A stretch of DNA of 64,000 nucleotides from a virus, in the IMG/VR virus record IMGVR_UViG_3300017782_000007, positions 22,836-86,835 of that record. One strand, written 5' to 3'. The position numbers and the translations under genes were made by a program. Below, piece by piece: positions 1 through 64,000 of the stretch (positions are counted from its first letter, which is position 1; the number at the start of each line of letters is the position of its first letter). The notes beneath the pieces are model-generated. The model was not told the DNA's origin, did no database searches, and was given only the letters and a program-made list of their open reading frames with translations.

Positions 1-679
1 TCCATCCAAATTGCATACCAGAGAGAAGGGCGTGCTTGAAGGAATCATTCATTTTGTCTCGTATAGATTGCTCGTGCATTAGATAGTTCAAGATTTTATT
101 CGCTAGAATTTCTCTGGCCTCTAAGTACGTAGTATTCATATACTTTTCAATCTCACCAGGGTCCATTACCTGGTCCATGATTTCTTGGATCTTCGCTTGA
201 AGTTCCTCTTCAGGCAGCCCTTCCTGTCCCTTAAATTGATTCTGTACACGCGTTAACTCAGCGTTGTACTGGGCATCAACATACTCTCTTATCAATTCAT
301 CCTTAGTACTAAGCTTAGATTTAATTCCTTCAGAATTAATTAGTAAGGCCTTAGCCGTAAAAGGTCTTTTAGATTCCTCTCCTAGTAATACCTGAATTTT
401 ATTGTAAGCTTTGTTGTATGGTTTAATATCGTCTATTCTCTGTCCGATATCAATACCTGCAGGATTAAATTCCTTCTGTAACTCCTCTTGAGTTACTACA
501 TTATTATATAACTCGTAGGAAGCCTTCATCCGTTTATAATCTTCAGAAGGTTGTGCACTCAAAGGAGTGTCAGACGAGGAATGAATAATAGAGTCTATGG
601 TGTCCTTAACATGTTGGTAATCATCCTTTACTCGCTCTGAGTAGCTGATTCTCTGTTTAGGATAAGTAGTTAAACTCAT
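1..679 (-). CDS. Portal protein, N-terminal part (cut by window edge)
   Basis: An open frame starts at the ATG at 679 and stays open to position 1, about 226 codons without a stop, so the C-terminal part lies outside the window. It begins MSLTTYPKQRISYSER, and residues 92-107 read YNKIQVLLGEESKRPF. A segment of this kind, just after an acidic/asparagine-rich stretch, is typical of portal proteins of crAss-like phages as I recall them. The portal is the dodecameric ring at the capsid vertex through which DNA is packaged. The gene starts two bases after the terminase stop codon, the usual packaging gene order. The call rests on this N-terminal similarity plus position; no fold can be checked on the fragment. 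Confidence 0.7.
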   Translation of the reverse strand, partial: MSLTTYPKQRISYSERVKDDYQHVKDTIDSIIHSSSDTPLSAQPSEDYKRMKASYELYNNVVTQEELQKEFNPAGIDIGQRIDDIKPYNKAYNKIQVLLGEESKRPFTAKALLINSEGIKSKLSTKDELIREYVDAQYNAELTRVQNQFKGQEGLPEEELQAKIQEIMDQVMDPGEIEKYMNTTYLEAREILANKILNYLMHEQSIRDKMNDSFKHALLSGMQFGW

Positions 680-681
680 AT

Positions 682-2928
682 TTATATTGTGTTTAGTCTA
701 TTAAAAAGATGTTTATTATCGAGAAGGAATTTAAGAGGATCCTCTCGTTCTGTTTCTGTCATTCGGATATGGTTCTGGTTAGTTATCTCTTCGATACCAA
801 GTACACAGCCAATAAAGGCGGATACCCTATCAAAGTTACCGTCATGCTGATAGGCAATCAATTCTTGTAAGAATGCCCTATCCCATATCCTATCTAAATT
901 TCTATGGATTTTACCATTAGAATCTGTTCCTCTTTCTTCTAGTAGCCAGTCCCTAACATACTGTATAGACTCCTGTTTCATCTTCTTAGATGACATTGGG
1001 AATCCATAAATAGTAGGAGCCTTAGTATCCCACACAGCCTTCTTATTGAAGAGTGTCTGAGGTTCCTTGGCCAGTAAATGTAGTTTCTTTTTCTTCTCAA
1101 AATACTCCTTCACGTTACCTCGGACATTCTCAAAATAGACTTTGGCATTGCCATACATAAGAGAAAGCTTTAATAGATTCTCGTTGTAAACATGCCTACC
1201 ATCATGAGGTCTCCCAACGTATTGAGCAACTATCTCATTGTGCCCTATCTTGTTGAAGTATTTATTAGTTTTTAATATGTAGGTAGCAGCTAAAGATCCC
1301 CCTTCCGGGTCATCCGTAGCGTATGGATCGTGTCCTATAATATAAGCACCCTCAGGTACTTTTCCGTCAATTAGTTGTGGTAGCTCGTAGATAACAACAG
1401 CTCCTTCTCTTTGTCCTTCTGTCCAAGGAAATCGATTAATGTGTTGTAGTTTATCTCTCGTATCTACCTTATAGTTAACCCCGTTAAATGCTGACTTTTG
1501 GTCATAGAATAACTCTACTTTCTTCTCTACATATGTGTAGCTATCATTCTCCTCTAACTGGCGTAGCCTATTCTGTAAATCAGCAATAGGAAATATATTA
1601 CCAGTACGAGTTAAGAAGATCTCAGAAGGTATAACCGGTCTATTCTGTAGCTCCGCATCTAAAGCATCTGATCCTGACTTAGTTCCCCTAAGCTTATCCC
1701 TATGCTTGGCCAGGAATTGTTGAGCTCTCTCATTATCTGTCTTACCATATACACCAGGTCCTAATTCTTCCTTAAAGGCGTTTAAACCTAAGTAAGCAGG
1801 TACAAAGTATCCTATCTTACCTCTATGTTCCCACGTGTCATTATAAGCCAGTAGATCGTACTTCTCAGGGTCATAGAACATCAGAGAGGCATCTAAAGTA
1901 CCTCCACCATTCATATCACCCCCAGTACCTAAATACATGCAGGAACCGAACTTATAGTGCCCGTCTCGCATACACTCTACTGAGGCAGCCCTAGATTCCC
2001 TAAGGTTATCAAACATTCCTATCTCCTCCATCACCATTACCCCTGGTCTAGTACCATTGGCAGCAAATGGATTATCTTTGAATGTCCTGTGTTTTATATT
2101 AGATTGAGATCCCTTATTCTCCCAGTTACCTCCAATCTTTTCTTTGTAGGAAGCAACTACCTGAGAACCAGGCATCCATGAACCAGAATACTGCTGAGCA
2201 AAAGGAGAAGGGTATGATACCCCACCAAACTCACAAGCACCTGGTAGCCGCTCTACGGCTATCTTAGTCTTGTCTAAAATGTCTCTAGAGTACTTAGCAT
2301 CACCTGCCCCAACTAATATCTCAGCTGGCGTGGGATTAGCTCTAGACTCTTCAGTGTAATGTGTTGATCCATTGAATAGCCACTCATGAGCAACTATACC
2401 AACGCCAACAGAGTAGGACTTACCAAATCCCCTGGATCCCATCATCATGAAATCCTTAGCCTCATTCTCAAATAAGGGTCTCCCATAATTAGCATCATGG
2501 ACCTTCCGTAAGTATTCTCTAGCGGGTACAAATTCTTTTGGTGTACCGTCCAATTTAAACGCATGTGGTGCATACGTTCTCTTAAACTCTTCTGGGTAAT
2601 CTGGGTTATTAATTTCTCTATAGCAAGTATAATTCTCATCCTCAGCAAAGCCAGAGAAACCTCTAGCCTCAGCCCAGTTATAGAAAAATTCCCACTCTAA
2701 ATCACGTAAAAAAGGGCGCCCAAAGCTTTTCACTTTAGACCCCCTCTTGTTTAATTTAATGGTACCGAAGTTAATATAGAAATATAACTTTCCTGGCATC
2801 CATTTTCCAGATACCCAAAACCCTTCTATGCATCTTCTCTTTTGTTCTCTCCAGTACGTAGCATATGCTTGTGTCGCTGGATGGTACTCAGGAGGAGAAG
2901 GGATTTTGAATTCTGTAATATTAATCAT
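682..2928 (-). CDS. terL: Terminase large subunit (packaging ATPase/nuclease)
   Basis: 748 residues, normal to long for TerL. The packaging ATPase domain shows a Walker A motif GSRGFGKS near residues 164-171 and a Walker B VMVMEEIG near 296-303, where the second acidic residue is the expected catalytic glutamate. The C-terminal RNase H-like nuclease is suggested by GHDPYATDDPEGG near residue 530. The protein pumps genomic DNA into the procapsid through the portal and cuts the concatemer at headful. It sits between portal and GroEL on the minus strand with almost no spacing. The start at 2928 gives the full N-terminal adaptor region; there is no competing upstream start. The family call is secure; the exact nuclease residues are not. 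Confidence 0.95.
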   Translation of the reverse strand: MINITEFKIPSPPEYHPATQAYATYWREQKRRCIEGFWVSGKWMPGKLYFYINFGTIKLNKRGSKVKSFGRPFLRDLEWEFFYNWAEARGFSGFAEDENYTCYREINNPDYPEEFKRTYAPHAFKLDGTPKEFVPAREYLRKVHDANYGRPLFENEAKDFMMMGSRGFGKSYSVGVGIVAHEWLFNGSTHYTEESRANPTPAEILVGAGDAKYSRDILDKTKIAVERLPGACEFGGVSYPSPFAQQYSGSWMPGSQVVASYKEKIGGNWENKGSQSNIKHRTFKDNPFAANGTRPGVMVMEEIGMFDNLRESRAASVECMRDGHYKFGSCMYLGTGGDMNGGGTLDASLMFYDPEKYDLLAYNDTWEHRGKIGYFVPAYLGLNAFKEELGPGVYGKTDNERAQQFLAKHRDKLRGTKSGSDALDAELQNRPVIPSEIFLTRTGNIFPIADLQNRLRQLEENDSYTYVEKKVELFYDQKSAFNGVNYKVDTRDKLQHINRFPWTEGQREGAVVIYELPQLIDGKVPEGAYIIGHDPYATDDPEGGSLAATYILKTNKYFNKIGHNEIVAQYVGRPHDGRHVYNENLLKLSLMYGNAKVYFENVRGNVKEYFEKKKKLHLLAKEPQTLFNKKAVWDTKAPTIYGFPMSSKKMKQESIQYVRDWLLEERGTDSNGKIHRNLDRIWDRAFLQELIAYQHDGNFDRVSAFIGCVLGIEEITNQNHIRMTETEREDPLKFLLDNKHLFNRLNTI

Positions 2929-2963
2929 TCTGTAGTGTTGGTAGTATCGGATTTGTTGTAATT

Positions 2964-4571
2964 CTAACCGAATGGATTAGCTTCATGTGCCTGTGTAGGC
3001 TCTTCTTCGTGAATAGTACATTCAGTCATGATTATCATAGAAGCAGCTGATACTGCATTCTCAATAGCAGAGGTAACTACTAATGTAGGATCAATAATCC
3101 CCATCTCTCGCATATCCCCAAACTTATCTGTATTGGCATTGTAACCAAAGTTAATGTTCTCGTTGTGGACTACGTTAGCCATGATAATTCCTGCATCTTT
3201 ACCCGCGTTATTAATGATCTCTCTGGCAGGGGCTGTTAAAGCCTCTAATAGGATCTTAGCTCCTAAGTTCTCCTCAGCAAAGCCAAATATAGGGGTTACG
3301 TTAGCAGAAGCATGTAATAAAGCTGTTCCTCCGCCAGGTAAAGTACCAAAGCGAATAGCAGCCTTTACTGCCTGTAAAGCATCGTCAATTCTGTGTTTCT
3401 TCTCTACCATTTCAGCATCAGTAGCAGCCCCTACGTGTAGGATGGCCAAGCCACCAATAAGGTTTGCCATTCTCTCAGAATACTTCTGTGCCATGTAATC
3501 AGATTCTAATGTAGGCATAGCAGCCTTAATCTCCTCCAATCTCTGGGCTACCTGATCCTTAGGTCCTTCCGGCCCTAATAAGGTAGTAGTATTTTGATCA
3601 ATGATAATCTTCTCGGCAGAACCGAAGTGAAATGATTGAATATCTTGTTGTGATATCCCTAGTTCCTTAGTGATTAAGGTAGCTCCGGTAGCGATAGCTA
3701 AGTCCTTCATGAACTCAGTTCTAATCTCACCGTAGTAAGGTGCCTTAACACAAACAACAGGAATACCTCTTAGTTTGTTAGTAATAGTAGATTCTAATGC
3801 CTGAGCCTCAACCTCAGTGCCGATAATAACTAATGGTCTCTTCTGGGCCATAGCCAGATTCATACAATTAACTGTTACCTTAGGATCTCTTACTTTGTCG
3901 TTGATTAAGACAATTAATGGATTATCATACTCTACTGAGTGCTCACCAGTGTTAACAAAATAAGGAGAGATAAATCCCTTCTCTAATTGCATACCTTCTG
4001 TGAACGTAGTATACGTATCATTTGTCTTAGATTCTTGTACTAGAATAACTCCATCCTTAGTTACCTTATCCATAGCCTCAGCTATTAGTTTCCCAATCTT
4101 AGCATCATTGTTAGCAGAGATAGTAGCAATAGCTTCTATACTCTCCTTAGACTCTGTTACGGGCTCAGATAACTTATTAATTTCTTCTAGTATGTGTGGA
4201 AGTATTTTCTCAATACCTCTCTTTAAATCGATTGGATTAGCTCCGGCAGCTATTAATTTCTCCGCTCTTTCTATGATGGCCTGGGCCAATATAGTAGAGG
4301 TAGTAGTACCGTCACCAGCAATCTTAGCTGTTTTAGCAGCAGCCTGTTTAATAACTTGAGCACCTAGGTTTTCAATGTAATCTTCTAGTATGATCTCAGA
4401 GGCTACTGTTACCCCGTCCTTAGTGACTACAGGGTTCGCGAATGGTTTGTTGATAATCACATTTCTTCCCTTAGGTCCTAATGTAATCTTCACTGCCTTA
4501 GCTAGTGTATCAACTCCTTTTTTTAATTTGGTTCTTGCTTCTTGGTTAAATGTTACTTTCTTAAAAGCCAT
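2964..4571 (-). CDS. groEL: GroEL-type chaperonin (Hsp60)
   Basis: 535 residues, the length of a complete bacterial GroEL. It begins MAFKKVTFNQEARTKL and keeps the ATP-binding signatures TLGPKGRNV, TKDGVTVA and GDGTTTSTILAQ, the conserved aspartate in RIDDALQAVKAA, and the late PGGGTALL segment. The apical domain has ESTITNKLRGIPVVCVKAP. The C-terminus ends NPFG and lacks the Gly-Gly-Met tail of many bacterial GroELs. It folds proteins in an ATP-driven double ring with a GroES lid. A GroES-like gene lies at 7821-8264 in the same block, so the phage may carry a matched pair. Phage GroEL genes are known from some very large phages. The codon use resembles its neighbours, so acquisition does not look recent. 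Confidence 0.96.
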   Translation of the reverse strand: MAFKKVTFNQEARTKLKKGVDTLAKAVKITLGPKGRNVIINKPFANPVVTKDGVTVASEIILEDYIENLGAQVIKQAAAKTAKIAGDGTTTSTILAQAIIERAEKLIAAGANPIDLKRGIEKILPHILEEINKLSEPVTESKESIEAIATISANNDAKIGKLIAEAMDKVTKDGVILVQESKTNDTYTTFTEGMQLEKGFISPYFVNTGEHSVEYDNPLIVLINDKVRDPKVTVNCMNLAMAQKRPLVIIGTEVEAQALESTITNKLRGIPVVCVKAPYYGEIRTEFMKDLAIATGATLITKELGISQQDIQSFHFGSAEKIIIDQNTTTLLGPEGPKDQVAQRLEEIKAAMPTLESDYMAQKYSERMANLIGGLAILHVGAATDAEMVEKKHRIDDALQAVKAAIRFGTLPGGGTALLHASANVTPIFGFAEENLGAKILLEALTAPAREIINNAGKDAGIIMANVVHNENINFGYNANTDKFGDMREMGIIDPTLVVTSAIENAVSAASMIIMTECTIHEEEPTQAHEANPFG

Positions 4572-4595
4572 GTTTTTCTCTCTCTTAATTATATA

Positions 4596-4697
4596 TTATA
4601 ATATTCCTGTTACAGCGAATAATAAAATTGATATGATAGCTGTCAGGGCGCTTGCTAATAATGCTTTCGCAGTCTCAATAAAGTTAAATGTTTTCAT
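4596..4697 (-). CDS. 33-residue single-span membrane peptide
   Basis: A short frame with ATG at 4697 and stop at 4596 encodes MKTFNFIETAKALLASAL followed by a continuous hydrophobic stretch to residue 33. About 20 of the last 25 residues are apolar, which fits one transmembrane helix with a short charged N-terminus. It lies between groEL and a membrane-anchored coiled-coil protein in the same direction. Size and position would suit a small holin-like or regulatory membrane peptide, but no family can be named. Support is the start codon, composition and the otherwise unexplained gap. Confidence 0.5.
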   Translation of the reverse strand: MKTFNFIETAKALLASALTAIISILLFAVTGIL

Positions 4698-4738
4698 AAT
4701 TAAACTATTTTAAGCGCCCCTTAGGACGCCTGAATCTA

Positions 4739-5536
4739 TTACCAGATTCGGTATCCTAAAAATATACCAGCTGACCAGCCAGTAGTCACTGTTGTCTGTG
4801 GGTCTAAGTTCTGTCCGTACTTAATAGCCCCTTTCCTAAACTTCATTACTGATGGTCCAATGCCAGCAATAATCGCAATTCTCCTTGGTTTAGACTCAAT
4901 ATTATATGATTGAATTGATTGTTGACTCCAAGGGAAGTCAGATGTAGCAGTCACAGAGTGTTCCTGATTCCCAGTAAGGAATCTTGTTCTCGTACTATGT
5001 GTAAGAGTAGTCTCACTGTACGCATCAATATTAGTTAAGCTTAATGAGTCACTGTTAACGGACCAGTCAAAGCCTACGTTAGTACCGGAGAATAATCCTG
5101 AATAGGTAGGGTACACCATTACGTATACTGAATCTACCTGATGTAAGGTATCTACCTCAGTAATAAATAAAGAGTCTGGAAAGTAAATTGAATCAGTAGC
5201 AGCTGCAATAGAAGCATCATTCATTGATTGTTTCAATATACTAATCGTCCTTAAGTTCTTTCTGTCTTTCCTAGACAGCTTAGCTATCTTTTCTTCTTGC
5301 TCCTTAATGATAGCCTCTTTCTCTGCCTTAGAGACAGCTAAGGCCTCATTGCGTGAAGTTAGAGTACCATTCTCATTAAGTATAGTCTCAGAATTAGCTT
5401 CTACTAATTCCATCTTTTTCTGTATGTTCTCAACGTTCTCTACTTCCTTGGCCAGGGTATTCTTAGTGGTATTACACTGGTAAGTCGTGAATAAGAGTAC
5501 AGCGGTAATAGCCGCAATAATTACGTTCTTGATCAT
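4739..5536 (-). CDS. Membrane-anchored coiled-coil protein
   Basis: 265 residues. Residues 4-19 form a hydrophobic N-terminal segment, followed by a long charged heptad-like region to about residue 105 rich in Glu, Lys and Asn (predicted coiled coil), then a Ser/Thr-rich domain. The C-terminus GIFLGYRIW ends in an aromatic residue like outer-membrane strands. Anchor plus coiled coil resembles phage spanins, which link inner and outer membranes at lysis, and the neighbouring 33-residue membrane peptide and the M15 peptidase at 6635 would fit a lysis group. No lipobox is visible around Cys21. It overlaps the next gene by the four bases ATGA. The function is an inference. Confidence 0.7.
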   Translation of the reverse strand: MIKNVIIAAITAVLLFTTYQCNTTKNTLAKEVENVENIQKKMELVEANSETILNENGTLTSRNEALAVSKAEKEAIIKEQEEKIAKLSRKDRKNLRTISILKQSMNDASIAAATDSIYFPDSLFITEVDTLHQVDSVYVMVYPTYSGLFSGTNVGFDWSVNSDSLSLTNIDAYSETTLTHSTRTRFLTGNQEHSVTATSDFPWSQQSIQSYNIESKPRRIAIIAGIGPSVMKFRKGAIKYGQNLDPQTTVTTGWSAGIFLGYRIW

Positions 5537-5817
5537 GATTCTTTTGGTTGTGCTGTGAAATTAAACTCGTCACGATGCTCTCGCTTCTGTTCTTTCATAG
5601 CTTCATTATATAAATACTGGTCTATCTCTGCACCAGTCAATTCGGGATTAAGACGGCGTAGACGTTTTTTAGTCGTCTTATACGCCCTCTTCATCTCCTT
5701 CTGTAATTTCTTGTTTTGTTTCTTCAGCCACTGCTGCTTGTTAAATTCATAACGTTTTAGTTCAGCGAGTTTTTCCCTCTCTGGCCTAGCAGCAACTTGT
5801 TTTTCTCTTAGAGTCAT
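5533..5817 (-). CDS. Small basic coiled-coil protein
   Basis: 94 residues, very rich in Lys, Arg, Glu and Gln, with almost no hydrophobic core, e.g. WLKKQNKKLQKEMKRAYKTT at residues 29-48. Probably one or two long helices. It overlaps the downstream gene by four bases, so the two are probably translationally coupled. I do not recognise a family. A scaffold, assembly or nucleic-acid-binding role is possible from the charge pattern, without direct support. Confidence 0.65.
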   Translation of the reverse strand: MTLREKQVAARPEREKLAELKRYEFNKQQWLKKQNKKLQKEMKRAYKTTKKRLRRLNPELTGAEIDQYLYNEAMKEQKREHRDEFNFTAQPKES

Positions 5818-5823
5818 TCTTAG

Positions 5824-6339
5824 TTATATTGTTCCTTCCTCAGATGCTGACTTAACTGCTCCTCCCTTAGTCTGGGATTTAGCTGTCTCATCTTGAACAT
5901 CTTTCATACAAGTTCTTAATTGCTTCCATAATTTCTCAGTAGAAGCTAATAATTTTTCCTTAAACTCAATAAGGGTAAAATCTGTACTAATGTCATAGTC
6001 TATAGCTGATAGGAATGCTGCTCTTTTCTCTAACTCCATTTCCCAATTGTATAGAGTTCTTTGTGCCTTTGTCATTGTAAGATGTTGGAACTTTTCAATT
6101 TCTTCTTTGTAATCATCCCAATCTACTACTACTTTCTTTAAGTAATCTTCTTGCACTGTCTTGATTCTATATTCCAAGGAGGTGTTAGAAAACTTTGAGT
6201 CTGGGTGGAAAACTAAAGCCATTGCCCACATAATCTTGGAGGAGTTCCTCTTCTTGGCTATGCCAGAAAAAGCTACCTTTAACTGTGGATTAACTTCCCA
6301 GAAATCTGCATCTATACTAAAATTATTTAATATATTCAT
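5824..6339 (-). CDS. Conserved hypothetical protein of the structural block
   Basis: 171 residues, mainly helical in appearance, with no membrane segment. The N-terminal third has MWAMALVFHPDSKF; the middle is charged (WDDYKEEIEKFQHL); the C-terminus is a disordered Lys/Gly/Ser/Glu tail. It overlaps the upstream gene by four bases. Its place among virion genes upstream of terL suggests an assembly or virion role. No family is recognised. Confidence 0.65.
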   Translation of the reverse strand: MNILNNFSIDADFWEVNPQLKVAFSGIAKKRNSSKIMWAMALVFHPDSKFSNTSLEYRIKTVQEDYLKKVVVDWDDYKEEIEKFQHLTMTKAQRTLYNWEMELEKRAAFLSAIDYDISTDFTLIEFKEKLLASTEKLWKQLRTCMKDVQDETAKSQTKGGAVKSASEEGTI

Positions 6340-6638
6340 CCTCTCAAATTTTCTAAATATCTTGCTATTCCTTTCAATGCTACTCCTACTATAGTTCTTC
6401 TCTCAAATATGCTTAAGGGGTTCTTAACGTTGTTAAAGAATCTTAAAGCAAAGAATCTACTAGAGTCTTCTTGATGTGGATACATATAATCTAAAGCAAC
6501 CTCATCATAAGAGTTGGATGTAGGAGACTCAGATAAATATTCAAAAGGTCTCACAATACCCTCGTTTTCCTCGACGGCGTTAACTATGGTATCATAATTT
6601 TCTTGGTGTTCTCTCTTGAAATATTTATACTTACTCAT
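6336..6638 (-). CDS. Hypothetical protein
   Basis: 100 residues, starting MSKYKYFKREHQENYD, mixed alpha/beta composition, with an aromatic patch SSRFFALRFF near residue 60. It overlaps both neighbours by four bases (ATGA junctions), which ties it to one polycistronic unit. No motif allows a function call. Confidence 0.6.
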   Translation of the reverse strand: MSKYKYFKREHQENYDTIVNAVEENEGIVRPFEYLSESPTSNSYDEVALDYMYPHQEDSSRFFALRFFNNVKNPLSIFERRTIVGVALKGIARYLENLRG

Positions 6639-7147
6639 ATTAATTCTAAATGTATGTGGTCTGCATTAATTCTAGGAATATGCTTTATTATGTTATTGTA
6701 TTTATTCTTTATTTTTTTATAGTGTCTACGAGACCTAATCTCTAAGACAGCTCTAAGGTTATTTTCCTTAAGGTAAGTTTGTCCTTCATCGGAGTTTAGA
6801 TACTCTGCTAATTCTATGCCAGTACCACACCAAGGTCTAAATCTGTAATCTAGAGCCTCACCGTTATAATGTTTAGAGTGTTTAGCATGACGAGAATCAT
6901 CTCCTGAAGTAACCATATGATCAAACCTAGCCAGAAAAGCATGGGCCTTAATCAGTGATGGGTGTAATCCTACTAGATTAACTCCTTCCTTAACTATGGT
7001 TGGACTAGCTAGTAATAGATTGATTGTGTTTTCTAACTCACATATTTTTAATTGTTCGTGAGTTTCGACGGGTTCAATTATTGTTAACACCTCATTTGAC
7101 ACTCCCGAAGAAATGCTGATGGGTGTAGCGAATATCATTAACGACAT
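6635..7147 (-). CDS. Exported M15-family peptidase (endolysin-like)
   Basis: The catalytic part shows RHAKHSKHYNGEALDYRF and, near the end, NADHIHLEL. This matches the zinc-binding pattern of M15 D,D-carboxypeptidase-like enzymes (H-x(6)-D and a distal D-H-x-H), which cut the stem peptide of peptidoglycan. The frame is open upstream to 7360, but that part overlaps a well-supported cysteine-rich gene. A start at 7147 (or 7138, or the TTG at 7159) gives MSLMIFATPISISSG, a good signal peptide, so I chose 7147. Export would place it in the periplasm. Length is about 170 residues. It could act in lysis or sit on the virion; the main uncertainty is the start. Confidence 0.8.
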   Translation of the reverse strand: MSLMIFATPISISSGVSNEVLTIIEPVETHEQLKICELENTINLLLASPTIVKEGVNLVGLHPSLIKAHAFLARFDHMVTSGDDSRHAKHSKHYNGEALDYRFRPWCGTGIELAEYLNSDEGQTYLKENNLRAVLEIRSRRHYKKIKNKYNNIIKHIPRINADHIHLELI

Positions 7148-7430
7148 CAATATTGCTTTCAATGAATTTTTTAAACTCTTCCGAGTTATTTTCCCAGTCT
7201 GTTTGTGAGGACATTTCGTGCCATCTTCCATACGGGTCTTTTTTATTCGGTGCATAAAAGAGAGCTGGGGCATTGCACCCGCACTCAGAACACTTGCCAG
7301 CGTCGAGACAGCTTTTGCACAATACAGCTCTTTGTAGAGCTTGCTCTCTAATATGCTCATCCAGGAGTCCTAATTTTGCAAGAACTAGGTTTGTATACCC
7401 CTGTCTGATATCCTTAGTATTAATTTCCAC
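7092..7430 (-). CDS. Cysteine-rich protein, putative zinc binder
   Basis: 112 residues. Residues 37-53 contain a cluster of five cysteines, in the order CKSC, KCSEC, GC, followed by PALFYAPNKKDPYGRWHEM. The spacing suggests one zinc site. I recall a similar 'CGC-PALFY-P-GRW' block in small proteins near the structural genes of crAss-like phages, but this was not searched. It overlaps the start region of the M15 peptidase by about 56 bases and the upstream gene by 11 bases. Role unknown. Confidence 0.7.
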   Translation of the reverse strand: MEINTKDIRQGYTNLVLAKLGLLDEHIREQALQRAVLCKSCLDAGKCSECGCNAPALFYAPNKKDPYGRWHEMSSQTDWENNSEEFKKFIESNIDVVNDIRYTHQHFFGSVK

Positions 7431-7782
7431 TAGCCGCTTCTTGAGCTTCCTTAGCTTTACGTTGTTCTGTAGCTAAGTTAACTAATACCTGTAAGCGAGC
7501 TGTCACATTATTCCAACGTCGTGGAGTCCATGACCAACCAAACCATCTTAACTTAGGTCTAGCGTTCTCATCTAATTGGTTAATTAAGTCTCCTAGAAAA
7601 GCATCTAGGTTTCTTAAGTTCAATGTTAAGAACTCATTAGCTTCTTTTAGTTGCTTAACCTCATTCTCCAAATCCACCTTAGCAGATGCATTTACAGTCG
7701 ATGACGTAGGCTTAGTATTTTTAGTAGCTCTTTTGCTAGTAGTTTTCTTTGTTTTGTTGGTAACTTCTTTCTTAGTACTCAT
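7420..7782 (-). CDS. Small structural-block protein with basic N-terminal tail
   Basis: 120 residues. The first 35 are a Lys/Thr/Ser-rich, probably disordered tail; residues 38-70 look like a coiled coil (LENEVKQLKEANEFLTLNLR); a tryptophan-rich segment RWFGWSWTPRRW follows; the end is helical. There is a 38-base gap to the GroES-like gene, with an AT-rich leader. A virion or assembly role fits the context. No family named. Confidence 0.65.
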   Translation of the reverse strand: MSTKKEVTNKTKKTTSKRATKNTKPTSSTVNASAKVDLENEVKQLKEANEFLTLNLRNLDAFLGDLINQLDENARPKLRWFGWSWTPRRWNNVTARLQVLVNLATEQRKAKEAQEAASGN

Positions 7783-7820
7783 TATTTGTGTTATTATTAT
7801 TTATAAATATTTATAATTAA

Positions 7821-8264
7821 TTACTTATTAACGATTCCGTCAATATACTCTTCTCTTACTTTTAAGTATCCTTCCCACTCTACGGTAGGTGTAGCTCTAT
7901 TATGTAAGAATGCATTTTTAGGTCTAACTAGTGACGGATTAATCCAGACAACATCTCCTACCTTATATGTAGGATCAGTTAATTGAGGAGAAACATGTGT
8001 CACTATTGCCTGTGAAGTAAATTCGAACTCATCTGGCCTAGCAGTACTTCGACCACTATCAGTAGTTCCTTCGATATATTTGATATCGTGTACGCCATAT
8101 TCAGACACAGTTTCGTTTTCAAATTTGAATAATCTTACTAAGTATTGTTGTCCCATAATTTGGAATCCCTCCATCTCAGATGGCATCTCAGTAATGTTCT
8201 TATTCCAGTCCGCTCTTAAAGCGTACTCCTTCTCAATTTTTTCTCTGATTTGTTCTTGAGTCAT
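7821..8264 (-). CDS. GroES-like cochaperonin
   Basis: 147 residues. From about residue 36 the order of elements matches GroES: a first strand GQQYLVRLFKFE, a glycine-containing loop region (residues 56-75) at the place of the mobile loop, then SQAIVTHVSP, YKVGDVVWINPS (GroES has VKVGDIVIF) and a C-terminal strand pair. Bacterial GroES is about 97 residues; phage lids such as T4 gp31 are longer, as here. It would cap a GroEL ring, probably the phage's own product of 2964-4571, perhaps enlarging the cavity for a capsid protein. The N-terminal 35 residues are extra. The call rests on pattern order and the presence of groEL. Confidence 0.65.
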   Translation of the reverse strand: MTQEQIREKIEKEYALRADWNKNITEMPSEMEGFQIMGQQYLVRLFKFENETVSEYGVHDIKYIEGTTDSGRSTARPDEFEFTSQAIVTHVSPQLTDPTYKVGDVVWINPSLVRPKNAFLHNRATPTVEWEGYLKVREEYIDGIVNK

Positions 8265-8584
8265 TTCTTTCTCTTTTTTTGTTTATTATATTCTCTCAAT
8301 GAGTGTTGAATCTTCCTCCACTTCTTTAATTCAGTTCTAAGATATTCAGAGTCTTCTCTCCGAATCTTTTTAATAATATTTAACTGGTGATAGTGTAAGG
8401 GTCTTTCTCTGTAAGTTAATCTTCCAAGGCCAGGTATAAATAATTCTGGTGAAGGAGGATCAATTATATAATTCCTAATTTCTGTGAATGCGTGTTCAGC
8501 AACCTCATTAACTAGATTCTCCGGTTGGTTCGTTACCTGTGCCACCAGAGGGTACAGTGTCTTTATCGGTTTCTCCCACAACAT
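8261..8584 (-). CDS. HU/IHF-like DNA-binding protein
   Basis: 107 residues. The pattern LYPLVAQVTNQP, then EVAEHAFTEIRNYI, then LFIPGLGRLTYRERP resembles the helix-helix-strand order of HU/IHF proteins, whose signature is a Gly-x-Gly-x-Phe-like turn (here GLGRL) before the DNA-binding arm. The C-terminus is very basic. Crassvirales are known to carry an IHF-like gene near the packaging genes, which fits. It would bend or coat DNA. It overlaps the upstream gene by 77 bases and the downstream one by four; the long overlap leaves the exact start open. Confidence 0.55.
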   Translation of the reverse strand: MLWEKPIKTLYPLVAQVTNQPENLVNEVAEHAFTEIRNYIIDPPSPELFIPGLGRLTYRERPLHYHQLNIIKKIRREDSEYLRTELKKWRKIQHSLREYNKQKKRKK

Positions 8585-8975
8585 TCTCTATAAATTTAAA
8601 GTTTAACATCCATGGTTTACCAGCTTCTAGAGCCTCTTCCACGTCATCTATAATTTTATTATAAGGTGATCCAAAGCCAAGTAAGCCATCTTCATCCCTA
8701 TCTAATATTCCCTTATCTACTAGTGAGTAGACTTTGTTATTGAAATTCTCAGGAGTAATATTCCATCCTCTAGCTTGAGCAGAGGCCCTAGCCTTTCTTT
8801 TAGCTAGTATTGAGAATCTCTGGAATCTAAATTTATAGGGTAATACAAGTACTTCTACTAACATATCAATCTCTGATTGAGAAATAATCTTTGTTGGCGA
8901 AGATTGCATAGCATTAATTACTCTAAATAATTTTTGATAAATATTTCGTTTGTCTAACTTATGCGTTATCGTCAT
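8508..8975 (-). CDS. Conserved hypothetical protein, possible winged-helix fold
   Basis: 155 residues. Residues 31-110 are helical and basic (KFRFQRFSILAKRKARASA) followed by NNKVYSLVDKGILDRDEDGL, which looks like the recognition helix and wing of a winged-helix domain. The C-terminal 25 residues are Gly/Ser/Thr-rich and disordered. It overlaps both neighbours. A DNA- or protein-binding assembly role is possible; no family is named. Confidence 0.65.
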   Translation of the reverse strand: MTITHKLDKRNIYQKLFRVINAMQSSPTKIISQSEIDMLVEVLVLPYKFRFQRFSILAKRKARASAQARGWNITPENFNNKVYSLVDKGILDRDEDGLLGFGSPYNKIIDDVEEALEAGKPWMLNFKFIENVVGETDKDTVPSGGTGNEPTGESS

Positions 8976-9216
8976 TCTCTTCTTGTTTATTTTCTGTTAC
9001 AAAAGGTATAGAAGTATCTGCCTGTAATCTTTCTATAGTGTGATCATCTAATGCTTCTTGTACGGAGGGAGCTAAGTTCCATCTCTTCTTCAGAGACTCT
9101 GATAACCTCTTGTGTTCATCGTTCATTCTCTGTCCTCCTAATAGTATGGATTGTATTCCAAACATTTCTTTTCTTGATATAGTCATCATCTTTGATGGGT
9201 TCTTTACTTTACTCAT
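8959..9216 (-). CDS. Hypothetical protein, first gene of the late/structural unit
   Basis: With the ATG at 9216 the product is 85 residues, MSKVKNPSKMMTISRKEMFG..., helical with a very acidic tail (ENKQEENDDNA). The frame is open farther upstream to 9366, but that stretch is a GC-richer series of four hairpins following a promoter (9353-9383), so I place the start at 9216 and read 9217-9347 as the leader. As the first gene after a host-type promoter it may be co-transcribed with the genes down to the portal. Confidence 0.6.
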   Translation of the reverse strand: MSKVKNPSKMMTISRKEMFGIQSILLGGQRMNDEHKRLSESLKKRWNLAPSVQEALDDHTIERLQADTSIPFVTENKQEENDDNA

Positions 9217-9282
9217 GTTTTGAATTTGATGGGTCTCCGCCCGCACCAGTATGTGTTTGTCATTTGCATTTCCAAACCCAAA

Positions 9283-9347
9283 CTCGTCGCGAGCTCCTCT
9301 CACCGTAGGTGACGTTAGCGTCGCTAAGTCAGTCGGTATCGCCCGAC
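9283..9347 (-). ncRNA. Four-hairpin 5' leader of the structural transcript
   Basis: Read on the minus strand, four perfect hairpins follow in series: 9347-9332 (5-bp stem, loop GCGATA), 9327-9315 (TTAGC/GCTAA, loop GAC), 9312-9300 (TCACC/GGTGA, loop TAC) and 9293-9283 (CTCG/CGAG, loop CGA). They begin a few bases after the expected transcription start of the 9353-9383 promoter and end about 65 bases before the first start codon. The region is richer in G, C and CpG than its surroundings. A second leader with the same first loop lies at 44158-44246. Possible roles are antitermination, transcript stability or ligand sensing. Confidence 0.6.
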
Positions 9348-9352
9348 GACTC

Positions 9353-9383
9353 TCAATATACAACATTTTTTTAGCAATGTCAA
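9353..9383 (-). promoter_or_regulatory. Bacteroidota-type promoter for the structural block
   Basis: On the minus strand TTGACA starts at 9383 and TATATTGA lies at 9360-9353, with exactly 20 bases between TTG and TAT. The Bacteroidota housekeeping consensus is TTTG or TTG, 19-21 bases, then TAnnTTTG. The bases before the -7 element (ATGTTG) match the promoter at 10410-10440. Transcription would start near 9348, at the head of the hairpin leader. Confidence 0.6.
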
Positions 9384-9435
9384 ATATTCTTAGTCAAACG
9401 GACATGGAGTATAATTAATCTTGTTATAGTTTTAG

Positions 9436-9537
9436 CTAAATAAAATAGCAAATGAAGAATAAAGATAATACGGCTAGTAGTATTCCCAGGCCAGATAAAA
9501 GTACTAAACAGCCTTTCTTAATTAACGAATAGTCCAT
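9436..9537 (-). CDS. 33-residue membrane peptide
   Basis: ATG at 9537 and stop at 9436 encode MDYSLIKKGCLVLLSGLG followed by a hydrophobic run to the end: one transmembrane helix with two lysines before it. The upstream AT-rich context resembles other starts in this genome. It sits between the 70-residue gene and the structural-block promoter. No family. Confidence 0.45.
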   Translation of the reverse strand: MDYSLIKKGCLVLLSGLGILLAVLSLFFICYFI

Positions 9538-9646
9538 ATTAGTATTATTTTGCAGTCGAGTAATATCTGGTATTTGTAGTAAAAAGACTTTTACGAGACT
9601 TCATTTTAATGAAATTAAAATTAATATTCTTCGTTTAGAAGAATCC

Positions 9647-9859
9647 TCACTGTACTTCTTTCTCTATTGGAGAGATACTGCACACAAGGCTATCTATAAT
9701 TTTTTCATCTTCTTCGTAATGAGTGGAAGTAATTCTATAAGTCTTTCCTGTACTAAATTTTATCTCACATACATTTTCTCTTGGATATGTAATATCTTCT
9801 ATATGTATATCCTTTCCTACAACATAGGGCTTTATTTTATCGGGGTTACAATTTTTCAT
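9647..9859 (-). CDS. Small hypothetical protein
   Basis: 70 residues, MKNCNPDKIKPYVVGKDIHI..., mostly beta-like, with alternating charged and apolar residues (EIKFSTGKTYRITS). The minus-strand reading matches the direction and composition of its neighbours better than the overlapping plus-strand frame. No function recognised. Confidence 0.5.
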   Translation of the reverse strand: MKNCNPDKIKPYVVGKDIHIEDITYPRENVCEIKFSTGKTYRITSTHYEEDEKIIDSLVCSISPIEKEVQ

Positions 9860-9953
9860 TTCTCAGTATTTAATAAAAAGACTTGTGAACAAATCTTCTT
9901 TCCTATCACAATATTAGCTACAATCACTTTCTTAATTTCCTTCTTCTTATACC

Positions 9954-10274
9954 TCATAATATAAACCATCTATTTTTAATCTTATAAAAATCTACTGCCT
10001 GATTAGTCATATGAAAAGGTTCTACTACAGAAGAATCCATATCTATAACTCTATCTGCTTTAATCATAGGAAACCTAGCTCTCTTCTTATCCGATCTGTA
10101 CCAAGACTTATACTTAATAGTTTCTGTCCAAGGCTTTAATACCTTTACAGATATCTTATCATATTTAGGGTCTAGCGTATATTCCTTAGCCCCCTTAAGT
10201 AATACTACTAAATGATCTTTACTAGCTTCGTGCTCTATAACTTTTCCCATTGGTTGTTGTCTTTTATATGTCAT
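9954..10274 (-). CDS. Hypothetical protein near the divergent promoter
   Basis: 106 residues from the ATG at 10274. The frame is open to 10322, but the start at 10274 has the usual AAACTTAAAATA leader and forms a TAATG stop-start overlap with the small upstream gene. The sequence is basic and beta-rich (DHLVVLLKGAKEYTL; KSWYRSDKKRARFPM). Being promoter-proximal it is probably expressed early. No family recognised. Confidence 0.6.
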   Translation of the reverse strand: MTYKRQQPMGKVIEHEASKDHLVVLLKGAKEYTLDPKYDKISVKVLKPWTETIKYKSWYRSDKKRARFPMIKADRVIDMDSSVVEPFHMTNQAVDFYKIKNRWFIL

Positions 10275-10405
10275 TATTTTAAGTTTAATCTTTTTCTTCT
10301 TATTTCTAGCGAAGTAACCCACGTTACTGGCTCGGTATTACATAATTGTGAGAAGCACTCTTCTCTATCTGCTCTATAATGTATATCCATCTCTATGTTT
10401 CTCAT
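10274..10405 (-). CDS. 43-residue leader protein directly at a host-type promoter
   Basis: ATG at 10405 and TAA at 10276-10274 encode 43 residues, MRNIEMDIHYRADREECF..., ending RRKRLNLK. The start codon is only four bases after the -7 box of the promoter at 10410-10440, so the mRNA would be leaderless or nearly so; an internal ATG at residue 6 is the alternative start. The stop overlaps the next ATG. A small charged soluble protein; function unknown. Confidence 0.5.
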   Translation of the reverse strand: MRNIEMDIHYRADREECFSQLCNTEPVTWVTSLEIRRKRLNLK

Positions 10406-10409
10406 GGTA

Positions 10410-10440
10410 CAAAGATACAACATTAAATACCGTTTGTCAA
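10410..10440 (-). promoter_or_regulatory. Strong Bacteroidota-type promoter, leftward
   Basis: On the minus strand TTGACAAA starts at 10440 and TATCTTTG lies at 10417-10410, spaced by exactly 20 bases. TATCTTTG is a perfect match to the Bacteroidota -7 consensus TAnnTTTG. It should let the host RNA polymerase start leftward transcription of 10,405 to about 9,436 immediately after entry. Confidence 0.75.
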
Positions 10441-10805
10441 GTTTTTAGCCAATTATTTTCAAAAAAAATTTTTTTATATATAGGGTGATTGAAAATTTTT
10501 TTATATATAGGGTGATTGAAAATTTTATGTATATTTGAGGGGGTATACCTCCCAAAGCTGTACCCCTTAATTGATTTTGGGTCGAAAGGTGGGGGTTGCT
10601 TCTCTTGTGAGTTGTGATTTTTGGCGATGGTAATTGTGTTTGGAATGTTAGTGCTTCTGTACTAAATACTATTTCGACAGCGGAACATCATCATCAACAT
10701 CAACACATACTTTCCATGTACAATAAGTTATGACACTAGTGCTTGAGTAGGAATACAACATGCGTCATGTACGTTAGCTGTTTTCTTAACTTAAATATTA
10801 ATATC
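10441..10805. other. Divergent control region between the two gene blocks
   Basis: About 365 bases without a confident gene. It holds poly-A/poly-T stretches, the 27-bp tandem repeat, a GC-rich stem candidate (GGGGTA at 10540-10545 with TACCCC further right), a hairpin ACATG-CGT-CATGT around 10758-10770 and the AT-rich leader of the first plus-strand gene. No convincing host-type promoter for the plus strand is seen; a -7-like TATATTTG at 10530 has no -33 element at the right distance. This is a plausible site for a phage-polymerase promoter or origin. Confidence 0.5.
10469..10522. repeat. Two perfect 27-bp tandem repeats
   Basis: Copies at 10469-10495 and 10496-10522 are identical: seven T, then ATATATAGGGTGATTGAAAA; four T of a third copy follow. 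They lie between two divergent transcription units. Tandem identical AT-rich repeats here could be binding sites for a replication initiator or regulator, or a promoter for the phage polymerase. Confidence 0.85.
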
Positions 10806-11423
10806 ATGACTGAAGTACAAAAATTAAAGGAACAAGCTCAAGAAGTATTCGCACAAACATTTGCTGAATTCGCTAAACCTGAACACGCTAATAACACTAA
10901 AACGTATAGCGCAACAGGGAACAATAGTGGATTTGCGTCAGATGCGTGGGCTGAATACTGTATTGCTGGACAAGAGAAACCATTGCATACAACTATTGAT
11001 TTAGCTGCTTTACCATATAAGATGAAAGCACGAATCATTGGTTATAACTTTGCTACTACTACGGACTCTTCTGGAAAAGACGTGCCAGTATTGGACGCGC
11101 AAGGTAAGAAAATGCCTAAGGACTTCTTGAACTTAGTTGATTTGCCTATTACTGTTACTAAGAAGAACGGTAGTAGAGAATCTAAAGTTATTCAAGTTGC
11201 TCAGATTGTTGCAGCAATAGTATACAGAGATGTTATTACTAGTGTGATTCAAGAGGATTCAGAAATGTGTCTTAAACTTACAATCAACGAGAAAAGTCCA
11301 GCATATTGTAGAACTAGGTTGTATGAAGGCAAGGAATTCATGAAGGTCATTGGGGATACTGGTGAAAAGTATGAGGATGTTACGAGAGAGATTGATGAAA
11401 AGATTGCTGCAATAAATGCTTAA
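10806..11423 (+). CDS. First gene of the rightward block, unknown function
   Basis: 205 residues from the ATG at 10806, chosen because it has the recurring AACTTAAATATTAATATC leader; the frame itself opens at 10743. Soluble, mixed alpha/beta, starting MTEVQKLKEQAQEVF. The middle has DFLNLVDLPITVTKKNGSRE followed by a long helix. Codons end mostly in T or A. Its promoter-proximal place suggests early, abundant expression. No family recognised. Confidence 0.7.
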   Translation: MTEVQKLKEQAQEVFAQTFAEFAKPEHANNTKTYSATGNNSGFASDAWAEYCIAGQEKPLHTTIDLAALPYKMKARIIGYNFATTTDSSGKDVPVLDAQGKKMPKDFLNLVDLPITVTKKNGSRESKVIQVAQIVAAIVYRDVITSVIQEDSEMCLKLTINEKSPAYCRTRLYEGKEFMKVIGDTGEKYEDVTREIDEKIAAINA

Positions 11424-11495
11424 TGCTAATAGCTTCCCCCACCTTAGACTCCATTTTAGTACTATCTCCCGCTTCTCATGCTTACGGTAGTGCTA

Positions 11496-11559
11496 CTCAC
11501 AAGATATCCTTCTCACAAGATAGAATACTCACAAGATAGAATACTCACAAGATTTAGTA
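11496..11559. repeat. Four 16-bp tandem repeats (iteron-like)
   Basis: The core CTCACAAGAT recurs at 11496, 11512, 11528 and 11544, exactly 16 bases apart; the two middle units are identical (CTCACAAGATAGAATA) and the outer two differ only in the last six bases. They lie in the 200-base gap between the first two rightward genes. A regular iteron-like array near the divergent region suits a replication origin or a regulator-binding array. Confidence 0.85.
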
Positions 11560-11626
11560 ACCGGGTTCGATACTTACATCTGAGCCGTAAACTCACATAG
11601 CACTAGAGTATAAAGTGCCTAATATC

Positions 11627-12280
11627 ATGATGAATTCGTTCAATCCTACACAAGCATTAAAGATCCATGTAAATGATGACAGAATTGAGACTAAACAAGT
11701 CTTAGTATGTTCAAACGTTACATTAGAAAACAGTACAAAGTCTCATCGTGCTGTTATTACTGAAGCGATTAAGCAAAGATGGCAACATTGTGCTATCGAG
11801 ATGGGGAAATCGTTACACTACGCGTATATAGACGAGAAATACAATGATAACAACGACATGTTCCAAATTACGATGGAAGCATGTTCGGAGGGAATTACTG
11901 AGAATGTATTCAACCCTTACTCATTTGCATTAATGACTAAGTTTATTGAGAAACTTGATTTGTTAGCTACTTTCGAGGGACATGAGAGTATTGATGTTGA
12001 CTTTAGAACAATTGTTCAATTAGTTAAAGCATTGAAAGATTATTCTCCTCAATGTGGATTTGCTAGTGATAAGGAAAAAGCTACTAAGGTTGCTGATAAG
12101 TTATTTAATCAGTTATTGGAAATAGTAGTTGCTTATACTTATAGTCCTCCACAACCTACTCTTGAACCATTATCTCCTCTTGAGAAGAAGAAGAAAGCTA
12201 GATTAGCTAATATTTCAAAGCCAGAGAAGGAAGATAAAGCCTTTGAATTTGCTGCTGATGATGATCTATTAAAAGATTAA
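11627..12280 (+). CDS. Hypothetical protein
   Basis: 217 residues from the ATG at 11627 (the frame opens at 11615; ATG codons at 11615, 11627 and 11630 are possible, and CCTAATATC before 11627 resembles the upstream gene's leader). Helical, with a C-terminal low-complexity stretch of Pro, Lys and Ala and an acidic end AADDDLLKD. Such an acidic C-terminal tail is common in phage ssDNA-binding proteins, but no OB-fold signature is clear. No family. Confidence 0.65.
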   Translation: MMNSFNPTQALKIHVNDDRIETKQVLVCSNVTLENSTKSHRAVITEAIKQRWQHCAIEMGKSLHYAYIDEKYNDNNDMFQITMEACSEGITENVFNPYSFALMTKFIEKLDLLATFEGHESIDVDFRTIVQLVKALKDYSPQCGFASDKEKATKVADKLFNQLLEIVVAYTYSPPQPTLEPLSPLEKKKKARLANISKPEKEDKAFEFAADDDLLKD

Positions 12281-12323
12281 TCACATGGTTATAAAGATTG
12301 TTACATATAGATGAATCCCTTTG

Positions 12324-12357
12324 GAGAGTTGCTATTAATTTAGTAGCTCTCTTTTTT
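12324..12357 (+). terminator. Intrinsic terminator
   Basis: An 11-bp stem with two G-T pairs (12324-12334 with 12341-12351), loop TTAATT, then six T. Confidence 0.8.
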
Positions 12358-12380
12358 GTTTACCTTAAAATAACATTGTT

Positions 12381-12725
12381 ATGACAAATGAAGTAATAAA
12401 CAACTTATTGGAAATAGCTGAATTGAATCGTGAGACTCAAACTCTTGTACTATTAATTAAACATTCTCCTCAAGAGAATCTTAAAGAATATCGCAAGCAG
12501 CTCTTAATACGTAAGGAAGAAAAGTTATCTAAGTATGATACAAGAGAGATAGAAGCTGTAGATAATAAGATATATCTTACTATTACTCAAGCACATTCTT
12601 TAGCATACCACCTCAATAGACCATTTGAGGAGAATGAGGAATATGATGATGGCTACTGTAGTAGTGATCGTGAAGTATCTCCTCCTTGGGATGATAATGA
12701 AGCTGCTTATTGGAATATGGATTAG
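12381..12725 (+). CDS. Hypothetical acidic protein
   Basis: 114 residues, MTNEVINNLLEIAELNRETQ..., helical for the first 80 residues, then an acidic tail with tryptophans (SPPWDDNEAAYWNMD). Preceded by the TTTACCTTAAAATAACATTG leader right after a terminator, so it forms a self-contained cassette. No family. Confidence 0.6.
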   Translation: MTNEVINNLLEIAELNRETQTLVLLIKHSPQENLKEYRKQLLIRKEEKLSKYDTREIEAVDNKIYLTITQAHSLAYHLNRPFEENEEYDDGYCSSDREVSPPWDDNEAAYWNMD

Positions 12726-12731
12726 AATTAT

Positions 12732-12755
12732 GAGGGTGAAACTCCCTCTATTTTT
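12732..12755 (+). terminator. Terminator hairpin before a gene leader
   Basis: GAGGG/CCCTC stem with a 7-base loop, followed by TATTTTT, which runs into the AACCTTAAAA leader of the next gene. Confidence 0.65.
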
Positions 12756-12775
12756 AACCTTAAAACAGTAATATT

Positions 12776-13084
12776 ATGATCAGTAAACATGTAATCGAAG
12801 AATTAGCAAAATTAAACAAAGAATTATCTAATACCCACAAAATAGATGCTTTCATCCTTGATGTGATTAATCAAATTAGGACTAACCAGTTAATTTTAAA
12901 CAAACGTGGATACTACGTTTGTAACATAGGTGGCCTTTTTACATCTTTATTCCACTTAAATGGACCTTTACCACTTAAAGCGTATGAAGAACTTAGCGAA
13001 GCATTTAAGGAAGCAGGATTTACTGTTAAACCTTTTGTAGGCACCGAACATTTGATTGATAAATTCTTTTTTAAACCTTCTTAA
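12776..13084 (+). CDS. Hypothetical protein
   Basis: 102 residues, MISKHVIEELAKLNKELSNT..., helical first half, with a Gly/Leu/Phe-rich central segment (NIGGLFTSLFHLNGPLPL). Leader TTTTTAACCTTAAAACAG directly after the previous terminator. No family recognised. Confidence 0.6.
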   Translation: MISKHVIEELAKLNKELSNTHKIDAFILDVINQIRTNQLILNKRGYYVCNIGGLFTSLFHLNGPLPLKAYEELSEAFKEAGFTVKPFVGTEHLIDKFFFKPS

Positions 13085-13095
13085 ACCCGTATGTT

Positions 13096-13161
13096 ATGGC
13101 ATTAGCTACAGCTATTATCATTATTGGAATACTACTCGCATTAGCTGAGACTTCCAGATAA
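13096..13161 (+). CDS. 21-residue membrane peptide
   Basis: ATG at 13096 and TAA at 13159-13161 encode MALATAIIIIGILLALAETSR, nearly all hydrophobic and long enough for one membrane span. It immediately follows the upstream stop. Plausible but unproven as a gene. Confidence 0.35.
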   Translation: MALATAIIIIGILLALAETSR

Positions 13162-13510
13162 ACCATAACATAACCATGATTACCTAAGCACAGACTCCTA
13201 ACAGAACGGAGTCCAGAGCACCTTAGTCGGATATGGTGCCAGAATATGACCGACTATTTCCCTTAACAGGGTGAGCATCCTATGTCACGGGCAATGCAAT
13301 ATAACCTAATAGACACATTTTAAGCCTGATCGTGATACCATCCTAAGTAACTGGAGTATCACCCTTATCTTGAGACGTTCAAAGAATTACTACTCAAGAG
13401 AATGGAAGCTGAAAGAGAGTCAGCAGCATAGTAACGGATTAATAGCGTGCTATGTCGAAATTAAAGGTGCGAATCCTTCATCAGGCACTATTCGTGAGAT
13501 AATTTGTTAA
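13162..13510 (+). ncRNA. Structured non-coding region rich in hairpins
   Basis: No frame of reasonable length is open. At least seven hairpins can be read: GACTCC/GGAGTC at 13193-13213, GCACC/GGTGC near 13218-13239, CCCT/AGGG near 13260-13271, GTGATAC/GTATCAC near 13332-13362, CTTGAG/CTCAAG near 13368-13397, GCTGA/TCAGC near 13408-13424 and CATAG/CTATG near 13427-13454. A T-arm-like AAGG-TGCGAAT-CCTT lies around 13463-13478. No complete cloverleaf was found. Confidence 0.5.
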
Positions 13511-13538
13511 GGGGAGCATTAGTGCTCCCTTATTTTTT
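13511..13538 (+). terminator. Intrinsic terminator
   Basis: GGGAGCA/TGCTCCC with tetraloop TTAG (13512-13529), then TTATTTTTT. The T tract merges with the leader of the 52-residue gene. Confidence 0.8.
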
Positions 13539-13556
13539 CAACCTAAAAAGATTAAT

Positions 13557-13715
13557 ATGAATATCATAAAACAATCTAAACTCTGGTGGAATAAACTTCC
13601 ATTAGAGGATAAACTCTATCAAATCTCAGGAACTACTATGACAGTAGCTAGTATAACTGAGACGCAAGTTAAGCAATTGTATTTGCTTGCGAGAGGACCA
13701 CAAGAAAGAAATTAA
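13557..13715 (+). CDS. 52-residue hypothetical protein
   Basis: ATG at 13557, TAA at 13713-13715: MNIIKQSKLWWNKLPLEDKL..., soluble, with an N-terminal tryptophan pair. It has the standard leader TTTTTTCAACCTAAAAAG after a terminator. Short, but with the same signals as the longer genes, so probably real. Confidence 0.6.
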   Translation: MNIIKQSKLWWNKLPLEDKLYQISGTTMTVASITETQVKQLYLLARGPQERN

Positions 13716-13732
13716 TTTACTCAACCTTAAAA

Positions 13733-14179
13733 TTGACAAACGTGAGAGATTTAAAAAGATTAGCAATCATAGTATTCCCACTCTTATCTGTATTATTATA
13801 CTTGCTAGGCCAGAATGAAGCTGATAAGTATGATGAAGCATCCTATCAATTGATTGAGACTAAGAAAGAAGTTAGAGAACTTCAGAAGTCATTAGATATC
13901 AATGAGGAGATGCTTACTGAAGAAATAGAGAAAACAAGAGCTCATCAAATAGCTTTTGAACACATCAGACAACCAGAAGACCAACTATACTACATGACAT
14001 TCTTTAATACTTCGGACGAAGTAGAGATGTTTGTGGAAGGTACATTCTATAATCCTGCTGAAAAAGGATTAAAAACAATTGATATATCCCCAGATATGGA
14101 GGAAGAAATGAAAGTATACTCTAAGTTCTTCAAGGAATTAGAATACGAAATAACATATTCTCATACTCTTGGGGAATAA
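13733..14179 (+). CDS. Membrane-anchored coiled-coil protein (TTG start)
   Basis: 148 residues. Residues 10-25 are a membrane anchor (AIIVFPLLSVLLYLLG), followed by a charged coiled coil to about residue 72 and a small C-terminal domain. The start is TTG at 13733, supported by the ACTCAACCTTAAAA leader just before it and by the good protein from its first codon. Topology resembles spanin-like proteins. It belongs to a run of small membrane proteins ending in a glucosaminidase. Confidence 0.65.
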   Translation: MTNVRDLKRLAIIVFPLLSVLLYLLGQNEADKYDEASYQLIETKKEVRELQKSLDINEEMLTEEIEKTRAHQIAFEHIRQPEDQLYYMTFFNTSDEVEMFVEGTFYNPAEKGLKTIDISPDMEEEMKVYSKFFKELEYEITYSHTLGE

Positions 14180-14199
14180 AATATGATGTTCGTTTAATT

Positions 14200-14245
14200 G
14201 GGGGAGCAGAACTAGTCTCCCCTTTTTACCTGTTCCCCCAACAGG
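14200..14245 (+). terminator. Terminator plus second hairpin
   Basis: GGGGAG/CTCCCC (14201-14222) followed by five T, then a second hairpin CCTGTT-CCCCC-AACAGG at 14229-14245. Confidence 0.7.
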
Positions 14246-14352
14246 TTCGACATGTACATCTGAATTGATTACAATTGGGTTTTATTGATATATGGTAGAA
14301 GGGGGAGTATTTATACTCTCCCTACTTTAAGTTAAGAAAAATGCGTCAGGAA

Positions 14353-14400
14353 TTCCCACAGGTTAAATAACTGTAACCTCATTTGCGTGAGGTGTGGGAA
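14353..14400 (+). ncRNA. Three-way-junction RNA element, copy 1
   Basis: Closing stem TTCCCACA/TGTGGGAA (14353-14360 with 14393-14400); arm 1 at 14361-14372 (GGTT/AACT, loop AAAT); linker GTAA 14373-14376; arm 2 at 14377-14392 (CCTCA/TGAGG, loop TTTGCG). Same fold and same unpaired bases as at 28361-28405 and 29074-29119, with different stem sequences. It lies just before the start of the 14422 gene. Confidence 0.8.
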
Positions 14401-14421
14401 CTAATCAAAATACCTATTACA

Positions 14422-14661
14422 ATGAAAAAAAGAAATATTTTATCGGTACTCTTATATTTATGGTTATCTTTCTCTTGCTTGTACTTCTTTGCAGTACTTA
14501 AAAGAGCACATGATGACATTGATAAGAATTACCACATTAAACTTGAAGAACAAAGAGTTTTAAAAGACTCTATTAAATTATTAAAAAAAGAAATTTACGA
14601 TGAAACTAGAAGGAATAATTATCGGAATTCTCCTCCTATCCTTGATGGGAGCGGGGATTAA
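14422..14661 (+). CDS. Small membrane protein, possible inner-membrane spanin
   Basis: 79 residues from the ATG at 14422 (MKKRNILSVLLYLWLSF...), chosen because the upstream part of the frame lies inside an RNA element. One N-terminal membrane helix is followed by a charged helix with heptad character (KLEEQRVLKDSIKLLKKEI). The next gene begins inside its 3' end (62-base overlap), as in the nested Rz/Rz1 spanin genes. No lipobox is seen in the partner, so the spanin idea stays tentative. Confidence 0.6.
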   Translation: MKKRNILSVLLYLWLSFSCLYFFAVLKRAHDDIDKNYHIKLEEQRVLKDSIKLLKKEIYDETRRNNYRNSPPILDGSGD

Positions 14662-15064
14662 TAGTATATATACTCAGTATGAAAACCATATCCCTGAGTA
14701 TACTTACACGTCTCCTGCTATTGAAGCAGATACAGTTGACCGACTAGCGGAATTGCGTAAGAGATTTGAACCTCTACATAATAATCGCTATGACTTCAAC
14801 ATGCGAATGTGGCTAAGGGATAACCCTAATACTACATATGAATTAGCAGAAGCTCATAGAGTGATGCTATGGAAGAAATACTCAGGCTATTCCAAGCCAA
14901 TGAAAGGATATTCTGGTACATATAATCAGGAAACTAAGAGATATGAACCAACAATACTTAGCGAACTTAGAAAAGAGCCTTCATTCATTGAAGAATATGC
15001 TCAACGTACAGCACCTATAGAAACCCCTGAAACTATTATTGAAATTAAAATCGTACACAGATGA
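14600..15064 (+). CDS. Exported or anchored protein overlapping the upstream membrane gene
   Basis: 154 residues. The N-terminus MKLEGIIIGILLLSLMGAG is a signal peptide or anchor; the rest is soluble, rich in Tyr, Arg and Glu, with helices around RLAELRKRFEPLHNN. It overlaps the upstream gene by 62 bases and the downstream gene by four (ATGA). It could be a periplasmic partner of the upstream coiled-coil protein. No family. Confidence 0.65.
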   Translation: MKLEGIIIGILLLSLMGAGINSIYTQYENHIPEYTYTSPAIEADTVDRLAELRKRFEPLHNNRYDFNMRMWLRDNPNTTYELAEAHRVMLWKKYSGYSKPMKGYSGTYNQETKRYEPTILSELRKEPSFIEEYAQRTAPIETPETIIEIKIVHR

Positions 15065-15228
15065 GAATTATTATAATTCTATGTATCTGGGTATACTTTG
15101 TGATAAGCTTCGGCTGTCCAAAGTCAACAACTCTCCCCTCAGCAGAGTTACAAGGAGCAATAGACATATCTTTGTCACTAATCCTAGTCGGATTATGTTT
15201 GCACGGGTATGCTAAAAAGAATATGTGA
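15061..15228 (+). CDS. 55-residue two-span membrane protein, holin-like
   Basis: ATG at 15061 overlaps the upstream stop. MRIIIILCIWVYFVISFGC gives a first hydrophobic segment that could also be a lipoprotein signal ending at Cys19; residues 34-50 form a second (ISLSLILVGLCLHG); the end is KKNM. Size and two spans suit a holin, and a glucosaminidase follows. Alternatively a small lipoprotein. Not a recognised family. Confidence 0.5.
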   Translation: MRIIIILCIWVYFVISFGCPKSTTLPSAELQGAIDISLSLILVGLCLHGYAKKNM

Positions 15229-15310
15229 TAGGTTGAACGATGGGAGGTACTCAAGTAATTGGGTGCTTCCCACTTTAACAAAGAACTTTTCATGCGTTTG
15301 TTTTAATCTG

Positions 15311-15361
15311 GTGAGACAGCTTAGCGGCTGTCTTACTTTTTTCCCTCGTCATTAGCGTGAC
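15311..15361 (+). terminator. Terminator with TTAGCG loop plus adjacent hairpin
   Basis: GTGAGACAGC/GCTGTCTTAC (15311-15336) around hexaloop TTAGCG, then six T. A second small hairpin GTCA/TGAC at 15348-15361 has the same TTAGCG loop. The loop resembles arm 2 of the three-way-junction elements. Confidence 0.75.
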
Positions 15362-15377
15362 ACAAAATTGTTTTAAG

Positions 15378-16136
15378 ATGTTAGAATACTTAAAAAAAAT
15401 ACGACCTTTCCATGTAATCAACGTAGTGTTAGATTACTTGGTGGAATCTAAATACATTCAAATATATTCTGCAATGTGTTTATTGGTTGGAATGTATGTA
15501 ACCACTATGGTTGCATTTAATACAATCACTTATATAGCTGGCTTGGAAGTACTTCCTAAATTAGCCACTACTACTGAAACGACAACGATTATTGATTCTC
15601 CGAAGAAATTATCTTCTATGGCCAAGCCAGAAAGAGAATACGACAGCAACAAAGGAACAAAGAATGCTACACCTTATTACTTGAAAGAGATGTCAGAAGT
15701 GGCAATCAAGGAACAAGATAAATTTGGTATACCTGCTAGTATTACGTTAGCTCAATATCACCTTGAATCAGGTGTAAGGGCAGATAAACCACCTTCAGAC
15801 CTAGCAGTTGAAGATAATAACTGGTTTGGAATGAAATATACTGATAACTTCTATGCATTTCTTAAGAAAAGAGGAATAGTGATAAGTAGAGGAGAGAAAA
15901 GATGCAACAGAAGAGGTAAAGATTGTGCTAATTATGCTGTATTTGCTAGTAGATGGGAATGTTTTAGAGCTAAGTCTCTACTACTTACCAACTCAAACTA
16001 CAGTAGAATTAAAGGAGATACGTACATTGATTGGGCTAAGGGATTAAAGGAGTATGGCTATGCTACTGACCCCAATTATGATAAGAAGTTAATAAAAATA
16101 GTGGAAAAGTTTGGCTTAGCCAAATACGATTCATAA
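15378..16136 (+). CDS. Membrane-anchored GH73-type glucosaminidase
   Basis: 252 residues from the ATG at 15378 (the frame opens at 15357). An N-terminal membrane helix lies at about residues 32-55. The catalytic region has SITLAQYHLESGV with the expected glutamate near residue 127, then NNWFGMKYTD, FASRWECFRAKS and a C-terminal DWAKGLKEYGYATDP. This order is typical of FlgJ/GH73 endo-beta-N-acetylglucosaminidases, which cut the glycan chain of peptidoglycan. The anchor implies action from the inner membrane into the periplasm. It closes a group of small membrane proteins (13733-15228), consistent with lysis or wall remodelling. Missing pieces: no SH3 or LysM wall-binding domain. Confidence 0.85.
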   Translation: MLEYLKKIRPFHVINVVLDYLVESKYIQIYSAMCLLVGMYVTTMVAFNTITYIAGLEVLPKLATTTETTTIIDSPKKLSSMAKPEREYDSNKGTKNATPYYLKEMSEVAIKEQDKFGIPASITLAQYHLESGVRADKPPSDLAVEDNNWFGMKYTDNFYAFLKKRGIVISRGEKRCNRRGKDCANYAVFASRWECFRAKSLLLTNSNYSRIKGDTYIDWAKGLKEYGYATDPNYDKKLIKIVEKFGLAKYDS

Positions 16137-16165
16137 AGAAACGTTTGTTCATAGTAGAGAGGGTA

Positions 16166-16197
16166 TCCCTGGCCAGTAACATGGTCGGGGACTTTTT
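16166..16197 (+). terminator. Intrinsic terminator
   Basis: TCCCTGGCCA/TGGTCGGGGA, 10 bp with two G-T pairs, loop GTAACA, then CTTTTT. Confidence 0.75.
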
Positions 16198-16214
16198 ACA
16201 CAATCACATAAATA

Positions 16215-16409
16215 ATGGCACAAAGAACAAGTAAAAAAGAAATATATAACCGAGCATGGAATGATGCTATCATATCTATACTCGAACACCTTCTTGAAGA
16301 GGGACAAGGAATAGATTTATCTCATTTCAACCGAAAGGAAGAGATTAGAGAGAAAAAATACAAAGAATTTGAAGAACTAGAGAAGGAATTAAGGCGTAGG
16401 CATACGTAA
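16215..16409 (+). CDS. Small helical charged protein
   Basis: 64 residues, MAQRTSKKEIYNRAWNDA..., helical throughout, with a strongly charged C-terminal half (EKKYKEFEELEKELRRRH). Own terminator upstream. No family recognised. Confidence 0.6.
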   Translation: MAQRTSKKEIYNRAWNDAIISILEHLLEEGQGIDLSHFNRKEEIREKKYKEFEELEKELRRRHT

Positions 16410-16534
16410 CTGACCAGCTCTGTTCTTTAGGGTACAGAGCAAATCTACAGTCCACGGGCTGTAGAGTTAGGATCGTGCAACGCGTACGGCCAAGGCTACA
16501 ATGACTGAGATTTGATAATAACATCCGAGTACCA
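16410..16534 (+). ncRNA. Hairpin-rich intergenic RNA
   Basis: Contains GCTCTGT/ACAGAGC (7 bp, near 16417-16440), CTACAG/CTGTAG (near 16446-16465) and weaker hairpins to 16530. No tRNA cloverleaf could be built. Confidence 0.45.
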
Positions 16535-16535
16535 G

Positions 16536-16565
16536 GGAGAGTCTAGTTTAGGCTCTCCTTATTTA
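16536..16565 (+). terminator. Terminator hairpin before a gene leader
   Basis: GGAGAG/CTCTCC stem (16536-16558), 11-base loop, then TTATTT leading into AAAACTTAAAAATAG. Confidence 0.65.
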
Positions 16566-16586
16566 AAAACTTAAAAATAGTTATTT

Positions 16587-16940
16587 ATGATACATGCATC
16601 ATTAGATTATTCCCCGAAAAAGCTACAGAATGTTGATGAAGAAGAGATTATTAAGCTATTAAGATGCTTAATATTTGCAGACAGGGTATACTCTGCACGT
16701 ATATTAGTTATGACTATATATGGTGTTGATTATACTGAGTCAATCTTCATTGTCCAGCAGACAAAAACATTATTGGGGAGTAAAGCTCCTGATTTAAAAT
16801 ACAAGAAATTCATCTCTCCCAACAAGTTTAACGACTTATTAAAGGCGATAGATAACCCTAGGTTCTATGATTTCCCTAACCGAGACTCATTAGAATACAA
16901 GGAAAAAACTATTAAAGATATTACTGGCCATGGAAGATAG
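16587..16940 (+). CDS. Hypothetical protein
   Basis: 117 residues, MIHASLDYSPKKLQNVDEEE..., helical and soluble, with a segment RVYSARILVMTIYGVDYTES. A clear leader after a terminator. The next gene starts inside its last codons. No family. Confidence 0.6.
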   Translation: MIHASLDYSPKKLQNVDEEEIIKLLRCLIFADRVYSARILVMTIYGVDYTESIFIVQQTKTLLGSKAPDLKYKKFISPNKFNDLLKAIDNPRFYDFPNRDSLEYKEKTIKDITGHGR

Positions 16941-17100
16941 CAGTTTAGTATTCTTACCAGTATCTGTAATGTCCTATAGATTGAGAAGAGCTCTCTTTTC
17001 AAATAGGACATACGTATCCGGAGATCGTTACATCATTCCATTGGAGATGTTAATGATCAATGGTAGTGCCTACATGGAAGTATTAGTCTTAATGAAATAG
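16930..17100 (+). CDS. 56-residue hypothetical protein
   Basis: ATG at 16930 overlaps the upstream gene's end; stop TAG at 17098-17100. MEDSSLVFLPVSVMSYRL..., a compact beta/alpha-looking protein with many Met and Leu. It is the only reasonable reading of this stretch. No family. Confidence 0.5.
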   Translation: MEDSSLVFLPVSVMSYRLRRALFSNRTYVSGDRYIIPLEMLMINGSAYMEVLVLMK

Positions 17101-17230
17101 CCCTAGGTATAGCAGGTTTGCTATTGGTTGTATTGTTAATGTTGAGAGTTGGTTACTCTTCAACAACTTTACTAAATGCCAATAATTAGGTTCAATTCCT
17201 TTTTATACCGCTAACCAAACCATTGTTATC
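17101..17230 (+). other. Intergenic stretch with tRNA-like fragments
   Basis: A hairpin at about 17143-17166 (GTTGAGAG paired with CTCTTCAAC, loop TTGGTTA) resembles a D-arm, and TTAGG-TTCAATT-CCT near 17188-17204 resembles a weak T-arm with mismatches. No anticodon arm or acceptor stem is convincing, so this is at most a decayed tRNA. Confidence 0.3.
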
Positions 17231-17719
17231 ATGAACAGACCACCGTTTCAGTATCTTTTCTTTGCCACTCTCTTAATGATGGCAGCTTTAGTCTTACATC
17301 TTAATGAAGATAAACCTGTATCAGTAGAGAAAGAGAACTTAGAAGTCCCTCAAGAATTAATAGATTGTAGATCAGCTCGTTTAGATGCTGAACAAGAATT
17401 AGTAAATGAGAGACTTAAGACTCAAACATTAAGAGAAGAATACGATGAGGCCGCTTTAGAACTACAAGTATTTGATAGTTCTCTAGTAACATTATTCAGT
17501 AGCTTTACGAGGCTTAAAGATGCTCAAAGGTATCTTAAAAAGCTAAATAAAGGATCAGATTACCTTATATATTTAATAGTACTCTATGAAGAGTATGAAT
17601 TAGATGTATACCCTAATCAAATAACTTCTGGCGGGAGAAAGTTAGAGAATCCTACAATTAAAGCAATTGATTATAAAGATGTTCAAATCCAAGGAATTGG
17701 TATTACGTATCCACATTAG
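17231..17719 (+). CDS. Membrane-anchored coiled-coil protein
   Basis: 162 residues. Residues 7-24 (QYLFFATLLMMAALVLHL) anchor the protein; residues 35-80 form a charged coiled coil; the C-terminal half is mixed. The leader is ACCGCTAACCAAACCATTG. The architecture repeats that of 13733-14179 and 4739-5536, so the phage has several such proteins. Role unknown; a bridging or spanin-type function is possible. Confidence 0.65.
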   Translation: MNRPPFQYLFFATLLMMAALVLHLNEDKPVSVEKENLEVPQELIDCRSARLDAEQELVNERLKTQTLREEYDEAALELQVFDSSLVTLFSSFTRLKDAQRYLKKLNKGSDYLIYLIVLYEEYELDVYPNQITSGGRKLENPTIKAIDYKDVQIQGIGITYPH

Positions 17720-17930
17720 GTGGGTAGTAATTTTTATTATTGTTCAAATTATTATCTGCATCCTCGCCGGTGCAGGTATAGCACACTATGAGAAAAGCAG
17801 AAGCAATGATGGTGGTAGAAAGATCATTCCCAAAAGACCTAAGCTGGTTCAGGTACAATCAGTATTCGACAAAAGAACTCCTAGAGTTCTCAGCAAATCT
17901 TTTAGATCATCTATCATCAAGAGGAGTTAA
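17679..17930 (+). CDS. Small single-span membrane protein
   Basis: 83 residues from the ATG at 17679, starting MFKSKELVLRIHIRWVVIFI; residues 14-33 form one clear membrane helix ending AGAGIAHYEKSR, then a basic tail. It overlaps the upstream gene by 41 bases and the next one by 143. The last 45 residues look less protein-like than the first 38, so the true coding part may be shorter. Confidence 0.45.
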   Translation: MFKSKELVLRIHIRWVVIFIIVQIIICILAGAGIAHYEKSRSNDGGRKIIPKRPKLVQVQSVFDKRTPRVLSKSFRSSIIKRS

Positions 17931-17979
17931 TATAACTGAGGTAGCAGATAGACTTGAGGGGGTCATATCTGCGCACTAA
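17788..17979 (+). CDS. Small soluble hypothetical protein
   Basis: 63 residues, MRKAEAMMVVERSFPKDLSW..., with a convincing helical C-terminal half (ELLEFSANLLDHLSSRG). It overlaps the membrane gene in another frame; its composition is the better of the two over the shared stretch. A terminator starts inside its last codons. No family. Confidence 0.5.
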   Translation: MRKAEAMMVVERSFPKDLSWFRYNQYSTKELLEFSANLLDHLSSRGVNITEVADRLEGVISAH

Positions 17980-17995
17980 GGCTTCGGCCTTGGTG
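17974..17995 (+). terminator. UUCG-capped terminator
   Basis: CACTAAGGC/GCCTTG GTG, 9 bp with one G-T pair, loop TTCG; it starts in the stop codon of the upstream gene. The T tract is weak (TTCCTT). Confidence 0.6.
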
Positions 17996-18189
17996 TTCCT
18001 TAGTATATATTAAAATTAAATAAAAGTCGCTTAGAACGCCTTAAAATGGCTTATACGATATAACCACACTTACAAGACGACATTATATATCCCAAAAACT
18101 TATAGTTGTCTGTTTGCTGGTAAGGGGGACAGTTGTGAGATGCTGTCCTCCTCTTTAAGAAATTACTTAATCTTCTAAATAATACTCTC

Positions 18190-18783
18190 ATGAAGAATGT
18201 ACTATTAAAATTCAGTAACAATAAGGTATACTTTGTTACTAATGAAGGATCTACTTTTAAACTCGTATCCAATACCAAGGATCCACTATTGGCCACAGCC
18301 AAAAAAGGAAGAGGAAAGCCGTTCGCGGTAATACTCGATGTTCCTTTGCCAGAGTCTACAACAATGACTCCGGTATCTACTGGTCTTATACTCCCTATCA
18401 GTAATGTTAGGGAGAAAGAACATATTGAAGCTTATGCTGATGATGGTGTATACTATGCTAAACAAGGTATTCCAATAGGTATACTATTAGATTGCACAGT
18501 AGTACCATCAAGATCCAAGAACCGATTCAATGTTGTGGATTATAAGATTCATCAACATAAGATTGGATTTACTCATGGTAAGCTAGGAGCATTGATAACA
18601 TTAATTAATAATGTAATTAAACCTAGACTGACTGTGAATAAGAGAGATGATTACGATATAATTGTTGATTTGATGAATGCTAGAAAGTCTCCTTTTGGGA
18701 GGAAACTATCCAAAGCACAGACAAAGACGTTCAAAAAAATTTATTTAAGAAGAGTCAAGGAGTTTCTCACTCCTAAAGGTTAA
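18190..18783 (+). CDS. Hypothetical protein, beta-rich
   Basis: 197 residues. The first 120 are strand-like (VLLKFSNNKVYFVTNEGSTF), the rest helical and basic (SKAQTKTFKKIYLRRVKEFL). An upstream hairpin GGACAG/CTGTCC and the usual AT-rich leader precede it. The stop codon is part of the tRNA-like element at 18776-18816. No family recognised. Confidence 0.6.
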   Translation: MKNVLLKFSNNKVYFVTNEGSTFKLVSNTKDPLLATAKKGRGKPFAVILDVPLPESTTMTPVSTGLILPISNVREKEHIEAYADDGVYYAKQGIPIGILLDCTVVPSRSKNRFNVVDYKIHQHKIGFTHGKLGALITLINNVIKPRLTVNKRDDYDIIVDLMNARKSPFGRKLSKAQTKTFKKIYLRRVKEFLTPKG

Positions 18784-18816
18784 TGGTTATTTGGGGGTTC
18801 GATTCCCCCAAACCTT
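18776..18816 (+). ncRNA. tRNA top-half element, copy 1
   Basis: Outer stem AAGGTT/AACCTT (18776-18781 with 18811-18816), a short AATGGTTATT segment with a D-loop-like ATGGT, and a T-arm GGGGG-TTCGATT-CCCCC (18793-18809) extended by a T-A pair. No anticodon arm. It overlaps the stop codon of the upstream gene. Confidence 0.7.
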
Positions 18817-18835
18817 CTAATCAAAATTGAATGAT

Positions 18836-19144
18836 ATGAGAGGAATAGAAAAGAAAAAAAACTATGTATCAACCTGGTTAACTCCGAGAGTGAGAGCTAA
18901 ACTCAAAGAGAACCCACAAGTCGAGCAATTGCTACTTGCTGGGGATTACCTAGGTATAAACCAGTCAAGAGTATTTCAAGTGTTCCCTGTTGGAACACAA
19001 AGAGATACGATATTCTCAGAAGATGAAATGAGAATATACTTGGAGGAACTTAAATCCTTGGCTAGGGGATTAGTAGTAGAAGTATCCTCGCTTTCTAGAT
19101 GCGGTTTCTATACTACGTCCATGCTCAGGAGCCAACCCGTGTAA
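18836..19144 (+). CDS. Hypothetical protein
   Basis: 102 residues from the ATG at 18836 (a TTG at 18827 is possible). MRGIEKKKNYVSTWLTPRVR..., an acidic/basic mix with a helix EDEMRIYLEELKSLARG. It directly follows the tRNA-like element. No family. Confidence 0.55.
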   Translation: MRGIEKKKNYVSTWLTPRVRAKLKENPQVEQLLLAGDYLGINQSRVFQVFPVGTQRDTIFSEDEMRIYLEELKSLARGLVVEVSSLSRCGFYTTSMLRSQPV

Positions 19145-19209
19145 ACAAGACGTAACATGGGCTACACCAGTATTATTTTATTTTTTAATTTTAAAACTTT
19201 TAAAGACAA

Positions 19210-19863
19210 ATGGATTTTAGCAAAATTTCCTTTAAGAAGACTGTTGAGCCTACTCCAGTTTCTAAAAAAGGAACCGAGACAAACGGCTACCAGCCGCCTA
19301 GTGAGACTAATACTCTTACTGTACCAAAGAATGCCTTGGAGGATATCCCAGGTATTGAGCAATTTGAAGAGGATACAGGGAACCCTGTTCCAACGCCACC
19401 GGAAGAAGTTACTGAGACGAAGAAAGGAACGAAGAGAGGATTAGTTGTACCTGTTACGAATGTGAATGGAGAAGTATTTTCATACAATATTGTGACGAGA
19501 GAGAAAACATACTTACGAGTTGGAAAGACTGTATTACCTACTGCTACGAAAGCATTTGACGTGATTACCTTTGATGAAGATACGACGAAGAAGACTACAA
19601 GAGGAAGTGAAGTATTGATGAATATTGAAATTGAAGGACCTACGACTGCTGCTAACGTGTTGACTACTACTACTGCTGATTCTGCGAATTCGACTACATC
19701 TGTATTGCCAAGTTTGACTGTTGCTACTATTACTGATTTTGTATCTGATTTGATTTCTACTACTGGTTTGGATGCTGCTATTGCTACTTTGAATGCTGAT
19801 GCTGTTGATTTTACTACTGCTGATTTTAATGGATTAACTGTTGTTGTACGAGTGAATGGATAA
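19210..19863 (+). CDS. Thr/Ala-rich protein with shifted codon use
   Basis: 217 residues. The N-terminal 75 are Pro/Glu/Thr-rich and probably disordered; residues 76-150 look like a beta domain (RGLVVPVTNVNGEVFSYN). The C-terminal 70 are almost only Ala, Thr, Asp, Val and Leu, with codons GCT, ACT, GAT, TTG and GTT nearly to exclusion. Such T-ending bias differs from the neighbours and may mark very high expression or recent origin. A TTTTTTAATTTTAAAA leader precedes it. No family; a small structural or decoration-type protein is one guess. Confidence 0.6.
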   Translation: MDFSKISFKKTVEPTPVSKKGTETNGYQPPSETNTLTVPKNALEDIPGIEQFEEDTGNPVPTPPEEVTETKKGTKRGLVVPVTNVNGEVFSYNIVTREKTYLRVGKTVLPTATKAFDVITFDEDTTKKTTRGSEVLMNIEIEGPTTAANVLTTTTADSANSTTSVLPSLTVATITDFVSDLISTTGLDAAIATLNADAVDFTTADFNGLTVVVRVNG

Positions 19864-20002
19864 TTGCCCTTGTGTTATTGTTTTATTATTACAGATTATT
19901 TTGATTTAGTAGACCTATCAAAGGTTTATACATTTTTGCATTATGATACGATTTATTGTTAACCAATTATCTTATTTTAATGTCGATCACATCTACCAAA
20001 AC

Positions 20003-20096
20003 ATTTGTGAAAAGAGTCTAAATAATAGTGCTGAGGGTACAAGTTAACTGTCTATTACTTAAACCTAGGTTTTTGTTTAGACTCTTTTTTTTAATC
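20003..20096 (+). terminator. Large branched terminator
   Basis: AGAGTCTAAA pairs with TTTAGACTCT (10 bp) and is followed by eight T. Inside, AATAG/CTATT and a palindromic AAACCTAGGTTT can form side arms, giving a three-way shape. Confidence 0.7.
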
Positions 20097-20109
20097 AAAT
20101 GTTATATCA

Positions 20110-20772
20110 ATGAAAATACTAATATTAAGATTATTATCTAGCATATTTATGCTAGGAGGAACTTTGATGCTGTTATCATCTGCTTTGATGATTGGGACTG
20201 CTACTGAGGCTGCTATCTATAGAAATAGCGTGCATCAAGTCTTGGAGGTTTCGTCAATTGACTCGGTAAGTATGAAACCACAAACTGAGTTTGAATCTCT
20301 CTTACTGAAGTATCATGAGCGAGGTTTAAAAGCCCCGTTCGTCTGTTTGTCGCAGACATATGGTGAAACTGGCAAGTTATCTTCTAATATCTATAAGGAG
20401 AATAATAACTTGTTCGGGTTTAAGTGCTCCACTTCTCGCAGTTACTGTGTGAAAGTGAATAGAGGGCACGCTTATTATTTAAGTTACGATGATTCAATAG
20501 ACGATTACGTTGAATGGCAGAAGACGATGGTGTCAAATTATGAGGAGTACTTTAACCAACATGTATCCTCGGATACTACGTATCTTAATCTATTAGAGAA
20601 CGTAGTATTAAAGTCATCCACCCCGCCTTATAAGTATGCCGTATTACGGTATGCTACGGATCCCAAATATCGTGGAAAACTAAGGGACTGGGGCAATGAG
20701 ATGTTATCAAAATCCTTAGTTCGTGAGGACTTCCTGACTTCGTTAGGTTATGATGCGGATTGGTGTATGTAA
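20110..20772 (+). CDS. Second GH73-type glucosaminidase, exported
   Basis: 220 residues. Residues 4-35 are hydrophobic (signal or anchor). The catalytic region reads APFVCLSQTYGETGKL with a glutamate at about residue 82, then NNNLFGFKC and HAYYLSYDDSIDDYVEWQK. This is the FlgJ/GH73 order: helix with Glu, NNxFGxK, and aromatic YxS-DSIxDY. It cuts peptidoglycan glycan strands. It differs from the enzyme at 15378, so the phage carries two. The many cysteines suggest a periplasmic, oxidised protein. Confidence 0.75.
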   Translation: MKILILRLLSSIFMLGGTLMLLSSALMIGTATEAAIYRNSVHQVLEVSSIDSVSMKPQTEFESLLLKYHERGLKAPFVCLSQTYGETGKLSSNIYKENNNLFGFKCSTSRSYCVKVNRGHAYYLSYDDSIDDYVEWQKTMVSNYEEYFNQHVSSDTTYLNLLENVVLKSSTPPYKYAVLRYATDPKYRGKLRDWGNEMLSKSLVREDFLTSLGYDADWCM

Positions 20773-20945
20773 GGTATGCACCGGTGCCGCTCTTCACGGA
20801 GGTTTCTCAGGTCAATCTGGACGGTTCCTGGGTAATCATCTTTTCGTCAGAAGAGACATCCTCCTCTCTACTACCAACGCCTTGTCTGGCTTAGGAATAA
20901 TGGTAGAGAGGACAATTTGATTTTTTAATTAAACTTCATATATTT
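20773..20945 (+). ncRNA. Structured leader/terminator region
   Basis: A perfect palindrome GCACCGGTGC at about 20778-20787, a CAGG/CCTG hairpin, and a long stem (TCCTCTCTAC with GGTAGAGAGGA, about 20861-20912) followed by ATTTGATTTTTTAATT. Probably a terminator merged with the next gene's leader. Confidence 0.5.
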
Positions 20946-22415
20946 ATGGACACTTTATTAGTTGTAAGTGCGTTCGTGCTAGTCGCATGGCCTTACATTC
21001 TTTACCCGTGGTTTATCGGAAGAGCTGTTAATAAGCTTATCTTTAACAACGCCACAAATTACGAACATGATGATTTCGACAAACTAGTTGCAGAAGCTAG
21101 TAGTAAACTCAAAAACCAGACAGGTAAGAGTTTCAAGAAGACGTATCGAAATCGAGTACATTTAGCACAAGTACTTTCAGGACTCAGAAAAGAGTATAAA
21201 ATCGAAGCTATTGGTGGAGCAGAATTTAAAGCTTGGAAATCTTACCAAGTCTTATACAAATTAACCAAGAGACTTCCATGGTACTATTTCTTAGACAATA
21301 GTGGCCGAGTATCTTACTTAGTAGCCGATTACTCTCACATTAGAGTAGATGAATTGGAAAAAGATTCTAACTTCGATATCAAATTCGGAGGTAACTACAT
21401 TAAAGGTAAAGACGGATTTAATAAATTCTGTGTACCTGTATCAACTAGACTTCAATTCATTAGTGCTAATGAAGAAGAAGAGTATGCAGCAGGATTAATG
21501 GAAAAACACACAGTAATTTCAATTAAGAAAGAAGTTGATTACACTAAAGGTAAGCCATTTGTATTGGTGAAAGATCCAGTATTTAATAACTATATGTTCG
21601 AACAAAGAGATATAGCATTAGATACTTATCTAGATGACCTAGTAATTAACAAATCTTATGTTAACGTGCCAATTAAATCTGGTGAAAAGAAATACAATGT
21701 TCCTATGTCAGTTATTGCTAAAGAGTTTCTCTTTAAGATAATTGAAATGAAAGGTGATACTAATCATTTGTATGCCCATGGCCCTGTTGGTTCAGGAAAA
21801 TCTGGTATACTTAAGATAGCAGCTAGTCAAGCTGAGAAACACCTAGAGAATGGAACAGTTGTTATTTACATTAACGTAGCAGAATTGAAAAGCATTAGTG
21901 CTACCGTATTTAAGACAGCATTAGCTGATTTGATGTCGTCTACCAAAGCTGAGAATATTTTATTCTTGGTTGATGAAGCTGACTCGGTATTAACATCTAA
22001 GGATGTTGAAACTTCTTCATTTAGTGGATTCATCTTATCATTAATGAATGGTGTAGATCAAAACATGTTCAACGCTACTTTCTTATTTGCAGGTAAGAAG
22101 CCTTATGAGGACATTTCAGACGATTTTAAGAGACGAATAGGATTTCCTTTCTCTATCCCTTCTTTACCACGTAAAGAGGCCTTAGAACTCTTTAAATTGC
22201 TCGAGAAGTCTCCTATCAAGGAAGGACATGAGCCACAAGTATCAGAATTAAATGATATCTTATCTAAAGATACCACTTATTCTATCAAGGAGCATGCTTC
22301 TTTGTATGAGGTGTTTGTTTTATGTTTCTCAAGACTGGATAAAGATGCAGAAGATGCTATTGAAGAACTTCTCCAAGAACACCATGTTGAGACTAAAGCA
22401 GCAAGTACGGCTTAA
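20946..22415 (+). CDS. Membrane-anchored AAA+ ATPase
   Basis: 489 residues. An N-terminal hydrophobic segment (residues 3-25) anchors it; residues 26-270 form a unique domain; the AAA+ core has Walker A GPVGSGKS near 279-286, Walker B ILFLVDEAD near 338-346 and a sensor-like LFAGKK followed by DDFKRRIGFPF with an arginine pair. It presumably forms a ring on the membrane and remodels or pulls protein substrates, like FtsH or BCS1-type ATPases but without a protease domain. Membrane-tethered AAA+ proteins are uncommon in phages. The next gene starts inside its 3' end, so the two may act together. The substrate is unknown. Confidence 0.85.
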   Translation: MDTLLVVSAFVLVAWPYILYPWFIGRAVNKLIFNNATNYEHDDFDKLVAEASSKLKNQTGKSFKKTYRNRVHLAQVLSGLRKEYKIEAIGGAEFKAWKSYQVLYKLTKRLPWYYFLDNSGRVSYLVADYSHIRVDELEKDSNFDIKFGGNYIKGKDGFNKFCVPVSTRLQFISANEEEEYAAGLMEKHTVISIKKEVDYTKGKPFVLVKDPVFNNYMFEQRDIALDTYLDDLVINKSYVNVPIKSGEKKYNVPMSVIAKEFLFKIIEMKGDTNHLYAHGPVGSGKSGILKIAASQAEKHLENGTVVIYINVAELKSISATVFKTALADLMSSTKAENILFLVDEADSVLTSKDVETSSFSGFILSLMNGVDQNMFNATFLFAGKKPYEDISDDFKRRIGFPFSIPSLPRKEALELFKLLEKSPIKEGHEPQVSELNDILSKDTTYSIKEHASLYEVFVLCFSRLDKDAEDAIEELLQEHHVETKAASTA

Positions 22416-23022
22416 ATGGGAGACTTTCGTTGTCTTTGGAAAAGGTGATTTACACTCTGTAAATATACAGAACCCAGATTCTGATGAAAAAACTACAATC
22501 CCGATTATGTCTAAGCCTTTTATGAAACCTGAATACAGAGATGGTATGTATATTAATCCATTAATATGTGGATTACATAAACCCGTGCCAGAAGAGTATG
22601 ACGACTTAGGTAATAACCTATTTTACCACATAGAAGAAAACGGTATTAAATACTACGTCCTAACTAGTCATAAATTCAGTCAAACAGGTGTATATTACTT
22701 AGACGAGTCTGCTCATCCCATAGTGTCTAGAACACCAATGGATAAGCGGATAATTACCAAGATACGAGACGACCATTCACATATCCGTAAGTTAAGAAGA
22801 AGAGTAGCTGATTATAAGGAAGATACTATTCCTAATATCACTAAACTTCTATGGACTAGATTCAAGGCTAGTGACATTAATGGCACCGTAGTAAGAATAG
22901 TCTGTACTAAAAGCGGAAAATACTTAGAACATACCGATAATCCTGAAGATCTTATTGTTTTAACTCATGGTAACGAAGATGAAATCTCGTTACGTGCTAA
23001 ATTTTTAATTAATTATGAATAA
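22384..23022 (+). CDS. Hypothetical protein coupled to the AAA+ ATPase
   Basis: 212 residues if started at the ATG at 22384, which overlaps the AAA+ gene by 32 bases; the earlier part of the frame is out-of-frame AAA+ sequence. Beta-rich, with HIEENGIKYYVLTSH and a basic helical middle RKLRRRVADYKED. It overlaps the next gene by eight bases. Genetic coupling suggests it is a substrate or partner of the ATPase. No family. Confidence 0.6.
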   Translation: MLRLKQQVRLKWETFVVFGKGDLHSVNIQNPDSDEKTTIPIMSKPFMKPEYRDGMYINPLICGLHKPVPEEYDDLGNNLFYHIEENGIKYYVLTSHKFSQTGVYYLDESAHPIVSRTPMDKRIITKIRDDHSHIRKLRRRVADYKEDTIPNITKLLWTRFKASDINGTVVRIVCTKSGKYLEHTDNPEDLIVLTHGNEDEISLRAKFLINYE

Positions 23023-23623
23023 GAAAATTTATCTGCCTGAACTAGACATTCAAGCACAAGATAACAAATTACATTGGAGAGAAATTGCCTCAAAAGGATC
23101 AGGATTCCCATCATCTATGTGGAAAACTGATAGCACCTTTGGTACAACTCCTGAAATTACATTTGGATTTGAAATGGGAGCTGACTACCCATTAATGTAT
23201 TTTCGTTCACCTTTAGTCAGAGATATTGCTTTTGAGAAACTAAGACATGCTAAGGAGTATAGCAAAGTGCGATTGGGGAGAGATGACTTTTTTAAGTCAG
23301 TCACTTCTCGTGATAAAAATGCTATGGTATCCTCAATGCAGAACTTAGACCTCAAAGATATCTTTCAAGAGCACATCAATAAACGTTTTGGAAGTCTTTC
23401 CGGGTTGAATAAAGAAGTTCATATGGACAAACCATTGACCAATGAGCTATTTAACTCAATTATCAAGGACAAGTTTGATGCTAGTCAAGGTATAAACAAA
23501 CGAGGACTAGTAGTCCAACTTTGTAATGCTTTGGAAAAGCCTAAATTCCCTGGCTCGGAGAAGATTCCTAGTGAAATGTTTTGGTGGTACTTTATTTCTA
23601 ACCTTAAAACAATTAAAGCATGA
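23015..23623 (+). CDS. Hypothetical protein
   Basis: 202 residues, MNKKIYLPELDIQAQDNKLH..., soluble and mostly helical in the second half. The end WWYFISNLKTIKA is aromatic. It overlaps both neighbours by a few bases (one translational unit with the AAA+ gene group). No family recognised. Confidence 0.6.
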   Translation: MNKKIYLPELDIQAQDNKLHWREIASKGSGFPSSMWKTDSTFGTTPEITFGFEMGADYPLMYFRSPLVRDIAFEKLRHAKEYSKVRLGRDDFFKSVTSRDKNAMVSSMQNLDLKDIFQEHINKRFGSLSGLNKEVHMDKPLTNELFNSIIKDKFDASQGINKRGLVVQLCNALEKPKFPGSEKIPSEMFWWYFISNLKTIKA

Positions 23624-24342
23624 GATCATTGATTTTTGTATTAATTTTATTATTGTTTGGGTGTTCTGATACACCACCCCCAGGAGTTCCTGATACAGGT
23701 TCTCCGCCAGTTAAAGCACACAATCCACCAGTTATCAAACAAGTTACACCTGTTGTAACAAAACCAGTAGAAAAACCAAAGCCAGCTGTAAAAGCTAAGC
23801 CAACTAATCTAAATAGTGGTTTCTCGGCTGATTTCAACTGGAAGAAAACTGGTTACAATGAGTATGAAGAAGTAGACCTACAAGTAACTGTGAACTTTAA
23901 AAACAGTACCATTAACTTGTATACTGATATAGATGACATCTCAAACTCAAGCAATACTTTAGAAATTCAAGACGTTCACAGTAATTATGTAGAAATGAGT
24001 GGTGATAACTTTTATTCATCATTTTCTACCGTACTCAATCCTGACACCTGGGAAGAGAGAGGAGCTAAACAGTATGACTTCAATATGGAGGTCATAAATG
24101 GTAGCTTAAACTACATCTCTATTACTTCAGGGGGTGTTAAGAAAGAGTACTATATACAGATTCCTAAGGAATCAACTGCTGCACCAGCTCGCCAGGCTGT
24201 TGCTAAGCATATCGTAAAATCAGGAGAAACATTGTTGCATATCGCAGGAAAATATGGTGTTACAGTATCTAAGATTCGGTCTCAAAACCAACTACGAGGT
24301 AACACAATCTATCCTGGCCAGGTTCTAGATGTCTCGAAATAG
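23620..24342 (+). CDS. LysM lipoprotein
   Basis: 240 residues. MRSLIFVLILLLFGC is a lipoprotein signal with the lipid-accepting Cys15. A Pro-rich linker follows to about residue 65, then a beta domain, and a C-terminal LysM domain (about residues 197-240: HIVKSGETLLHIAGKYGV, then IYPGQVLDV) that binds peptidoglycan glycan. It probably tethers an outer- or inner-membrane lipid anchor to the cell wall. It overlaps the next gene by 14 bases. Confidence 0.85.
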   Translation: MRSLIFVLILLLFGCSDTPPPGVPDTGSPPVKAHNPPVIKQVTPVVTKPVEKPKPAVKAKPTNLNSGFSADFNWKKTGYNEYEEVDLQVTVNFKNSTINLYTDIDDISNSSNTLEIQDVHSNYVEMSGDNFYSSFSTVLNPDTWEERGAKQYDFNMEVINGSLNYISITSGGVKKEYYIQIPKESTAAPARQAVAKHIVKSGETLLHIAGKYGVTVSKIRSQNQLRGNTIYPGQVLDVSK

Positions 24343-25018
24343 CAAGATAGGAGTCTTATTGCTAGACTCTTCGCATTTAGATGATATAAGAACTTTTGCT
24401 TCACAATTTGGTGATGTATTCGTAGTTATGCCTTATGAAGTTAGATTGGACTTAGATATTCTCTTTGTCCATTCTAAGTTACCTTCCACTTCACCGATAA
24501 CATCTAAAGATGTATCGTATTCTAAAGATCTAACCAACTTCTATTCTCTCTACTACCCAAAGTATAAGGATTCCGATATCCCTGTCTTTGCATTAGAGAA
24601 TGCTTGTATAGAAGCGTGGAAGATTTTAGGAGGAAGTTTAGTAGGTAACATAACAGGACATAACGGACTTCATGGAATCCTTAACAAGAAGGATAAGATA
24701 TATTTAAAGGTAGATTCTGATCATAGCATAGGGCTAGTGGATAATGCTGCTTTAGCTACGCCAATAGCACATGAATTTAGAGGCTCTAAAAACACCTTTG
24801 AAACATGTAAACCTATTGATTATGATAAGCATCTAGGATTTGTGGAAATATTTGAGTCTTCTTACCTCTCCGGATGTATGAATCCGACTCATATTAAGGA
24901 AAATAAATATTCATCCAAAGTCTACGAAGAAACCAAATGCATGTATGGTGATTTAATCACCTTACGACTTATTCTCAAGATTTTACGTAAACATGGCACC
25001 GCAGCTGTACCTGTATAG
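24329..25018 (+). CDS. Possible class I glutamine amidotransferase-like protein
   Basis: 229 residues. The N-terminus KIGVLLLDSSHLDDIRTFA and the segment IPVFALENACIEAWKILGGS recall class I GATase folds, where the motif before a Gly-Gly turn carries the catalytic cysteine. Here that position reads ALENA, so the nucleophile seems lost, though a cysteine follows one residue later. SDHSIGLVDNA could be the later strand. If real, it is a non-catalytic or altered member. Low confidence in family, good confidence that it is a gene. Confidence 0.55.
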   Translation: MSRNSKIGVLLLDSSHLDDIRTFASQFGDVFVVMPYEVRLDLDILFVHSKLPSTSPITSKDVSYSKDLTNFYSLYYPKYKDSDIPVFALENACIEAWKILGGSLVGNITGHNGLHGILNKKDKIYLKVDSDHSIGLVDNAALATPIAHEFRGSKNTFETCKPIDYDKHLGFVEIFESSYLSGCMNPTHIKENKYSSKVYEETKCMYGDLITLRLILKILRKHGTAAVPV

Positions 25019-25027
25019 TTGCTGGTA

Positions 25028-25080
25028 GACTCAGTCTAATGGATGGCGAAAGCCTGTAGGTTCGATTCCTACCTGAGTCA
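25028..25080 (+). ncRNA. tRNA-like element without anticodon (GAAA loop)
   Basis: Acceptor-like 7-bp stem GACTCAG/CTGAGTC (25028-25034 with 25073-25079) stacked directly on a canonical T-arm GTAGG-TTCGATT-CCTAC (25056-25072), with a discriminator-like A at 25080. In place of D and anticodon arms there is TCTAATGGA and a 3-bp hairpin GGC-GAAA-GCC (25045-25054). No anticodon. It lies between two genes. Confidence 0.75.
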
Positions 25081-25099
25081 CTCACTAAATCTTTAAATT

Positions 25100-25327
25100 A
25101 TGTTCGCAATAGCAACAAAAAAGAAGGTTTATATCACTCCAGAACACTATGAATTGTACGAAAAAGAATTCCAAGCCGGAACCTATGTACTTTATCATAA
25201 AACTGGTAAATATAGAACTTTCGTAGGGATTGTAGGGATCCCTCACACAGCTTGTCCCACTAAGACGGTGTTAGTATCGCCTTTAAGAGAAACATATTTC
25301 GTCACTTTAAATCATAAATATCAATGA
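25100..25327 (+). CDS. Small hypothetical protein
   Basis: 75 residues, MFAIATKKKVYITPEHYELY..., beta-rich and basic. It overlaps the MoxR-like gene by four bases, so it may belong to that unit. No family recognised. Confidence 0.55.
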   Translation: MFAIATKKKVYITPEHYELYEKEFQAGTYVLYHKTGKYRTFVGIVGIPHTACPTKTVLVSPLRETYFVTLNHKYQ

Positions 25328-26343
25328 CAAAAGAATTTTTAGACAAATTAAACAAGATTGATTTATCTCAAAGATTTATCAAGTCTGAACGATTTACCCG
25401 AGCCTTTGTATCAGCTCTCTCATTGGGAGAACATGCCATGTTTTATGGTAGAGGGGGACACGGTAAATCAGAGATGGCTATGGAAGCTTTTGCACAAGTT
25501 GGTATTGATCCATTTGTACTCTCCTTCCATGAAAATACTACAATTGAAGAATTATTTGGAGGGATTGATCCTGAAGAATGGAAGAAAACAGGAAAGATTA
25601 AATATCTTTTTGAGAACTCGATGTTTAACCACCAGTATGTAATTGCAGAAGAAGCATTTGATGCTCCTGGAATCGTATGGGCTTCTATTAAAGATGCTTT
25701 AACTTCAGGACATGTTAGATTTGGTAATGATACATTCGAAATCAAAACTAAGTCTATCTTATTCTTAACAAACAGATCTAAGGAAGAAGTAGTTGAGGAT
25801 AACTCTGTAGAAGCATTTATGCAAAGAATTGTATTCAATTTAAAAGTTGAATGGGATTCATACACACCTGAAGACTACTCTGATTTATTAGAGTGTGTCT
25901 TTAAAGATAGAAATGAACAATTTGCTACTATCATCTCAGATATGTCTGCTGTTTCAGAGGAAGATTTTATCTCTCCAAGAACATGTGTTAAGGCATATAA
26001 AGCATATATTACCTTAGGGATAGATTGCTTACAAGAGTTTGAAGGGTTTTCAGTTGATAAAGTTGAAAGAATGAAGGATAGACTAGTTAAATTAGAGCAA
26101 ATCAAAACTCAAAGAGAGAGATTAAATGCTTTTGGAGCTACTCTTCATGAAATTCGAAAAGGGAGTATCAAATTCAGTCAGGAAGCAACAATGAAAATCA
26201 GATTATTAAAAGAATTTCAATCTAAATTGAAAGCTTTGAAAATCTCTGATAGTTTATTTCCTGAGAAAAGTGAAATGATGAGAGATGTAGATGCATTGAG
26301 AAAGAAATTAGTTGAGTTATCAATAAATCTTCCTAAATCATGA
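25324..26343 (+). CDS. MoxR-family AAA+ ATPase
   Basis: 339 residues. Walker A GRGGHGKSE near residues 42-50, Walker B-like YVIAEEAFDAPG near 105-116, and a sensor segment ILFLTNRSKEE. The pattern FGGIDPEEW after the first strand and the helix WASIKDALTSG match MoxR/RavA/CobS-type ATPases, which work with a von Willebrand A partner to remodel metal-dependent or membrane complexes. The VWA partner gene follows with a four-base overlap. The C-terminal 100 residues are helical. In other phages such pairs have been called CobS/CobT-like; the real substrate here is unknown. Confidence 0.88.
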   Translation: MTKEFLDKLNKIDLSQRFIKSERFTRAFVSALSLGEHAMFYGRGGHGKSEMAMEAFAQVGIDPFVLSFHENTTIEELFGGIDPEEWKKTGKIKYLFENSMFNHQYVIAEEAFDAPGIVWASIKDALTSGHVRFGNDTFEIKTKSILFLTNRSKEEVVEDNSVEAFMQRIVFNLKVEWDSYTPEDYSDLLECVFKDRNEQFATIISDMSAVSEEDFISPRTCVKAYKAYITLGIDCLQEFEGFSVDKVERMKDRLVKLEQIKTQRERLNAFGATLHEIRKGSIKFSQEATMKIRLLKEFQSKLKALKISDSLFPEKSEMMRDVDALRKKLVELSINLPKS

Positions 26344-27950
26344 GAGCAACAATACCTTTAAACGGATATATTCCACCTGATGAAGATGATATTAGATATT
26401 TTTGTAATCAAGAGAATTACAAACATAAGGTATCAACTGAATTAATACAAGAACTTTGTAATTTCTATGTTGGAGGCATGGCTAGCTATGTTCCTACTTC
26501 TACAGTAGATAAAGAAGATGTAAAATATGTATCTAATGTACATAGATTACTTGAGAATCTTCCTTCTAATACCTTTAAAGGTTCTCCCTTGGCTAAATCT
26601 GTTCAAACAGCAGTGGCTATTAATTCTCTAAACAACAGTATTCTTAAAAAGAAACAACGTAGAGCTGTTAGAATGGACAGAGAAATTGCAGAATTACAAA
26701 GGAGACAACAAGAGTATCAAGATTTGTCAGACTCTGGTGATTATAGCCCAGAGGAAAGTGATGATTTCAGATCTTCCAAGAGTGATATAAAAGAATATGA
26801 AGAGGACATAAGAGATAAGAAAAAGAAGTTAGATAAAGAGATAGAAAAACTTTTAAAACTTCTGGAATCTGAAGATAATCCTATGGAAGATTGTAATGAT
26901 CCTGAAGGTTTAGCTGATGCTATTAGCCAATTAGCCTCTGATTGCGATCTTCTTGAACAAGCAGAAAAAGAAAAGAAAGAGAAAAGTAAGAAGGGTGAAG
27001 ATGGCCAAGAAGGAGAGGGTGAAGGAGAGGGGGAAGGAGACGGTGAAGGAGAAGAAACAGAAGGTACTCCTATGAATTCTGATGAGAGATTACATGATAA
27101 ACATCCAGAAGACATCATGGTTAGTGCAGAGGCAATGGGAGTAAATATAATCAATAGTGATTTTAGTCCTATTAAATTCTCTGAAGTAACTACTGAAGAA
27201 GCTAACATCTTGAAGAAACTATCTGTAGTTAACTCTTTCAATGGTAGTATAGCTGGCGAAGCTAAGATTAAGAGGAAAAGAAAAGTCTCTTCTAAGAAAA
27301 GAGGTAAACTTAAAATGGAATCTTATAAGCAAGTTAACCAAGCCAGCTTCGTTGAACGTATGATGCCTGGATTCGATAAGAAGTTCATCCAAAAAGATGT
27401 ACTAATTAAAGATAAGTATGTATCTGAGGTTTGTAAGCAAACTTTAGTACTACTTATAGATGATTCAGGTAGTATGAATTCTGAGTGGAAGATTGGGTGG
27501 GTTAAGGCATTAGTATTAAATAGATTAACAGCTGTTATGAAAGGAGACGCTACTCTTTATATCTGTACTTTTGAAGAAGAATTAGATCCTAACTGGGTTA
27601 AGGTAGGTACTAAGGCCCAAGCCAAAGATTACTGGAAATTATTTGATAGACAAGTTGGATTCAATAGAGGTAATACTGATATTGAGAAGGCTGTCACACA
27701 TACAATAGAGCAAATAGACAATGGTAAGCTTATCGGAGTTGATTATGATGATACTGCTACTATTAGTCTGAAGAAAGAAAGGCCACAAATATGTGTTATA
27801 AATGATGGCCAAGATTACATTGATAAAGATTATTCTCCTAAGATAATAACTCATGGTTTTATTTTAGGCAGAGATAATATAGAGATGAAAATCATGTGTG
27901 AACGATCTGGAGGTATATACCATAGAATCGGTCACGTTGACATTTATTAA
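26340..27950 (+). CDS. VWA-domain protein (CobT-like partner of MoxR)
   Basis: 536 residues. Residues 90-190 are a charged coiled coil; residues about 220-240 are an acidic Gly/Glu repeat (GEGEGEGEGDGEGEE). The C-terminal VWA domain has the MIDAS motif LLIDDSGSMNS near 371-381 and a threonine/aspartate pair in RGNTDIEKA near 443-451. The layout (acidic linker then VWA) matches CobT/ViaA-type partners of MoxR ATPases. It overlaps the MoxR gene by four bases. Together they probably act as a metal-dependent chaperone or remodelling machine. Confidence 0.87.
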   Translation: MRATIPLNGYIPPDEDDIRYFCNQENYKHKVSTELIQELCNFYVGGMASYVPTSTVDKEDVKYVSNVHRLLENLPSNTFKGSPLAKSVQTAVAINSLNNSILKKKQRRAVRMDREIAELQRRQQEYQDLSDSGDYSPEESDDFRSSKSDIKEYEEDIRDKKKKLDKEIEKLLKLLESEDNPMEDCNDPEGLADAISQLASDCDLLEQAEKEKKEKSKKGEDGQEGEGEGEGEGDGEGEETEGTPMNSDERLHDKHPEDIMVSAEAMGVNIINSDFSPIKFSEVTTEEANILKKLSVVNSFNGSIAGEAKIKRKRKVSSKKRGKLKMESYKQVNQASFVERMMPGFDKKFIQKDVLIKDKYVSEVCKQTLVLLIDDSGSMNSEWKIGWVKALVLNRLTAVMKGDATLYICTFEEELDPNWVKVGTKAQAKDYWKLFDRQVGFNRGNTDIEKAVTHTIEQIDNGKLIGVDYDDTATISLKKERPQICVINDGQDYIDKDYSPKIITHGFILGRDNIEMKIMCERSGGIYHRIGHVDIY

Positions 27951-27966
27951 CCATAAAATATTAAAT

Positions 27967-28350
27967 ATGAACATGTTTAATAACGATCAATTATCCGTTG
28001 TAGAAACTATTTTTGGACGCAAGTCGCTTACAGAGAGAGTTCCTGGAACAACACTAGACTTAATGCTAGTGAGTATAGCATTAACTTCTAAAAAATTCTA
28101 TAATCTAAAAGTTATGTATGGCTTTGCTGAGGTATGTGGAAAATGTTTCGACAAACCAGCAGAGGAAGCTCATGCTATTTTACGTGATGCAGTAAGAACG
28201 AAGCATAAAGCTTCTTTCGAGAATCTTTCTATTATTGCAGAAGCTGTAACTCTTACAGGATTGCGTAAAACTTTTGACAGAACGAAAGAAGAAACAGATC
28301 ATTTTAATCGAATCTGTTCTTACTTCGATGTAATCGAAATTAACGATTAA
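27967..28350 (+). CDS. Hypothetical protein
   Basis: 127 residues from the ATG at 27967, preceded by TTATTAACCATAAAATATTA; the part of the frame before it overlaps the VWA gene. Helical, with a CGKC pair (EVCGKCFDKPAEEAH) that could bind a metal. No family. Confidence 0.6.
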   Translation: MNMFNNDQLSVVETIFGRKSLTERVPGTTLDLMLVSIALTSKKFYNLKVMYGFAEVCGKCFDKPAEEAHAILRDAVRTKHKASFENLSIIAEAVTLTGLRKTFDRTKEETDHFNRICSYFDVIEIND

Positions 28351-28360
28351 CTACTCCCTA

Positions 28361-28405
28361 AACCCTGGAACTGAGTTCGTTATGTTGTTCGCGCAACACA
28401 GGGTT
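28361..28405 (+). ncRNA. Three-way-junction RNA element, copy 2
   Basis: Closing stem AACCCTG/CAGGGTT (28361-28367 with 28399-28405); arm 1 GAAC/GTTC with loop TGA (28368-28378); linker GTTA (28379-28382); arm 2 TGTTG/CAACA with loop TTCGCG (28383-28398). All 16 base pairs are Watson-Crick. It sits between a stop at 28350 and the ATG at 28430. Confidence 0.82.
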
Positions 28406-28429
28406 TCTTTATTCACCAAATCTTCTTTT

Positions 28430-28666
28430 ATGAAAAATACTCAATTACCATCTACTATTGTATTAGTAGTAATTTCCTTAATATATGTAACAATAGGAAC
28501 ATATATCTTTATCCTCTCAATTAAAGAGACAAATATGATCTCTTTTTTAATTAGTGGAATATTTTGGACAGGATTTTACGAGTCTATGATAGAACTAAGA
28601 TACAGGCTCTATAGAGCTGTAAGAGATGGAAAATCAATGAATTTGATTGAAAGGAAATGGAAATAA
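28430..28666 (+). CDS. Two-span membrane protein
   Basis: 78 residues from the ATG at 28430 (the frame extends back into the RNA element, which I exclude). Two hydrophobic segments (residues 9-29 and 36-52) and a basic C-terminus. Holin-like topology and size, but no lysis genes adjoin it. Unknown function. Confidence 0.55.
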   Translation: MKNTQLPSTIVLVVISLIYVTIGTYIFILSIKETNMISFLISGIFWTGFYESMIELRYRLYRAVRDGKSMNLIERKWK

Positions 28667-28667
28667 C

Positions 28668-28706
28668 ATAGTCGGGCACTTTTCGGAGTGACCCGCTATA
28701 TTTTTT
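28668..28706 (+). terminator. Intrinsic terminator with TTTCGG loop
   Basis: Nested stems ATAG/CTAT, CGGG/CCCG and CACT/AGTG with two single-base bulges, loop TTTCGG, then six T running into the leader AACTTTAAAA. Confidence 0.8.
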
Positions 28707-28723
28707 AACTTTAAAATTTTATT

Positions 28724-29068
28724 ATGAAAAATTTATTATTATTAATCTGTATATTATTTTCATTTGTTGGTCAAGCTCAAAAAACACCATTTGAGAAAGA
28801 CATTGCTTATGACCAATACAAGTATGAAAAACATTTAAAAAAAGCAGACAATTCTTACGATACTGTAGTAGGTGGATTAATAATCACCACTTTAGGGGTA
28901 GTAGGACGTAGCGCTGTGAAATGGAATCCTAACTATCGATCAAAGGAAATCAAGGCACTATCTAATGGATTAACCTTAATTGGTTCTTCTATGGTGGTTA
29001 TAGGTACTTATAATTTTTTTGATAATAAGAGGAGTGCGAGGAAGATTGAGAAGAAATACAATTTTTAA
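28724..29068 (+). CDS. Exported protein with two further hydrophobic segments
   Basis: 114 residues. MKNLLLLICILFSFVGQAQ is a clear signal peptide (cleavage after AQA or GQA). Two further hydrophobic stretches lie at about residues 47-62 and 82-98, separated by basic residues. Either a small membrane protein of the envelope or an exported peptide. No family. Confidence 0.6.
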   Translation: MKNLLLLICILFSFVGQAQKTPFEKDIAYDQYKYEKHLKKADNSYDTVVGGLIITTLGVVGRSAVKWNPNYRSKEIKALSNGLTLIGSSMVVIGTYNFFDNKRSARKIEKKYNF

Positions 29069-29073
29069 AATTA

Positions 29074-29119
29074 TTCCGTGGACCAAATGGTCGTAACTTC
29101 CTTTGCGGGAAGCACGGAA
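29074..29119 (+). ncRNA. Three-way-junction RNA element, copy 3
   Basis: Closing stem TTCCGTG/CACGGAA (29074-29080 with 29113-29119); arm 1 GACC/GGTC with loop AAAT (29081-29092); linker GTAA (29093-29096); arm 2 CTTCC/GGAAG with loop TTTGCG (29097-29112). All pairs are Watson-Crick, with the loops and linker of copy 1. Confidence 0.85.
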
Positions 29120-29400
29120 ACTATACACATCTATATTATTAGGACTGGATATCTCATTTTGTATTTGAGTATTACGCTAATAGATGCATTGTAAGCCACG
29201 AAATGTGGATTCTGGATAGATTGTCTCTCTAGTCCAGAAAGAGGGAGGAGAAGTCCTTAAAACGCCTTGTAGCAGGATTTTCAACCCTGTGTGACGGTGA
29301 TGACCTCAAAATGCTTTAATATTAAGCACACTAAAACGTCAAAGAGTGTATGTGGGTTCGAATCCCATCTTCCGTGCTGGAAGTATGCCAATTGGAAGAG
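29120..29400 (+). ncRNA. Structured gap with scattered tRNA parts
   Basis: No gene. Contains a long hairpin TTCTGGA/TCCAGAA with an inner TAGA/TCTA (about 29210-29239), CCAC-GAAAT-GTGG near 29197-29209, an anticodon-arm-like GCAGG/CCTGT (29272-29290) whose loop contains TTTTCAA (a Glu-type TTC), a canonical T-arm GTGGG-TTCGAAT-CCCAT (29352-29368), then CTTCC-GTGCT-GGAAG and a D-arm-like CCAATTGGAAGAGC. The parts do not assemble into one normal cloverleaf. Confidence 0.45.
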
Positions 29401-29600
29401 CAACTTATTATCCGTAATTATTCCGTATTGTTAAAGGTAACTATTGTAGAAACAGTCTCATTAGCTGTGGAACAAGATAGAGTTTAACATTAGAATATTA
29501 ATCGAGAGGGTAGAAAGCCCAGTAATAGAGTGACACCTAATCTATAGATAACGATTCAACCTTAGCGGGCTTGATGTTTTATCTTTAGCGCATCAAAACA
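29401..29600 (+). ncRNA. Hairpin-rich gap
   Basis: No gene. Visible pairings: ATTA-TCCG-TAAT near 29408, GTTA/TAAC near 29430-29441, ACAG/CTGT near 29452-29468, AAGCCC/GGGCTT closing 29515 to about 29572, and TTGATG/CATCAA at about 29571-29596 with TTTAGCG in its loop. No family assigned. Confidence 0.35.
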
Positions 29601-29670
29601 AAACAGCTCACTGCTAGTAGCTAAGCGATTCTGATATAATCGTGAAACCTGTGCAATTCAGGAAGTGATA
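29592..29670 (+). tRNA. tRNA-Ile(GAU)-like, abnormal acceptor
   Basis: A D-arm AGCT/AGCT (29605-29608 with 29619-29622), an anticodon arm CGATT-CTGATAT-AATCG (29626-29642; anticodon GAT at 29633-29635, T33 present) and a T-arm CCTG-TGCAATT-CAGG (29648-29662). The acceptor is at best 4 bp (ATCA/TGAT), and an alternative GATAT/ATATC pairing competes with the anticodon arm. Possibly a degenerate or unusual tRNA. Confidence 0.4.
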
Positions 29671-29695
29671 TCAAAGACATTTTTTAACGGGGGTC

Positions 29696-29746
29696 TATAG
29701 TAAGAGCTCGTTAGAGTACCGGACTTTTAATCCGGGGGAGACTATA
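29696..29746 (+). tRNA. tRNA-Lys(UUU)-like, folds without a T-arm
   Basis: Acceptor-like stem TATAGT/ACTATA (29696-29701 with 29741-29746); D-like arm GCTC-GTTA-GAGT (29706-29717); perfect anticodon arm CCGGA-CTTTTAA-TCCGG (29719-29735) with anticodon TTT at 29726-29728, C32, T33 and A37; then only GGGAG before the acceptor, so there is no room for a T-arm. An alternative pairing GGGGA/TTCCC could form a small arm with an AGTAA/TTACT acceptor. Either way it is not a standard tRNA. Confidence 0.5.
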
Positions 29747-29767
29747 TATTCCCATTACTTTAATTAC

Positions 29768-30205
29768 ATGAATTACACAAAAATTAGGAAACCAAGACGC
29801 AAAATGAAACTTGTAGAACCTTGGTTACAAAGTATTATTAAAGACAATGAATTCGTAGTATTACGTGATAAGCGCACTAAAAAAGCGTTACATGTAAGTT
29901 ATACGGAAGACGGTCTAAAGTGGGCCTTGGACCCACGGACATCCAAATCTCTTTATTTCAAAGATGCTTATCTTTCCCACGGCCGTGTTGGTGGTGAGGG
30001 CTGGAACGGTTTGTTCCGTAAAGAGAGAGATCCAAATACCATAGTCGAAAAGTTCATACCAATGAATCACGTAAGGACCCGCAAAGATGGTATCGAGTAT
30101 GTCGATACAGTCAACCAATCCTTAGAATTCAAAGCAGTGGATAGAGCTTTGCGAATGTTAACCAAATCTCAGACGAGATTACTTGATAATTTTTCTGATA
30201 ACTAA
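29768..30205 (+). CDS. Basic hypothetical protein between tRNA-like clusters
   Basis: 145 residues, MNYTKIRKPRRKMKLVEPWL..., strongly basic, with a middle HGRVGGEGWNGLFRKERDP and a helical end. It is flanked on both sides by tRNA-like RNA arrays, so RNA binding is an attractive but unproven idea. No family. Confidence 0.6.
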   Translation: MNYTKIRKPRRKMKLVEPWLQSIIKDNEFVVLRDKRTKKALHVSYTEDGLKWALDPRTSKSLYFKDAYLSHGRVGGEGWNGLFRKERDPNTIVEKFIPMNHVRTRKDGIEYVDTVNQSLEFKAVDRALRMLTKSQTRLLDNFSDN

Positions 30206-30211
30206 ATTTAT

Positions 30212-30289
30212 ACTCTTGTTAAGACGTAAGGTGCGGCAACATGTTTGAAACACATGTCTGTTCAGGTTCGATACCTGGTGCGAAGAGTT
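30212..30289 (+). tRNA. tRNA-Phe(GAA)-like
   Basis: Acceptor-like ACTCTT/AAGAGT (30212-30217 with 30283-30288), D-arm GACG-TAAGGTG-CGGC (30223-30237) with the GG pair, anticodon arm CATGT-TTGAAAC-ACATG (30240-30256, anticodon GAA), five-base variable loop, T-arm TCAGG-TTCGATA-CCTGG (30262-30278). Unusual: about four unpaired bases lie between acceptor and arms on both sides, and no CCA is encoded. Confidence 0.55.
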
Positions 30290-30293
30290 AATA

Positions 30294-30357
30294 GTACTGG
30301 GAGTATAACTATTGTGACATAATAGTGAACTAGGGTTCGAATCCCTTGCCGAAATAA
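30294..30357 (+). tRNA. tRNA-Val(GAC)-like, no matching acceptor
   Basis: D-arm TAC-TGGGA-GTA (30295-30305), anticodon arm CTATT-GTGACAT-AATAG (30309-30325, anticodon GAC at 30316-30318), T-arm AGGG-TTCGAAT-CCCT (30332-30346). The sequence after the T-arm (TGCCGAA) has no complement before the D-arm, and only about 15 bases separate it from the Phe-like unit. Possibly degenerate or processed in an unusual way. Confidence 0.4.
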
Positions 30358-30891
30358 ATTTAGTTTGAAGTATCTTGAATGACGTATTTAATGCTTAGGG
30401 CTCAGCAGAGATAGACGAAGAATACCTTCTCTCCTAGATCTGGAGGACGTACCCTAGGTAGCCTATGGCTTCCTTTAAATAATTCAATTTTTTATTTGTG
30501 AATAGCTTAAACCTGAAGACGCGTTTTAGTCAACTGGATGTGAAGTAAAGAGTACGACACAAATTGGATTACCTACACCGAGCGGTAGAATTCATCCATA
30601 CCAGAGAAACTATACGTATAACGAGCGAGGAGCCTCTTCTAAAAATAGCACCTGTCCGTTTGACAGAAGAAATAACATCATAGGTTTTATATTGATGGCT
30701 AAGCCAACCAACTGGGTGTTGGAGCTTAGTTTATATAGATTATATTGTAGGTAGTGGTGGTAGGCGACTATACCCTCAAGCCAGGGGTGAAGTTGATACA
30801 ATATATTCTCACTATAAAGTCAATAATTTTGATGTTCACGTAGAAGATAATCAAGTCTGAGAGTTAGATTTTTATTACTGTAAATTAGTTT
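30358..30891 (+). ncRNA. Large structured non-coding gap
   Basis: About 530 bases without a convincing gene. Visible folds: TCTCC/GGAGG near 30429-30445, CTAC/GTAG nested in GGAT/ATCC near 30567-30598, CTGTC/GACAG near 30651-30665, CTAAG/CTTAG enclosing CCAAC/GTTGG near 30699-30728, and a perfect 9-bp stem TATATTGTA/TACAATATA near 30741-30806 enclosing a GGTGGTAGG-containing arm. None matches a class I know. Confidence 0.45.
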
Positions 30892-31485
30892 ATGAAACAA
30901 ATTATATTGAATTTTGTCTTATTAATAGCATTAGCAGCAACTAATGTTGGAGTTTGGCAGAATACTACTGTTATAGAATCAACTGATTCTGAATTACGAT
31001 CGAGTCTCACCTTGGTAACCCAAGAATTAGAATGTGTAGAAGAAGAACTGTCTTCGTTGAAAATGGATTACGAAGATTTCAAGTTAAAAGATACCACATT
31101 ACTAGAGACTTTTGGCCTAGAGGAGCTTTCATCGCCAGATGAGAAGAACTCTTGGAAGAAAATGGATGGAACTTTTGTCTCCCTGTTAAAGGAAGCGGAA
31201 GCGGTATCCGGATTTAGATGGCGAATCAACTCTGGTTATAGAACTTGTTCACACAACAAGAACTTAATTAAGAGAGGATACAAAGCCGCTAAAAATAGTT
31301 GGCATATGGACGGAAATGCCGTAGATATTTCTGCATCTACATCTGCCTATAGGAAACTTATTCTTAACTCATTAAAACATATTGGAATAGTGAAGGGTAT
31401 AAAGGTATACCCAGCACATATTCATGTTCAATGGAAAAACGATCATGATTTATGGAATCAAAAAGATTTAATTGCAATGAAATAG
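30892..31485 (+). CDS. Exported M15-type D,D-peptidase
   Basis: 197 residues. Signal peptide or anchor at residues 3-20, a coiled-coil linker to about residue 75, then an M15-type domain: RINSGYRTCSHNKNLIK, NSWHMDGNAVDISAS (H-x(6)-D zinc site) and AHIHVQW (distal H-x-H). These enzymes trim peptide stems of peptidoglycan. It is the second M15 peptidase in the window and different from the one at 6635. Flanked by structured gaps on both sides. Confidence 0.85.
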   Translation: MKQIILNFVLLIALAATNVGVWQNTTVIESTDSELRSSLTLVTQELECVEEELSSLKMDYEDFKLKDTTLLETFGLEELSSPDEKNSWKKMDGTFVSLLKEAEAVSGFRWRINSGYRTCSHNKNLIKRGYKAAKNSWHMDGNAVDISASTSAYRKLILNSLKHIGIVKGIKVYPAHIHVQWKNDHDLWNQKDLIAMK

Positions 31486-31934
31486 AAGGGACCTCAGGTC
31501 CTTTCATACCGCCTTAGTTATTGACTGTAAAAGTGTGATAACTAAGGGTGTGTCCCGCTTAAGAGCGAAAAAATAGTTATCGTATAACGGTAACGGTCAG
31601 TCCAAATAGTTATTAGTTTCTGTACACAATACGCTAATACTATTATTAGACTCTTGGATTCCTTAATCCCTGAGACAATTCTGAAGGTGACCACAAAGAT
31701 TGTGTAAGTGAATGATCCTCACTAAAAATATAGATCGTATTAAAATGAAAGATTCATTGGCTAGGCCAGTAAGTTATCTTAGTGTTACATTATACTTATG
31801 GAAGCAATTATCATACCCATAACGGGCCATTAAGTATTTTCCCTACATAACGAATACCACTGCTCTCGGTGCAGGATTGGTTAGGTACATAACAAGCTAC
31901 TAATTACTGAATCTGATTTTTTAACTATTAAAAT
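31486..31934 (+). ncRNA. Large structured non-coding gap
   Basis: About 450 bases without a gene. Folds: a terminator-like GGACC-TCA-GGTCC right after the stop (31490-31503), a perfect 10-bp stem CCTTAGTTAT/ATAACTAAGG near 31512-31547, CGCT/AGCG near 31557-31568, GTTAT/ATAAC near 31576-31588, GGATT/AATCC near 31657-31670, CACAA/TTGTG near 31692-31704 and TGGC-TAG-GCCA followed by GTAA near 31758-31772. It ends in the leader TTTTTTAACTATTAAAA. Confidence 0.45.
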
Positions 31935-33980
31935 TTGAAATACCTTTTAAACAAAAACACCTACCAAGTAAGTGGATTTGAGTCAATCTCCTACAGTGAA
32001 ATGTTAGAGAAATTGAGTTCAATGGAGGTAATATGCGTCGATACGGAAACTAGACCCAAGAGCGAATTTATGTCAATCCCAATGGCAGGTCTAGATCCAC
32101 ACTTATCTGAAATTGTTATGTGTCAAATAGGAGATGAACACGATCAGTTCATCATAGATGTTAGACACGAAGACATCATGGGTCTTAAATCAATCTTAGA
32201 AGAGCCTAAGGTTGTTAAGATATTGCAAAACGCCAAGTTTGATTATAAAATGCTCTTAACCAATTTTGGTATAAGAGTTAATAACATCAGAGATACGATG
32301 ATTCAAGAGCGAGTGCTAACAACTGGTGATATTTCAGCCAGAGCTTCGTTAGAGGCCTTAGCCAAGAAATATGTCGGATTTGAATTTGCGAAAACCAATC
32401 AGTTAAACCTCTTTGAAAAGCCACCAGAGGTAGTCCTAACTAAGAGTGTGAGGACAGAATTTAAAAACGTGGGAAGTCGACCTTTTACTAAGCGACAGTG
32501 TGAATACGGTGTAATGGATATAATACTACCGATTCAGATAGACAGGGAACAACAATTAGACATCAAATCCCAAGATTTGACTAGGATTGCGAAACTCGAG
32601 AATGACTTTATTCATGTAATGGGTGAAATCGAAACAAATGGATTTTACTTAAATGTTCCTAAATGGAAAGAATTATATGAACAAAGACTAGAGGAGTATC
32701 AATTAGCTAGGAAAGATTTAGTTGATTACATTTTTGATAATAAGATGGAAGGATTATATAAATGGAAAAGTAGTTTATTCGAGAGCGACAAACTATTAAA
32801 CATTAATCTTTCCTCAAGCCACCAAGTTGTTGAGCTACTTAATGTCTTAGGTATAGATACTAAAATCTTAGATAAAAAGAAATCAAAAAAACAAGGACAC
32901 GACGTCTTCAAAGACAGTATCGAAGAACGTGTTCTCAAAAAGTACAAAAAGAGGTTTAAGATAGTACCTCTTTACCTGCACTTTAAGCAATTAGAGAAAG
33001 CAGTAACTACATATGGCATTGATTTTTTAAATCATGTCTCGCCCAGGACGGGGAGAGTTCACTCCTCATATCGACAAATCATTCGTAGTGGAAGAATGGC
33101 TTCTAGTAGGCCTAATCTTCAAAACCTGCCGAATGGATCAAAACTCCCTGGGTATCGGGAGTGTTTTACTAATTCAAAACCAGGCACCAAACTTATTGTA
33201 GCTGATTACTCTGGACAGGAGACAGCAATCTTAGCTGACAGAGCTCAAGAGACCGCCATGATTGATTTTTTGGTCAATCAAGGAGGAGATTTTCACTCAC
33301 ACACTGCTAAACGCATGTTTGGAGTCAATGTGAGTAAGACAGAAAATCCACATCTTAGGCAAATCGCTAAGTCGATAAGCTTCGGGTTAGCATATGGTAT
33401 GTCCGCACATAAATTAGCAACTGATTTCGAAATTACTATAGAGGAGGCTGAAGACTTTATCGATAAGTATTATGAAGCATACCCCGAATTAAATAAATAT
33501 TTCAAAGATCAACGGAGGAAGGCTCTTGAGAATGGCTTTATTCTCATTGACCCTGTAGTAGGACGCAAGTCTTTCCTTGTAGGCATTCATGACAAGTACC
33601 TTGATGCAAAGGCTGTTATAGATGAATATAGGGAAGCAGAGGCATTAAAGAAAGTTCCGAAGCAAGTCTGGTCAGATTTTTATTCGGCTAAAGGAAGGAT
33701 AGAGAGGTTGTCGCAAAATTTACCCATTCAGGGTACTGCGGCAAATATGACAAAGGTAGCCGCGATTCGGTTTCAGAAGTGGATAAAGGGGAGTAAATTG
33801 GAAGAATTTGTTAAGATTGTCAACATGGTTCACGATGAAATCGTTGTAGAATGCCATGATGATTATGTAAGTATGTGTAAGGATGAATTGGAAAAACAAA
33901 TGATACTAGCTGGCGGAATATTTTGTAAAACTGTTCCAATGAGAGTAGATGCTCAAGTTGGTCCTTTCTGGGATCACTAG
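31935..33980 (+). CDS. DNA polymerase, family A, with 3'-5' exonuclease
   Basis: 681 residues. An N-terminal proofreading exonuclease shows VDTETRP (Exo I) near 34-40, QNAKFDYKML (Exo II) and EYGVMDIILP (Exo III). The polymerase has motif A VADYSGQETA near residue 424, motif B RQIAKSISFGLAYG near 475-488 and motif C MVHDEIVVE near 631-639. No 5'-nuclease domain is present. It should be the phage replicative polymerase. The start is TTG at 31935, directly after the TTAACTATTAAAA leader. Motif A has a glycine (DYSGQE) where bacterial Pol I reads DYSQIE, as in some phage enzymes. Confidence 0.95.
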   Translation: MKYLLNKNTYQVSGFESISYSEMLEKLSSMEVICVDTETRPKSEFMSIPMAGLDPHLSEIVMCQIGDEHDQFIIDVRHEDIMGLKSILEEPKVVKILQNAKFDYKMLLTNFGIRVNNIRDTMIQERVLTTGDISARASLEALAKKYVGFEFAKTNQLNLFEKPPEVVLTKSVRTEFKNVGSRPFTKRQCEYGVMDIILPIQIDREQQLDIKSQDLTRIAKLENDFIHVMGEIETNGFYLNVPKWKELYEQRLEEYQLARKDLVDYIFDNKMEGLYKWKSSLFESDKLLNINLSSSHQVVELLNVLGIDTKILDKKKSKKQGHDVFKDSIEERVLKKYKKRFKIVPLYLHFKQLEKAVTTYGIDFLNHVSPRTGRVHSSYRQIIRSGRMASSRPNLQNLPNGSKLPGYRECFTNSKPGTKLIVADYSGQETAILADRAQETAMIDFLVNQGGDFHSHTAKRMFGVNVSKTENPHLRQIAKSISFGLAYGMSAHKLATDFEITIEEAEDFIDKYYEAYPELNKYFKDQRRKALENGFILIDPVVGRKSFLVGIHDKYLDAKAVIDEYREAEALKKVPKQVWSDFYSAKGRIERLSQNLPIQGTAANMTKVAAIRFQKWIKGSKLEEFVKIVNMVHDEIVVECHDDYVSMCKDELEKQMILAGGIFCKTVPMRVDAQVGPFWDH

Positions 33981-34068
33981 TTACAGTTATGTTTAGAAGC
34001 TCTTACAGCGTATGTAAGATACCTTTACGCATTTAAACAAGATAATCTATGTATATTAAAATTACTTG

Positions 34069-34094
34069 GTGGGGCGAACTTCGGTTCGTTCCAC
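34069..34094 (+). terminator. UUCG-capped hairpin
   Basis: 11-bp stem (34069-34079 with 34084-34094) around TTCG. It lies five bases before the tRNA-like element at 34099. The T tract is weak. Confidence 0.65.
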
Positions 34095-34098
34095 TATA

Positions 34099-34143
34099 TT
34101 CTTGGTATGGTAGTAATTAAGGTTCGATTCCTTAGCCAAGAAC
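34099..34143 (+). ncRNA. tRNA top-half element, copy 3
   Basis: 7-bp outer stem TTCTTGG/CCAAGAA (34099-34105 with 34136-34142), TATGGTAGTAAT (D-loop-like GGTAG) at 34106-34117, and a T-arm TAAGG-TTCGATT-CCTTA (34118-34134), one spacer G. No anticodon arm. It precedes an exported-protein gene. Confidence 0.72.
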
Positions 34144-34169
34144 ATTACTTAACCAAAAATTTTTTAATT

Positions 34170-34682
34170 ATGAAAAATTTAATATTTTCTCTACTTATCT
34201 GTAGTGGATTTACTTCCTATGCTCAGAATCCTTTTCAAGGAGGACTAATTGCTAGACCAGAAGTAAGAGCCTTTGCCGTAGAAGAGAGACTCAGTAGATC
34301 TCCTACTGATTTACGTACACAAAAAGATATCCGATTAAAAGTCATAGGGTTCGCAGGAATCAGACTTGACTTCGAACTTGGAAAAAAAGGATTCTATCGT
34401 TCTGATATGTTAATATCAGTTACTAGCTTGCCTTTTGATTATGTAAGATTAAATGGTCTATTAGGCTATAATCCTACGCCAGTTATGGGGGTATTCTTAG
34501 GTGTTTCTGGTGATTACAACCACCTAATAGATGACCGAGTGAATATGTCTATAGTTGGAGGAGTAGAACATGTGCTCCATACAGGAAAACAACTTGATAT
34601 AAAAATAGATACTGGATTTTACTTTGAAGTTATAAATAAAGATCATTCGCTAGCGACTGGTCTATCGTTCATATTTAAATAA
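34170..34682 (+). CDS. Exported beta-barrel-like protein
   Basis: 170 residues from the ATG at 34170 (the frame extends back through the tRNA-like element). Signal peptide MKNLIFSLLICSGFTSYAQ, then alternating strands with aromatic ends (FAGIRLDFELGKKGFY; ATGLSFIF). Composition and the terminal FIFK suggest a small outer-membrane barrel, like many Bacteroidota surface proteins. A role in host-surface change or superinfection control is conceivable. Confidence 0.65.
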   Translation: MKNLIFSLLICSGFTSYAQNPFQGGLIARPEVRAFAVEERLSRSPTDLRTQKDIRLKVIGFAGIRLDFELGKKGFYRSDMLISVTSLPFDYVRLNGLLGYNPTPVMGVFLGVSGDYNHLIDDRVNMSIVGGVEHVLHTGKQLDIKIDTGFYFEVINKDHSLATGLSFIFK

Positions 34683-34687
34683 ATATC

Positions 34688-35863
34688 ATGAATCCAGACG
34701 GTATAAATAATCCGATGTTAGTTGGTGTTACATCTTTAGTAGTAGCATTTATCTTTTTGTCTATAGGAGCCTCTATTCGTAGAGCTTCTAAGAAAGCAGA
34801 AAGAGAAGGAGTTCCTTTTGATTCTCTTCAGTTATTAAATAACTTTATCAAGCATCAATTTGGACTCTTTGCCTTAATTACTTTTGGCTTAATGCTAGCC
34901 GAAACTGTAATATTAACTGACCTAGCCGCGGATGACAGAAATCCAGCCGGTGTATTCCTAATTCACGGAGGTATTAACATTGCTATGTTTGTTCTAGGAA
35001 TTAATTTTCCTAAGAATTCATTAGCTTTTGCCAAAGCCACCATAACTGGAATCAAACAAATGTACTTTTCTTCTAGATCGAAAGATAAGAAGTTTAAAGC
35101 TAAGCTTGATAAGATGCCCGAAAAGATCACTATGTCACAGTACCTAGCAATTACAGGATTTACATTTGCGTGTGTATACGCAGCTATCATTGCTCCAATG
35201 GAAATATTAGAGATGATGGCTAGGGGATACGGAGCGTACGATTACTTGGAACTCTATTATTATGAATGGAGAACTCCAAAAGAAGTTTATGAAGCTTACT
35301 ATGCTTCTGTAGCTTTCCAAAGCCACCCGTTGTATATTGAACATGGACAGTTTTCTACTGTTGATGAGATTATGCATGGAGGGTTAGATACTTCAATATT
35401 CTTAGTTCAATGGCACTTTCTATTAGCATTCCTTAAAGGATGTGCTGTAGTTGGCTATGGACAGAATACGTTATTAGATGATTTTGCTCAGCAATTAACT
35501 GGTGATCAAATCATTACACATAAGAAGAGTTTCAGCGATTTTGAGAAGGATCCTAACATCCGATCAGACTTTTTTGAATCTTTACTTAAGAAATGTGGAA
35601 TGGTTGAACCTGGTCTATCTACTCAGCTAGGACGTATAGTTAACTCTTATGACAAAATGACTAAAGGGAAGAATAGAGTTTATACTGCTCTTAAAGTCCA
35701 GCTAGAAGAGATTAAAACTATCGATAAAGCTTATAGTAAAGGAAAATTATCTAAATCTGATTATGAGAGTAAACTAAAAAATCATAAGCAAGAAGTGAAG
35801 AAGGTAATTGGTGCTTCATCAAAACACGGAAAAGGATTAGGGGTTTCCATAAGTATAAAATGA
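34688..35863 (+). CDS. Polytopic membrane protein, unknown
   Basis: 391 residues with about five hydrophobic segments (residues 10-27, 57-76, 90-106, 152-172 and one near 240-260), long soluble stretches, and a charged helical C-terminus rich in Lys. The TGA stop at 35861-35863 is followed in the same frame by 65 codons encoding a zinc-ribbon domain without its own start, so a longer product by readthrough is possible (see the next feature). No family recognised. Confidence 0.65.
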   Translation: MNPDGINNPMLVGVTSLVVAFIFLSIGASIRRASKKAEREGVPFDSLQLLNNFIKHQFGLFALITFGLMLAETVILTDLAADDRNPAGVFLIHGGINIAMFVLGINFPKNSLAFAKATITGIKQMYFSSRSKDKKFKAKLDKMPEKITMSQYLAITGFTFACVYAAIIAPMEILEMMARGYGAYDYLELYYYEWRTPKEVYEAYYASVAFQSHPLYIEHGQFSTVDEIMHGGLDTSIFLVQWHFLLAFLKGCAVVGYGQNTLLDDFAQQLTGDQIITHKKSFSDFEKDPNIRSDFFESLLKKCGMVEPGLSTQLGRIVNSYDKMTKGKNRVYTALKVQLEEIKTIDKAYSKGKLSKSDYESKLKNHKQEVKKVIGASSKHGKGLGVSISIK

Positions 35864-36061
35864 ACCCCAGAACACAAATGCAAAGGATGTAAGCACAGAG
35901 TACATAAGACTTTCGAGTGGAAAGGAAAAGAGCTATGTCCAGATTGCATTAAAAAAATACCAGGAATTAGGATTTGTCCTGAGTGTTTGAAAGTAAAGAG
36001 GGTCAGTCCTAGATACTTTAAATCCACTAAAACTAGAGTATGTTTAGAGTGTGATCCTTAA
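35864..36061 (+). CDS. Zinc-ribbon segment without an obvious start codon
   Basis: 65 in-frame codons directly after the upstream TGA encode two zinc ribbons: CKGC paired with CPDC, and CPEC paired with CLEC. Spacing and charge leave no doubt that it is coding. No ATG or GTG occurs in the frame and the only TTG is late. Options: UGA readthrough of the 391-residue protein, a +1 shift from the ATG at 35860, a non-standard start, or a single-base error or mutation that hides an ATGA overlap start. Confidence 0.6.
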   Translation, partial: TPEHKCKGCKHRVHKTFEWKGKELCPDCIKKIPGIRICPECLKVKRVSPRYFKSTKTRVCLECDP

Positions 36062-36070
36062 TTGGATCAC
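36051..36070 (+). terminator. Hairpin at the end of the zinc-ribbon segment
   Basis: GTGATCC-TTAATT-GGATCAC, perfect 7 bp; it includes the stop codon. The T tract is poor. Confidence 0.5.
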
Positions 36071-36090
36071 CTCTTCTCTACTCACAAAAT

Positions 36091-36121
36091 TTGACTTTCA
36101 TTAATTAAATCATTATATTAA
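36091..36121 (+). promoter_or_regulatory. Weak host-type promoter candidate
   Basis: TTGACT at 36091 and TATATTAA at 36114-36121 with the same 20-base spacing as the three better promoters; the -7 element lacks the final TTTG. Confidence 0.3.
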
Positions 36122-36134
36122 AAAGCTTATTTTT

Positions 36135-36413
36135 ATGAGTACTAAAGAATTGGTATTAACTTATTTGGCTAACGTAGCCACAGCATCTGGAGTCGCAAAT
36201 GATAAACAAGAAGGTCATTTGGTTGCTGATCTCTTATTAGAGGAAGCTAAAAAAGATCCAGATCGGATGATGGATTTGACTGCTAAAGCTATTGATAGCG
36301 CAAAAGCATTCAGAGTATTTCGTTCAAAACAAGAAATGAAGTTGAAAGAGTTAGCGACTGCATCCGGTATGCACTCATTAGAGATTCTTAAAGACAGATT
36401 AAAAAATCCTTAA
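36135..36413 (+). CDS. Small helical hypothetical protein
   Basis: 92 residues, MSTKELVLTYLANVATASGV..., acidic and helical throughout. Own leader after a terminator. No family recognised. Confidence 0.6.
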   Translation: MSTKELVLTYLANVATASGVANDKQEGHLVADLLLEEAKKDPDRMMDLTAKAIDSAKAFRVFRSKQEMKLKELATASGMHSLEILKDRLKNP

Positions 36414-36830
36414 TCAAGAACCAAGGAGTATACAATGCCTAAGTTGCAGGGTACGAAGATAATCGTGGCTTAGGTGTTTAGAGAATATTAACTATATAAG
36501 ACATACAATTTACATGAAAACTTAGGAGGAATTAATTCTGTAGTGGAAGAAAAGTCTCCCTGAGCCAACAGGGCGACACCCTTAAGGCACTAAGCAAGTA
36601 TTGTGAATAGAAATATTTTGGCTATGGTATAAGAAAAGAACATACTCTGATTTACGTCAGCATGTCTTCGAGTATCTTAAGAACCTTTTCTATAGCGCTA
36701 GATACTAGTTCTTCGGAACACTATGAATCTGGACTACAAATCGAAATATTATATGTAGTGTATCTTAATACATTTTAGATTTACCACTAGAAGGTAAAAT
36801 ATTCTCGCTCTCCTGTTTAAAACAAGCAAT
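36414..36830 (+). ncRNA. Structured non-coding gap
   Basis: About 417 bases without a gene. Folds include CCTAAG/CTTAGG enclosing ACGA/TCGT (about 36440-36477), GTC-CCCTG/CAGGG-GAC (about 36560-36584), ATACTC/GAGTAT enclosing CTGA-TTTACG-TCAG (about 36644-36689), and TAGTTC-TTCG-GAAC (about 36707-36722). No tRNA arms found. Confidence 0.45.
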
Positions 36831-37991
36831 ATGAACTTAATGTTAAAAGAATTTATCACCTCTAACGGTAAATTCGTACCACCTGATGTAGAGTCTTATA
36901 TAAAAGGTGGTAGAAAACATGATTTCTGCGCTTTTTGTAATAAGAAACATCATAATTACGCAACCTATAACTTTAATAAAGAAGATAGGAAAAGTCATCA
37001 GGTATTATCCTCACACATGAGAATACCTAGGTATGATGACTGTTTTGTATGTGTGCGCTGTACTAAAGAAATCGAGGAAGAGGTGTATGGAGATCAAATA
37101 AAGCATCCTGTAGTACTACAGATCTTTAAAGATTCTAATATGTTTTTGAGGAAAAGAATAACCTCATATGTAGAGGATTTAACTTTTATTGATAACTCTA
37201 AGAGTTACCCTCCGCCAACAAGCTTCACCACAGGCAATTTAGACGATTCTAAGTGCATCTTCTGTAAAGATAACCTTCTATCCCAAGAAGGTAGAATAAC
37301 TCCCGTAGATGTCCCCATAGGGGTTAATAGGAAGGTTTATGGAAGAGCTTACTGCTGTGAGTATTGTGATAATGTAATGTCTACTCTGATTTCAGAGGAT
37401 GCTAAACGAGTAAATGGATCTCTTCACGGAGATTGGGATACTTGTGTAGAATGTTCATCACATTACCCTATCACCAGAAATGAAGCCAAAGCCAGAGAAG
37501 AATTTAATACTACTGGCAACCATTATTGTAGTGCTTGTATCGAGAATAAGTATGACTATGCTTTACATCAGGAAAGATTCCCAACATTAGATTGTACGGG
37601 AGGATGTGGAAAGCAATTAACTTATGATCTTACTATATGTTTAAGTGTACCTAAAGTTAAATACTGTACGAGTTGCTTAAATGAAACTTACAATGATGAG
37701 CAAACTAAGAAATTTAATTCTCCTGCTTATCCATCCAAGCAAGAGAAGTTTACTATAAAAACTTTTTACTCTTCGAAGGGCTTGGAGGAAAAGATAACTT
37801 TTATTCTTTTTAAGAATGGGTTAGATTTGCCTTATACCAGTCCTTATTATAATTACACTATGTTCCATGAAACACATGAAGGTTCTATAAAACTGAGAGA
37901 ATCCGATGATTTTCATTCAGCAGAAGAGGCCATCGACGATGGTGTAGAAGCTGCTTTCAGGGAATATGAGTATCTTATGAACCCTCCTTAG
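36831..37991 (+). CDS. Multi-zinc-ribbon protein
   Basis: 386 residues with at least eight CxxC-type pairs (CAFC, CVRC, CIFC, CEYC, CVEC, CSAC, CTGGC, CTSC), enough for four zinc sites spread over residues 25-290. The C-terminal 90 residues are acidic and lack cysteines. The N-terminus MLKEFITSNGKFVPPDVE is unlike known families. Such proteins often bind nucleic acids or transcription complexes. It stands at the head of the replication genes (helicase, ERF, primase). Confidence 0.7.
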   Translation: MNLMLKEFITSNGKFVPPDVESYIKGGRKHDFCAFCNKKHHNYATYNFNKEDRKSHQVLSSHMRIPRYDDCFVCVRCTKEIEEEVYGDQIKHPVVLQIFKDSNMFLRKRITSYVEDLTFIDNSKSYPPPTSFTTGNLDDSKCIFCKDNLLSQEGRITPVDVPIGVNRKVYGRAYCCEYCDNVMSTLISEDAKRVNGSLHGDWDTCVECSSHYPITRNEAKAREEFNTTGNHYCSACIENKYDYALHQERFPTLDCTGGCGKQLTYDLTICLSVPKVKYCTSCLNETYNDEQTKKFNSPAYPSKQEKFTIKTFYSSKGLEEKITFILFKNGLDLPYTSPYYNYTMFHETHEGSIKLRESDDFHSAEEAIDDGVEAAFREYEYLMNPP

Positions 37992-37992
37992 T

Positions 37993-38562
37993 ATGGAGTT
38001 AACAAAAGAAAAATTACAACAACTTAACAAATTAGGTCTTAGATTAGAACATTATTTTGTGCTCTGGTCTAAGGCAGAATCATTAGCCCTATTACCCTAT
38101 TACAAGGTAGATAATAGTATTTACACAGATTTGATGAACAAAGGGTACCTTAGTTTATCTAAAAACATTACAAAAGATGGTATTAAACTTATTGCCCCAG
38201 TGGAGGAAACCCAAGAGTGGCGAGAACATTTTGAAAAATGGTGGAATTTATACCCATCTACCGACAAGATTGATCACCACCCAAGATCGAGAAGTCTTAG
38301 AGGTAACAAAGCTGCCGCGGAAAGATATTATAAAAGAATTTACGAAAGGAGTGATGACGGTATGCATAGAAAAATATATGCCGGGTTACAAAACCACATT
38401 CAATCCTTTACTTCACGTACGAAGCTCACTGGGGATAACGCTTTCAAGTACTTCCCATCTGCCTCAAAATGGCTCAACAACGAGCTATGGGATGTCTGGT
38501 ATGAGTCCGACTCGGGTAACTCAGATAGACCCCCTAAGAGCGGGAGAATTAAAATTTCATGA
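37993..38562 (+). CDS. Putative helicase loader / replication organiser
   Basis: 189 residues. The region WREHFEKWWNLYPSTDKID followed by RGNKAAAERYYKRI resembles the C-terminal domain of phage replisome organisers and DnaD-type loaders (W-x-LYP, then KxAAxxxxKR). It starts one base after the zinc-ribbon gene and directly precedes the DnaB-like helicase gene. The likely job is to load the helicase at the origin. The N-terminal half looks like a winged-helix DNA-binding domain, but this is uncertain. Confidence 0.55.
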   Translation: MELTKEKLQQLNKLGLRLEHYFVLWSKAESLALLPYYKVDNSIYTDLMNKGYLSLSKNITKDGIKLIAPVEETQEWREHFEKWWNLYPSTDKIDHHPRSRSLRGNKAAAERYYKRIYERSDDGMHRKIYAGLQNHIQSFTSRTKLTGDNAFKYFPSASKWLNNELWDVWYESDSGNSDRPPKSGRIKIS

Positions 38563-38582
38563 GAATGTAGCGTCACAAGGAA

Positions 38583-39563
38583 ATGTCTGAAGTTAGGAGT
38601 TTAAGTTGGAAGTCTATTAATAAAGCTACTAAAGAAGCATTGGAGGAAATAAAAGGAAGAAAAGAAGGGACAATTAAGTCACTTCAGACTTCAATGCCTA
38701 AATTAGATAAAGCTTTATTTGATGGATTCCCCTGGGGTTCCATAATTTTAGCTGGTGGACTAAGTGGATCTGGAAAATCTATGTTCGTTGAACAATTAAA
38801 AAGAGATTTCGTAAACTATAATCCTAACGAGAAATTTGAGATATTGTCATTTGAATTTGAGATGTTGGGTAAGATGCAGGTACTAAGGAATCTATCAGGG
38901 AAACTAGGTACATCGGTGAGACACTTGCTGTCAGCTGATTCTAATACCTTATCTGATGGAGAATTAGATATGGCAAAGGGTAAACTTAATGAAATAAGTA
39001 GATACCCAATATCTTATGTGGATAATGCAGGAACTTCAGAAGAAATAGAAAAAACTATCTCCTCATTTATAGAAGTAAAAAAGTTAAAAGAAGATAAGAA
39101 AGGATTGATTATTACTATGGATCACGTTCTCTTGGCTAAGGAGAACCTAAACGAATCTGAAAGAATCATGTTGAGGAATATTTCCAATGCAATGATTCGA
39201 GTAAAAAAGAAATATTCAGATGAGTTTCCAGTAATGATTATTCTAGTAACACAGTTAAATAGGAATATAGAACAGAAAGAGAGGATATTGAATGAGAAGC
39301 TCCATATGCCTAATAAGACTGATATTCAGGGATCATCTAGCTTATTTCAAAGTTGTGATTTCTGCTTAGTGTTACATAACCCCTCTACGCTGAAAGGAAT
39401 AGGGGATACTTATTCTCATGAAAAACTACCTTTATACACTCCTGATGAGCAGAATGCCATGATTTATATCCATGTGTTGAAAGCTAGAACAGGAGAACAG
39501 TCTATACTGGCTATGAAGGAAAACTTTGCTAATTCTAGAATTGAAGAGTATAACGATTTATAA
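38583..39563 (+). CDS. DnaB-like replicative helicase (RecA-fold domain)
   Basis: 326 residues. Walker A GGLSGSGKS near residues 58-66, Walker B-like LIITMDHV, then VTQLNRNIE, which corresponds to the DnaB motif SQLNRxxE, and DIQGSSSLFQSCDFCLVLH near the end, the counterpart of the DnaB 'GSGAIEQDAD' segment. The N-terminal primase-binding domain of DnaB is missing, as in several phage helicases. It would unwind DNA ahead of the PolA-type polymerase. The possible loader gene is just upstream. Confidence 0.85.
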   Translation: MSEVRSLSWKSINKATKEALEEIKGRKEGTIKSLQTSMPKLDKALFDGFPWGSIILAGGLSGSGKSMFVEQLKRDFVNYNPNEKFEILSFEFEMLGKMQVLRNLSGKLGTSVRHLLSADSNTLSDGELDMAKGKLNEISRYPISYVDNAGTSEEIEKTISSFIEVKKLKEDKKGLIITMDHVLLAKENLNESERIMLRNISNAMIRVKKKYSDEFPVMIILVTQLNRNIEQKERILNEKLHMPNKTDIQGSSSLFQSCDFCLVLHNPSTLKGIGDTYSHEKLPLYTPDEQNAMIYIHVLKARTGEQSILAMKENFANSRIEEYNDL

Positions 39564-39574
39564 ATTTAAATTAC

Positions 39575-39997
39575 ATGGAAATTACGAAACCAATCCCGTC
39601 CTTCAGGGACAGGAGCGAGTCAATTAAAAACTTAGCAGGGGCATTGATAAAATTTCAATCCCGGATGCCTGGAATCGCTAAAGATTCCACTAATCCTTTT
39701 TTTAAATCAAAGTACGTATCTCTTGGATCACTCCAAGAAGCAATAAAACCTGTCTTAGTAGAGGCAGGACTCTGTTACGTACAATTACTAGAGGGAACCA
39801 GAACGGTAACTACAATGTTAATTCATGCTGAATCAGGTGAATTTATACAGAGTAGTGTCTCTATGAAACCAGAGAAGGATACTCCTCAGGGAGTAGGTAG
39901 CGCTATCACTTATCAAAAGAGATATGCTCTAGCAGCCTTACTCGGAATTAACACCGATTATGATGATGACGGTAACTCCGCTTCATCTTCACGATAA
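39575..39997 (+). CDS. erf: ERF-family single-strand annealing protein
   Basis: 140 residues. The segments SIKNLAGALIKFQSRMPGIA, FFKSKYVSLGSLQEAIKPVL and the conserved TPQGVGSAITYQKRYALAAL with GINTDYDDDG are typical of ERF proteins. They anneal complementary single strands during recombination-dependent replication. A RecB-like exonuclease at 48574 could supply the strands, so the two may form a recombination pair though not adjacent. The C-terminus is short. Confidence 0.9.
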   Translation: MEITKPIPSFRDRSESIKNLAGALIKFQSRMPGIAKDSTNPFFKSKYVSLGSLQEAIKPVLVEAGLCYVQLLEGTRTVTTMLIHAESGEFIQSSVSMKPEKDTPQGVGSAITYQKRYALAALLGINTDYDDDGNSASSSR

Positions 39998-40039
39998 AAT
40001 TACTTATATTACACATAAATTAGTTAAATTACTTTAGAC

Positions 40040-40645
40040 ATGTCAAATAAATCATTTACGGGACAATCACTTCTTGATAGAAGAAAACCAGCGTCCCAAA
40101 GACAACTTCCCATCGATATTAATACCAACATTATGTACACTTCTATGGATGTTGGCGAGTTATATAGCAGAGTAGTTTTCTCCAACGAGGAGGGACAGAA
40201 TGGGTTTAAGACTGTCTGGCATCCAAAGCCAGATGGAGAGCGTGCTTTTGGCTCAGACACCCCAGAACAAGCATACCGAAAGGTCTATGACAATAGAATC
40301 AATTGGTTTGTTGATGTATTAATTGCTATGGGCTTGGAGTCGCAAGTTGCACAAATGGACGTCTCCGGAATTAACGAATGGGATATGGATTCATACTTGA
40401 GATTCTCTAAAGATGTGAAAGCATTATTAGATGAAGCAGGTACCGAACCTAGAGTTAATCTGAAAGTTAGATACGATAATAAAGGAGAATGGCCTTTTAT
40501 TCCTGATTACAAGTTTATTGAGAAACATGTTCCAGGAAATCCACCTACTTTAGCGTATACTGATAATGAGATTGAGAAGTATCTCAAACCTGCATCAGTA
40601 GATGTAGAGGGCGACACAGTTGTCAATGAGCAAGAATTATATTAA
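40040..40645 (+). CDS. Hypothetical protein, possible ssDNA-binding role
   Basis: 201 residues, beta-rich middle (GELYSRVVFSNEEGQNGFK; VNLKVRYDNKGEWPFIPDYK) and an acidic C-terminal tail (DVEGDTVVNEQELY). Between ERF and primase genes and with an acidic tail, a single-strand-binding protein is a reasonable guess. No OB-fold motif can be proven by eye. Confidence 0.6.
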   Translation: MSNKSFTGQSLLDRRKPASQRQLPIDINTNIMYTSMDVGELYSRVVFSNEEGQNGFKTVWHPKPDGERAFGSDTPEQAYRKVYDNRINWFVDVLIAMGLESQVAQMDVSGINEWDMDSYLRFSKDVKALLDEAGTEPRVNLKVRYDNKGEWPFIPDYKFIEKHVPGNPPTLAYTDNEIEKYLKPASVDVEGDTVVNEQELY

Positions 40646-40653
40646 ATAGTGTT

Positions 40654-40677
40654 CGAGGGGGTAGAAATACTCCCTCG
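40654..40677 (+). terminator. GAAA-capped hairpin
   Basis: CGAGGGGGTA/TACTCCCTCG (10 bp with one G-T pair) around GAAA; a short leader AAACTTTACAGAC follows. Confidence 0.7.
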
Positions 40678-40694
40678 TACTAAACTTTACAGAC

Positions 40695-41699
40695 ATGACA
40701 GGGAATGACTTAATTAAAAAGTCGAAAGAGAGAAATAAAATTCATGTTACACGAGACCATATCTTAACTGAGTTAACGCAGTTTCAGATTATGGAATATT
40801 ATACAGGTCAACCTGTTATGATTAACTTCCCATTTAAATCACCTTTTCGAGAAGATACGAAAGCCGGATGTAAATTTATTATTCAGGCTGGTAAACTCTA
40901 CTTTAGAGATTATTCTCAAGAAATTATGTGGGATTGTTTTAGTGTAGTTATGAATAAATTTAATATAAGCTTCCCCGAAGCATTAGAACGAATACATTCA
41001 GATATGGGAGTTGGTAAGTTTAAACCAAATACTTACAAACCTATTGAAGAATACCCAGAAGAAAAATTAAAATACCAGATTAAGGCCGAAGGATGGGACG
41101 AAGAGTCCTTGGAATACTGGAAACAATTCGGCATTACTGAACCAACCTTAAAAAGATTTAAGGTGTTCAATACAAAAAGAGTTTATAAAAATGGAAAATT
41201 TTCAAGTAGAAGCACAAGAGCTAACCCTATCTATACGTATGTCCTCAAATCGGGTAATTGTAAAAATTACCGACCACTCGCTAAAGCTGGCAACAAGTGG
41301 TGGGGGAATACAAGTAAGTCAGACATCTTCGGGTATGATTTATTGCCTGACGAGGGGGAGGAGCTAATTATTACATCATCTCTAAAGGATGCTATGACAG
41401 CTTACGAGCTAGGCCATCACAATGTTATAGCGCCGCAATCGGAGATATCAAATTTTGATATAGATTTGATAGACGATTTAGAAAATAGGTTTAAAAGAAT
41501 AACAGTTATATATGATAATGACGCTACTGGAATAGCTAAGATGGAAGAGTGCTGCATGAAGTACGGGTGGAGGTACAAAATACCTCCTTTAAAAGATATC
41601 TCGGATACGTATAAGAGTTTAGGAAAGAAGGCAACACAGAATTTCTTAGGTGAAGATACGTATCAGATAGAGTGGGAACTATCTAATATCCCATTTTGA
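40695..41699 (+). CDS. DnaG-type primase (TOPRIM)
   Basis: 334 residues. The N-terminal region FPFKSPFREDTKAGCKF and YFRDYSQEI...FPEALERI follows the CHC2 zinc-domain pattern of DnaG but lacks the zinc cysteines. The TOPRIM part has LIITSSLKDAMTAYELG (catalytic E replaced by the SSLKDA strand-loop) and VIYDNDATGI with the D-x-D pair near residues 273-276. It makes RNA primers for lagging-strand synthesis. It lies with helicase and polymerase genes. The changed first TOPRIM motif deserves attention. Confidence 0.8.
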   Translation: MTGNDLIKKSKERNKIHVTRDHILTELTQFQIMEYYTGQPVMINFPFKSPFREDTKAGCKFIIQAGKLYFRDYSQEIMWDCFSVVMNKFNISFPEALERIHSDMGVGKFKPNTYKPIEEYPEEKLKYQIKAEGWDEESLEYWKQFGITEPTLKRFKVFNTKRVYKNGKFSSRSTRANPIYTYVLKSGNCKNYRPLAKAGNKWWGNTSKSDIFGYDLLPDEGEELIITSSLKDAMTAYELGHHNVIAPQSEISNFDIDLIDDLENRFKRITVIYDNDATGIAKMEECCMKYGWRYKIPPLKDISDTYKSLGKKATQNFLGEDTYQIEWELSNIPF

Positions 41700-41722
41700 T
41701 TTCTTAACCAAATCATTTATAT

Positions 41723-43210
41723 ATGAGTACTAAGTCGATCAAGGATTTTATTCTAGCGTATCCAGCGCGTGCTCCTAACGAAGGGGCAAAACACTTTGGT
41801 ATAGATATATCAGAGTATCAAAAACTTTACAGAGAAGTTATTAAAAAGTCTTACAAGCAATTTATGGCACAGCTTCCAAAGACTTCTGTAGTTCTAGTTA
41901 CAGGTGCTGTTAAAAATGGCGTAGAATCTTTTGAAAAGTATGTGATTAATTGGAAGACAAAAACTATTGTAACCTTTGTGTTAGCTGACACATTTACAAT
42001 GTCTTTCGATATGCATAATGCTATTCAGAGAGCCTACGTTCATCAAGGAGAAGGAATGACTGCAGCAGAAGTTGCAATGCATTTTGACTTCCCTAGTGAT
42101 AAATATATCCATGCTTATGCTAGGATACATGGATTCACCAAAGCCAGTCCTGTAACAACGGATTTACAGATCTTAATGGGAGCTTCTGTTGAGGAAGAGT
42201 CTAACAAGTCACTTCAAGCTTTCAAGCGAAAAGTATGGCAACAATCAGAGAAGAAAAAGTGGCAGGAGATTGAGAAAGGTTATAGGAAATGGGCAGACTT
42301 TAAGTCTGGTGTTCTTAAGCCTTTTGAAAACTATGTGGCTGATAAGTTACCATACTATAAACCTCCAATCTTAGGGAAGATAAAACTTCCTAATTATAAG
42401 TATAAATTTGGATGGGTGTTTGGGATGTGTGATACTCACTATATGCGTCTATGTTTCAGTCATACTGGGGCTGTTGTATACAATCGTAAGATTGCTAAAG
42501 ACAGAATTAGACGTCATGTAGTTCAGAGTATTAAAGAAGGTACTAGATTTGCTAACTTTGATAAGATAATGATTTGTGTAGGTAATGATAATATTCACGT
42601 AGATAATTCTGCGCATACTACTACTGCTGGTACTACTCAGGTAGGACAAACAGAAGGTAATTATGCATTAGATGTAGATACATATGTGGATATAACATTA
42701 GATTATATTGAGTCATTTGCTCAATTGGGGGTACCAGTTGAGGTTATCAATGTATGGGGAAATCATGATGAACAAACTTCTAAACTATTAGGAGTATTTT
42801 TAAGTAAATTCTATGCCAAGAGAAAAAATGTAACTGTTCGGAATGAATTTCATTCTCGAATATATACTTCTTATGGTAATACTGGTATGATGTTTAGTCA
42901 TTCTACTGGTTGGTCTCAAGCTAAACTCAGAAACAATCTTCATAAGATGGTTATGAGTGAGGCTAAGGGACGAGGATTATCTTTGGATAAGCTTCATCGA
43001 TGGGCTGCTTTCACATTCCATTTACATGCAGAGAATTTTGCAGATCTAAATGGGTTTATGAAGCACTATACAGCTCCTTCATTAAGTGCAAATGAGTGGT
43101 TTGATGATTCATGGCATACTGATAAAGGTTTTATCGGTAGAGAGCCGGAAACAGCTAATTACTTATTCCACAAGACAGAAGGCCGTAAGTATATCTTTTA
43201 TGTAAAGTAA
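41723..43210 (+). CDS. Calcineurin-like metallophosphoesterase
   Basis: 495 residues. The core has GMCDTHYMRL (D-x-H), a GND segment (CVGNDNIHVDN), WGNHDEQ near residue 346 and a late FSHSTGW histidine: the usual order of metal ligands in calcineurin-like phosphoesterases and SbcD/Mre11 nucleases. The N-terminal 200 residues are helical and basic, perhaps a DNA-binding part. Position after the primase suggests a nuclease or phosphatase in DNA metabolism. The substrate is unknown. Confidence 0.8.
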   Translation: MSTKSIKDFILAYPARAPNEGAKHFGIDISEYQKLYREVIKKSYKQFMAQLPKTSVVLVTGAVKNGVESFEKYVINWKTKTIVTFVLADTFTMSFDMHNAIQRAYVHQGEGMTAAEVAMHFDFPSDKYIHAYARIHGFTKASPVTTDLQILMGASVEEESNKSLQAFKRKVWQQSEKKKWQEIEKGYRKWADFKSGVLKPFENYVADKLPYYKPPILGKIKLPNYKYKFGWVFGMCDTHYMRLCFSHTGAVVYNRKIAKDRIRRHVVQSIKEGTRFANFDKIMICVGNDNIHVDNSAHTTTAGTTQVGQTEGNYALDVDTYVDITLDYIESFAQLGVPVEVINVWGNHDEQTSKLLGVFLSKFYAKRKNVTVRNEFHSRIYTSYGNTGMMFSHSTGWSQAKLRNNLHKMVMSEAKGRGLSLDKLHRWAAFTFHLHAENFADLNGFMKHYTAPSLSANEWFDDSWHTDKGFIGREPETANYLFHKTEGRKYIFYVK

Positions 43211-43216
43211 TTTTGT

Positions 43217-43241
43217 GAGGGGGCTTCGGTCCTCTCATTTT
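43217..43241 (+). terminator. UUCG-capped terminator
   Basis: GAGGGGGC/GTCCTCTC (8 bp, two G-T pairs), loop TTCG, then ATTTTT. Confidence 0.75.
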
Positions 43242-43265
43242 TAAAATAAATTAGAAAAATTAGAA

Positions 43266-43382
43266 ATGGAAGAACAATTGAGAAAAGTAAATAATAATTT
43301 GTCCATATTATGTGTCGTTTTGTGTGTTGATGTAATACTTCAATGTTTACTCACCGCAGAATCATTCATGCGTATGGTTTAA
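43266..43382 (+). CDS. 38-residue membrane peptide
   Basis: ATG at 43266, TAA at 43380-43382: MEEQLRKVNNNLSILCVVLC..., a polar N-terminus then one hydrophobic segment. It fills a gap between two genes in the same direction. Tentative. Confidence 0.4.
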   Translation: MEEQLRKVNNNLSILCVVLCVDVILQCLLTAESFMRMV

Positions 43383-43401
43383 CCTTATAAATAAATTTTA
43401 A

Positions 43402-44031
43402 ATGGAACTCAAGAGAAAAGATGATTTTAAAGTGTTTCTTGAAGTAGGAACAGAAATTGAAAAAGCACTTCATGACTTCGGACTTGTCCGTTATGGAGAC
43501 CTTCAAGCATCTTCTAGTAGGAAGATTGCAGCAATTATCGTAGAACGTAATGGAGCATTGTTAACAAAGAGTTTTAAAAATACTCTCGCTTCTGGAGATT
43601 TTCATTTCCAGGTAGAGTTAGCTTGCCAAGGCCAGATGAAAACATTAGAGAGTTGGGTTGAAGAAAGAGAGTATACTCCTGACCTAGGAATAGGAAGAGG
43701 GTTCTCTGGAGTAGATCTAACCGGCCCAGATATTGCTTGTGACGCAATGCAAGCCGTTCTAAGCGATGATTTCGATACTGGAATAGGAAATGTCCAGGAC
43801 AACAGTAAAACTCTTGAGATCTCCTGGAAAGACGCCTGGAACAATATTAAGCCAGAGATGAAGATTTACATCTTGATATCTCTGGAAGCAGGTGAGAACA
43901 AGAATGCCATGGAATTGGTAGGAAATGAATATCCAGATATGGCAAGAGAATATCGTGAAACATTATTGTTGATCGTTAGACATAAATTCATACCATTTTT
44001 GGAAAGAATAAATGCCTACATTACGGCATAA
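43402..44031 (+). CDS. Hypothetical protein
   Basis: 209 residues, MELKRKDDFKVFLEVGTEIE..., soluble, alpha/beta, with acidic stretches. It has the TTTAACCTTATAAATAAATT leader. Its terminator (44060-44083) separates it from the uracil glycosylase unit. No family. Confidence 0.6.
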   Translation: MELKRKDDFKVFLEVGTEIEKALHDFGLVRYGDLQASSSRKIAAIIVERNGALLTKSFKNTLASGDFHFQVELACQGQMKTLESWVEEREYTPDLGIGRGFSGVDLTGPDIACDAMQAVLSDDFDTGIGNVQDNSKTLEISWKDAWNNIKPEMKIYILISLEAGENKNAMELVGNEYPDMAREYRETLLLIVRHKFIPFLERINAYITA

Positions 44032-44059
44032 GAGTTAGGTTACTAGCTGTTTTTTGATG

Positions 44060-44083
44060 GGGGTTTGGAGCAATCTAAACCCC
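44060..44083 (+). terminator. GNRA-capped terminator
   Basis: GGGGTTTGGA/TCTAAACCCC (10 bp with one G-T pair), loop GCAA. Confidence 0.7.
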
Positions 44084-44120
44084 TACTTTAAAAATAATTT
44101 AAAAATAATTGCTAAAAAAC

Positions 44121-44151
44121 TTGACAAATGATGTTTTAGACTGTATATTTA
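44121..44151 (+). promoter_or_regulatory. Bacteroidota-type promoter, rightward
   Basis: TTGACAAA at 44121 and TATATTTA at 44144-44151, spaced by exactly 20 bases, like the promoters at 10410-10440 and 9353-9383. Transcription would start near 44156 and read the hairpin leader, then the uracil-DNA glycosylase gene. Confidence 0.65.
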
Positions 44152-44157
44152 GAGTCT

Positions 44158-44246
44158 CTACGGCGATACGTAGTCGTAATACATTTACGAAACATCCTTA
44201 CTTAAATAATAAGTTAGTCCAAAGCCAGGTATAATTAGTACTGGCT
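44158..44246 (+). ncRNA. Four-hairpin 5' leader (GCGATA family), copy 2
   Basis: Hairpins in series: CTACG-GCGATA-CGTAG (44158-44173), TCGTAA-TACAT-TTACGA (44174-44190), ACTTA-AATAA-TAAGT (44200-44214) and AGCCAG/CTGGCT (44223-44246). The first loop is identical to that of the leader at 9283-9347, and both follow the same promoter type by a few bases. Confidence 0.6.
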
Positions 44247-44272
44247 AAGGATTATAGTAAACATAAAGAGCA

Positions 44273-44983
44273 ATGGATATAAAAACCAAAATGAGACCCC
44301 TGATCGGTACCGAATGGACTGATGCTGGGGTTTTTCCATTTAAGGAATTATCTACAGTAAACAAAGAAATCAAATCTATTCCTGGCAAAGGAAAGGTACT
44401 ACCTGATACTAAAGAAAAGATATGGAAAGCATTCAAAGAATGTCCTTATGACAAAGTTAGAGTTGTTGTAATTGGAATGGATCCTTATCATACCGTACTT
44501 AAGAATGGAGAGTGTGTAGCTACTGGATTATGTTTTCAAACGTCTACTGCTGACAAGATGCCTCCCTCGTTAAAGAGGATACTAAAAGAAATAGAGGACG
44601 ATTGTTATACAGGAGAGTTCGATCCTGAGCGACTAGAAATACCTGATAACGAATTATGGGGCCCCAGATTAGCAAATCAAGGGGTTCTCATGCTTAATAC
44701 CGCACTTACAGTCACTCAGGGCTCTCCTGGCGCTCATACGAAGGCCTGGAAGCCTTTTACAAGAAAATTAATACAAACACTCGACAAAGAAAAAAAGTCT
44801 CTTATATGGCTTCTAATGGGCAACCACGCGAAATCTTTTAAGGACTTAATTAAGAATGGAGAAATAGTAGAGAGCGGTCACCCCTCTCCACTAAATTCTA
44901 AAAAAACATTTTTAGGTTCAAAACCATTTAGTAGAGTGAATGAGAAACTTAATAATATTAATTCAACTAAAATAAATTGGTAA
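44273..44983 (+). CDS. ung: Uracil-DNA glycosylase, family 1
   Basis: 236 residues, near the family length. The water-activating motif reads VIGMDPYHTV (E. coli GQDPYH) near residue 67, the uracil-binding strand VLMLNTALTV, and the leucine-loop HPSPLN near 203-208. It removes uracil from DNA, useful if the phage must keep uracil out or deal with host dUTP. Crassvirales commonly carry this gene. It follows the leader RNA of the 44121 promoter. The stop overlaps the next start (TAATG). Confidence 0.95.
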   Translation: MDIKTKMRPLIGTEWTDAGVFPFKELSTVNKEIKSIPGKGKVLPDTKEKIWKAFKECPYDKVRVVVIGMDPYHTVLKNGECVATGLCFQTSTADKMPPSLKRILKEIEDDCYTGEFDPERLEIPDNELWGPRLANQGVLMLNTALTVTQGSPGAHTKAWKPFTRKLIQTLDKEKKSLIWLLMGNHAKSFKDLIKNGEIVESGHPSPLNSKKTFLGSKPFSRVNEKLNNINSTKINW

Positions 44984-45351
44984 TGTATTACAATGAAATA
45001 GTTGCCTTACAGATAGTAGTTACTTTCTTAGTAGCTCTATGGTTAGGTTGGAAATTACATATCATGTACGGTAAAACACCTAAACATGATTTTAGTCAAG
45101 ACTTTGAGTGGTCTAATAAATCACCCAATACGAATTCATTTGTATTATTTGATATGAGGAATAAAGTTTTTTATCCTACTGTTAAAATAATTAGAACAAG
45201 TGAGAAAGATCCTAAGAAATATCCTGTATCCAAAGATGCAATGCATAAAGCATCTTGGAGAAGAGGGGTTAAGAAAGATGTGTGGATCTCATTTTTGAAA
45301 GTTAAAGACTCTTACAAAGATGTATGGGACTTTATTTCAAAGACATTCTAA
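44983..45351 (+). CDS. Single-span membrane protein
   Basis: 122 residues from the ATG at 44983, in TAATG overlap with ung. One N-terminal membrane helix (residues 8-27), then a soluble basic domain (KKYPVSKDAMHKASWRRGVK). Coupled to ung by position only. No family. Confidence 0.6.
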   Translation: MYYNEIVALQIVVTFLVALWLGWKLHIMYGKTPKHDFSQDFEWSNKSPNTNSFVLFDMRNKVFYPTVKIIRTSEKDPKKYPVSKDAMHKASWRRGVKKDVWISFLKVKDSYKDVWDFISKTF

Positions 45352-45375
45352 GATTTTTTAATTAAATTTTTATAT

Positions 45376-45867
45376 ATGTCAAAATTAAATCAAGGACCTG
45401 CAAAAGGTCTGTTAGCAGTCAGTTTGGTAGTATTAGTTGTTGTATTCGCAGGAATATACAACATGTTGGAGAAACAACCTCCAAAGAGCCGAATTGAGTC
45501 ATTTTACGAAGGGATTGATTCCAGTTATGCTCATTACCAATTCTACGAAGTAGAGGTTGATGAGTGGGTAACTAACTCCACAGGTACTACCTATGGTAAA
45601 GGGAAGGCAATGCCTATATTACAACTTACTCCAACAGATATCTTAGAGATGTCTGACTCATTAGACTTTTGGGTAGCTGGATATCAAGGAGATACAACTT
45701 CTTATACTGGCTTGGCCCTAGTCTTAGAATGGCCTAATAAAGGACAGTTCTTAGATGAGATAGAATTTACTGTGGGAGATACTCTTACTATTAATTCAGT
45801 ACTCGTTAAACCTGGTATTGAATTACTTTCTAAAGGATTAATTCACGGGGAGGTACAGTATGAATAG
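45376..45867 (+). CDS. Membrane-anchored beta-domain protein
   Basis: 163 residues. The N-terminal anchor GLLAVSLVVLVVVFAGIYN is followed by a beta-rich domain likely on the periplasmic side. Leader TTTTTTAATTAAATTTTTAT. It overlaps the next gene by eight bases. No family. Confidence 0.6.
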   Translation: MSKLNQGPAKGLLAVSLVVLVVVFAGIYNMLEKQPPKSRIESFYEGIDSSYAHYQFYEVEVDEWVTNSTGTTYGKGKAMPILQLTPTDILEMSDSLDFWVAGYQGDTTSYTGLALVLEWPNKGQFLDEIEFTVGDTLTINSVLVKPGIELLSKGLIHGEVQYE

Positions 45868-46414
45868 AGATAATCTTTTCGGAGTTCTATTAGATGACTT
45901 TAGAGCGGTAGATCCTAAGATTGATAAGAGAGATCTTTGGCAATCTTTCTCTCAGCATAGTCCTGATGTAGATGACTTTCTGTACTTTAGGGAAGAAACT
46001 TTAGAGAATATAGAAGATTTTAGAAAAACTCTTAAAGGTAAGGTATGGACTTTTGAAAATAAAAAGAAATTCTTACTTAATAAGGCTGAGATGAAACACG
46101 ATATTGAGCTTAGGAAGTGGGAACTACTGACTACATTATCAGAAGAGATATATACCCTTAAGATTAAAGAGCTCATTAAAGTTGTTACTGACAAACTTAG
46201 GAGGAAATATCTAAAAGCTAAAAATAGGCTCGACCAGTTAGTCGATCCTGAAGCAGATGCAGAGACTCAGAAGAAAATGCGTGCTAGAAATAAGGAAATC
46301 AATAGAAAGAGATCCTTAGAGGAAAGAAAGCTAGAGAGAGCAGCCAGAGCATTGATCTCTGAAAAAGTTAAAAAGGAGGAATGTAAATACAAAGAGCTAT
46401 TAGATAGTCTCTAA
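45860..46414 (+). CDS. Charged helical protein
   Basis: 184 residues, almost entirely helical, with a long Lys/Arg/Glu-rich second half (KKMRARNKEINRKRSLEERK). Possibly a coiled-coil nucleic-acid-binding or scaffold protein. A terminator follows. No family recognised. Confidence 0.6.
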   Translation: MNRDNLFGVLLDDFRAVDPKIDKRDLWQSFSQHSPDVDDFLYFREETLENIEDFRKTLKGKVWTFENKKKFLLNKAEMKHDIELRKWELLTTLSEEIYTLKIKELIKVVTDKLRRKYLKAKNRLDQLVDPEADAETQKKMRARNKEINRKRSLEERKLERAARALISEKVKKEECKYKELLDSL

Positions 46415-46420
46415 ATTAGG

Positions 46421-46455
46421 AAGGAGAATGACTACCAAGTTGTTCTCCTTATTTT
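46421..46455 (+). terminator. Intrinsic terminator
   Basis: AAGGAGAA/TTCTCCTT (8 bp), 14-base loop, then ATTTTAT. Confidence 0.7.
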
Positions 46456-46476
46456 ATATAGCATGTTAATAAGACC

Positions 46477-46884
46477 ATGACAAATAAATATAAAAATACT
46501 CCTGTATTGGGGTATAGATCTAAGAAAGAACAAAGATTTGCTGAACTTCTCGTAGAAGCTGGTATACCTTATGGGTATGAGACTGAGAAGTTTATATTAC
46601 AAAATAAGTTTAAACAACCTCATTACGCCAGATTTGGTAAGAGGTTTAAACTATTGGAATCAGTTAGAGCAATCACATTTACTCCTGACTTCATTATCCA
46701 CAAAAACGGTGTAAAATATATTGTAGAGATTAAGGGTTTCAAAACTGGACCTTATGCAATAAAGAAGAAATTGTTTCTTTATTGGCTACACACGCACCAC
46801 CCGGAGCATATGTTTATAGAATTAAACAGTGTCGGGGAGATGAAAACTTTTATTCAATTACTAAATAATAATTACGATGGTTGA
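46477..46884 (+). CDS. PD-(D/E)XK endonuclease
   Basis: 135 residues. RSKKEQRFAELLVEAGIPY gives the N-terminal helix with its glutamate; ITFTPDFIIHKNGVKYIVEIKGF carries the catalytic D (about residue 71) and E-x-K (about 84-86). The size and pattern match small phage endonucleases (DUF1064 or endonuclease I-like) that cut junctions or host DNA. It starts a four-gene overlapping unit (46477-48147). Confidence 0.85.
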   Translation: MTNKYKNTPVLGYRSKKEQRFAELLVEAGIPYGYETEKFILQNKFKQPHYARFGKRFKLLESVRAITFTPDFIIHKNGVKYIVEIKGFKTGPYAIKKKLFLYWLHTHHPEHMFIELNSVGEMKTFIQLLNNNYDG

Positions 46885-47293
46885 TACTAACCAAGAATTA
46901 GATCTTTCTCACTTGGATTTCGGAACCGAAATTGAACAAGTGAAAGAGAGAGAAAGAAACTTTACGAAATACTCTAAGCTAAGAGATGAAAAAACTTGGA
47001 CTTCGAAGGATGGAAAGGAGTACAAGATTTCTGAGTTAGGTGATATGCATTTATCAAATATATACACTTTCTTAGAGAGAATTGCAGACGGCTTAGCAAG
47101 AGAAAAAGAAGCAACTAAGTCATTACAAGATCTTATGGCTAGGGAACTAGAATATAGGATAGTGAATGATATTAGATTAGGAGAATCTGTAACTACTTCT
47201 GAAGATAAAGATAGTGTTAGTCCTACTAACCATCTTACGGCAGAAGAATCAGAATCTATTATAGAAAAAATTAAAAATAAATTAAATGTTTAA
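46877..47293 (+). CDS. Hypothetical acidic helical protein
   Basis: 138 residues, helical, with a conserved-looking core TWTSKDGKEYKISELGDMHL and an acidic end. It overlaps the nuclease gene and the next gene by eight bases each. Could be a partner of the nuclease. No family. Confidence 0.55.
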   Translation: MVDTNQELDLSHLDFGTEIEQVKERERNFTKYSKLRDEKTWTSKDGKEYKISELGDMHLSNIYTFLERIADGLAREKEATKSLQDLMARELEYRIVNDIRLGESVTTSEDKDSVSPTNHLTAEESESIIEKIKNKLNV

Positions 47294-47747
47294 TACACTA
47301 AGACAAGGGCATGCTGATACTCGAGAGACGTATTTGCATACAGATAACGACGGAAGAACACAATTGCTAGAGAAAATTTCTAATGACAGTCTACTAGATA
47401 GACTACAAGAGACGGGAGGTGAGCTTGGCCAGTTAATGGCTGAAACTAACTTTGATAGTAAAGGTTACCCTATTCTATCAAGACAAGAAGCTGCTCATCA
47501 TGCGGGTAAGATTAGAGAGTTTGAAACTCTGGTCGGAGAATTTAAATTTAGATTACTTCACAACATTTCGGTAGGGGATGAAGATGTTCCTGAGCCAGAT
47601 ATAGAGGGAAATGATTTTGACGATGGTGATATGACTGAAGTAGGAAGTATTGACGAATTAGTTAACTTATTAAATAAAATTAAGAATGAAAAAACTCAAT
47701 CAATTGGAACTCAAGAATTTTGTAACTGTAGTGGTTGCGGAAACTAA
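47286..47747 (+). CDS. Hypothetical acidic protein
   Basis: 153 residues, helical, with an acidic stretch EDVPEPDIEGNDFDDGDMTE and a cysteine-rich end CNCSGCGN that could bind one metal. Its 3' end overlaps the next gene by 62 bases, so the last residues come from a dual-coding stretch. No family. Confidence 0.55.
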   Translation: MFNTLRQGHADTRETYLHTDNDGRTQLLEKISNDSLLDRLQETGGELGQLMAETNFDSKGYPILSRQEAAHHAGKIREFETLVGEFKFRLLHNISVGDEDVPEPDIEGNDFDDGDMTEVGSIDELVNLLNKIKNEKTQSIGTQEFCNCSGCGN

Positions 47748-48147
47748 TCAATTAATTGATGATTACAATAAGAAGTTACCTAGAACTAAGGAATATTTAG
47801 ACGGAGAAGAAGCAATTCTATCTGGCCCTGGATTCCTTAAGTGTAAGGAGACTCTAACAGAGTTAAAAACTTTATTAAAAACTGATGAACTAGGGGGTAG
47901 TATCTCTAATAGCTTACAGTGTTACATGAAAGATTTCGAGAGAAATTTTGTATCTCAGAAATTGACAGAGATGTTTCCTTTAAAAAGGAGCTATGGAAGA
48001 AAGGGAGATTGGGGTAGTAGATATAGTGTGGGTGAAGGCTACGTTGTAGTCGCGAATTCTAACGTAGATGAAGCCAAGAAACTTCCTTATGCGGATGTTG
48101 AAGAATTTAAACAAGCTATGGTTCAAAAGTTATTTAATGAAGCTTAA
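47686..48147 (+). CDS. Hypothetical protein
   Basis: 153 residues, MKKLNQLELKNFVTVVVAET..., helical with a basic middle (KRSYGRKGDWGSRYSVGEGY). The 62-base overlap with the upstream gene suggests coupled translation. No family recognised. Confidence 0.55.
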   Translation: MKKLNQLELKNFVTVVVAETNQLIDDYNKKLPRTKEYLDGEEAILSGPGFLKCKETLTELKTLLKTDELGGSISNSLQCYMKDFERNFVSQKLTEMFPLKRSYGRKGDWGSRYSVGEGYVVVANSNVDEAKKLPYADVEEFKQAMVQKLFNEA

Positions 48148-48176
48148 GAGATTTATTAATTAAATCTTTATATATT

Positions 48177-48371
48177 ATGAGTAGAATAACAAAATTATTC
48201 TTAGGGTTACTATTAAGTATATTCGTATTAAACTTATTTTTAGCAGACTGCACGGAAACTATAAGTATTGAGTCAAAACTACCCTCTGCAAATGTAGAGT
48301 ATGGAAGACTAACAGATCAGAAAATAGACGGTGATAGTTTACGACGGAAGCCTTTTCGAGAGGACGAGTAG
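48177..48371 (+). CDS. Small lipoprotein-like protein
   Basis: 64 residues. MSRITKLFLGLLLSIFVLNL and then LADC fits a lipobox with Cys25, so it may be lipidated. The rest is soluble and charged. Leader ATTAATTAAATCTTTATATT. No family. Confidence 0.5.
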   Translation: MSRITKLFLGLLLSIFVLNLFLADCTETISIESKLPSANVEYGRLTDQKIDGDSLRRKPFREDE

Positions 48372-48372
48372 T

Positions 48373-48519
48373 ATGTGGTTTAAACTTCTAGTATCATTGA
48401 ATCCAACAGGTTCTGGTAATCGGTTAATTGTATTATATTTTTATAATAAGTTAATTAGAAGTCCGTCAAGATTTTTGGGGACACGGTATCAAGAAGGAAT
48501 CCTGCTTAAGTTTAATTAG
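48373..48519 (+). CDS. 48-residue hypothetical protein
   Basis: ATG at 48373, one base after the upstream stop: MWFKLLVSLNPTGSGNRLIV..., partly hydrophobic and basic. Tight spacing suggests a real small gene coupled to the lipoprotein. A hairpin with TACTC ending and TTTT follows near 48522-48548. Confidence 0.4.
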   Translation: MWFKLLVSLNPTGSGNRLIVLYFYNKLIRSPSRFLGTRYQEGILLKFN

Positions 48520-48573
48520 AGTATGGTTGATAGTAACCTACTCTTTTACTATGTTTTATTAAAAATTACATGA

Positions 48574-49587
48574 ATGAATCCTGTAAAGGAATATTTCGCA
48601 TCACCGAGGCTTAATGCCTCCAGATTAAAAGAATTACATAATCCCAAGTGGATTAAATACAAAATGGATAATCCTGATGACGAAGATGAAGAGAAGAGAC
48701 ATTTTAGGGTAGGATCTGCATTAGATTGTATGATGACTACTCCAGAGGAATTTGATAATGAGTTCGTCACTATTAATGCAATGAGACCATCAGGCAAGAT
48801 GGGTTTCTTTGTAGATAATTTACCATTAGGATTAACAGAAGAATCATCCAAAGAAGATTACGTAGATACTTACAACGCCGCAGGTTATAAGGCAAAGCTT
48901 GAAACAGTAATAAAGAATTTGTGGAATACTCCCAAGTACAAAAGGTATTACTTGGAAAGGGTAGATGCAAAGGGAAAGACCGTCTTATCATTAGATGAGA
49001 TGTTTGAAGTAAAGAATTGTAAAAACCTGTTATATGACAATCCCCATGTTAGAGAAATCTGGTTAAACTCCCCTACTAGTAATTACTTTCAATTACCAAT
49101 TTACTTTGAGTATAAGGAAACTGAATGTAAAGGTATGTTGGATATATTAAGAGTAGATAAGGTGAACAAGATTATACAACCTGTTGATTTAAAAACAACA
49201 GCTAGATCTGTTCTAGGGTTTGCGGGTGCATTCTTAACATTTGGATATAATATCCAAGCAGCTATGTATGATGCTGCATTAAGATCAGATGCATTTGCTC
49301 CTCAGTTTAAAGAGATGACCGGGGATGATATAAAAGAATATGAAATAAAACCAATGAAGTTTTTGGTGGTAGAAAAGAAGGGGTCCAATCCTTCTCGATA
49401 CTTTAATTGTACTGAGAATGATATGAAGGCATGTTATGAGGGAGGTACAACTAAGAATGGAAGAGTCTATCCAGGACTCAACGATTTGATAGATGACTTC
49501 AATTGGCACGTAGAACATAATTACTGGGCATTGCCCCGAGACTTAGTCGATGATGGTTCAGTAGATTTAAACTTATTTGAGAAATGA
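48574..49587 (+). CDS. RecB-like PD-(D/E)XK exonuclease
   Basis: 337 residues. FRVGSALDCMMTTPEEF near residue 47, then YFEYKETECKGMLDILRV with the catalytic D near 189, PVDLKTTARSVLGFAGAFL with D-x-K near 205-207, and NIQAAMYDAAL after it. This order (G-x-x-x-D, G-x-LD, D-x-KT, Q-x-x-x-Y) matches RecE/Cas4/lambda-type exonucleases. With ERF it would form a recombination pair that resects DNA ends. The tail is unusual for its length. Confidence 0.85.
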   Translation: MNPVKEYFASPRLNASRLKELHNPKWIKYKMDNPDDEDEEKRHFRVGSALDCMMTTPEEFDNEFVTINAMRPSGKMGFFVDNLPLGLTEESSKEDYVDTYNAAGYKAKLETVIKNLWNTPKYKRYYLERVDAKGKTVLSLDEMFEVKNCKNLLYDNPHVREIWLNSPTSNYFQLPIYFEYKETECKGMLDILRVDKVNKIIQPVDLKTTARSVLGFAGAFLTFGYNIQAAMYDAALRSDAFAPQFKEMTGDDIKEYEIKPMKFLVVEKKGSNPSRYFNCTENDMKACYEGGTTKNGRVYPGLNDLIDDFNWHVEHNYWALPRDLVDDGSVDLNLFEK

Positions 49588-50072
49588 CACAGGACCAAAC
49601 AAAAACATCAACATTTATCTTACCTATTATAAACCTACAGCTGAGATCGGAACTAATCGACTCTTACCTAGGTGTAGATTCTTCGCCAGAAGATTTTGGT
49701 AAATCCATTTATATTGAAGTAGCTAATTTAAGTGAAGAATTAGTTCGGCCGGATATAGATGAGATCATAGATTTAGGAGGTACATATTTGTTAAAATATA
49801 CTTTTACCGAGAAAGAATATCAAACATTTGTTTATCCCTTTATACATGGAAAATACTCCAAGATGAATAAAGAATACACAAGGACATTTTTTCCTTTGTA
49901 TGAATTCTTTGATGGAGCGGCTCACCCATCTTTGTTTCAAAAGATATTTGATAGATGTTCTACTTTGAAAGAACATTGGGAAAAGAGGCTAGGAGTTACA
50001 CTAAACTCTAAAGCAGAGGTATGGACAAAGATGCTGGAATTGGAAAACACTTTTTACTTTAACCAGAAATAG
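49584..50072 (+). CDS. Hypothetical protein next to the exonuclease
   Basis: 162 residues, MTQDQTKTSTFILPIINLQL..., alpha/beta, with a conserved-looking aromatic core (HGKYSKMNKEYTRTFFPLY). Four-base overlap with the exonuclease gene suggests a functional link. No family. Confidence 0.6.
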   Translation: MTQDQTKTSTFILPIINLQLRSELIDSYLGVDSSPEDFGKSIYIEVANLSEELVRPDIDEIIDLGGTYLLKYTFTEKEYQTFVYPFIHGKYSKMNKEYTRTFFPLYEFFDGAAHPSLFQKIFDRCSTLKEHWEKRLGVTLNSKAEVWTKMLELENTFYFNQK

Positions 50073-50080
50073 AAAATATT

Positions 50081-50605
50081 ATGTTTAGTAGTTTTAAGAA
50101 ACTCGGGAAGACATGCGTTGGTTATGGAAAAACGATTTGGGGAGATATGACTGAGGAAGTTATTGAGGACACGGATTGGGATACCAAAGCATCAGATGCA
50201 ATGCGGACACTACAACTTAATCACAATGATCTTAAATTAGTTAATCAATTTAAGGGTAAGAATAAACAGGAGGTGGCATGTGAATTATTGAACTTGTCTC
50301 CAAAGGAAGCTAAGGTTGTAATAAACTTTAGCTCTCTTTCGGTAGCCGAGAAGATAAAGAAAATAGCGGATACTCCTGAACATTTTGGTAAGTTTTTCAA
50401 CTTGGCTCATGCCCATTATTTGGCAAAGTCCAAGAGCAATAGAAATTCATGGAAGAAAAAACCATGGAAAGAACATGCTGGAAAAGCTTTAGCTATTCTT
50501 GATCGAATAGTTAAAGAAGATGAATTCAAACTTACTGACCTTTATGAAGTAACCGTAAGGTTATACTACCTAGCAAAATTCAAATTGATGGGTAACATGA
50601 ATTAA
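50081..50605 (+). CDS. Helical hypothetical protein
   Basis: 174 residues, helical and basic in the second half (KSKSNRNSWKKKPWKEHAGK). Last long gene of the rightward block. No family recognised. Confidence 0.55.
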   Translation: MFSSFKKLGKTCVGYGKTIWGDMTEEVIEDTDWDTKASDAMRTLQLNHNDLKLVNQFKGKNKQEVACELLNLSPKEAKVVINFSSLSVAEKIKKIADTPEHFGKFFNLAHAHYLAKSKSNRNSWKKKPWKEHAGKALAILDRIVKEDEFKLTDLYEVTVRLYYLAKFKLMGNMN

Positions 50606-50626
50606 TATTTAAGTTTTGGCATAGAA

Positions 50627-50661
50627 AAGGGTCCGGCGGTCATTACGACTACTGGACCCTT
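50627..50661. terminator. Bidirectional terminator between converging blocks
   Basis: AAGGGTCC/GGACCCTT (8 bp, 50627-50634 with 50654-50661). T-rich tracts follow on both strands (plus: ACTATTTTC; minus: TTTTC). It separates the rightward block from the giant genes. Confidence 0.65.
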
Positions 50662-50691
50662 ACTATTTTCTATTAATTAAAAAATTATTTA

Positions 50692-50868
50692 ATGCTAATA
50701 TTATCAGCAGTTTTAATATATGGAGTGTATAAATTATGGACTTGGAAATTTACTTGTCCTTATTGTAGTAGTCAAAATACATTCTACGAACCTCCATACG
50801 ATGATGCTTACTTTTCATTAGATGAAATGTTTCATTGTTATGATTGTGCCAAAAAAGAATTACCTTAA
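50692..50868 (+). CDS. 58-residue membrane-anchored zinc-ribbon protein
   Basis: ATG at 50692, TAA at 50866-50868. MLILSAVLIYGVYKLW is one membrane segment, followed by a zinc ribbon with CPYC and CYDC pairs. Its 3' end overlaps the stop region of the opposing giant gene by nine bases. Short, but the cysteine pairs support it. Confidence 0.6.
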   Translation: MLILSAVLIYGVYKLWTWKFTCPYCSSQNTFYEPPYDDAYFSLDEMFHCYDCAKKELP

Positions 50869-53800
50869 GACATCGAGGAAATCAGTTTCCTCATCATTAT
50901 ACTCATCAAAAATCATTTGAGTTTGTCTTAAACCAGATAACACAGGGAGTGAGTTGATTAAAGCTTTTTTACCTTTAACAGCTCCTTCTCTTGTTATCTC
51001 TCCATTCCATATACCTTCTGTTAACCAACTAGATACTGCAGTTAAGAACTTTAAGGCCTTGCCAGCAGCAGGGATTGGTTTCTCTATGAACCTAAATAAA
51101 TCAATAGGATTAGCTCCCTGAGTAATATCCTCATACATTAAACGATTCCATCTCTTAGCATAATACTTATCCTCATCATCCTCAGGTATCGCATGACTCA
51201 TTACATACAATAATACAGCCATTGCTGTTGTAGCTAACATGTGAGAGAATTGAGCTTTCTCTTCCTGACTAAGGTTTTCCCAGAGATAAACATCACTACG
51301 ATACCCTTCTCTAAACCTATCTGAATTCCTACCTAAGTAAGCTCCAGCTACATTAGCCATCAATAAGAATCTACCTTGTTGAACTCTCTCCTGCCAAGTA
51401 TAAACATCCATACCTTCATTCTGTTCTATGTTACCATCCTTATCTAATTGAGGAACCCAGTCCCCCAATGACTCAGATAACGATCGTTTCATCCATAGAT
51501 TATTAATCATCTCTGGTAAGAACTTCTTAAACTGAACTACAAACTGTCCCCAGATTTCTAATTCGATAGCCATCTTTTCTTCAGATCTATATGAACCGTG
51601 AATACGTTCATGAATCTTTTTCATATGTGCTATCTCTCTAGGTTCAAAGCCAAGAAGATCTCTATAAGTTCCATCAGGATCTTGTATTCTTCCTCTTGAT
51701 GGCCCTGTATATTCATACTCACCATTCTGTTCATTTAACTTATATGCATCCCACATATTAGTATCCCCTACTTTCCTAGCTTTCATTTGCATGTACATAG
51801 TCATAAGAGAGCCATAGTTCTCAAACATAGTATGGAGCATATATAAATGACCTGAATCAACTAAAGGGTTTCTAGCCCCTAGTAGCTCTGAACTGTTAAC
51901 CTTATAATCAAAATTATCAGCGATATAATTAATTTGTTTGGCCATGCCCCACATCTTATTTGAATCAGCCTTACCAGACCATACAGCAGGTAAATAAGAA
52001 GAGAAGTATGCAGCATTAAATGCTAACATGTCTTTCATTCTTAAATCTACTTTAGACTCATCTCCACCTGCTATCAATACCATCTCATTCTTAACTGCTT
52101 CAAGTGCGTTTAATGATATAATCAAAGCACCGTTCGCTGCACCAGCTCCTGCTTTAAGCATCATAGCTGTCATAGTGGTCCATGCTTTCATCATGTAAAC
52201 TGCCTTAGTATAGTTAACCTCATTAATACCTGGATTCAGTATTCCATGCTTAACCCACCAAGAATCCTCATCAACATTAAACTCAATCTTTCTTTTAAGA
52301 TCATCTTCTCTGAATCGTTGATCTAATACTTGTAACATTACTTGATCATCAAAGAACTGAACTGTATTCTTATACATAAGACTACCTTTAGTATCTGTCT
52401 TTGCCTGAAGATAACCTTTAATACCTTTAGATAAAGAGTATAATTCATCCATCTCTTGTTTACGAATCATGTTATTCATAAACTCTAAATATCCATGTTG
52501 CATATTTAATGAATGATTACCACTAGTTATGATAGAAGAATCATCCTCAATCAAATACTTAGTTCTTACTCCACCTTCAAAGGTATCTAGCTTCTGAAAG
52601 TTCTGTTCAAAGAAAGTAGTAAAATACTTATAGAACATATGTCTAGCAGTAGCCTTAATAGGTAACCAATCTGATTCCTGAATATCACCTAAAGTTTGTG
52701 GCATTCTAGGAGCAAAATCTTCATTTAAGTTAGAAGGTTTCTTTAAATAACTATACATAGGTATCTGATCTCCATTCTCTGTAGTAACAGTAGTATTAGC
52801 GACAGTAGCATATTCTATATGCATATTCTTTCTAATATGATCTCTGTATAATATCTGGGCAGTAGACATATGTCTAGTGGATTTAGATATAGGGTCATAA
52901 TAAGTATTAGCAAGATTCATAAACTGACCTTCCTTATTAGGATTAGTAGCCCATAAGAATGCATATAGCTCCTTAGTCTTAAGGCCCATGCCAAGAACAT
53001 TATTAATACCTACGTTAGGTATTCCTTTGCGCTTTAAATACTCATCTAGTACAGGCTTAAACATCTTATCATTCTCATGTCTAACTGCTCTCATTCTTTT
53101 CTCCATGATATCTTTCTTATTACGCCAAAGCTTAACGAAAGTTTTAATCAGAGGGTTCTTAACCTTAGAGAAGTTATCTGTAAGCCTCTCATACATAGTC
53201 ATATCTGAATCAGCTCTTAACTCATGCCCAACTTCTAACTGCATACCTGTCTCTTTGTTTAATTCCAAAGCCAGCTTAGCTAGTTGCTGAGATTGTTTCT
53301 TAAGTGCAGCCATCTTAGGCTTATTCAAATCCTCATCAGAGTATTTAGAATGAATAGCAGATAATCTAGCATGAACCCATACATTTTTCTGGCTAAGGTC
53401 CATACCTCTTAATTGATCTTGAAACTGATTAACAACTGTATCTTGCCCAACATAACTGTTAGGATTAAGTAAACCACGTTGTCTGATCTCTTTCATTTCT
53501 TCAGGAGTCTTAACTGACTCTAAGTACTTACCTAATGTACCTAAATAAGCATTGACATCGACATTATAAATATTGATACCATTGTTATTATTTATATAAG
53601 GTACTGCTATTCTCTCAAACTTAGCATCAGGTAGATTCTCTCTAACCATGAATGCTTTAATCATCATCTCTAACTTGGCTCTGGATATCTTTGAATCTGT
53701 TAAACCCCAGTTAGCACCAAATCTTAAGATTCTAGTAGAATCTAAGCCTTTCATAGTATTAGATGTCTTAAAATCTAATAGAGTTAATTCTCCTACTCTG

Positions 53801-55353
53801 TTCTGAAGTATACCCTCAAAGTGAGAACCTATTCCAAACACGTCTGATTTAAGAACAACATCTTCTTTAATTCTATGTTCAGTTCCTTCTTTATAAGGAT
53901 TATCTTCAGCTACAGCTCCTATATATTTCTGAATACCTAATTCAGTCATAGCTTCCGGTAAAGCTTTTCTAAGATCCTCAAATACTTGTTTTCTTATATC
54001 TCTACCTGTTAATCTTCTATACTTATCGTGTAGTCTATTAAACTTAGATTGAAATGTAGTTAAGCCCAGATTATCCTTAGCATTAACATTCATCTCTGCC
54101 ATGATCCACATATTAATCATCTTATTATAAAGAGTTGTCGCTTCTAATAGTTGTCTATGTTTATCTACTGCTTGGTCAAAATTTATCTCTGTACCTTGAG
54201 CAGCATCAAATATAGTACCAGTTTCGGGATCTACATTACCAAACTCTTTTAAAGCTGCATACTCAGCAGGAGAATAATCCTCCCCTTGATATCTTACCTT
54301 AAAATTATCTTTTCTAAAATCCCCTATAGAGGGAACTATATTATCTGCAAATGTTATAGTATCATCAGAGCTATCATATACTCCTCCTTGTTCAGTACTT
54401 ATATCTTCTAATTTTACTAGATGATCAGGTACTGTTTCTTGATTAAATTCTAATCCAGTTAAGGTATTGGTATCTATAAATACTGACTTATTACCTAACA
54501 TTATATCAGATAAATCTTCTAGAGTCATAAACCCTAGAGAATCAGGTCTTAGATAGGTCTGTGAGCCTCTTAGAGCCGATATAAGAGCATTTAACGTGCT
54601 CTGAATATATTCTATTAACTTTTTCATAAAAGTCGCTCTACCAAGCTTAAAAGCCGTTATACGGCCTAAGTCATCTACGATCTGCTCTTCAATCAGATCT
54701 TCTTCGGAGAGGTGCGGGTTCCTCTCTCTTACATCTGAGCTGACCTCAGTAGTTTTAACTAGCCCTTCGTATACCTTGGGGTTCTCTACTTTAATAGCTC
54801 TTATAAATGGATGCCCGAATTCATGGAACGCAGTCTCCTTGTTAGCCCTAGCCAGATTAATATAGACGGTATCGTCCTTGGCCCAGCCAGCCTTAGTGTT
54901 ATTTGGTTGATTAACTATCTCTAGATTGATGTCAGGGAATACAGTTCGAAGATGACCTAAAACAGTTTTTAAACTGGCTAAGGCATTATCGTTTGATACT
55001 TGTATCCGTCTCTTTCTATTAGCTAATTCCGATTTAGGATTATATAATAGTGGGAACTCTTGACCATTGTTCTTCTTGAATACCCATTGGTTATTAGATT
55101 TATATAGCTGAGGTTCTCCATGTGAGTTTAGTTTACCTACACGTACCTTAGCACCACCTATCTTAGCTACCCAATCACCAAACCAGTTCTTAAAAGGCTC
55201 AGTGAATATAGTGCCCCACATTAATAAAGCATTCTCTTTATTGGAGTCTATATTGTTTTTTATTTTAGTATATAGAGGCGAGGGTGTCCCCCGGCCAATA
55301 GAATTGACCGAGGTGATTTCACCACCAGCGTCTCTGTTTATTAAACACGCCAT
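50860..55353 (-). CDS. Giant multidomain virion protein (metallopeptidase and nuclease motifs)
   Basis: 1497 residues. A zinc-peptidase motif FHEFGHPFIRA lies near residues 175-180. A RecB-like PD-(D/E)XK pattern follows near 500-520 (GSHFEGILQNRVG, then LTLLDFKTS). The rest is largely helical and charged, with hydrophobic segments at about residues 1055-1095 (MKAWTTMTAMMLKAGAGAA) and 1370-1390 (LATTAMAVLLYVMSHAIP). Crassvirales carry one to three such giant proteins, of which the virion RNA polymerase subunits are part; I cannot assign a polymerase motif to this one. It starts inside the stop codon of the larger giant gene (TAATG), so the two are made together and probably packaged and ejected together. 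Confidence 0.8.
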   Translation of the reverse strand: MACLINRDAGGEITSVNSIGRGTPSPLYTKIKNNIDSNKENALLMWGTIFTEPFKNWFGDWVAKIGGAKVRVGKLNSHGEPQLYKSNNQWVFKKNNGQEFPLLYNPKSELANRKRRIQVSNDNALASLKTVLGHLRTVFPDINLEIVNQPNNTKAGWAKDDTVYINLARANKETAFHEFGHPFIRAIKVENPKVYEGLVKTTEVSSDVRERNPHLSEEDLIEEQIVDDLGRITAFKLGRATFMKKLIEYIQSTLNALISALRGSQTYLRPDSLGFMTLEDLSDIMLGNKSVFIDTNTLTGLEFNQETVPDHLVKLEDISTEQGGVYDSSDDTITFADNIVPSIGDFRKDNFKVRYQGEDYSPAEYAALKEFGNVDPETGTIFDAAQGTEINFDQAVDKHRQLLEATTLYNKMINMWIMAEMNVNAKDNLGLTTFQSKFNRLHDKYRRLTGRDIRKQVFEDLRKALPEAMTELGIQKYIGAVAEDNPYKEGTEHRIKEDVVLKSDVFGIGSHFEGILQNRVGELTLLDFKTSNTMKGLDSTRILRFGANWGLTDSKISRAKLEMMIKAFMVRENLPDAKFERIAVPYINNNNGINIYNVDVNAYLGTLGKYLESVKTPEEMKEIRQRGLLNPNSYVGQDTVVNQFQDQLRGMDLSQKNVWVHARLSAIHSKYSDEDLNKPKMAALKKQSQQLAKLALELNKETGMQLEVGHELRADSDMTMYERLTDNFSKVKNPLIKTFVKLWRNKKDIMEKRMRAVRHENDKMFKPVLDEYLKRKGIPNVGINNVLGMGLKTKELYAFLWATNPNKEGQFMNLANTYYDPISKSTRHMSTAQILYRDHIRKNMHIEYATVANTTVTTENGDQIPMYSYLKKPSNLNEDFAPRMPQTLGDIQESDWLPIKATARHMFYKYFTTFFEQNFQKLDTFEGGVRTKYLIEDDSSIITSGNHSLNMQHGYLEFMNNMIRKQEMDELYSLSKGIKGYLQAKTDTKGSLMYKNTVQFFDDQVMLQVLDQRFREDDLKRKIEFNVDEDSWWVKHGILNPGINEVNYTKAVYMMKAWTTMTAMMLKAGAGAANGALIISLNALEAVKNEMVLIAGGDESKVDLRMKDMLAFNAAYFSSYLPAVWSGKADSNKMWGMAKQINYIADNFDYKVNSSELLGARNPLVDSGHLYMLHTMFENYGSLMTMYMQMKARKVGDTNMWDAYKLNEQNGEYEYTGPSRGRIQDPDGTYRDLLGFEPREIAHMKKIHERIHGSYRSEEKMAIELEIWGQFVVQFKKFLPEMINNLWMKRSLSESLGDWVPQLDKDGNIEQNEGMDVYTWQERVQQGRFLLMANVAGAYLGRNSDRFREGYRSDVYLWENLSQEEKAQFSHMLATTAMAVLLYVMSHAIPEDDEDKYYAKRWNRLMYEDITQGANPIDLFRFIEKPIPAAGKALKFLTAVSSWLTEGIWNGEITREGAVKGKKALINSLPVLSGLRQTQMIFDEYNDEETDFLDVLR

Positions 55354-58300
55354 TATTTACAGTTTTCGTATTGATGTAAAGCAGCTTTAACAGTGCTTTC
55401 TAATACAGTCATATTTAAAGATTTATTTATTTCTTCTCCACGCATCATATTGATAGGAGCTCCTCCAGGAACAGCAGTAGCCTTCTCTCCTATTAGAGTC
55501 TCAATAGTTGCAGCTAGTCTACCCTCATTAGATAATACTAGAACCTTCTCTCCCCTAATGTTATCTAGGTGAGCGAATCTTTCTTTAATCAAAGAAGGCT
55601 TAACAGGGTTAAGAATCTTACGAAGATCATACCCTCTATTAGTAACCAGATGGTCTAAGTCTAGCTTATATCCTTCCGTATTATTAACAGATAATAATCT
55701 ACGATATAAAGGAGTTTTAACTATACTAGGGTTATCTGATTGATAAGGTACATCATCTAATCTAAAGTATATATAGCCGCCCTTCTTAACTATCTTAGGC
55801 GCAGTATAGTATACCTTAGGAGACATAGTAGCATCATGATAAACTTCTCCTTTTTCTAGCTTAGCTATCTTATTCGTAGTAGGCTCAACCTTTAAGAATT
55901 TATTAGCTGGTATCATAGAGAAGTTATTGTTTAAGAATTGAACAGTAAAGTCATTCTTAACCATCTTAGCTACATCACTAAGCTCTAAAGCATTATTAGT
56001 ATTCTCAAATATAGCTTCTAGTTTATCCTGCATAGTAGTAACCACAGCAGCAAATAACTCCTCTGGTATTACTCTGGCATAGGATCTACGGCTAAACGAC
56101 ATACCCTCTTTTAATATAGAATACTTAAGCAAATCTTTCTGCAAGTCAGACCAAGTTCCATCCTCATTCTTTAAAGACTTAAATGCATTCTTATACATTA
56201 CAGCTTCTAAAGGATCTGCTGTTTTATCAGCAGTAAAGACTAAGCTTATCTCACCTGTGTTACTAGATTCAACTGAAAGGTTATCTAAGAATAGATTACT
56301 CTCATCAGCTCGTTCAGATTTAGCTTTGAATAAAGCATCGGCTAATCTTTCTTCGAATGCTTGTCTACCTGTATAAGTAAAGAATTCTGTTTCATATGGC
56401 TCAGTATTATCAGTAGATAAGTCTAACTGTTCTCCATCTAACATAATAGAGAGATCCGTCATCATATACTTAATAAACTCTGCTCTAATGTGCTCCTCAA
56501 TTTCCTCATCTTTCTTAAGATTATTACTTCTTAAATCAGAATCTACATCAGTAAGTCCTAAATCCTTCACAATCTCATCAGACATTAGTTGTAACTGAGC
56601 TGAGTTTCTCATTGTTATCTGAGATAACACTCGCTCTAAGTTTAACATAACTCTATAAGATTCATAGATATTTGGAATAGATAATAAATTAGAGTTCTGG
56701 AACATAAACTTCTCAGATACCTCGGTATCTAATTGTTGTTTAGCTCCTAGTGTAGAATTCTCTATACTTCGGTTAACTAGTCTAGTAGAATAGTCTTGCT
56801 TAAGCAACATCTTAGCTGCTGTTTGCTTAACCTTATACTTCTTAACTGGATCTTGTATCTCTTGTATAGAAGGAACCTTATCTAGAATTGCTTCTAAGTT
56901 GTCTTCTACTCTATCTATAGTACCACTGAATGAAGATTTCTTTGGCCCAGCCACCTTAGTTAATAGGTGATTTAACCATGCTCTAACTCCGCTATACGTA
57001 GGTGGTATATCTTTAACAGGAGCAGCTACTGTTGCAGCACTCTGTATAGAAGTACCAGCAAAGATCAATCCTCGAATTGTCTTTAATGCTTTATATTGAG
57101 TAATTAAGTCAGTGTGAGAATTTACTTCTCTATGCTTTAATTTCTCTTGATCCCAGTAGTAAGAGTATACACTAGATAATTCTTTAGCATTTACATCTCC
57201 TTCTAGATCAAGTCGTACATTCTCATGTATCTCTTTACTAAACTTACTAATAGCTTCTTTATGAGCTTCCATAAAGGTGTCTCTTGGCATAGCCAATAAC
57301 TCATCTGTTATAGATACTATACCTCTTACAGCTAGTACTTGTAAAGCTTCTTTGTAAATTAATTCTTTTTGAATCTCACTCATAGACTCTGTTACAGTGT
57401 CAACAGTTAAACTCTCAAATCTCTCATTAGTAATTTCTAATACCTTAGGTTGATTGAATAGTAAAGTAATCGTATGAATAGGAATCCCTAATGCTACAGC
57501 AGCTAAGAATGAATCAGCATTTCTATTGGATAAGTTAGTTACAGCTAATATCTGCTCCTTAACATTATCAATAGCAGCATTAATAAGGCTATCTAATGTC
57601 TCCCATACAGAAGTGACCTTTTGCCCTTCCTCGACAGTACTCATTACTCTCTTACCGTCTACTATAGAATCGTACTCGTTCTCAACAATAGAATCATATT
57701 TAACTCCGCCTATACTAATATCATCTAAATGAGATTGGATAATCTCATTATCAGAACTTAACTTAGGTTCTTCTCGCTCAATAGGCATTAAGTCTCCTAT
57801 TGGTTGTTTATGAATTAAATTGCCCTCATCGTCCTTTTCTCGTAAAGCCAATCGCTCTTCTTCAGTATATACCTTACCGCCTACAGCTTCCCATTTAGTT
57901 GGCTTAGCTCCCATTACTACGTGAGCAGCTCCCTTAGAGAATGTAGCAGCAATACCTGTCATAGTATTACCAGAGAAAGTATTAAAGTGAATACGTTGTT
58001 GATGTAGTACTCTTTCTAAGTTAATATCTCCAAACAAATATTCATTTCTATTCCCCTCAGTAAACCCTCTTAGCCTAGCCAACATATCAAATACTGTCTC
58101 TTCTCCGTTCTCCTCAGTCTTTCCGTTAAGTCTGTCCATGGATACTAAGTTCAACATTAAGTGTCTGTTCGCTAAGTCCTGAGCCATCTGTATATAGATG
58201 TCTACCATATGATTACGATTAGCCATTTGATAGTACTTGATTAAAGTCTTTTCTATCTTATCTAATCTCTCGAATGATGTCAATCTATTATCGTCATTTC

Positions 58301-61300
58301 TAGCTTCTTTAATAAGGTTGAATGCTTTCTCAAACATAGGAATAGCATCTATTAAGTCTGAGCCTTCTTCTAATATATAACCATCTTTGAAAGCTACAGG
58401 ATCAATATCCATAAGTATATTAGAGATATCTAATCCCTTGCCATCAGGAGATGTAAAGAACTCTTTATAAATAGAGTGCATAACATCAATATCATAATCC
58501 GCTCCGTGGAACTTAGTTACTTCCGATGGTAATATAATAAGATTTGAATTCTTACCTTCTCCCTCAAAGAAACCTTTAATCTCTACTGGAGCAGAAGAGT
58601 GAATACCTGTAGACGGTAAGCGGAATCCATAGATTACATCTCCTTCTTTATACCCTAACTCTTTAAACTTCAAAGGAACTAATGCCTCAGCATTACCTTT
58701 TTCATTTCTCCATTTCAATTTAGATACACGCTTATCGTATGTGAATGCCTCAGACATCAATACTAAATCTGCCCCTCTTAATCTAAACTTAACAGTATTA
58801 GACTTAAACTGAGAGTTAATGGCAGATATAATCTTGTTAGTCACAGTAGGAATATCAATTACATTCTTTCCTTTCAATGCTGATAATAACTCTGCCTCTA
58901 ATTCAGAACCAGCCGTCTTACCAAATGTATTAATAAGGTCTTGTATAATCTTATTCTTAGTGTGCTTCTTATCTATATTACCTTTATCCGTTAACCTTAA
59001 GTCAATAGACATCTTTCTTCTTCCCGCAGCTACAATATTTGCTACTGCTCTATTCAACATAGACGAAGATCTAGTAGTCTCTTTCCATACCCCAGTGAAG
59101 TATAACAACTGAGAAGGGTTAGCTAATCTAGTTTGTACATCATGTGATGGATTTAACTGTAGTCTAAAGTTATTCATATCTATGCTTATGGAGTCTTTTA
59201 AGGCTCCCTGAGCGTCTTTTTCCCCTAAGGTAGACATTCTATCGCCAGCATCATTTAAGTTCTCTCCAGGGGCCTCAAATTGAGCCTGAAGGTCTCTCCT
59301 AGGAGCTCCTACCTTAGCTCCTGAATCAAATACTAACATTTGTTGATTACCGTCTTTCATTATCTGATTCAACTCCTTAAGCTTAGCGAATCTAGGATTA
59401 GCTAATAGCTTATCATTAAGTACTACTAAAGATAGTTTCAATGCCACCGGAGTACCATTCTCATCTATACCAAAGTATACAGGTTTAAGAGTATCATCCA
59501 ATTCACTATCAATACCGTAACCAGCTTTTAACTGTTCGTAAGCTTGCTTAGTTATATACCCCTGAGCATCAGTTACCTCAACGTCAGATCCAATAATATC
59601 CTTAGCCACCTTCTCTAGGTTACCAAGTTTATGTTGTAGATCATTGGCTATGATCACATTCATCTTAGGAGGAGTACCTATATCATGATGTACGAAAGCT
59701 TTCATTCCCGGACCAAACGATATAGAAGTACGTTTAATAATATCTAATGCATTCTTAAAGTGAGCTTGATCTCCAAATACAATCTGATTTAATTGATGAG
59801 ATTGGATATAGTGATTATATAAGAATGTTCTTACAACAGACTTATATGCTTCTCTATATTGTCTCTTATTCTCAGCAATAGCATCTGCATACTCTTGAGT
59901 TTCTAAGAACTGTTTAAAGCTCTCTTCAAATACAGGATCACTTTGAGGTATAGACTTCAACCCTATTTGTCTAGCGTATATTTGTTTAGCAATAGACTTA
60001 GTTAATTTAGTAGGTATTTTTACTTTATCTCCGTGTAATACACCTGAAGTGATTAACGAAGAATAAGTGCCTTCTAAATCAAAACTATAATGTCCTTTCT
60101 CTTGCATAAGCAAATCAGTCATCTCATCTATATCCTTCTCAAGGACATCTTTTATTTCTTGTACAGTTTGTCCAACAAGATATGATCTATTCTTATAAGT
60201 CTTTAATCTATCCTTTTCAGGTCTGTCTTTTTCTTGATCAATAAGAGATTGGAAACCTTGATCGGTTAACTCCTCACTCATAATATCAACAACAGCTCCT
60301 GACATAGTAGGCTTATTAGAGATAGTCCAGAAGTTTTGTATATACTTACCTGCATTAAACTTAGTGAAGGTAGAGAATTGTGCAGTGAAGGTTCTTTCTA
60401 ACCACTGTTTAGGTGATTCATTGGCATACATTACTGCTGATTTCTGAGAGTTCTCTCTTTGCTGAACACCATCATGATCTATAATCTCATATATACGGCT
60501 AAGCCCAGGAGTACCCTTAGTCTCATTTCTTTGATAGATGTTATGCTGCATGAACTTAGAATCAAGGTGAGCGGGTTTAATCTTAGATTTCTGTGCCCCA
60601 TTCTCGTTCACAAACCAGTCCATAGTTTGATGAGCATAGTTTGATCTCACCCATCTATATACTACCTTTCCGTCAGCTCTAATCGAATTAGAAGGTCTAG
60701 CAGATTTATTATACCCAGCTAGGGCCTTAGACATTGTATTGAACATTGTAGCATAAGTACTAGATAATGTATCTAATTCTATGTCTGGTGTAGCTCTACT
60801 ATAAGTTTCAGTAAACCTCATCAATCTATCTCGTATAAGAGCTGCGTCACTTTTACTAAGATTAATAAATAAGTCTCCAGGAAGTAATCCCCAGTGTCTT
60901 AATACTTTAGTGGTTACTTCTGCTACTTTATTCTTGTTACCAGATTTCTTTAATCCTCTTATCTCTGCATCTAACTCTTCTGTTAGTAATGCAGCCTTAT
61001 TAGTATTACGTAATTTATTTAATAGAGTAGCTTGTAAGTTAGTTCGTATGATATTCTGTACTGAACTACCTTTAGTCCTAAAGTAATTGAAACTACTGTT
61101 TCCATCTTTATCAACAGACTTAACTCCTGAGAATAATTTACGTTCTCTTAAAGATCCAATAGTAACCATCATAGCTGAGAATAATTGCTTAGCCTCGTAC
61201 TGTTTAAATGCGTTTACTATTTCATCTCTAGTTAAATCTGATTGCTGTTCTATCTTAGATAAGAATTCCTCAGTAGTTGAATTAGGATCTCTAGTAATTT

Positions 61301-63998
61301 CAGCAGTTATACCTATGCTTTGATGGGCATTCTCCCCAATAACGAATGTATCATTATCAGAGAAGGTATGTTTAGCGTTATATTGATTCACCTTCTCAAT
61401 CAGTTCTCCCATAAATATGGCAGTTGCTTGAGCTTGAGGAGATAAACTATCACTAACTATTCTAGATTTAACATGTTCAGCAGCTTGTACTAAATCTCTA
61501 GTATCTACTCCCTGTAAGCTGTAAGTTATTAAGTTAAATGCTTGTCCAAAAGGAATAAACTCTATTGACTTCTTTCCATTTACTTCTTTAGTAATACTAA
61601 TACTTACCAATGCTTCTTTTACGATAGAGACTAGTTTAGTTCTGTGGTCTACAGTAGATTGATCAGTACTGAAGTAAGCCATGAATTTAGATACTTCATC
61701 TTCTTCAGCTAACTCACCGTCTAGTTGTAGTGCTCCCATATCACCATCGTCTAAGTCCTTACGTTCCAAGCCAGGATAGATATGATTCAAGAAATCTAAT
61801 TGTCCAGGAGAGTTGTTCTTAACTAGTTGTTTAAACCCTAGCCAGAAATCAAACTCTGCTTGATTGAGTTCTCTAGCAGCTACTACTGTACCATCTGATG
61901 TAGTATAGCCTTTTCTAATATTATCTATGTAGTTCCATCTATTCTTAAGTACATCAATTGTATAGCCTACTGCCTCTTCTTGAGTCATTACACCATACTT
62001 CTTAGTATCTCTTCTTACTGCTTGTAAGTTAAGTAAGAATAGATTCCTAGCCTTCTTAAACAAATCATACCTGCCTTGGTAATCCTCATTGATCTTAACC
62101 ATGGTTTCTAATGTACCAGTAGCCTCTCTTCTAGGAACTCCCCCATATACTCCGTCACCGATGTTCTCAAATAGAGAATCAATAGAGTCAAAGTGTCTTG
62201 AAGCAAATCCTAAGAATTGTAATATCTTTCTGAATATACGTTCTAGTATACTAGGTACTTGTGTACCAGTCTTCCATTCTTGGAATAACTCGGCTAATTG
62301 CTCTTCTATCTGCTTAGGAGATCCTCTAAAGCCTTCTTGCCTAGCCACCTGAATCATTTGATCATACTCTCTCTTAGTTAAATAAGAATTGGCTATGTGG
62401 TGAAATGTCTCGTGCTTAACAATATTCTCATAAGTATTTCCTCTGGCATTGGCCTCAAAGTATCTTACTCCATCTTTATATAATCCCCATACTTCTTTAC
62501 CTGCCATCTTAGTGATAGCTAAAGCATCTACCATTCTCATAGCGTTACGTACAGAAGGAGTCTTCTTACCTATCAATCTAAATATAATAGATTTTAATGT
62601 AGAAGGATTGTACTTGTTTATTAATTTCTGAGCTGCCTCAGGTGTTACTTCTTTACCAATTCTTGATGCATCTATTCTTTCTTTTGAAGCCGCCATAGCG
62701 TCCATATCAAATAAGAAGTCACTGTCGTCTCCTGGTTTGTTATCGTTACGAGGAGGATTCTCTTCTTTGATATCATCAGATAGCTTCTCCTCTGAAGTAG
62801 GAGTAGCGGGTGTAGCTGGAGGTAATGGCCCATTAGCTTCTGGATCAATAATAGAGATCTGTGTCTGAGCAATACTATCGAACCTAGAAGTTAAATTACC
62901 TAGTAGTGCATTCGATTTCTTAGTATTACTATTAAGCTTAATAGGAGTAACACTTATCTTTCCATCTTCATCCTTATCAAAGCTTTTAGTAGAGTTTAAA
63001 GTAATAGGAACTCTAAGTCCTTCTCCAGCTTTATTAGTTGAGTTACCCTCGCCATCGAAATTATCTTCTGCAAATACCTCGACTAATTCTGTGAAAGTTA
63101 TTACCTCTGTGTATTCATTGATTAACTTAGGGTCTATCTTAACAGCAGCTCCGTCATTTTTTTCGTTATAAGACTCGTATGCTTTCTGTACTGACTCCTC
63201 AAGTCTTCCCTTATTGAGAGCAGGTCTCTTCTCTTGTGGGTGAAGTAATCGTCTACCATAAATAGTTTCTGAGAATCCAGTTCCCTCTCGTACTTCTCTT
63301 AGGATAACTCCTGAGAAAGCACTCTCTTCTTGAGTTATATGTTTATTACCTATTAGATTAGCTCTAGCTATTCTATCTAAAGCTTTCTGTGCTTTACCCT
63401 GAAAGTTTCTCTTTGAGTAAGTTCTCTCAGAAGGTATGAATAACTTATCAAAAGCTGTCTCTAGTTCTTCTCCTGCTAATAAAGCAAAAGCTTTATCATC
63501 TTTCTGTAATTTTTCTAATTCTTTCTTACGTCTAGCAAGCTCTGATTTGGTTAAGGCTTTACGTCTTTCTTCCCACGTACCATGGACTGCTTCATCTATT
63601 TTTGTAGCATAGTTCATTACAGTGTTTAACTTACCACTTTGCATAGCAGCCTCTATTCTTGCTGATAGATGTCCTTCTGCTTCTCCTATAAGAGGAATAG
63701 CATTAAGTATGTCGAATTTCTTTATGAAATCACTATCCCAAGTTGCTTCATTAAATCTATTTGCAATTTCAGATAAAGCATAGACCAGTTCAGATAAAGC
63801 TCTACTACCATGAGCCATGCTCGCGTCAGTGTTTAAAGCCTTAAGTTCTTCTGAGAATAAATATACATCATTACCAAAAGTAGTAATAGGTTCAATCAGA
63901 TGCTTATCCAGAGTCTTATTCATCCTACGTGCTTCTAATGGAATATACTGTGGTCTCTGAGAAGTCTTTCCTCTGCCAGAAGGAGTCTTAGCTCTCAT
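55353..63998 (-). CDS. Giant virion protein with DxDxD RNA-polymerase motif
   Basis: At least 2881 residues; the first ATG seen is at 63998 and the true start may lie beyond the right edge. Near residue 1833 the order GFRLPSTGIHSS, then NLIILPSEVTK, then HGADYDIDVMHS matches the double-psi beta-barrel region of RNA polymerases, in which the DxDxD aspartates bind the catalytic metal; a like motif is known in the phi14:2 virion polymerase gp66 and in YonO-type enzymes. Near residue 529 KHETFHHIANS gives a separate zinc-peptidase motif HExxH followed by EEQLAELFQEW, a possible third ligand. The rest is helical with Pro/Glu-rich linkers. It probably enters the cell with the DNA and transcribes early genes. 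The peptidase may process or degrade a wall or its own polyprotein. Confidence 0.85.
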   Translation of the reverse strand: MRAKTPSGRGKTSQRPQYIPLEARRMNKTLDKHLIEPITTFGNDVYLFSEELKALNTDASMAHGSRALSELVYALSEIANRFNEATWDSDFIKKFDILNAIPLIGEAEGHLSARIEAAMQSGKLNTVMNYATKIDEAVHGTWEERRKALTKSELARRKKELEKLQKDDKAFALLAGEELETAFDKLFIPSERTYSKRNFQGKAQKALDRIARANLIGNKHITQEESAFSGVILREVREGTGFSETIYGRRLLHPQEKRPALNKGRLEESVQKAYESYNEKNDGAAVKIDPKLINEYTEVITFTELVEVFAEDNFDGEGNSTNKAGEGLRVPITLNSTKSFDKDEDGKISVTPIKLNSNTKKSNALLGNLTSRFDSIAQTQISIIDPEANGPLPPATPATPTSEEKLSDDIKEENPPRNDNKPGDDSDFLFDMDAMAASKERIDASRIGKEVTPEAAQKLINKYNPSTLKSIIFRLIGKKTPSVRNAMRMVDALAITKMAGKEVWGLYKDGVRYFEANARGNTYENIVKHETFHHIANSYLTKREYDQMIQVARQEGFRGSPKQIEEQLAELFQEWKTGTQVPSILERIFRKILQFLGFASRHFDSIDSLFENIGDGVYGGVPRREATGTLETMVKINEDYQGRYDLFKKARNLFLLNLQAVRRDTKKYGVMTQEEAVGYTIDVLKNRWNYIDNIRKGYTTSDGTVVAARELNQAEFDFWLGFKQLVKNNSPGQLDFLNHIYPGLERKDLDDGDMGALQLDGELAEEDEVSKFMAYFSTDQSTVDHRTKLVSIVKEALVSISITKEVNGKKSIEFIPFGQAFNLITYSLQGVDTRDLVQAAEHVKSRIVSDSLSPQAQATAIFMGELIEKVNQYNAKHTFSDNDTFVIGENAHQSIGITAEITRDPNSTTEEFLSKIEQQSDLTRDEIVNAFKQYEAKQLFSAMMVTIGSLRERKLFSGVKSVDKDGNSSFNYFRTKGSSVQNIIRTNLQATLLNKLRNTNKAALLTEELDAEIRGLKKSGNKNKVAEVTTKVLRHWGLLPGDLFINLSKSDAALIRDRLMRFTETYSRATPDIELDTLSSTYATMFNTMSKALAGYNKSARPSNSIRADGKVVYRWVRSNYAHQTMDWFVNENGAQKSKIKPAHLDSKFMQHNIYQRNETKGTPGLSRIYEIIDHDGVQQRENSQKSAVMYANESPKQWLERTFTAQFSTFTKFNAGKYIQNFWTISNKPTMSGAVVDIMSEELTDQGFQSLIDQEKDRPEKDRLKTYKNRSYLVGQTVQEIKDVLEKDIDEMTDLLMQEKGHYSFDLEGTYSSLITSGVLHGDKVKIPTKLTKSIAKQIYARQIGLKSIPQSDPVFEESFKQFLETQEYADAIAENKRQYREAYKSVVRTFLYNHYIQSHQLNQIVFGDQAHFKNALDIIKRTSISFGPGMKAFVHHDIGTPPKMNVIIANDLQHKLGNLEKVAKDIIGSDVEVTDAQGYITKQAYEQLKAGYGIDSELDDTLKPVYFGIDENGTPVALKLSLVVLNDKLLANPRFAKLKELNQIMKDGNQQMLVFDSGAKVGAPRRDLQAQFEAPGENLNDAGDRMSTLGEKDAQGALKDSISIDMNNFRLQLNPSHDVQTRLANPSQLLYFTGVWKETTRSSSMLNRAVANIVAAGRRKMSIDLRLTDKGNIDKKHTKNKIIQDLINTFGKTAGSELEAELLSALKGKNVIDIPTVTNKIISAINSQFKSNTVKFRLRGADLVLMSEAFTYDKRVSKLKWRNEKGNAEALVPLKFKELGYKEGDVIYGFRLPSTGIHSSAPVEIKGFFEGEGKNSNLIILPSEVTKFHGADYDIDVMHSIYKEFFTSPDGKGLDISNILMDIDPVAFKDGYILEEGSDLIDAIPMFEKAFNLIKEARNDDNRLTSFERLDKIEKTLIKYYQMANRNHMVDIYIQMAQDLANRHLMLNLVSMDRLNGKTEENGEETVFDMLARLRGFTEGNRNEYLFGDINLERVLHQQRIHFNTFSGNTMTGIAATFSKGAAHVVMGAKPTKWEAVGGKVYTEEERLALREKDDEGNLIHKQPIGDLMPIEREEPKLSSDNEIIQSHLDDISIGGVKYDSIVENEYDSIVDGKRVMSTVEEGQKVTSVWETLDSLINAAIDNVKEQILAVTNLSNRNADSFLAAVALGIPIHTITLLFNQPKVLEITNERFESLTVDTVTESMSEIQKELIYKEALQVLAVRGIVSITDELLAMPRDTFMEAHKEAISKFSKEIHENVRLDLEGDVNAKELSSVYSYYWDQEKLKHREVNSHTDLITQYKALKTIRGLIFAGTSIQSAATVAAPVKDIPPTYSGVRAWLNHLLTKVAGPKKSSFSGTIDRVEDNLEAILDKVPSIQEIQDPVKKYKVKQTAAKMLLKQDYSTRLVNRSIENSTLGAKQQLDTEVSEKFMFQNSNLLSIPNIYESYRVMLNLERVLSQITMRNSAQLQLMSDEIVKDLGLTDVDSDLRSNNLKKDEEIEEHIRAEFIKYMMTDLSIMLDGEQLDLSTDNTEPYETEFFTYTGRQAFEERLADALFKAKSERADESNLFLDNLSVESSNTGEISLVFTADKTADPLEAVMYKNAFKSLKNEDGTWSDLQKDLLKYSILKEGMSFSRRSYARVIPEELFAAVVTTMQDKLEAIFENTNNALELSDVAKMVKNDFTVQFLNNNFSMIPANKFLKVEPTTNKIAKLEKGEVYHDATMSPKVYYTAPKIVKKGGYIYFRLDDVPYQSDNPSIVKTPLYRRLLSVNNTEGYKLDLDHLVTNRGYDLRKILNPVKPSLIKERFAHLDNIRGEKVLVLSNEGRLAATIETLIGEKATAVPGGAPINMMRGEEINKSLNMTVLESTVKAALHQYENCK

Positions 63999-64000
63999 CT

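Follow-up and report, generated by a model that had tools for sequence, protein, structure and literature searches.

Intercistronic three-way-junction RNAs in a phage with Crassvirales-type genes and their probable kinship with anticodon-less tRNA-like elements

Introduction

Mitochondrial transcripts are punctuated by tRNAs. The phage elements described here resemble that system in that the proposed cut site is a tRNA or tRNA-like fold located between cistrons, but mitochondria use real tRNAs, whereas the phage elements have no anticodon, their cutting is putative, and their phage has no canonical tRNA gene. The processing of polycistronic mRNA by RNase P was reported by Alifano et al. 1994, as cited in PMC11143913. 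Minimal RNase P substrates (PMC11143913) share a long closing stem, a flush-stacked T-arm hairpin and the lack of an anticodon domain with the phage elements, although they were made in the laboratory and carry canonical T loops; the three-way junctions differ from them in their 6-nt TTYGCG loop, their GTAA linker and the addition of a side arm. The tRNA-like structure of turnip yellow mosaic virus (TYMV; RF00233), cited in PMC11143913 as an RNase P substrate, is likewise a viral RNA that mimics the acceptor/T domain of tRNA. However, TYMV-type structures stand at the 3′ end of RNA genomes, are aminoacylated and have a pseudoknotted acceptor, whereas the phage elements lie inside the transcripts of a DNA phage and lack CCA. 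YrlA (Y RNA-like, RF02553), a non-coding RNA of bacteria, likewise has a tRNA-like module, but its T arm precedes its D arm, an order that the phage elements do not have. As a kind, tRNA mimicry and tRNA-directed processing are already known.

Results

The window analysed here is a stretch of 64,000 nucleotides from an 86.8-kb virus record that carries a Crassvirales-type terminase and DNA polymerase. An earlier note, made from the letters of this stretch, had claimed that three sites share a three-arm layout, and this was confirmed in one register, with 16 of 16 pairs formed in every copy. Written arm by arm on the + strand, copy 1 (14354..14399) reads TCCCACA GGTT AAAT AACT GTAA CCTCA TTTGCG TGAGG TGTGGGA, copy 2 (28361..28405) reads AACCCTG GAAC TGA GTTC GTTA TGTTG TTCGCG CAACA CAGGGTT, and copy 3 (29074..29119) reads TTCCGTG GACC AAAT GGTC GTAA CTTCC TTTGCG GGAAG CACGGAA. 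The common layout consists of a 7-bp closing stem (P1), a 4-bp side arm with a loop of 3-4 nt (P2) and a 5-bp arm with a hexaloop (P3). The linker is GTAA, GTTA and GTAA and the P3 loop is TTTGCG, TTCGCG and TTTGCG in copies 1, 2 and 3, respectively. There are zero unpaired bases at the P1-P2 and P3-P1 boundaries in all three copies, and one extra outer P1 pair is possible in copies 1 and 2.

When the copies were folded in isolation, the drawn structure was both the minimum free energy and the centroid structure for every copy, with folding energies of -17.7, -15.9 and -20.2 kcal/mol (z = -3.0, -2.8 and -3.9) for copies 1, 2 and 3. Since P2 of copy 1 includes a G-U pair and is absent from the reverse-strand fold of that copy, RNA made from the + strand is favoured. 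A loop-loop contact between AAA and UUU (UGA and UCG in copy 2) is possible and fits the copies, with a single change behind it; a pseudoknot between the linker and the hexaloop was weighed by hand and dropped on geometry.

As a chance control, we scanned for the fixed layout 7-4-(3/4)-4-4-5-6-5-7, requiring that all pairs form. The window holds it three times on the + strand and once on the - strand, the latter a chance match with different loops, versus 0.125 per window, both strands together, in 40 dinucleotide shuffles; GTWA together with TTYGCG within the layout occurred in 0 cases across the 40 shuffles. All 48 of the 48 paired cells of the three copies are paired, compared with 71% in shuffles. 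Two-sided changes are found at 12 of the 16 pairs, and the covariation is 1.25 versus 0.45 in shuffled and at most 0.28 in slid sequence; none of the controls approaches the values of the copies. Between copies, 7-16 of the 32 stem bases are identical (22-50%), while the unpaired bases agree at 14/14 positions between copies 1 and 3 and at 9/14 against copy 2. The earlier description of varying stems and constant unpaired bases stands in its first half, but the loops are less well kept in copy 2. The covariation is real but thin, limited as it is by the number of sequences (n=3). The three elements are real structured RNA.

The copies are intergenic and on the sense strand, which bears out the placement between genes that had been proposed. 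Copy 1 ends 22 nt upstream of the ATG at 14422 of a small membrane-type protein and is directly followed by A-CTAATCAAAAT. Copy 2 has a stop at 28350, 10 nt before it, and an ATG at 28430, 24 nt after it. Copy 3 lies 5 nt 3′ of the stop at 29068 and is followed by ACTATAC and then by ~650 nt of non-coding sequence. An open frame of nine codons, MRQEFPQVK (14341-14370), enters copy 1 and stops within its first loop; ribosomes translating it would open P1 and P2 of that copy.

Rfam gave 0 matches at the gathering cut-off across the window, in agreement with the earlier view that no catalogued class has this layout, and riboswitch or ribozyme identity was set aside, as no such family reaches its cut-off. 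ARAGORN found no canonical tRNA in the window or the remainder of the record, and the Rfam tRNA model had no match at cut-off in the window; the three-way junctions were accordingly rejected as tRNA genes, and relaxed ARAGORN output was noise. An intrinsic terminator (GC stem plus T run) was also rejected, with no terminator-like site at any of the three copies.

A covariance model of the three-way junction (R1) recovered only the three copies from the 86.8-kb record (E 1e-13 to 1e-16). The expectation that a search of the record and its relatives would bring further family members failed: R1 gave no credible match in about 125 other phage records and six bacterial genomes. The phage sequences covered were 80 loci linked to terminases, 50 related records in full, a further 34 that were crAss-like or polA-linked, and 40 from the ATGGT/T-arm pattern scan described below. 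One R1 match in a Kolpuevirus (22.7 bits) lies within coding sequence, has four of its pairs broken and was taken as chance. Scans of IMG/VR and GTDB for the pattern of unpaired bases gave, among the matches listed, unpaired chance ones only, and a scan of 1.7 Mb for TTYGCG hairpins gave no other one with the layout. The closest relatives found are short contigs with 56-60% terminase identity, and a terminase search of GTDB genomes returned no relative. The absence of the exact form elsewhere is weak evidence, because near kin may be missing from the collections, and the form appears so far to be private to this phage.

Listing the T-arm-like hairpins of the window brought up three further elements, here called mini tRNA-like elements, all on the + strand. 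The first (18776..18816) consists of AAGGTT, AATGGTTATT, TGGGGG[TTCGATT]CCCCCA and AACCTT; it overlaps the stop codon of the ORF at 18190-18783, and the next start is at 18827-18836. The second (25028..25079), which has a small side arm, consists of GACTCAG, TCTAATGGAT, GGC[GAAA]GCC, GTAGG[TTCGATT]CCTAC and CTGAGTC, and is flanked by a stop at 25018 and an ATG at 25100. The third (34100..34141) consists of TCTTGGT, ATGGTAGTAAT, TAAGG[TTCGATT]CCTTA and GCCAAGA, and lies 3′ of the polymerase gene (stop 33980). Their common plan is an acceptor-like stem of 6-7 bp, an ATGG linker and an arm of 5-6 bp with a TTCGATT loop; all three close flush, lack an anticodon arm, and are intergenic and on the sense strand.

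Several features suggest a connection between the three-way junctions and these mini elements. The three copies have the tRNA-type geometry of a 5-bp arm set flush on a 7-bp stem, and they share the traits of the mini class in having such a stem and arm, no anticodon arm, sense orientation and an intercistronic position. CTAATCAAAAT occurs only twice in the window, directly after copy 1 and directly 3′ of the 18776 element, a double placement with a chance of about 1e-5 for a link noticed after the fact. ATGGTNGTAA, a link also noticed after the fact, occurs only twice in the window. It precedes the 5-bp arm closely both in copy 3 and in the 34100 element, with the offset differing by one base between the two. 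ACTA stands 3′ of the 7-bp stem of copies 1 and 3, as it does in most mini elements of relatives; it is also found 3′ of a genuine tRNA-Met in a relative (L210). Copy 2 is without the shared linker or 3′ flank sequence.

The resemblance to tRNA has its bounds. The canonical 7-nt T loop TTCRANY is absent from all copies, the loop being the 6-nt TTTGCG or TTCGCG. In copy 3, side-arm pairing takes up the GG of ATGGT, which would not be free for a D-loop contact. No CCA is encoded 3′ of the closing stem. The likeness to a reduced tRNA suggested in the earlier note gained from the discovery, in the same genome, of reduced tRNA-like elements that have flank and linker sequence in common with the copies. 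Its labels of D arm and T arm are apt as far as the 5-bp arm abuts the closing stem flush in the manner of a T arm, but they do not fit the 6-nt TTYGCG loop.

The same kind of mini element occurs in related phages. A covariance model (R2) was built from 11 of these elements, in which 96.9% of the cells are paired, 10 of 12 pairs show two-sided changes, and the covariation is 0.73 versus 0.25 shuffled. At E up to 0.1, R2 matched in 21 of 43 records searched, with strong matches (E < 1e-5) in the phage's own record and ten related records. In the window, it matched the 18776 element (E 4.9e-9) and the 34100 element (E 2.4e-9), and in the 25028 element the T arm alone. As a negative control, 1.34 Mb of unrelated DNA gave no match with E < 0.5. 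None of the three copies was matched by R2 up to E 10, so membership of the three-way junctions in the class by this model fails. In relatives (G047, G040, G005 and G009), the place of the anticodon arm is empty or occupied by unrelated hairpins; variable hairpins at this place indicate that three-way junctions arise within the mini class, as at 25028. Taken together, these comparisons support the three-way junctions as divergent members of a class of intercistronic, anticodon-less tRNA-like elements, and the two forms probably have a common origin or a common use.

The spread of the class was assessed by scanning IMG/VR with the pattern ATGGT-N5-12-RGGTTCGATTCCY, which gave at least 129 matches in at least 119 contigs. 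Among the matches listed, an acceptor stem of 6-7 contiguous pairs closes 51 of 129, compared with 5.9 when partners are shuffled; ARAGORN tRNAs hold 14 of the 129 listed matches, 0 of these 14 being within the 51. Of the 51, again among the matches listed, 28 have C as the second base 3′ of the stem. Placement was counted with a simple ORF caller for 54 elements, namely those among the matches listed together with the window and Lactococcus copies: 32 of the 54 lie in sense orientation between sense ORFs and 3 of the 54 are antisense to both. R2 matched in 14 of 26 pattern-scan records, six times in tandem in one of them. Tandem arrays of three to six mini elements per spacer were found at L496 (G087) and L434-L437 (G038, G006, G005, G035), their members carrying differing hairpins where the anticodon arm would be. 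The cultured skunavirus Lactococcus phage 63302 (MF448566.1) has an unannotated mini element at ~31393-31441 (L570:387-434), just upstream of an ATG, in a stretch that is covered to at least 80% by 140 records; jj50 is another skunavirus that carries the element. Rfam at its cut-offs had 0 matches in four phage loci bearing mini elements, and the open-access literature, to which the search was confined, yielded no description of such phage tRNA-like elements. A natural anticodon-less intercistronic tRNA-like form appears to occur across many phages, and it was not found in Rfam or the open-access papers searched.

Discussion

We propose that the elements, within a polycistronic phage transcript, would fold as an acceptor/T-arm domain read by host tRNA-processing enzymes. 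A 7-bp acceptor-like stem and a flush 5-bp T-arm-like hairpin would stack, the rest of the tRNA being reduced to a linker or side arm. The RNase P cut would fall on the 5′ side of the closing stem, that of RNase Z (or of 3′ exonucleases) near the base that follows the stem. Cutting would part the upstream from the downstream message (after copy 3, from a non-coding RNA) and leave defined ends. By analogy with the systems above, the elements can be tentatively regarded as processing marks of the RNase P/RNase Z type, a reading that we hold at somewhat short of even confidence and in which all the cutting steps are putative. Replacing the T loop by tetraloops made RNase P cleavage weaker and shifted (PMC11143913), and the processing reading is weakened by the hexaloop without canonical T-loop bases and by the paired GG in copy 3. 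It is conceivable, though we would not call it likely, that many phages carry such anticodon-less tRNA-like punctuation uncatalogued and that the three-way junctions are a lineage-specific redesign of it, with the T loop changed and a side arm added. If so, phages would cut polycistronic messages with minimal tRNA mimics in addition to RNase III/E sites, phages of many hosts would hold a natural counterpart of the laboratory minimal RNase P substrates, and a common structured phage RNA would have been missed by tRNA finders and Rfam.

Constant unpaired bases on variable stems also typify protein sites, and the start codon 22-24 nt 3′ of copies 1 and 2 would suit a cis-acting operator unrelated to tRNA, in which one protein, of phage or host origin, binds the two adjacent arms and controls downstream translation or stability. 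S15-type three-way junctions control the mRNA of a ribosomal protein in this way. The putative binding features would be the AAAT and TTTGCG loops and the GTAA linker, and the restriction of the exact form to this phage agrees with such a role. However, no start codon follows copy 3 for ~650 nt, and an operator leaves the sequence links with the tRNA-like elements unexplained; we consider it rather unlikely. A stabiliser of mRNA 5′ or 3′ ends, where a stable fold blocks exonucleases without specific cutting, would account for stable folds just 3′ of stops (copies 2 and 3) and just 5′ of starts (copies 1 and 2). It is improbable, as the loops are more conserved than a plain barrier needs, a terminator tail is absent after every copy, and ordinary hairpins serve in other spacers.

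The sense, intercistronic placement near stops and starts points to a role in cis and makes it quite improbable that the excised element acts in trans as a tRNA mimic or decoy occupying tRNA-binding host factors, e.g. the nucleases of defence systems, even though a tRNA-like class in a phage without a canonical tRNA gene would suit a decoy; the sequence 3′ of the stem is also CTA, not CCA. Fragments of tRNA genes derived from integration are common in prokaryotes (PMC9897764), which would be the origin of functionless remnants of degenerate tRNA genes or att sites. Compensatory changes in both the three-way junctions and the mini elements speak against this origin, as does the expectation that att fragments would keep the 3′ half alone, without a matching 5′ acceptor strand, and we regard it as highly improbable. 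Finally, a small self-cleaving ribozyme or ligand-binding riboswitch, suggested by the compact three-way junction, the constant unpaired bases and the possible loop-loop contact read from sequence, is hardly credible, given no Rfam ribozyme or riboswitch match, a number of unpaired positions (~14) that is small for an aptamer or active site, and no expression platform seen.

Other structured stretches were observed in the window and in a relative. About 200 nt downstream of copy 3, positions 29327-29435 give a weak, sub-threshold YrlA match (RF02553, 19.5 bits, E 0.93), and their order of T arm, CTTCC-GTGCT-GGAAG hairpin and D-arm-like stretch is permuted, as in YrlA or a permuted tRNA; no Ro60/TROVE protein is found in the record. 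The tRNA-like stretches at 29697-29762 and 30205-30356 are not accepted by ARAGORN. They show an anticodon arm resembling that of Lys(UUU), beside which no clear T arm is seen (RF00005, 20 bits, below cut-off), and two T-arm-like hairpins that are accompanied by Phe/Val-like anticodon arms yet lack acceptor pairing. In the relative with the tRNA-Met (L210, record G003), clustered non-coding stretches with long closing stems lie on the minus strand at 2450-4160, adjoining that single good tRNA-Met and a pair of tRNA-like genes in which the anticodon arm is abnormal or has given way to a different hairpin. Hairpins with T-rich tails stand in front of several genes in the window's spacers between 12.3 and 28.7 kb, each followed by a TTAACCTTAAAA-like motif, which lies 8-14 nt 5′ of the start and is perhaps a phage promoter or leader signal.
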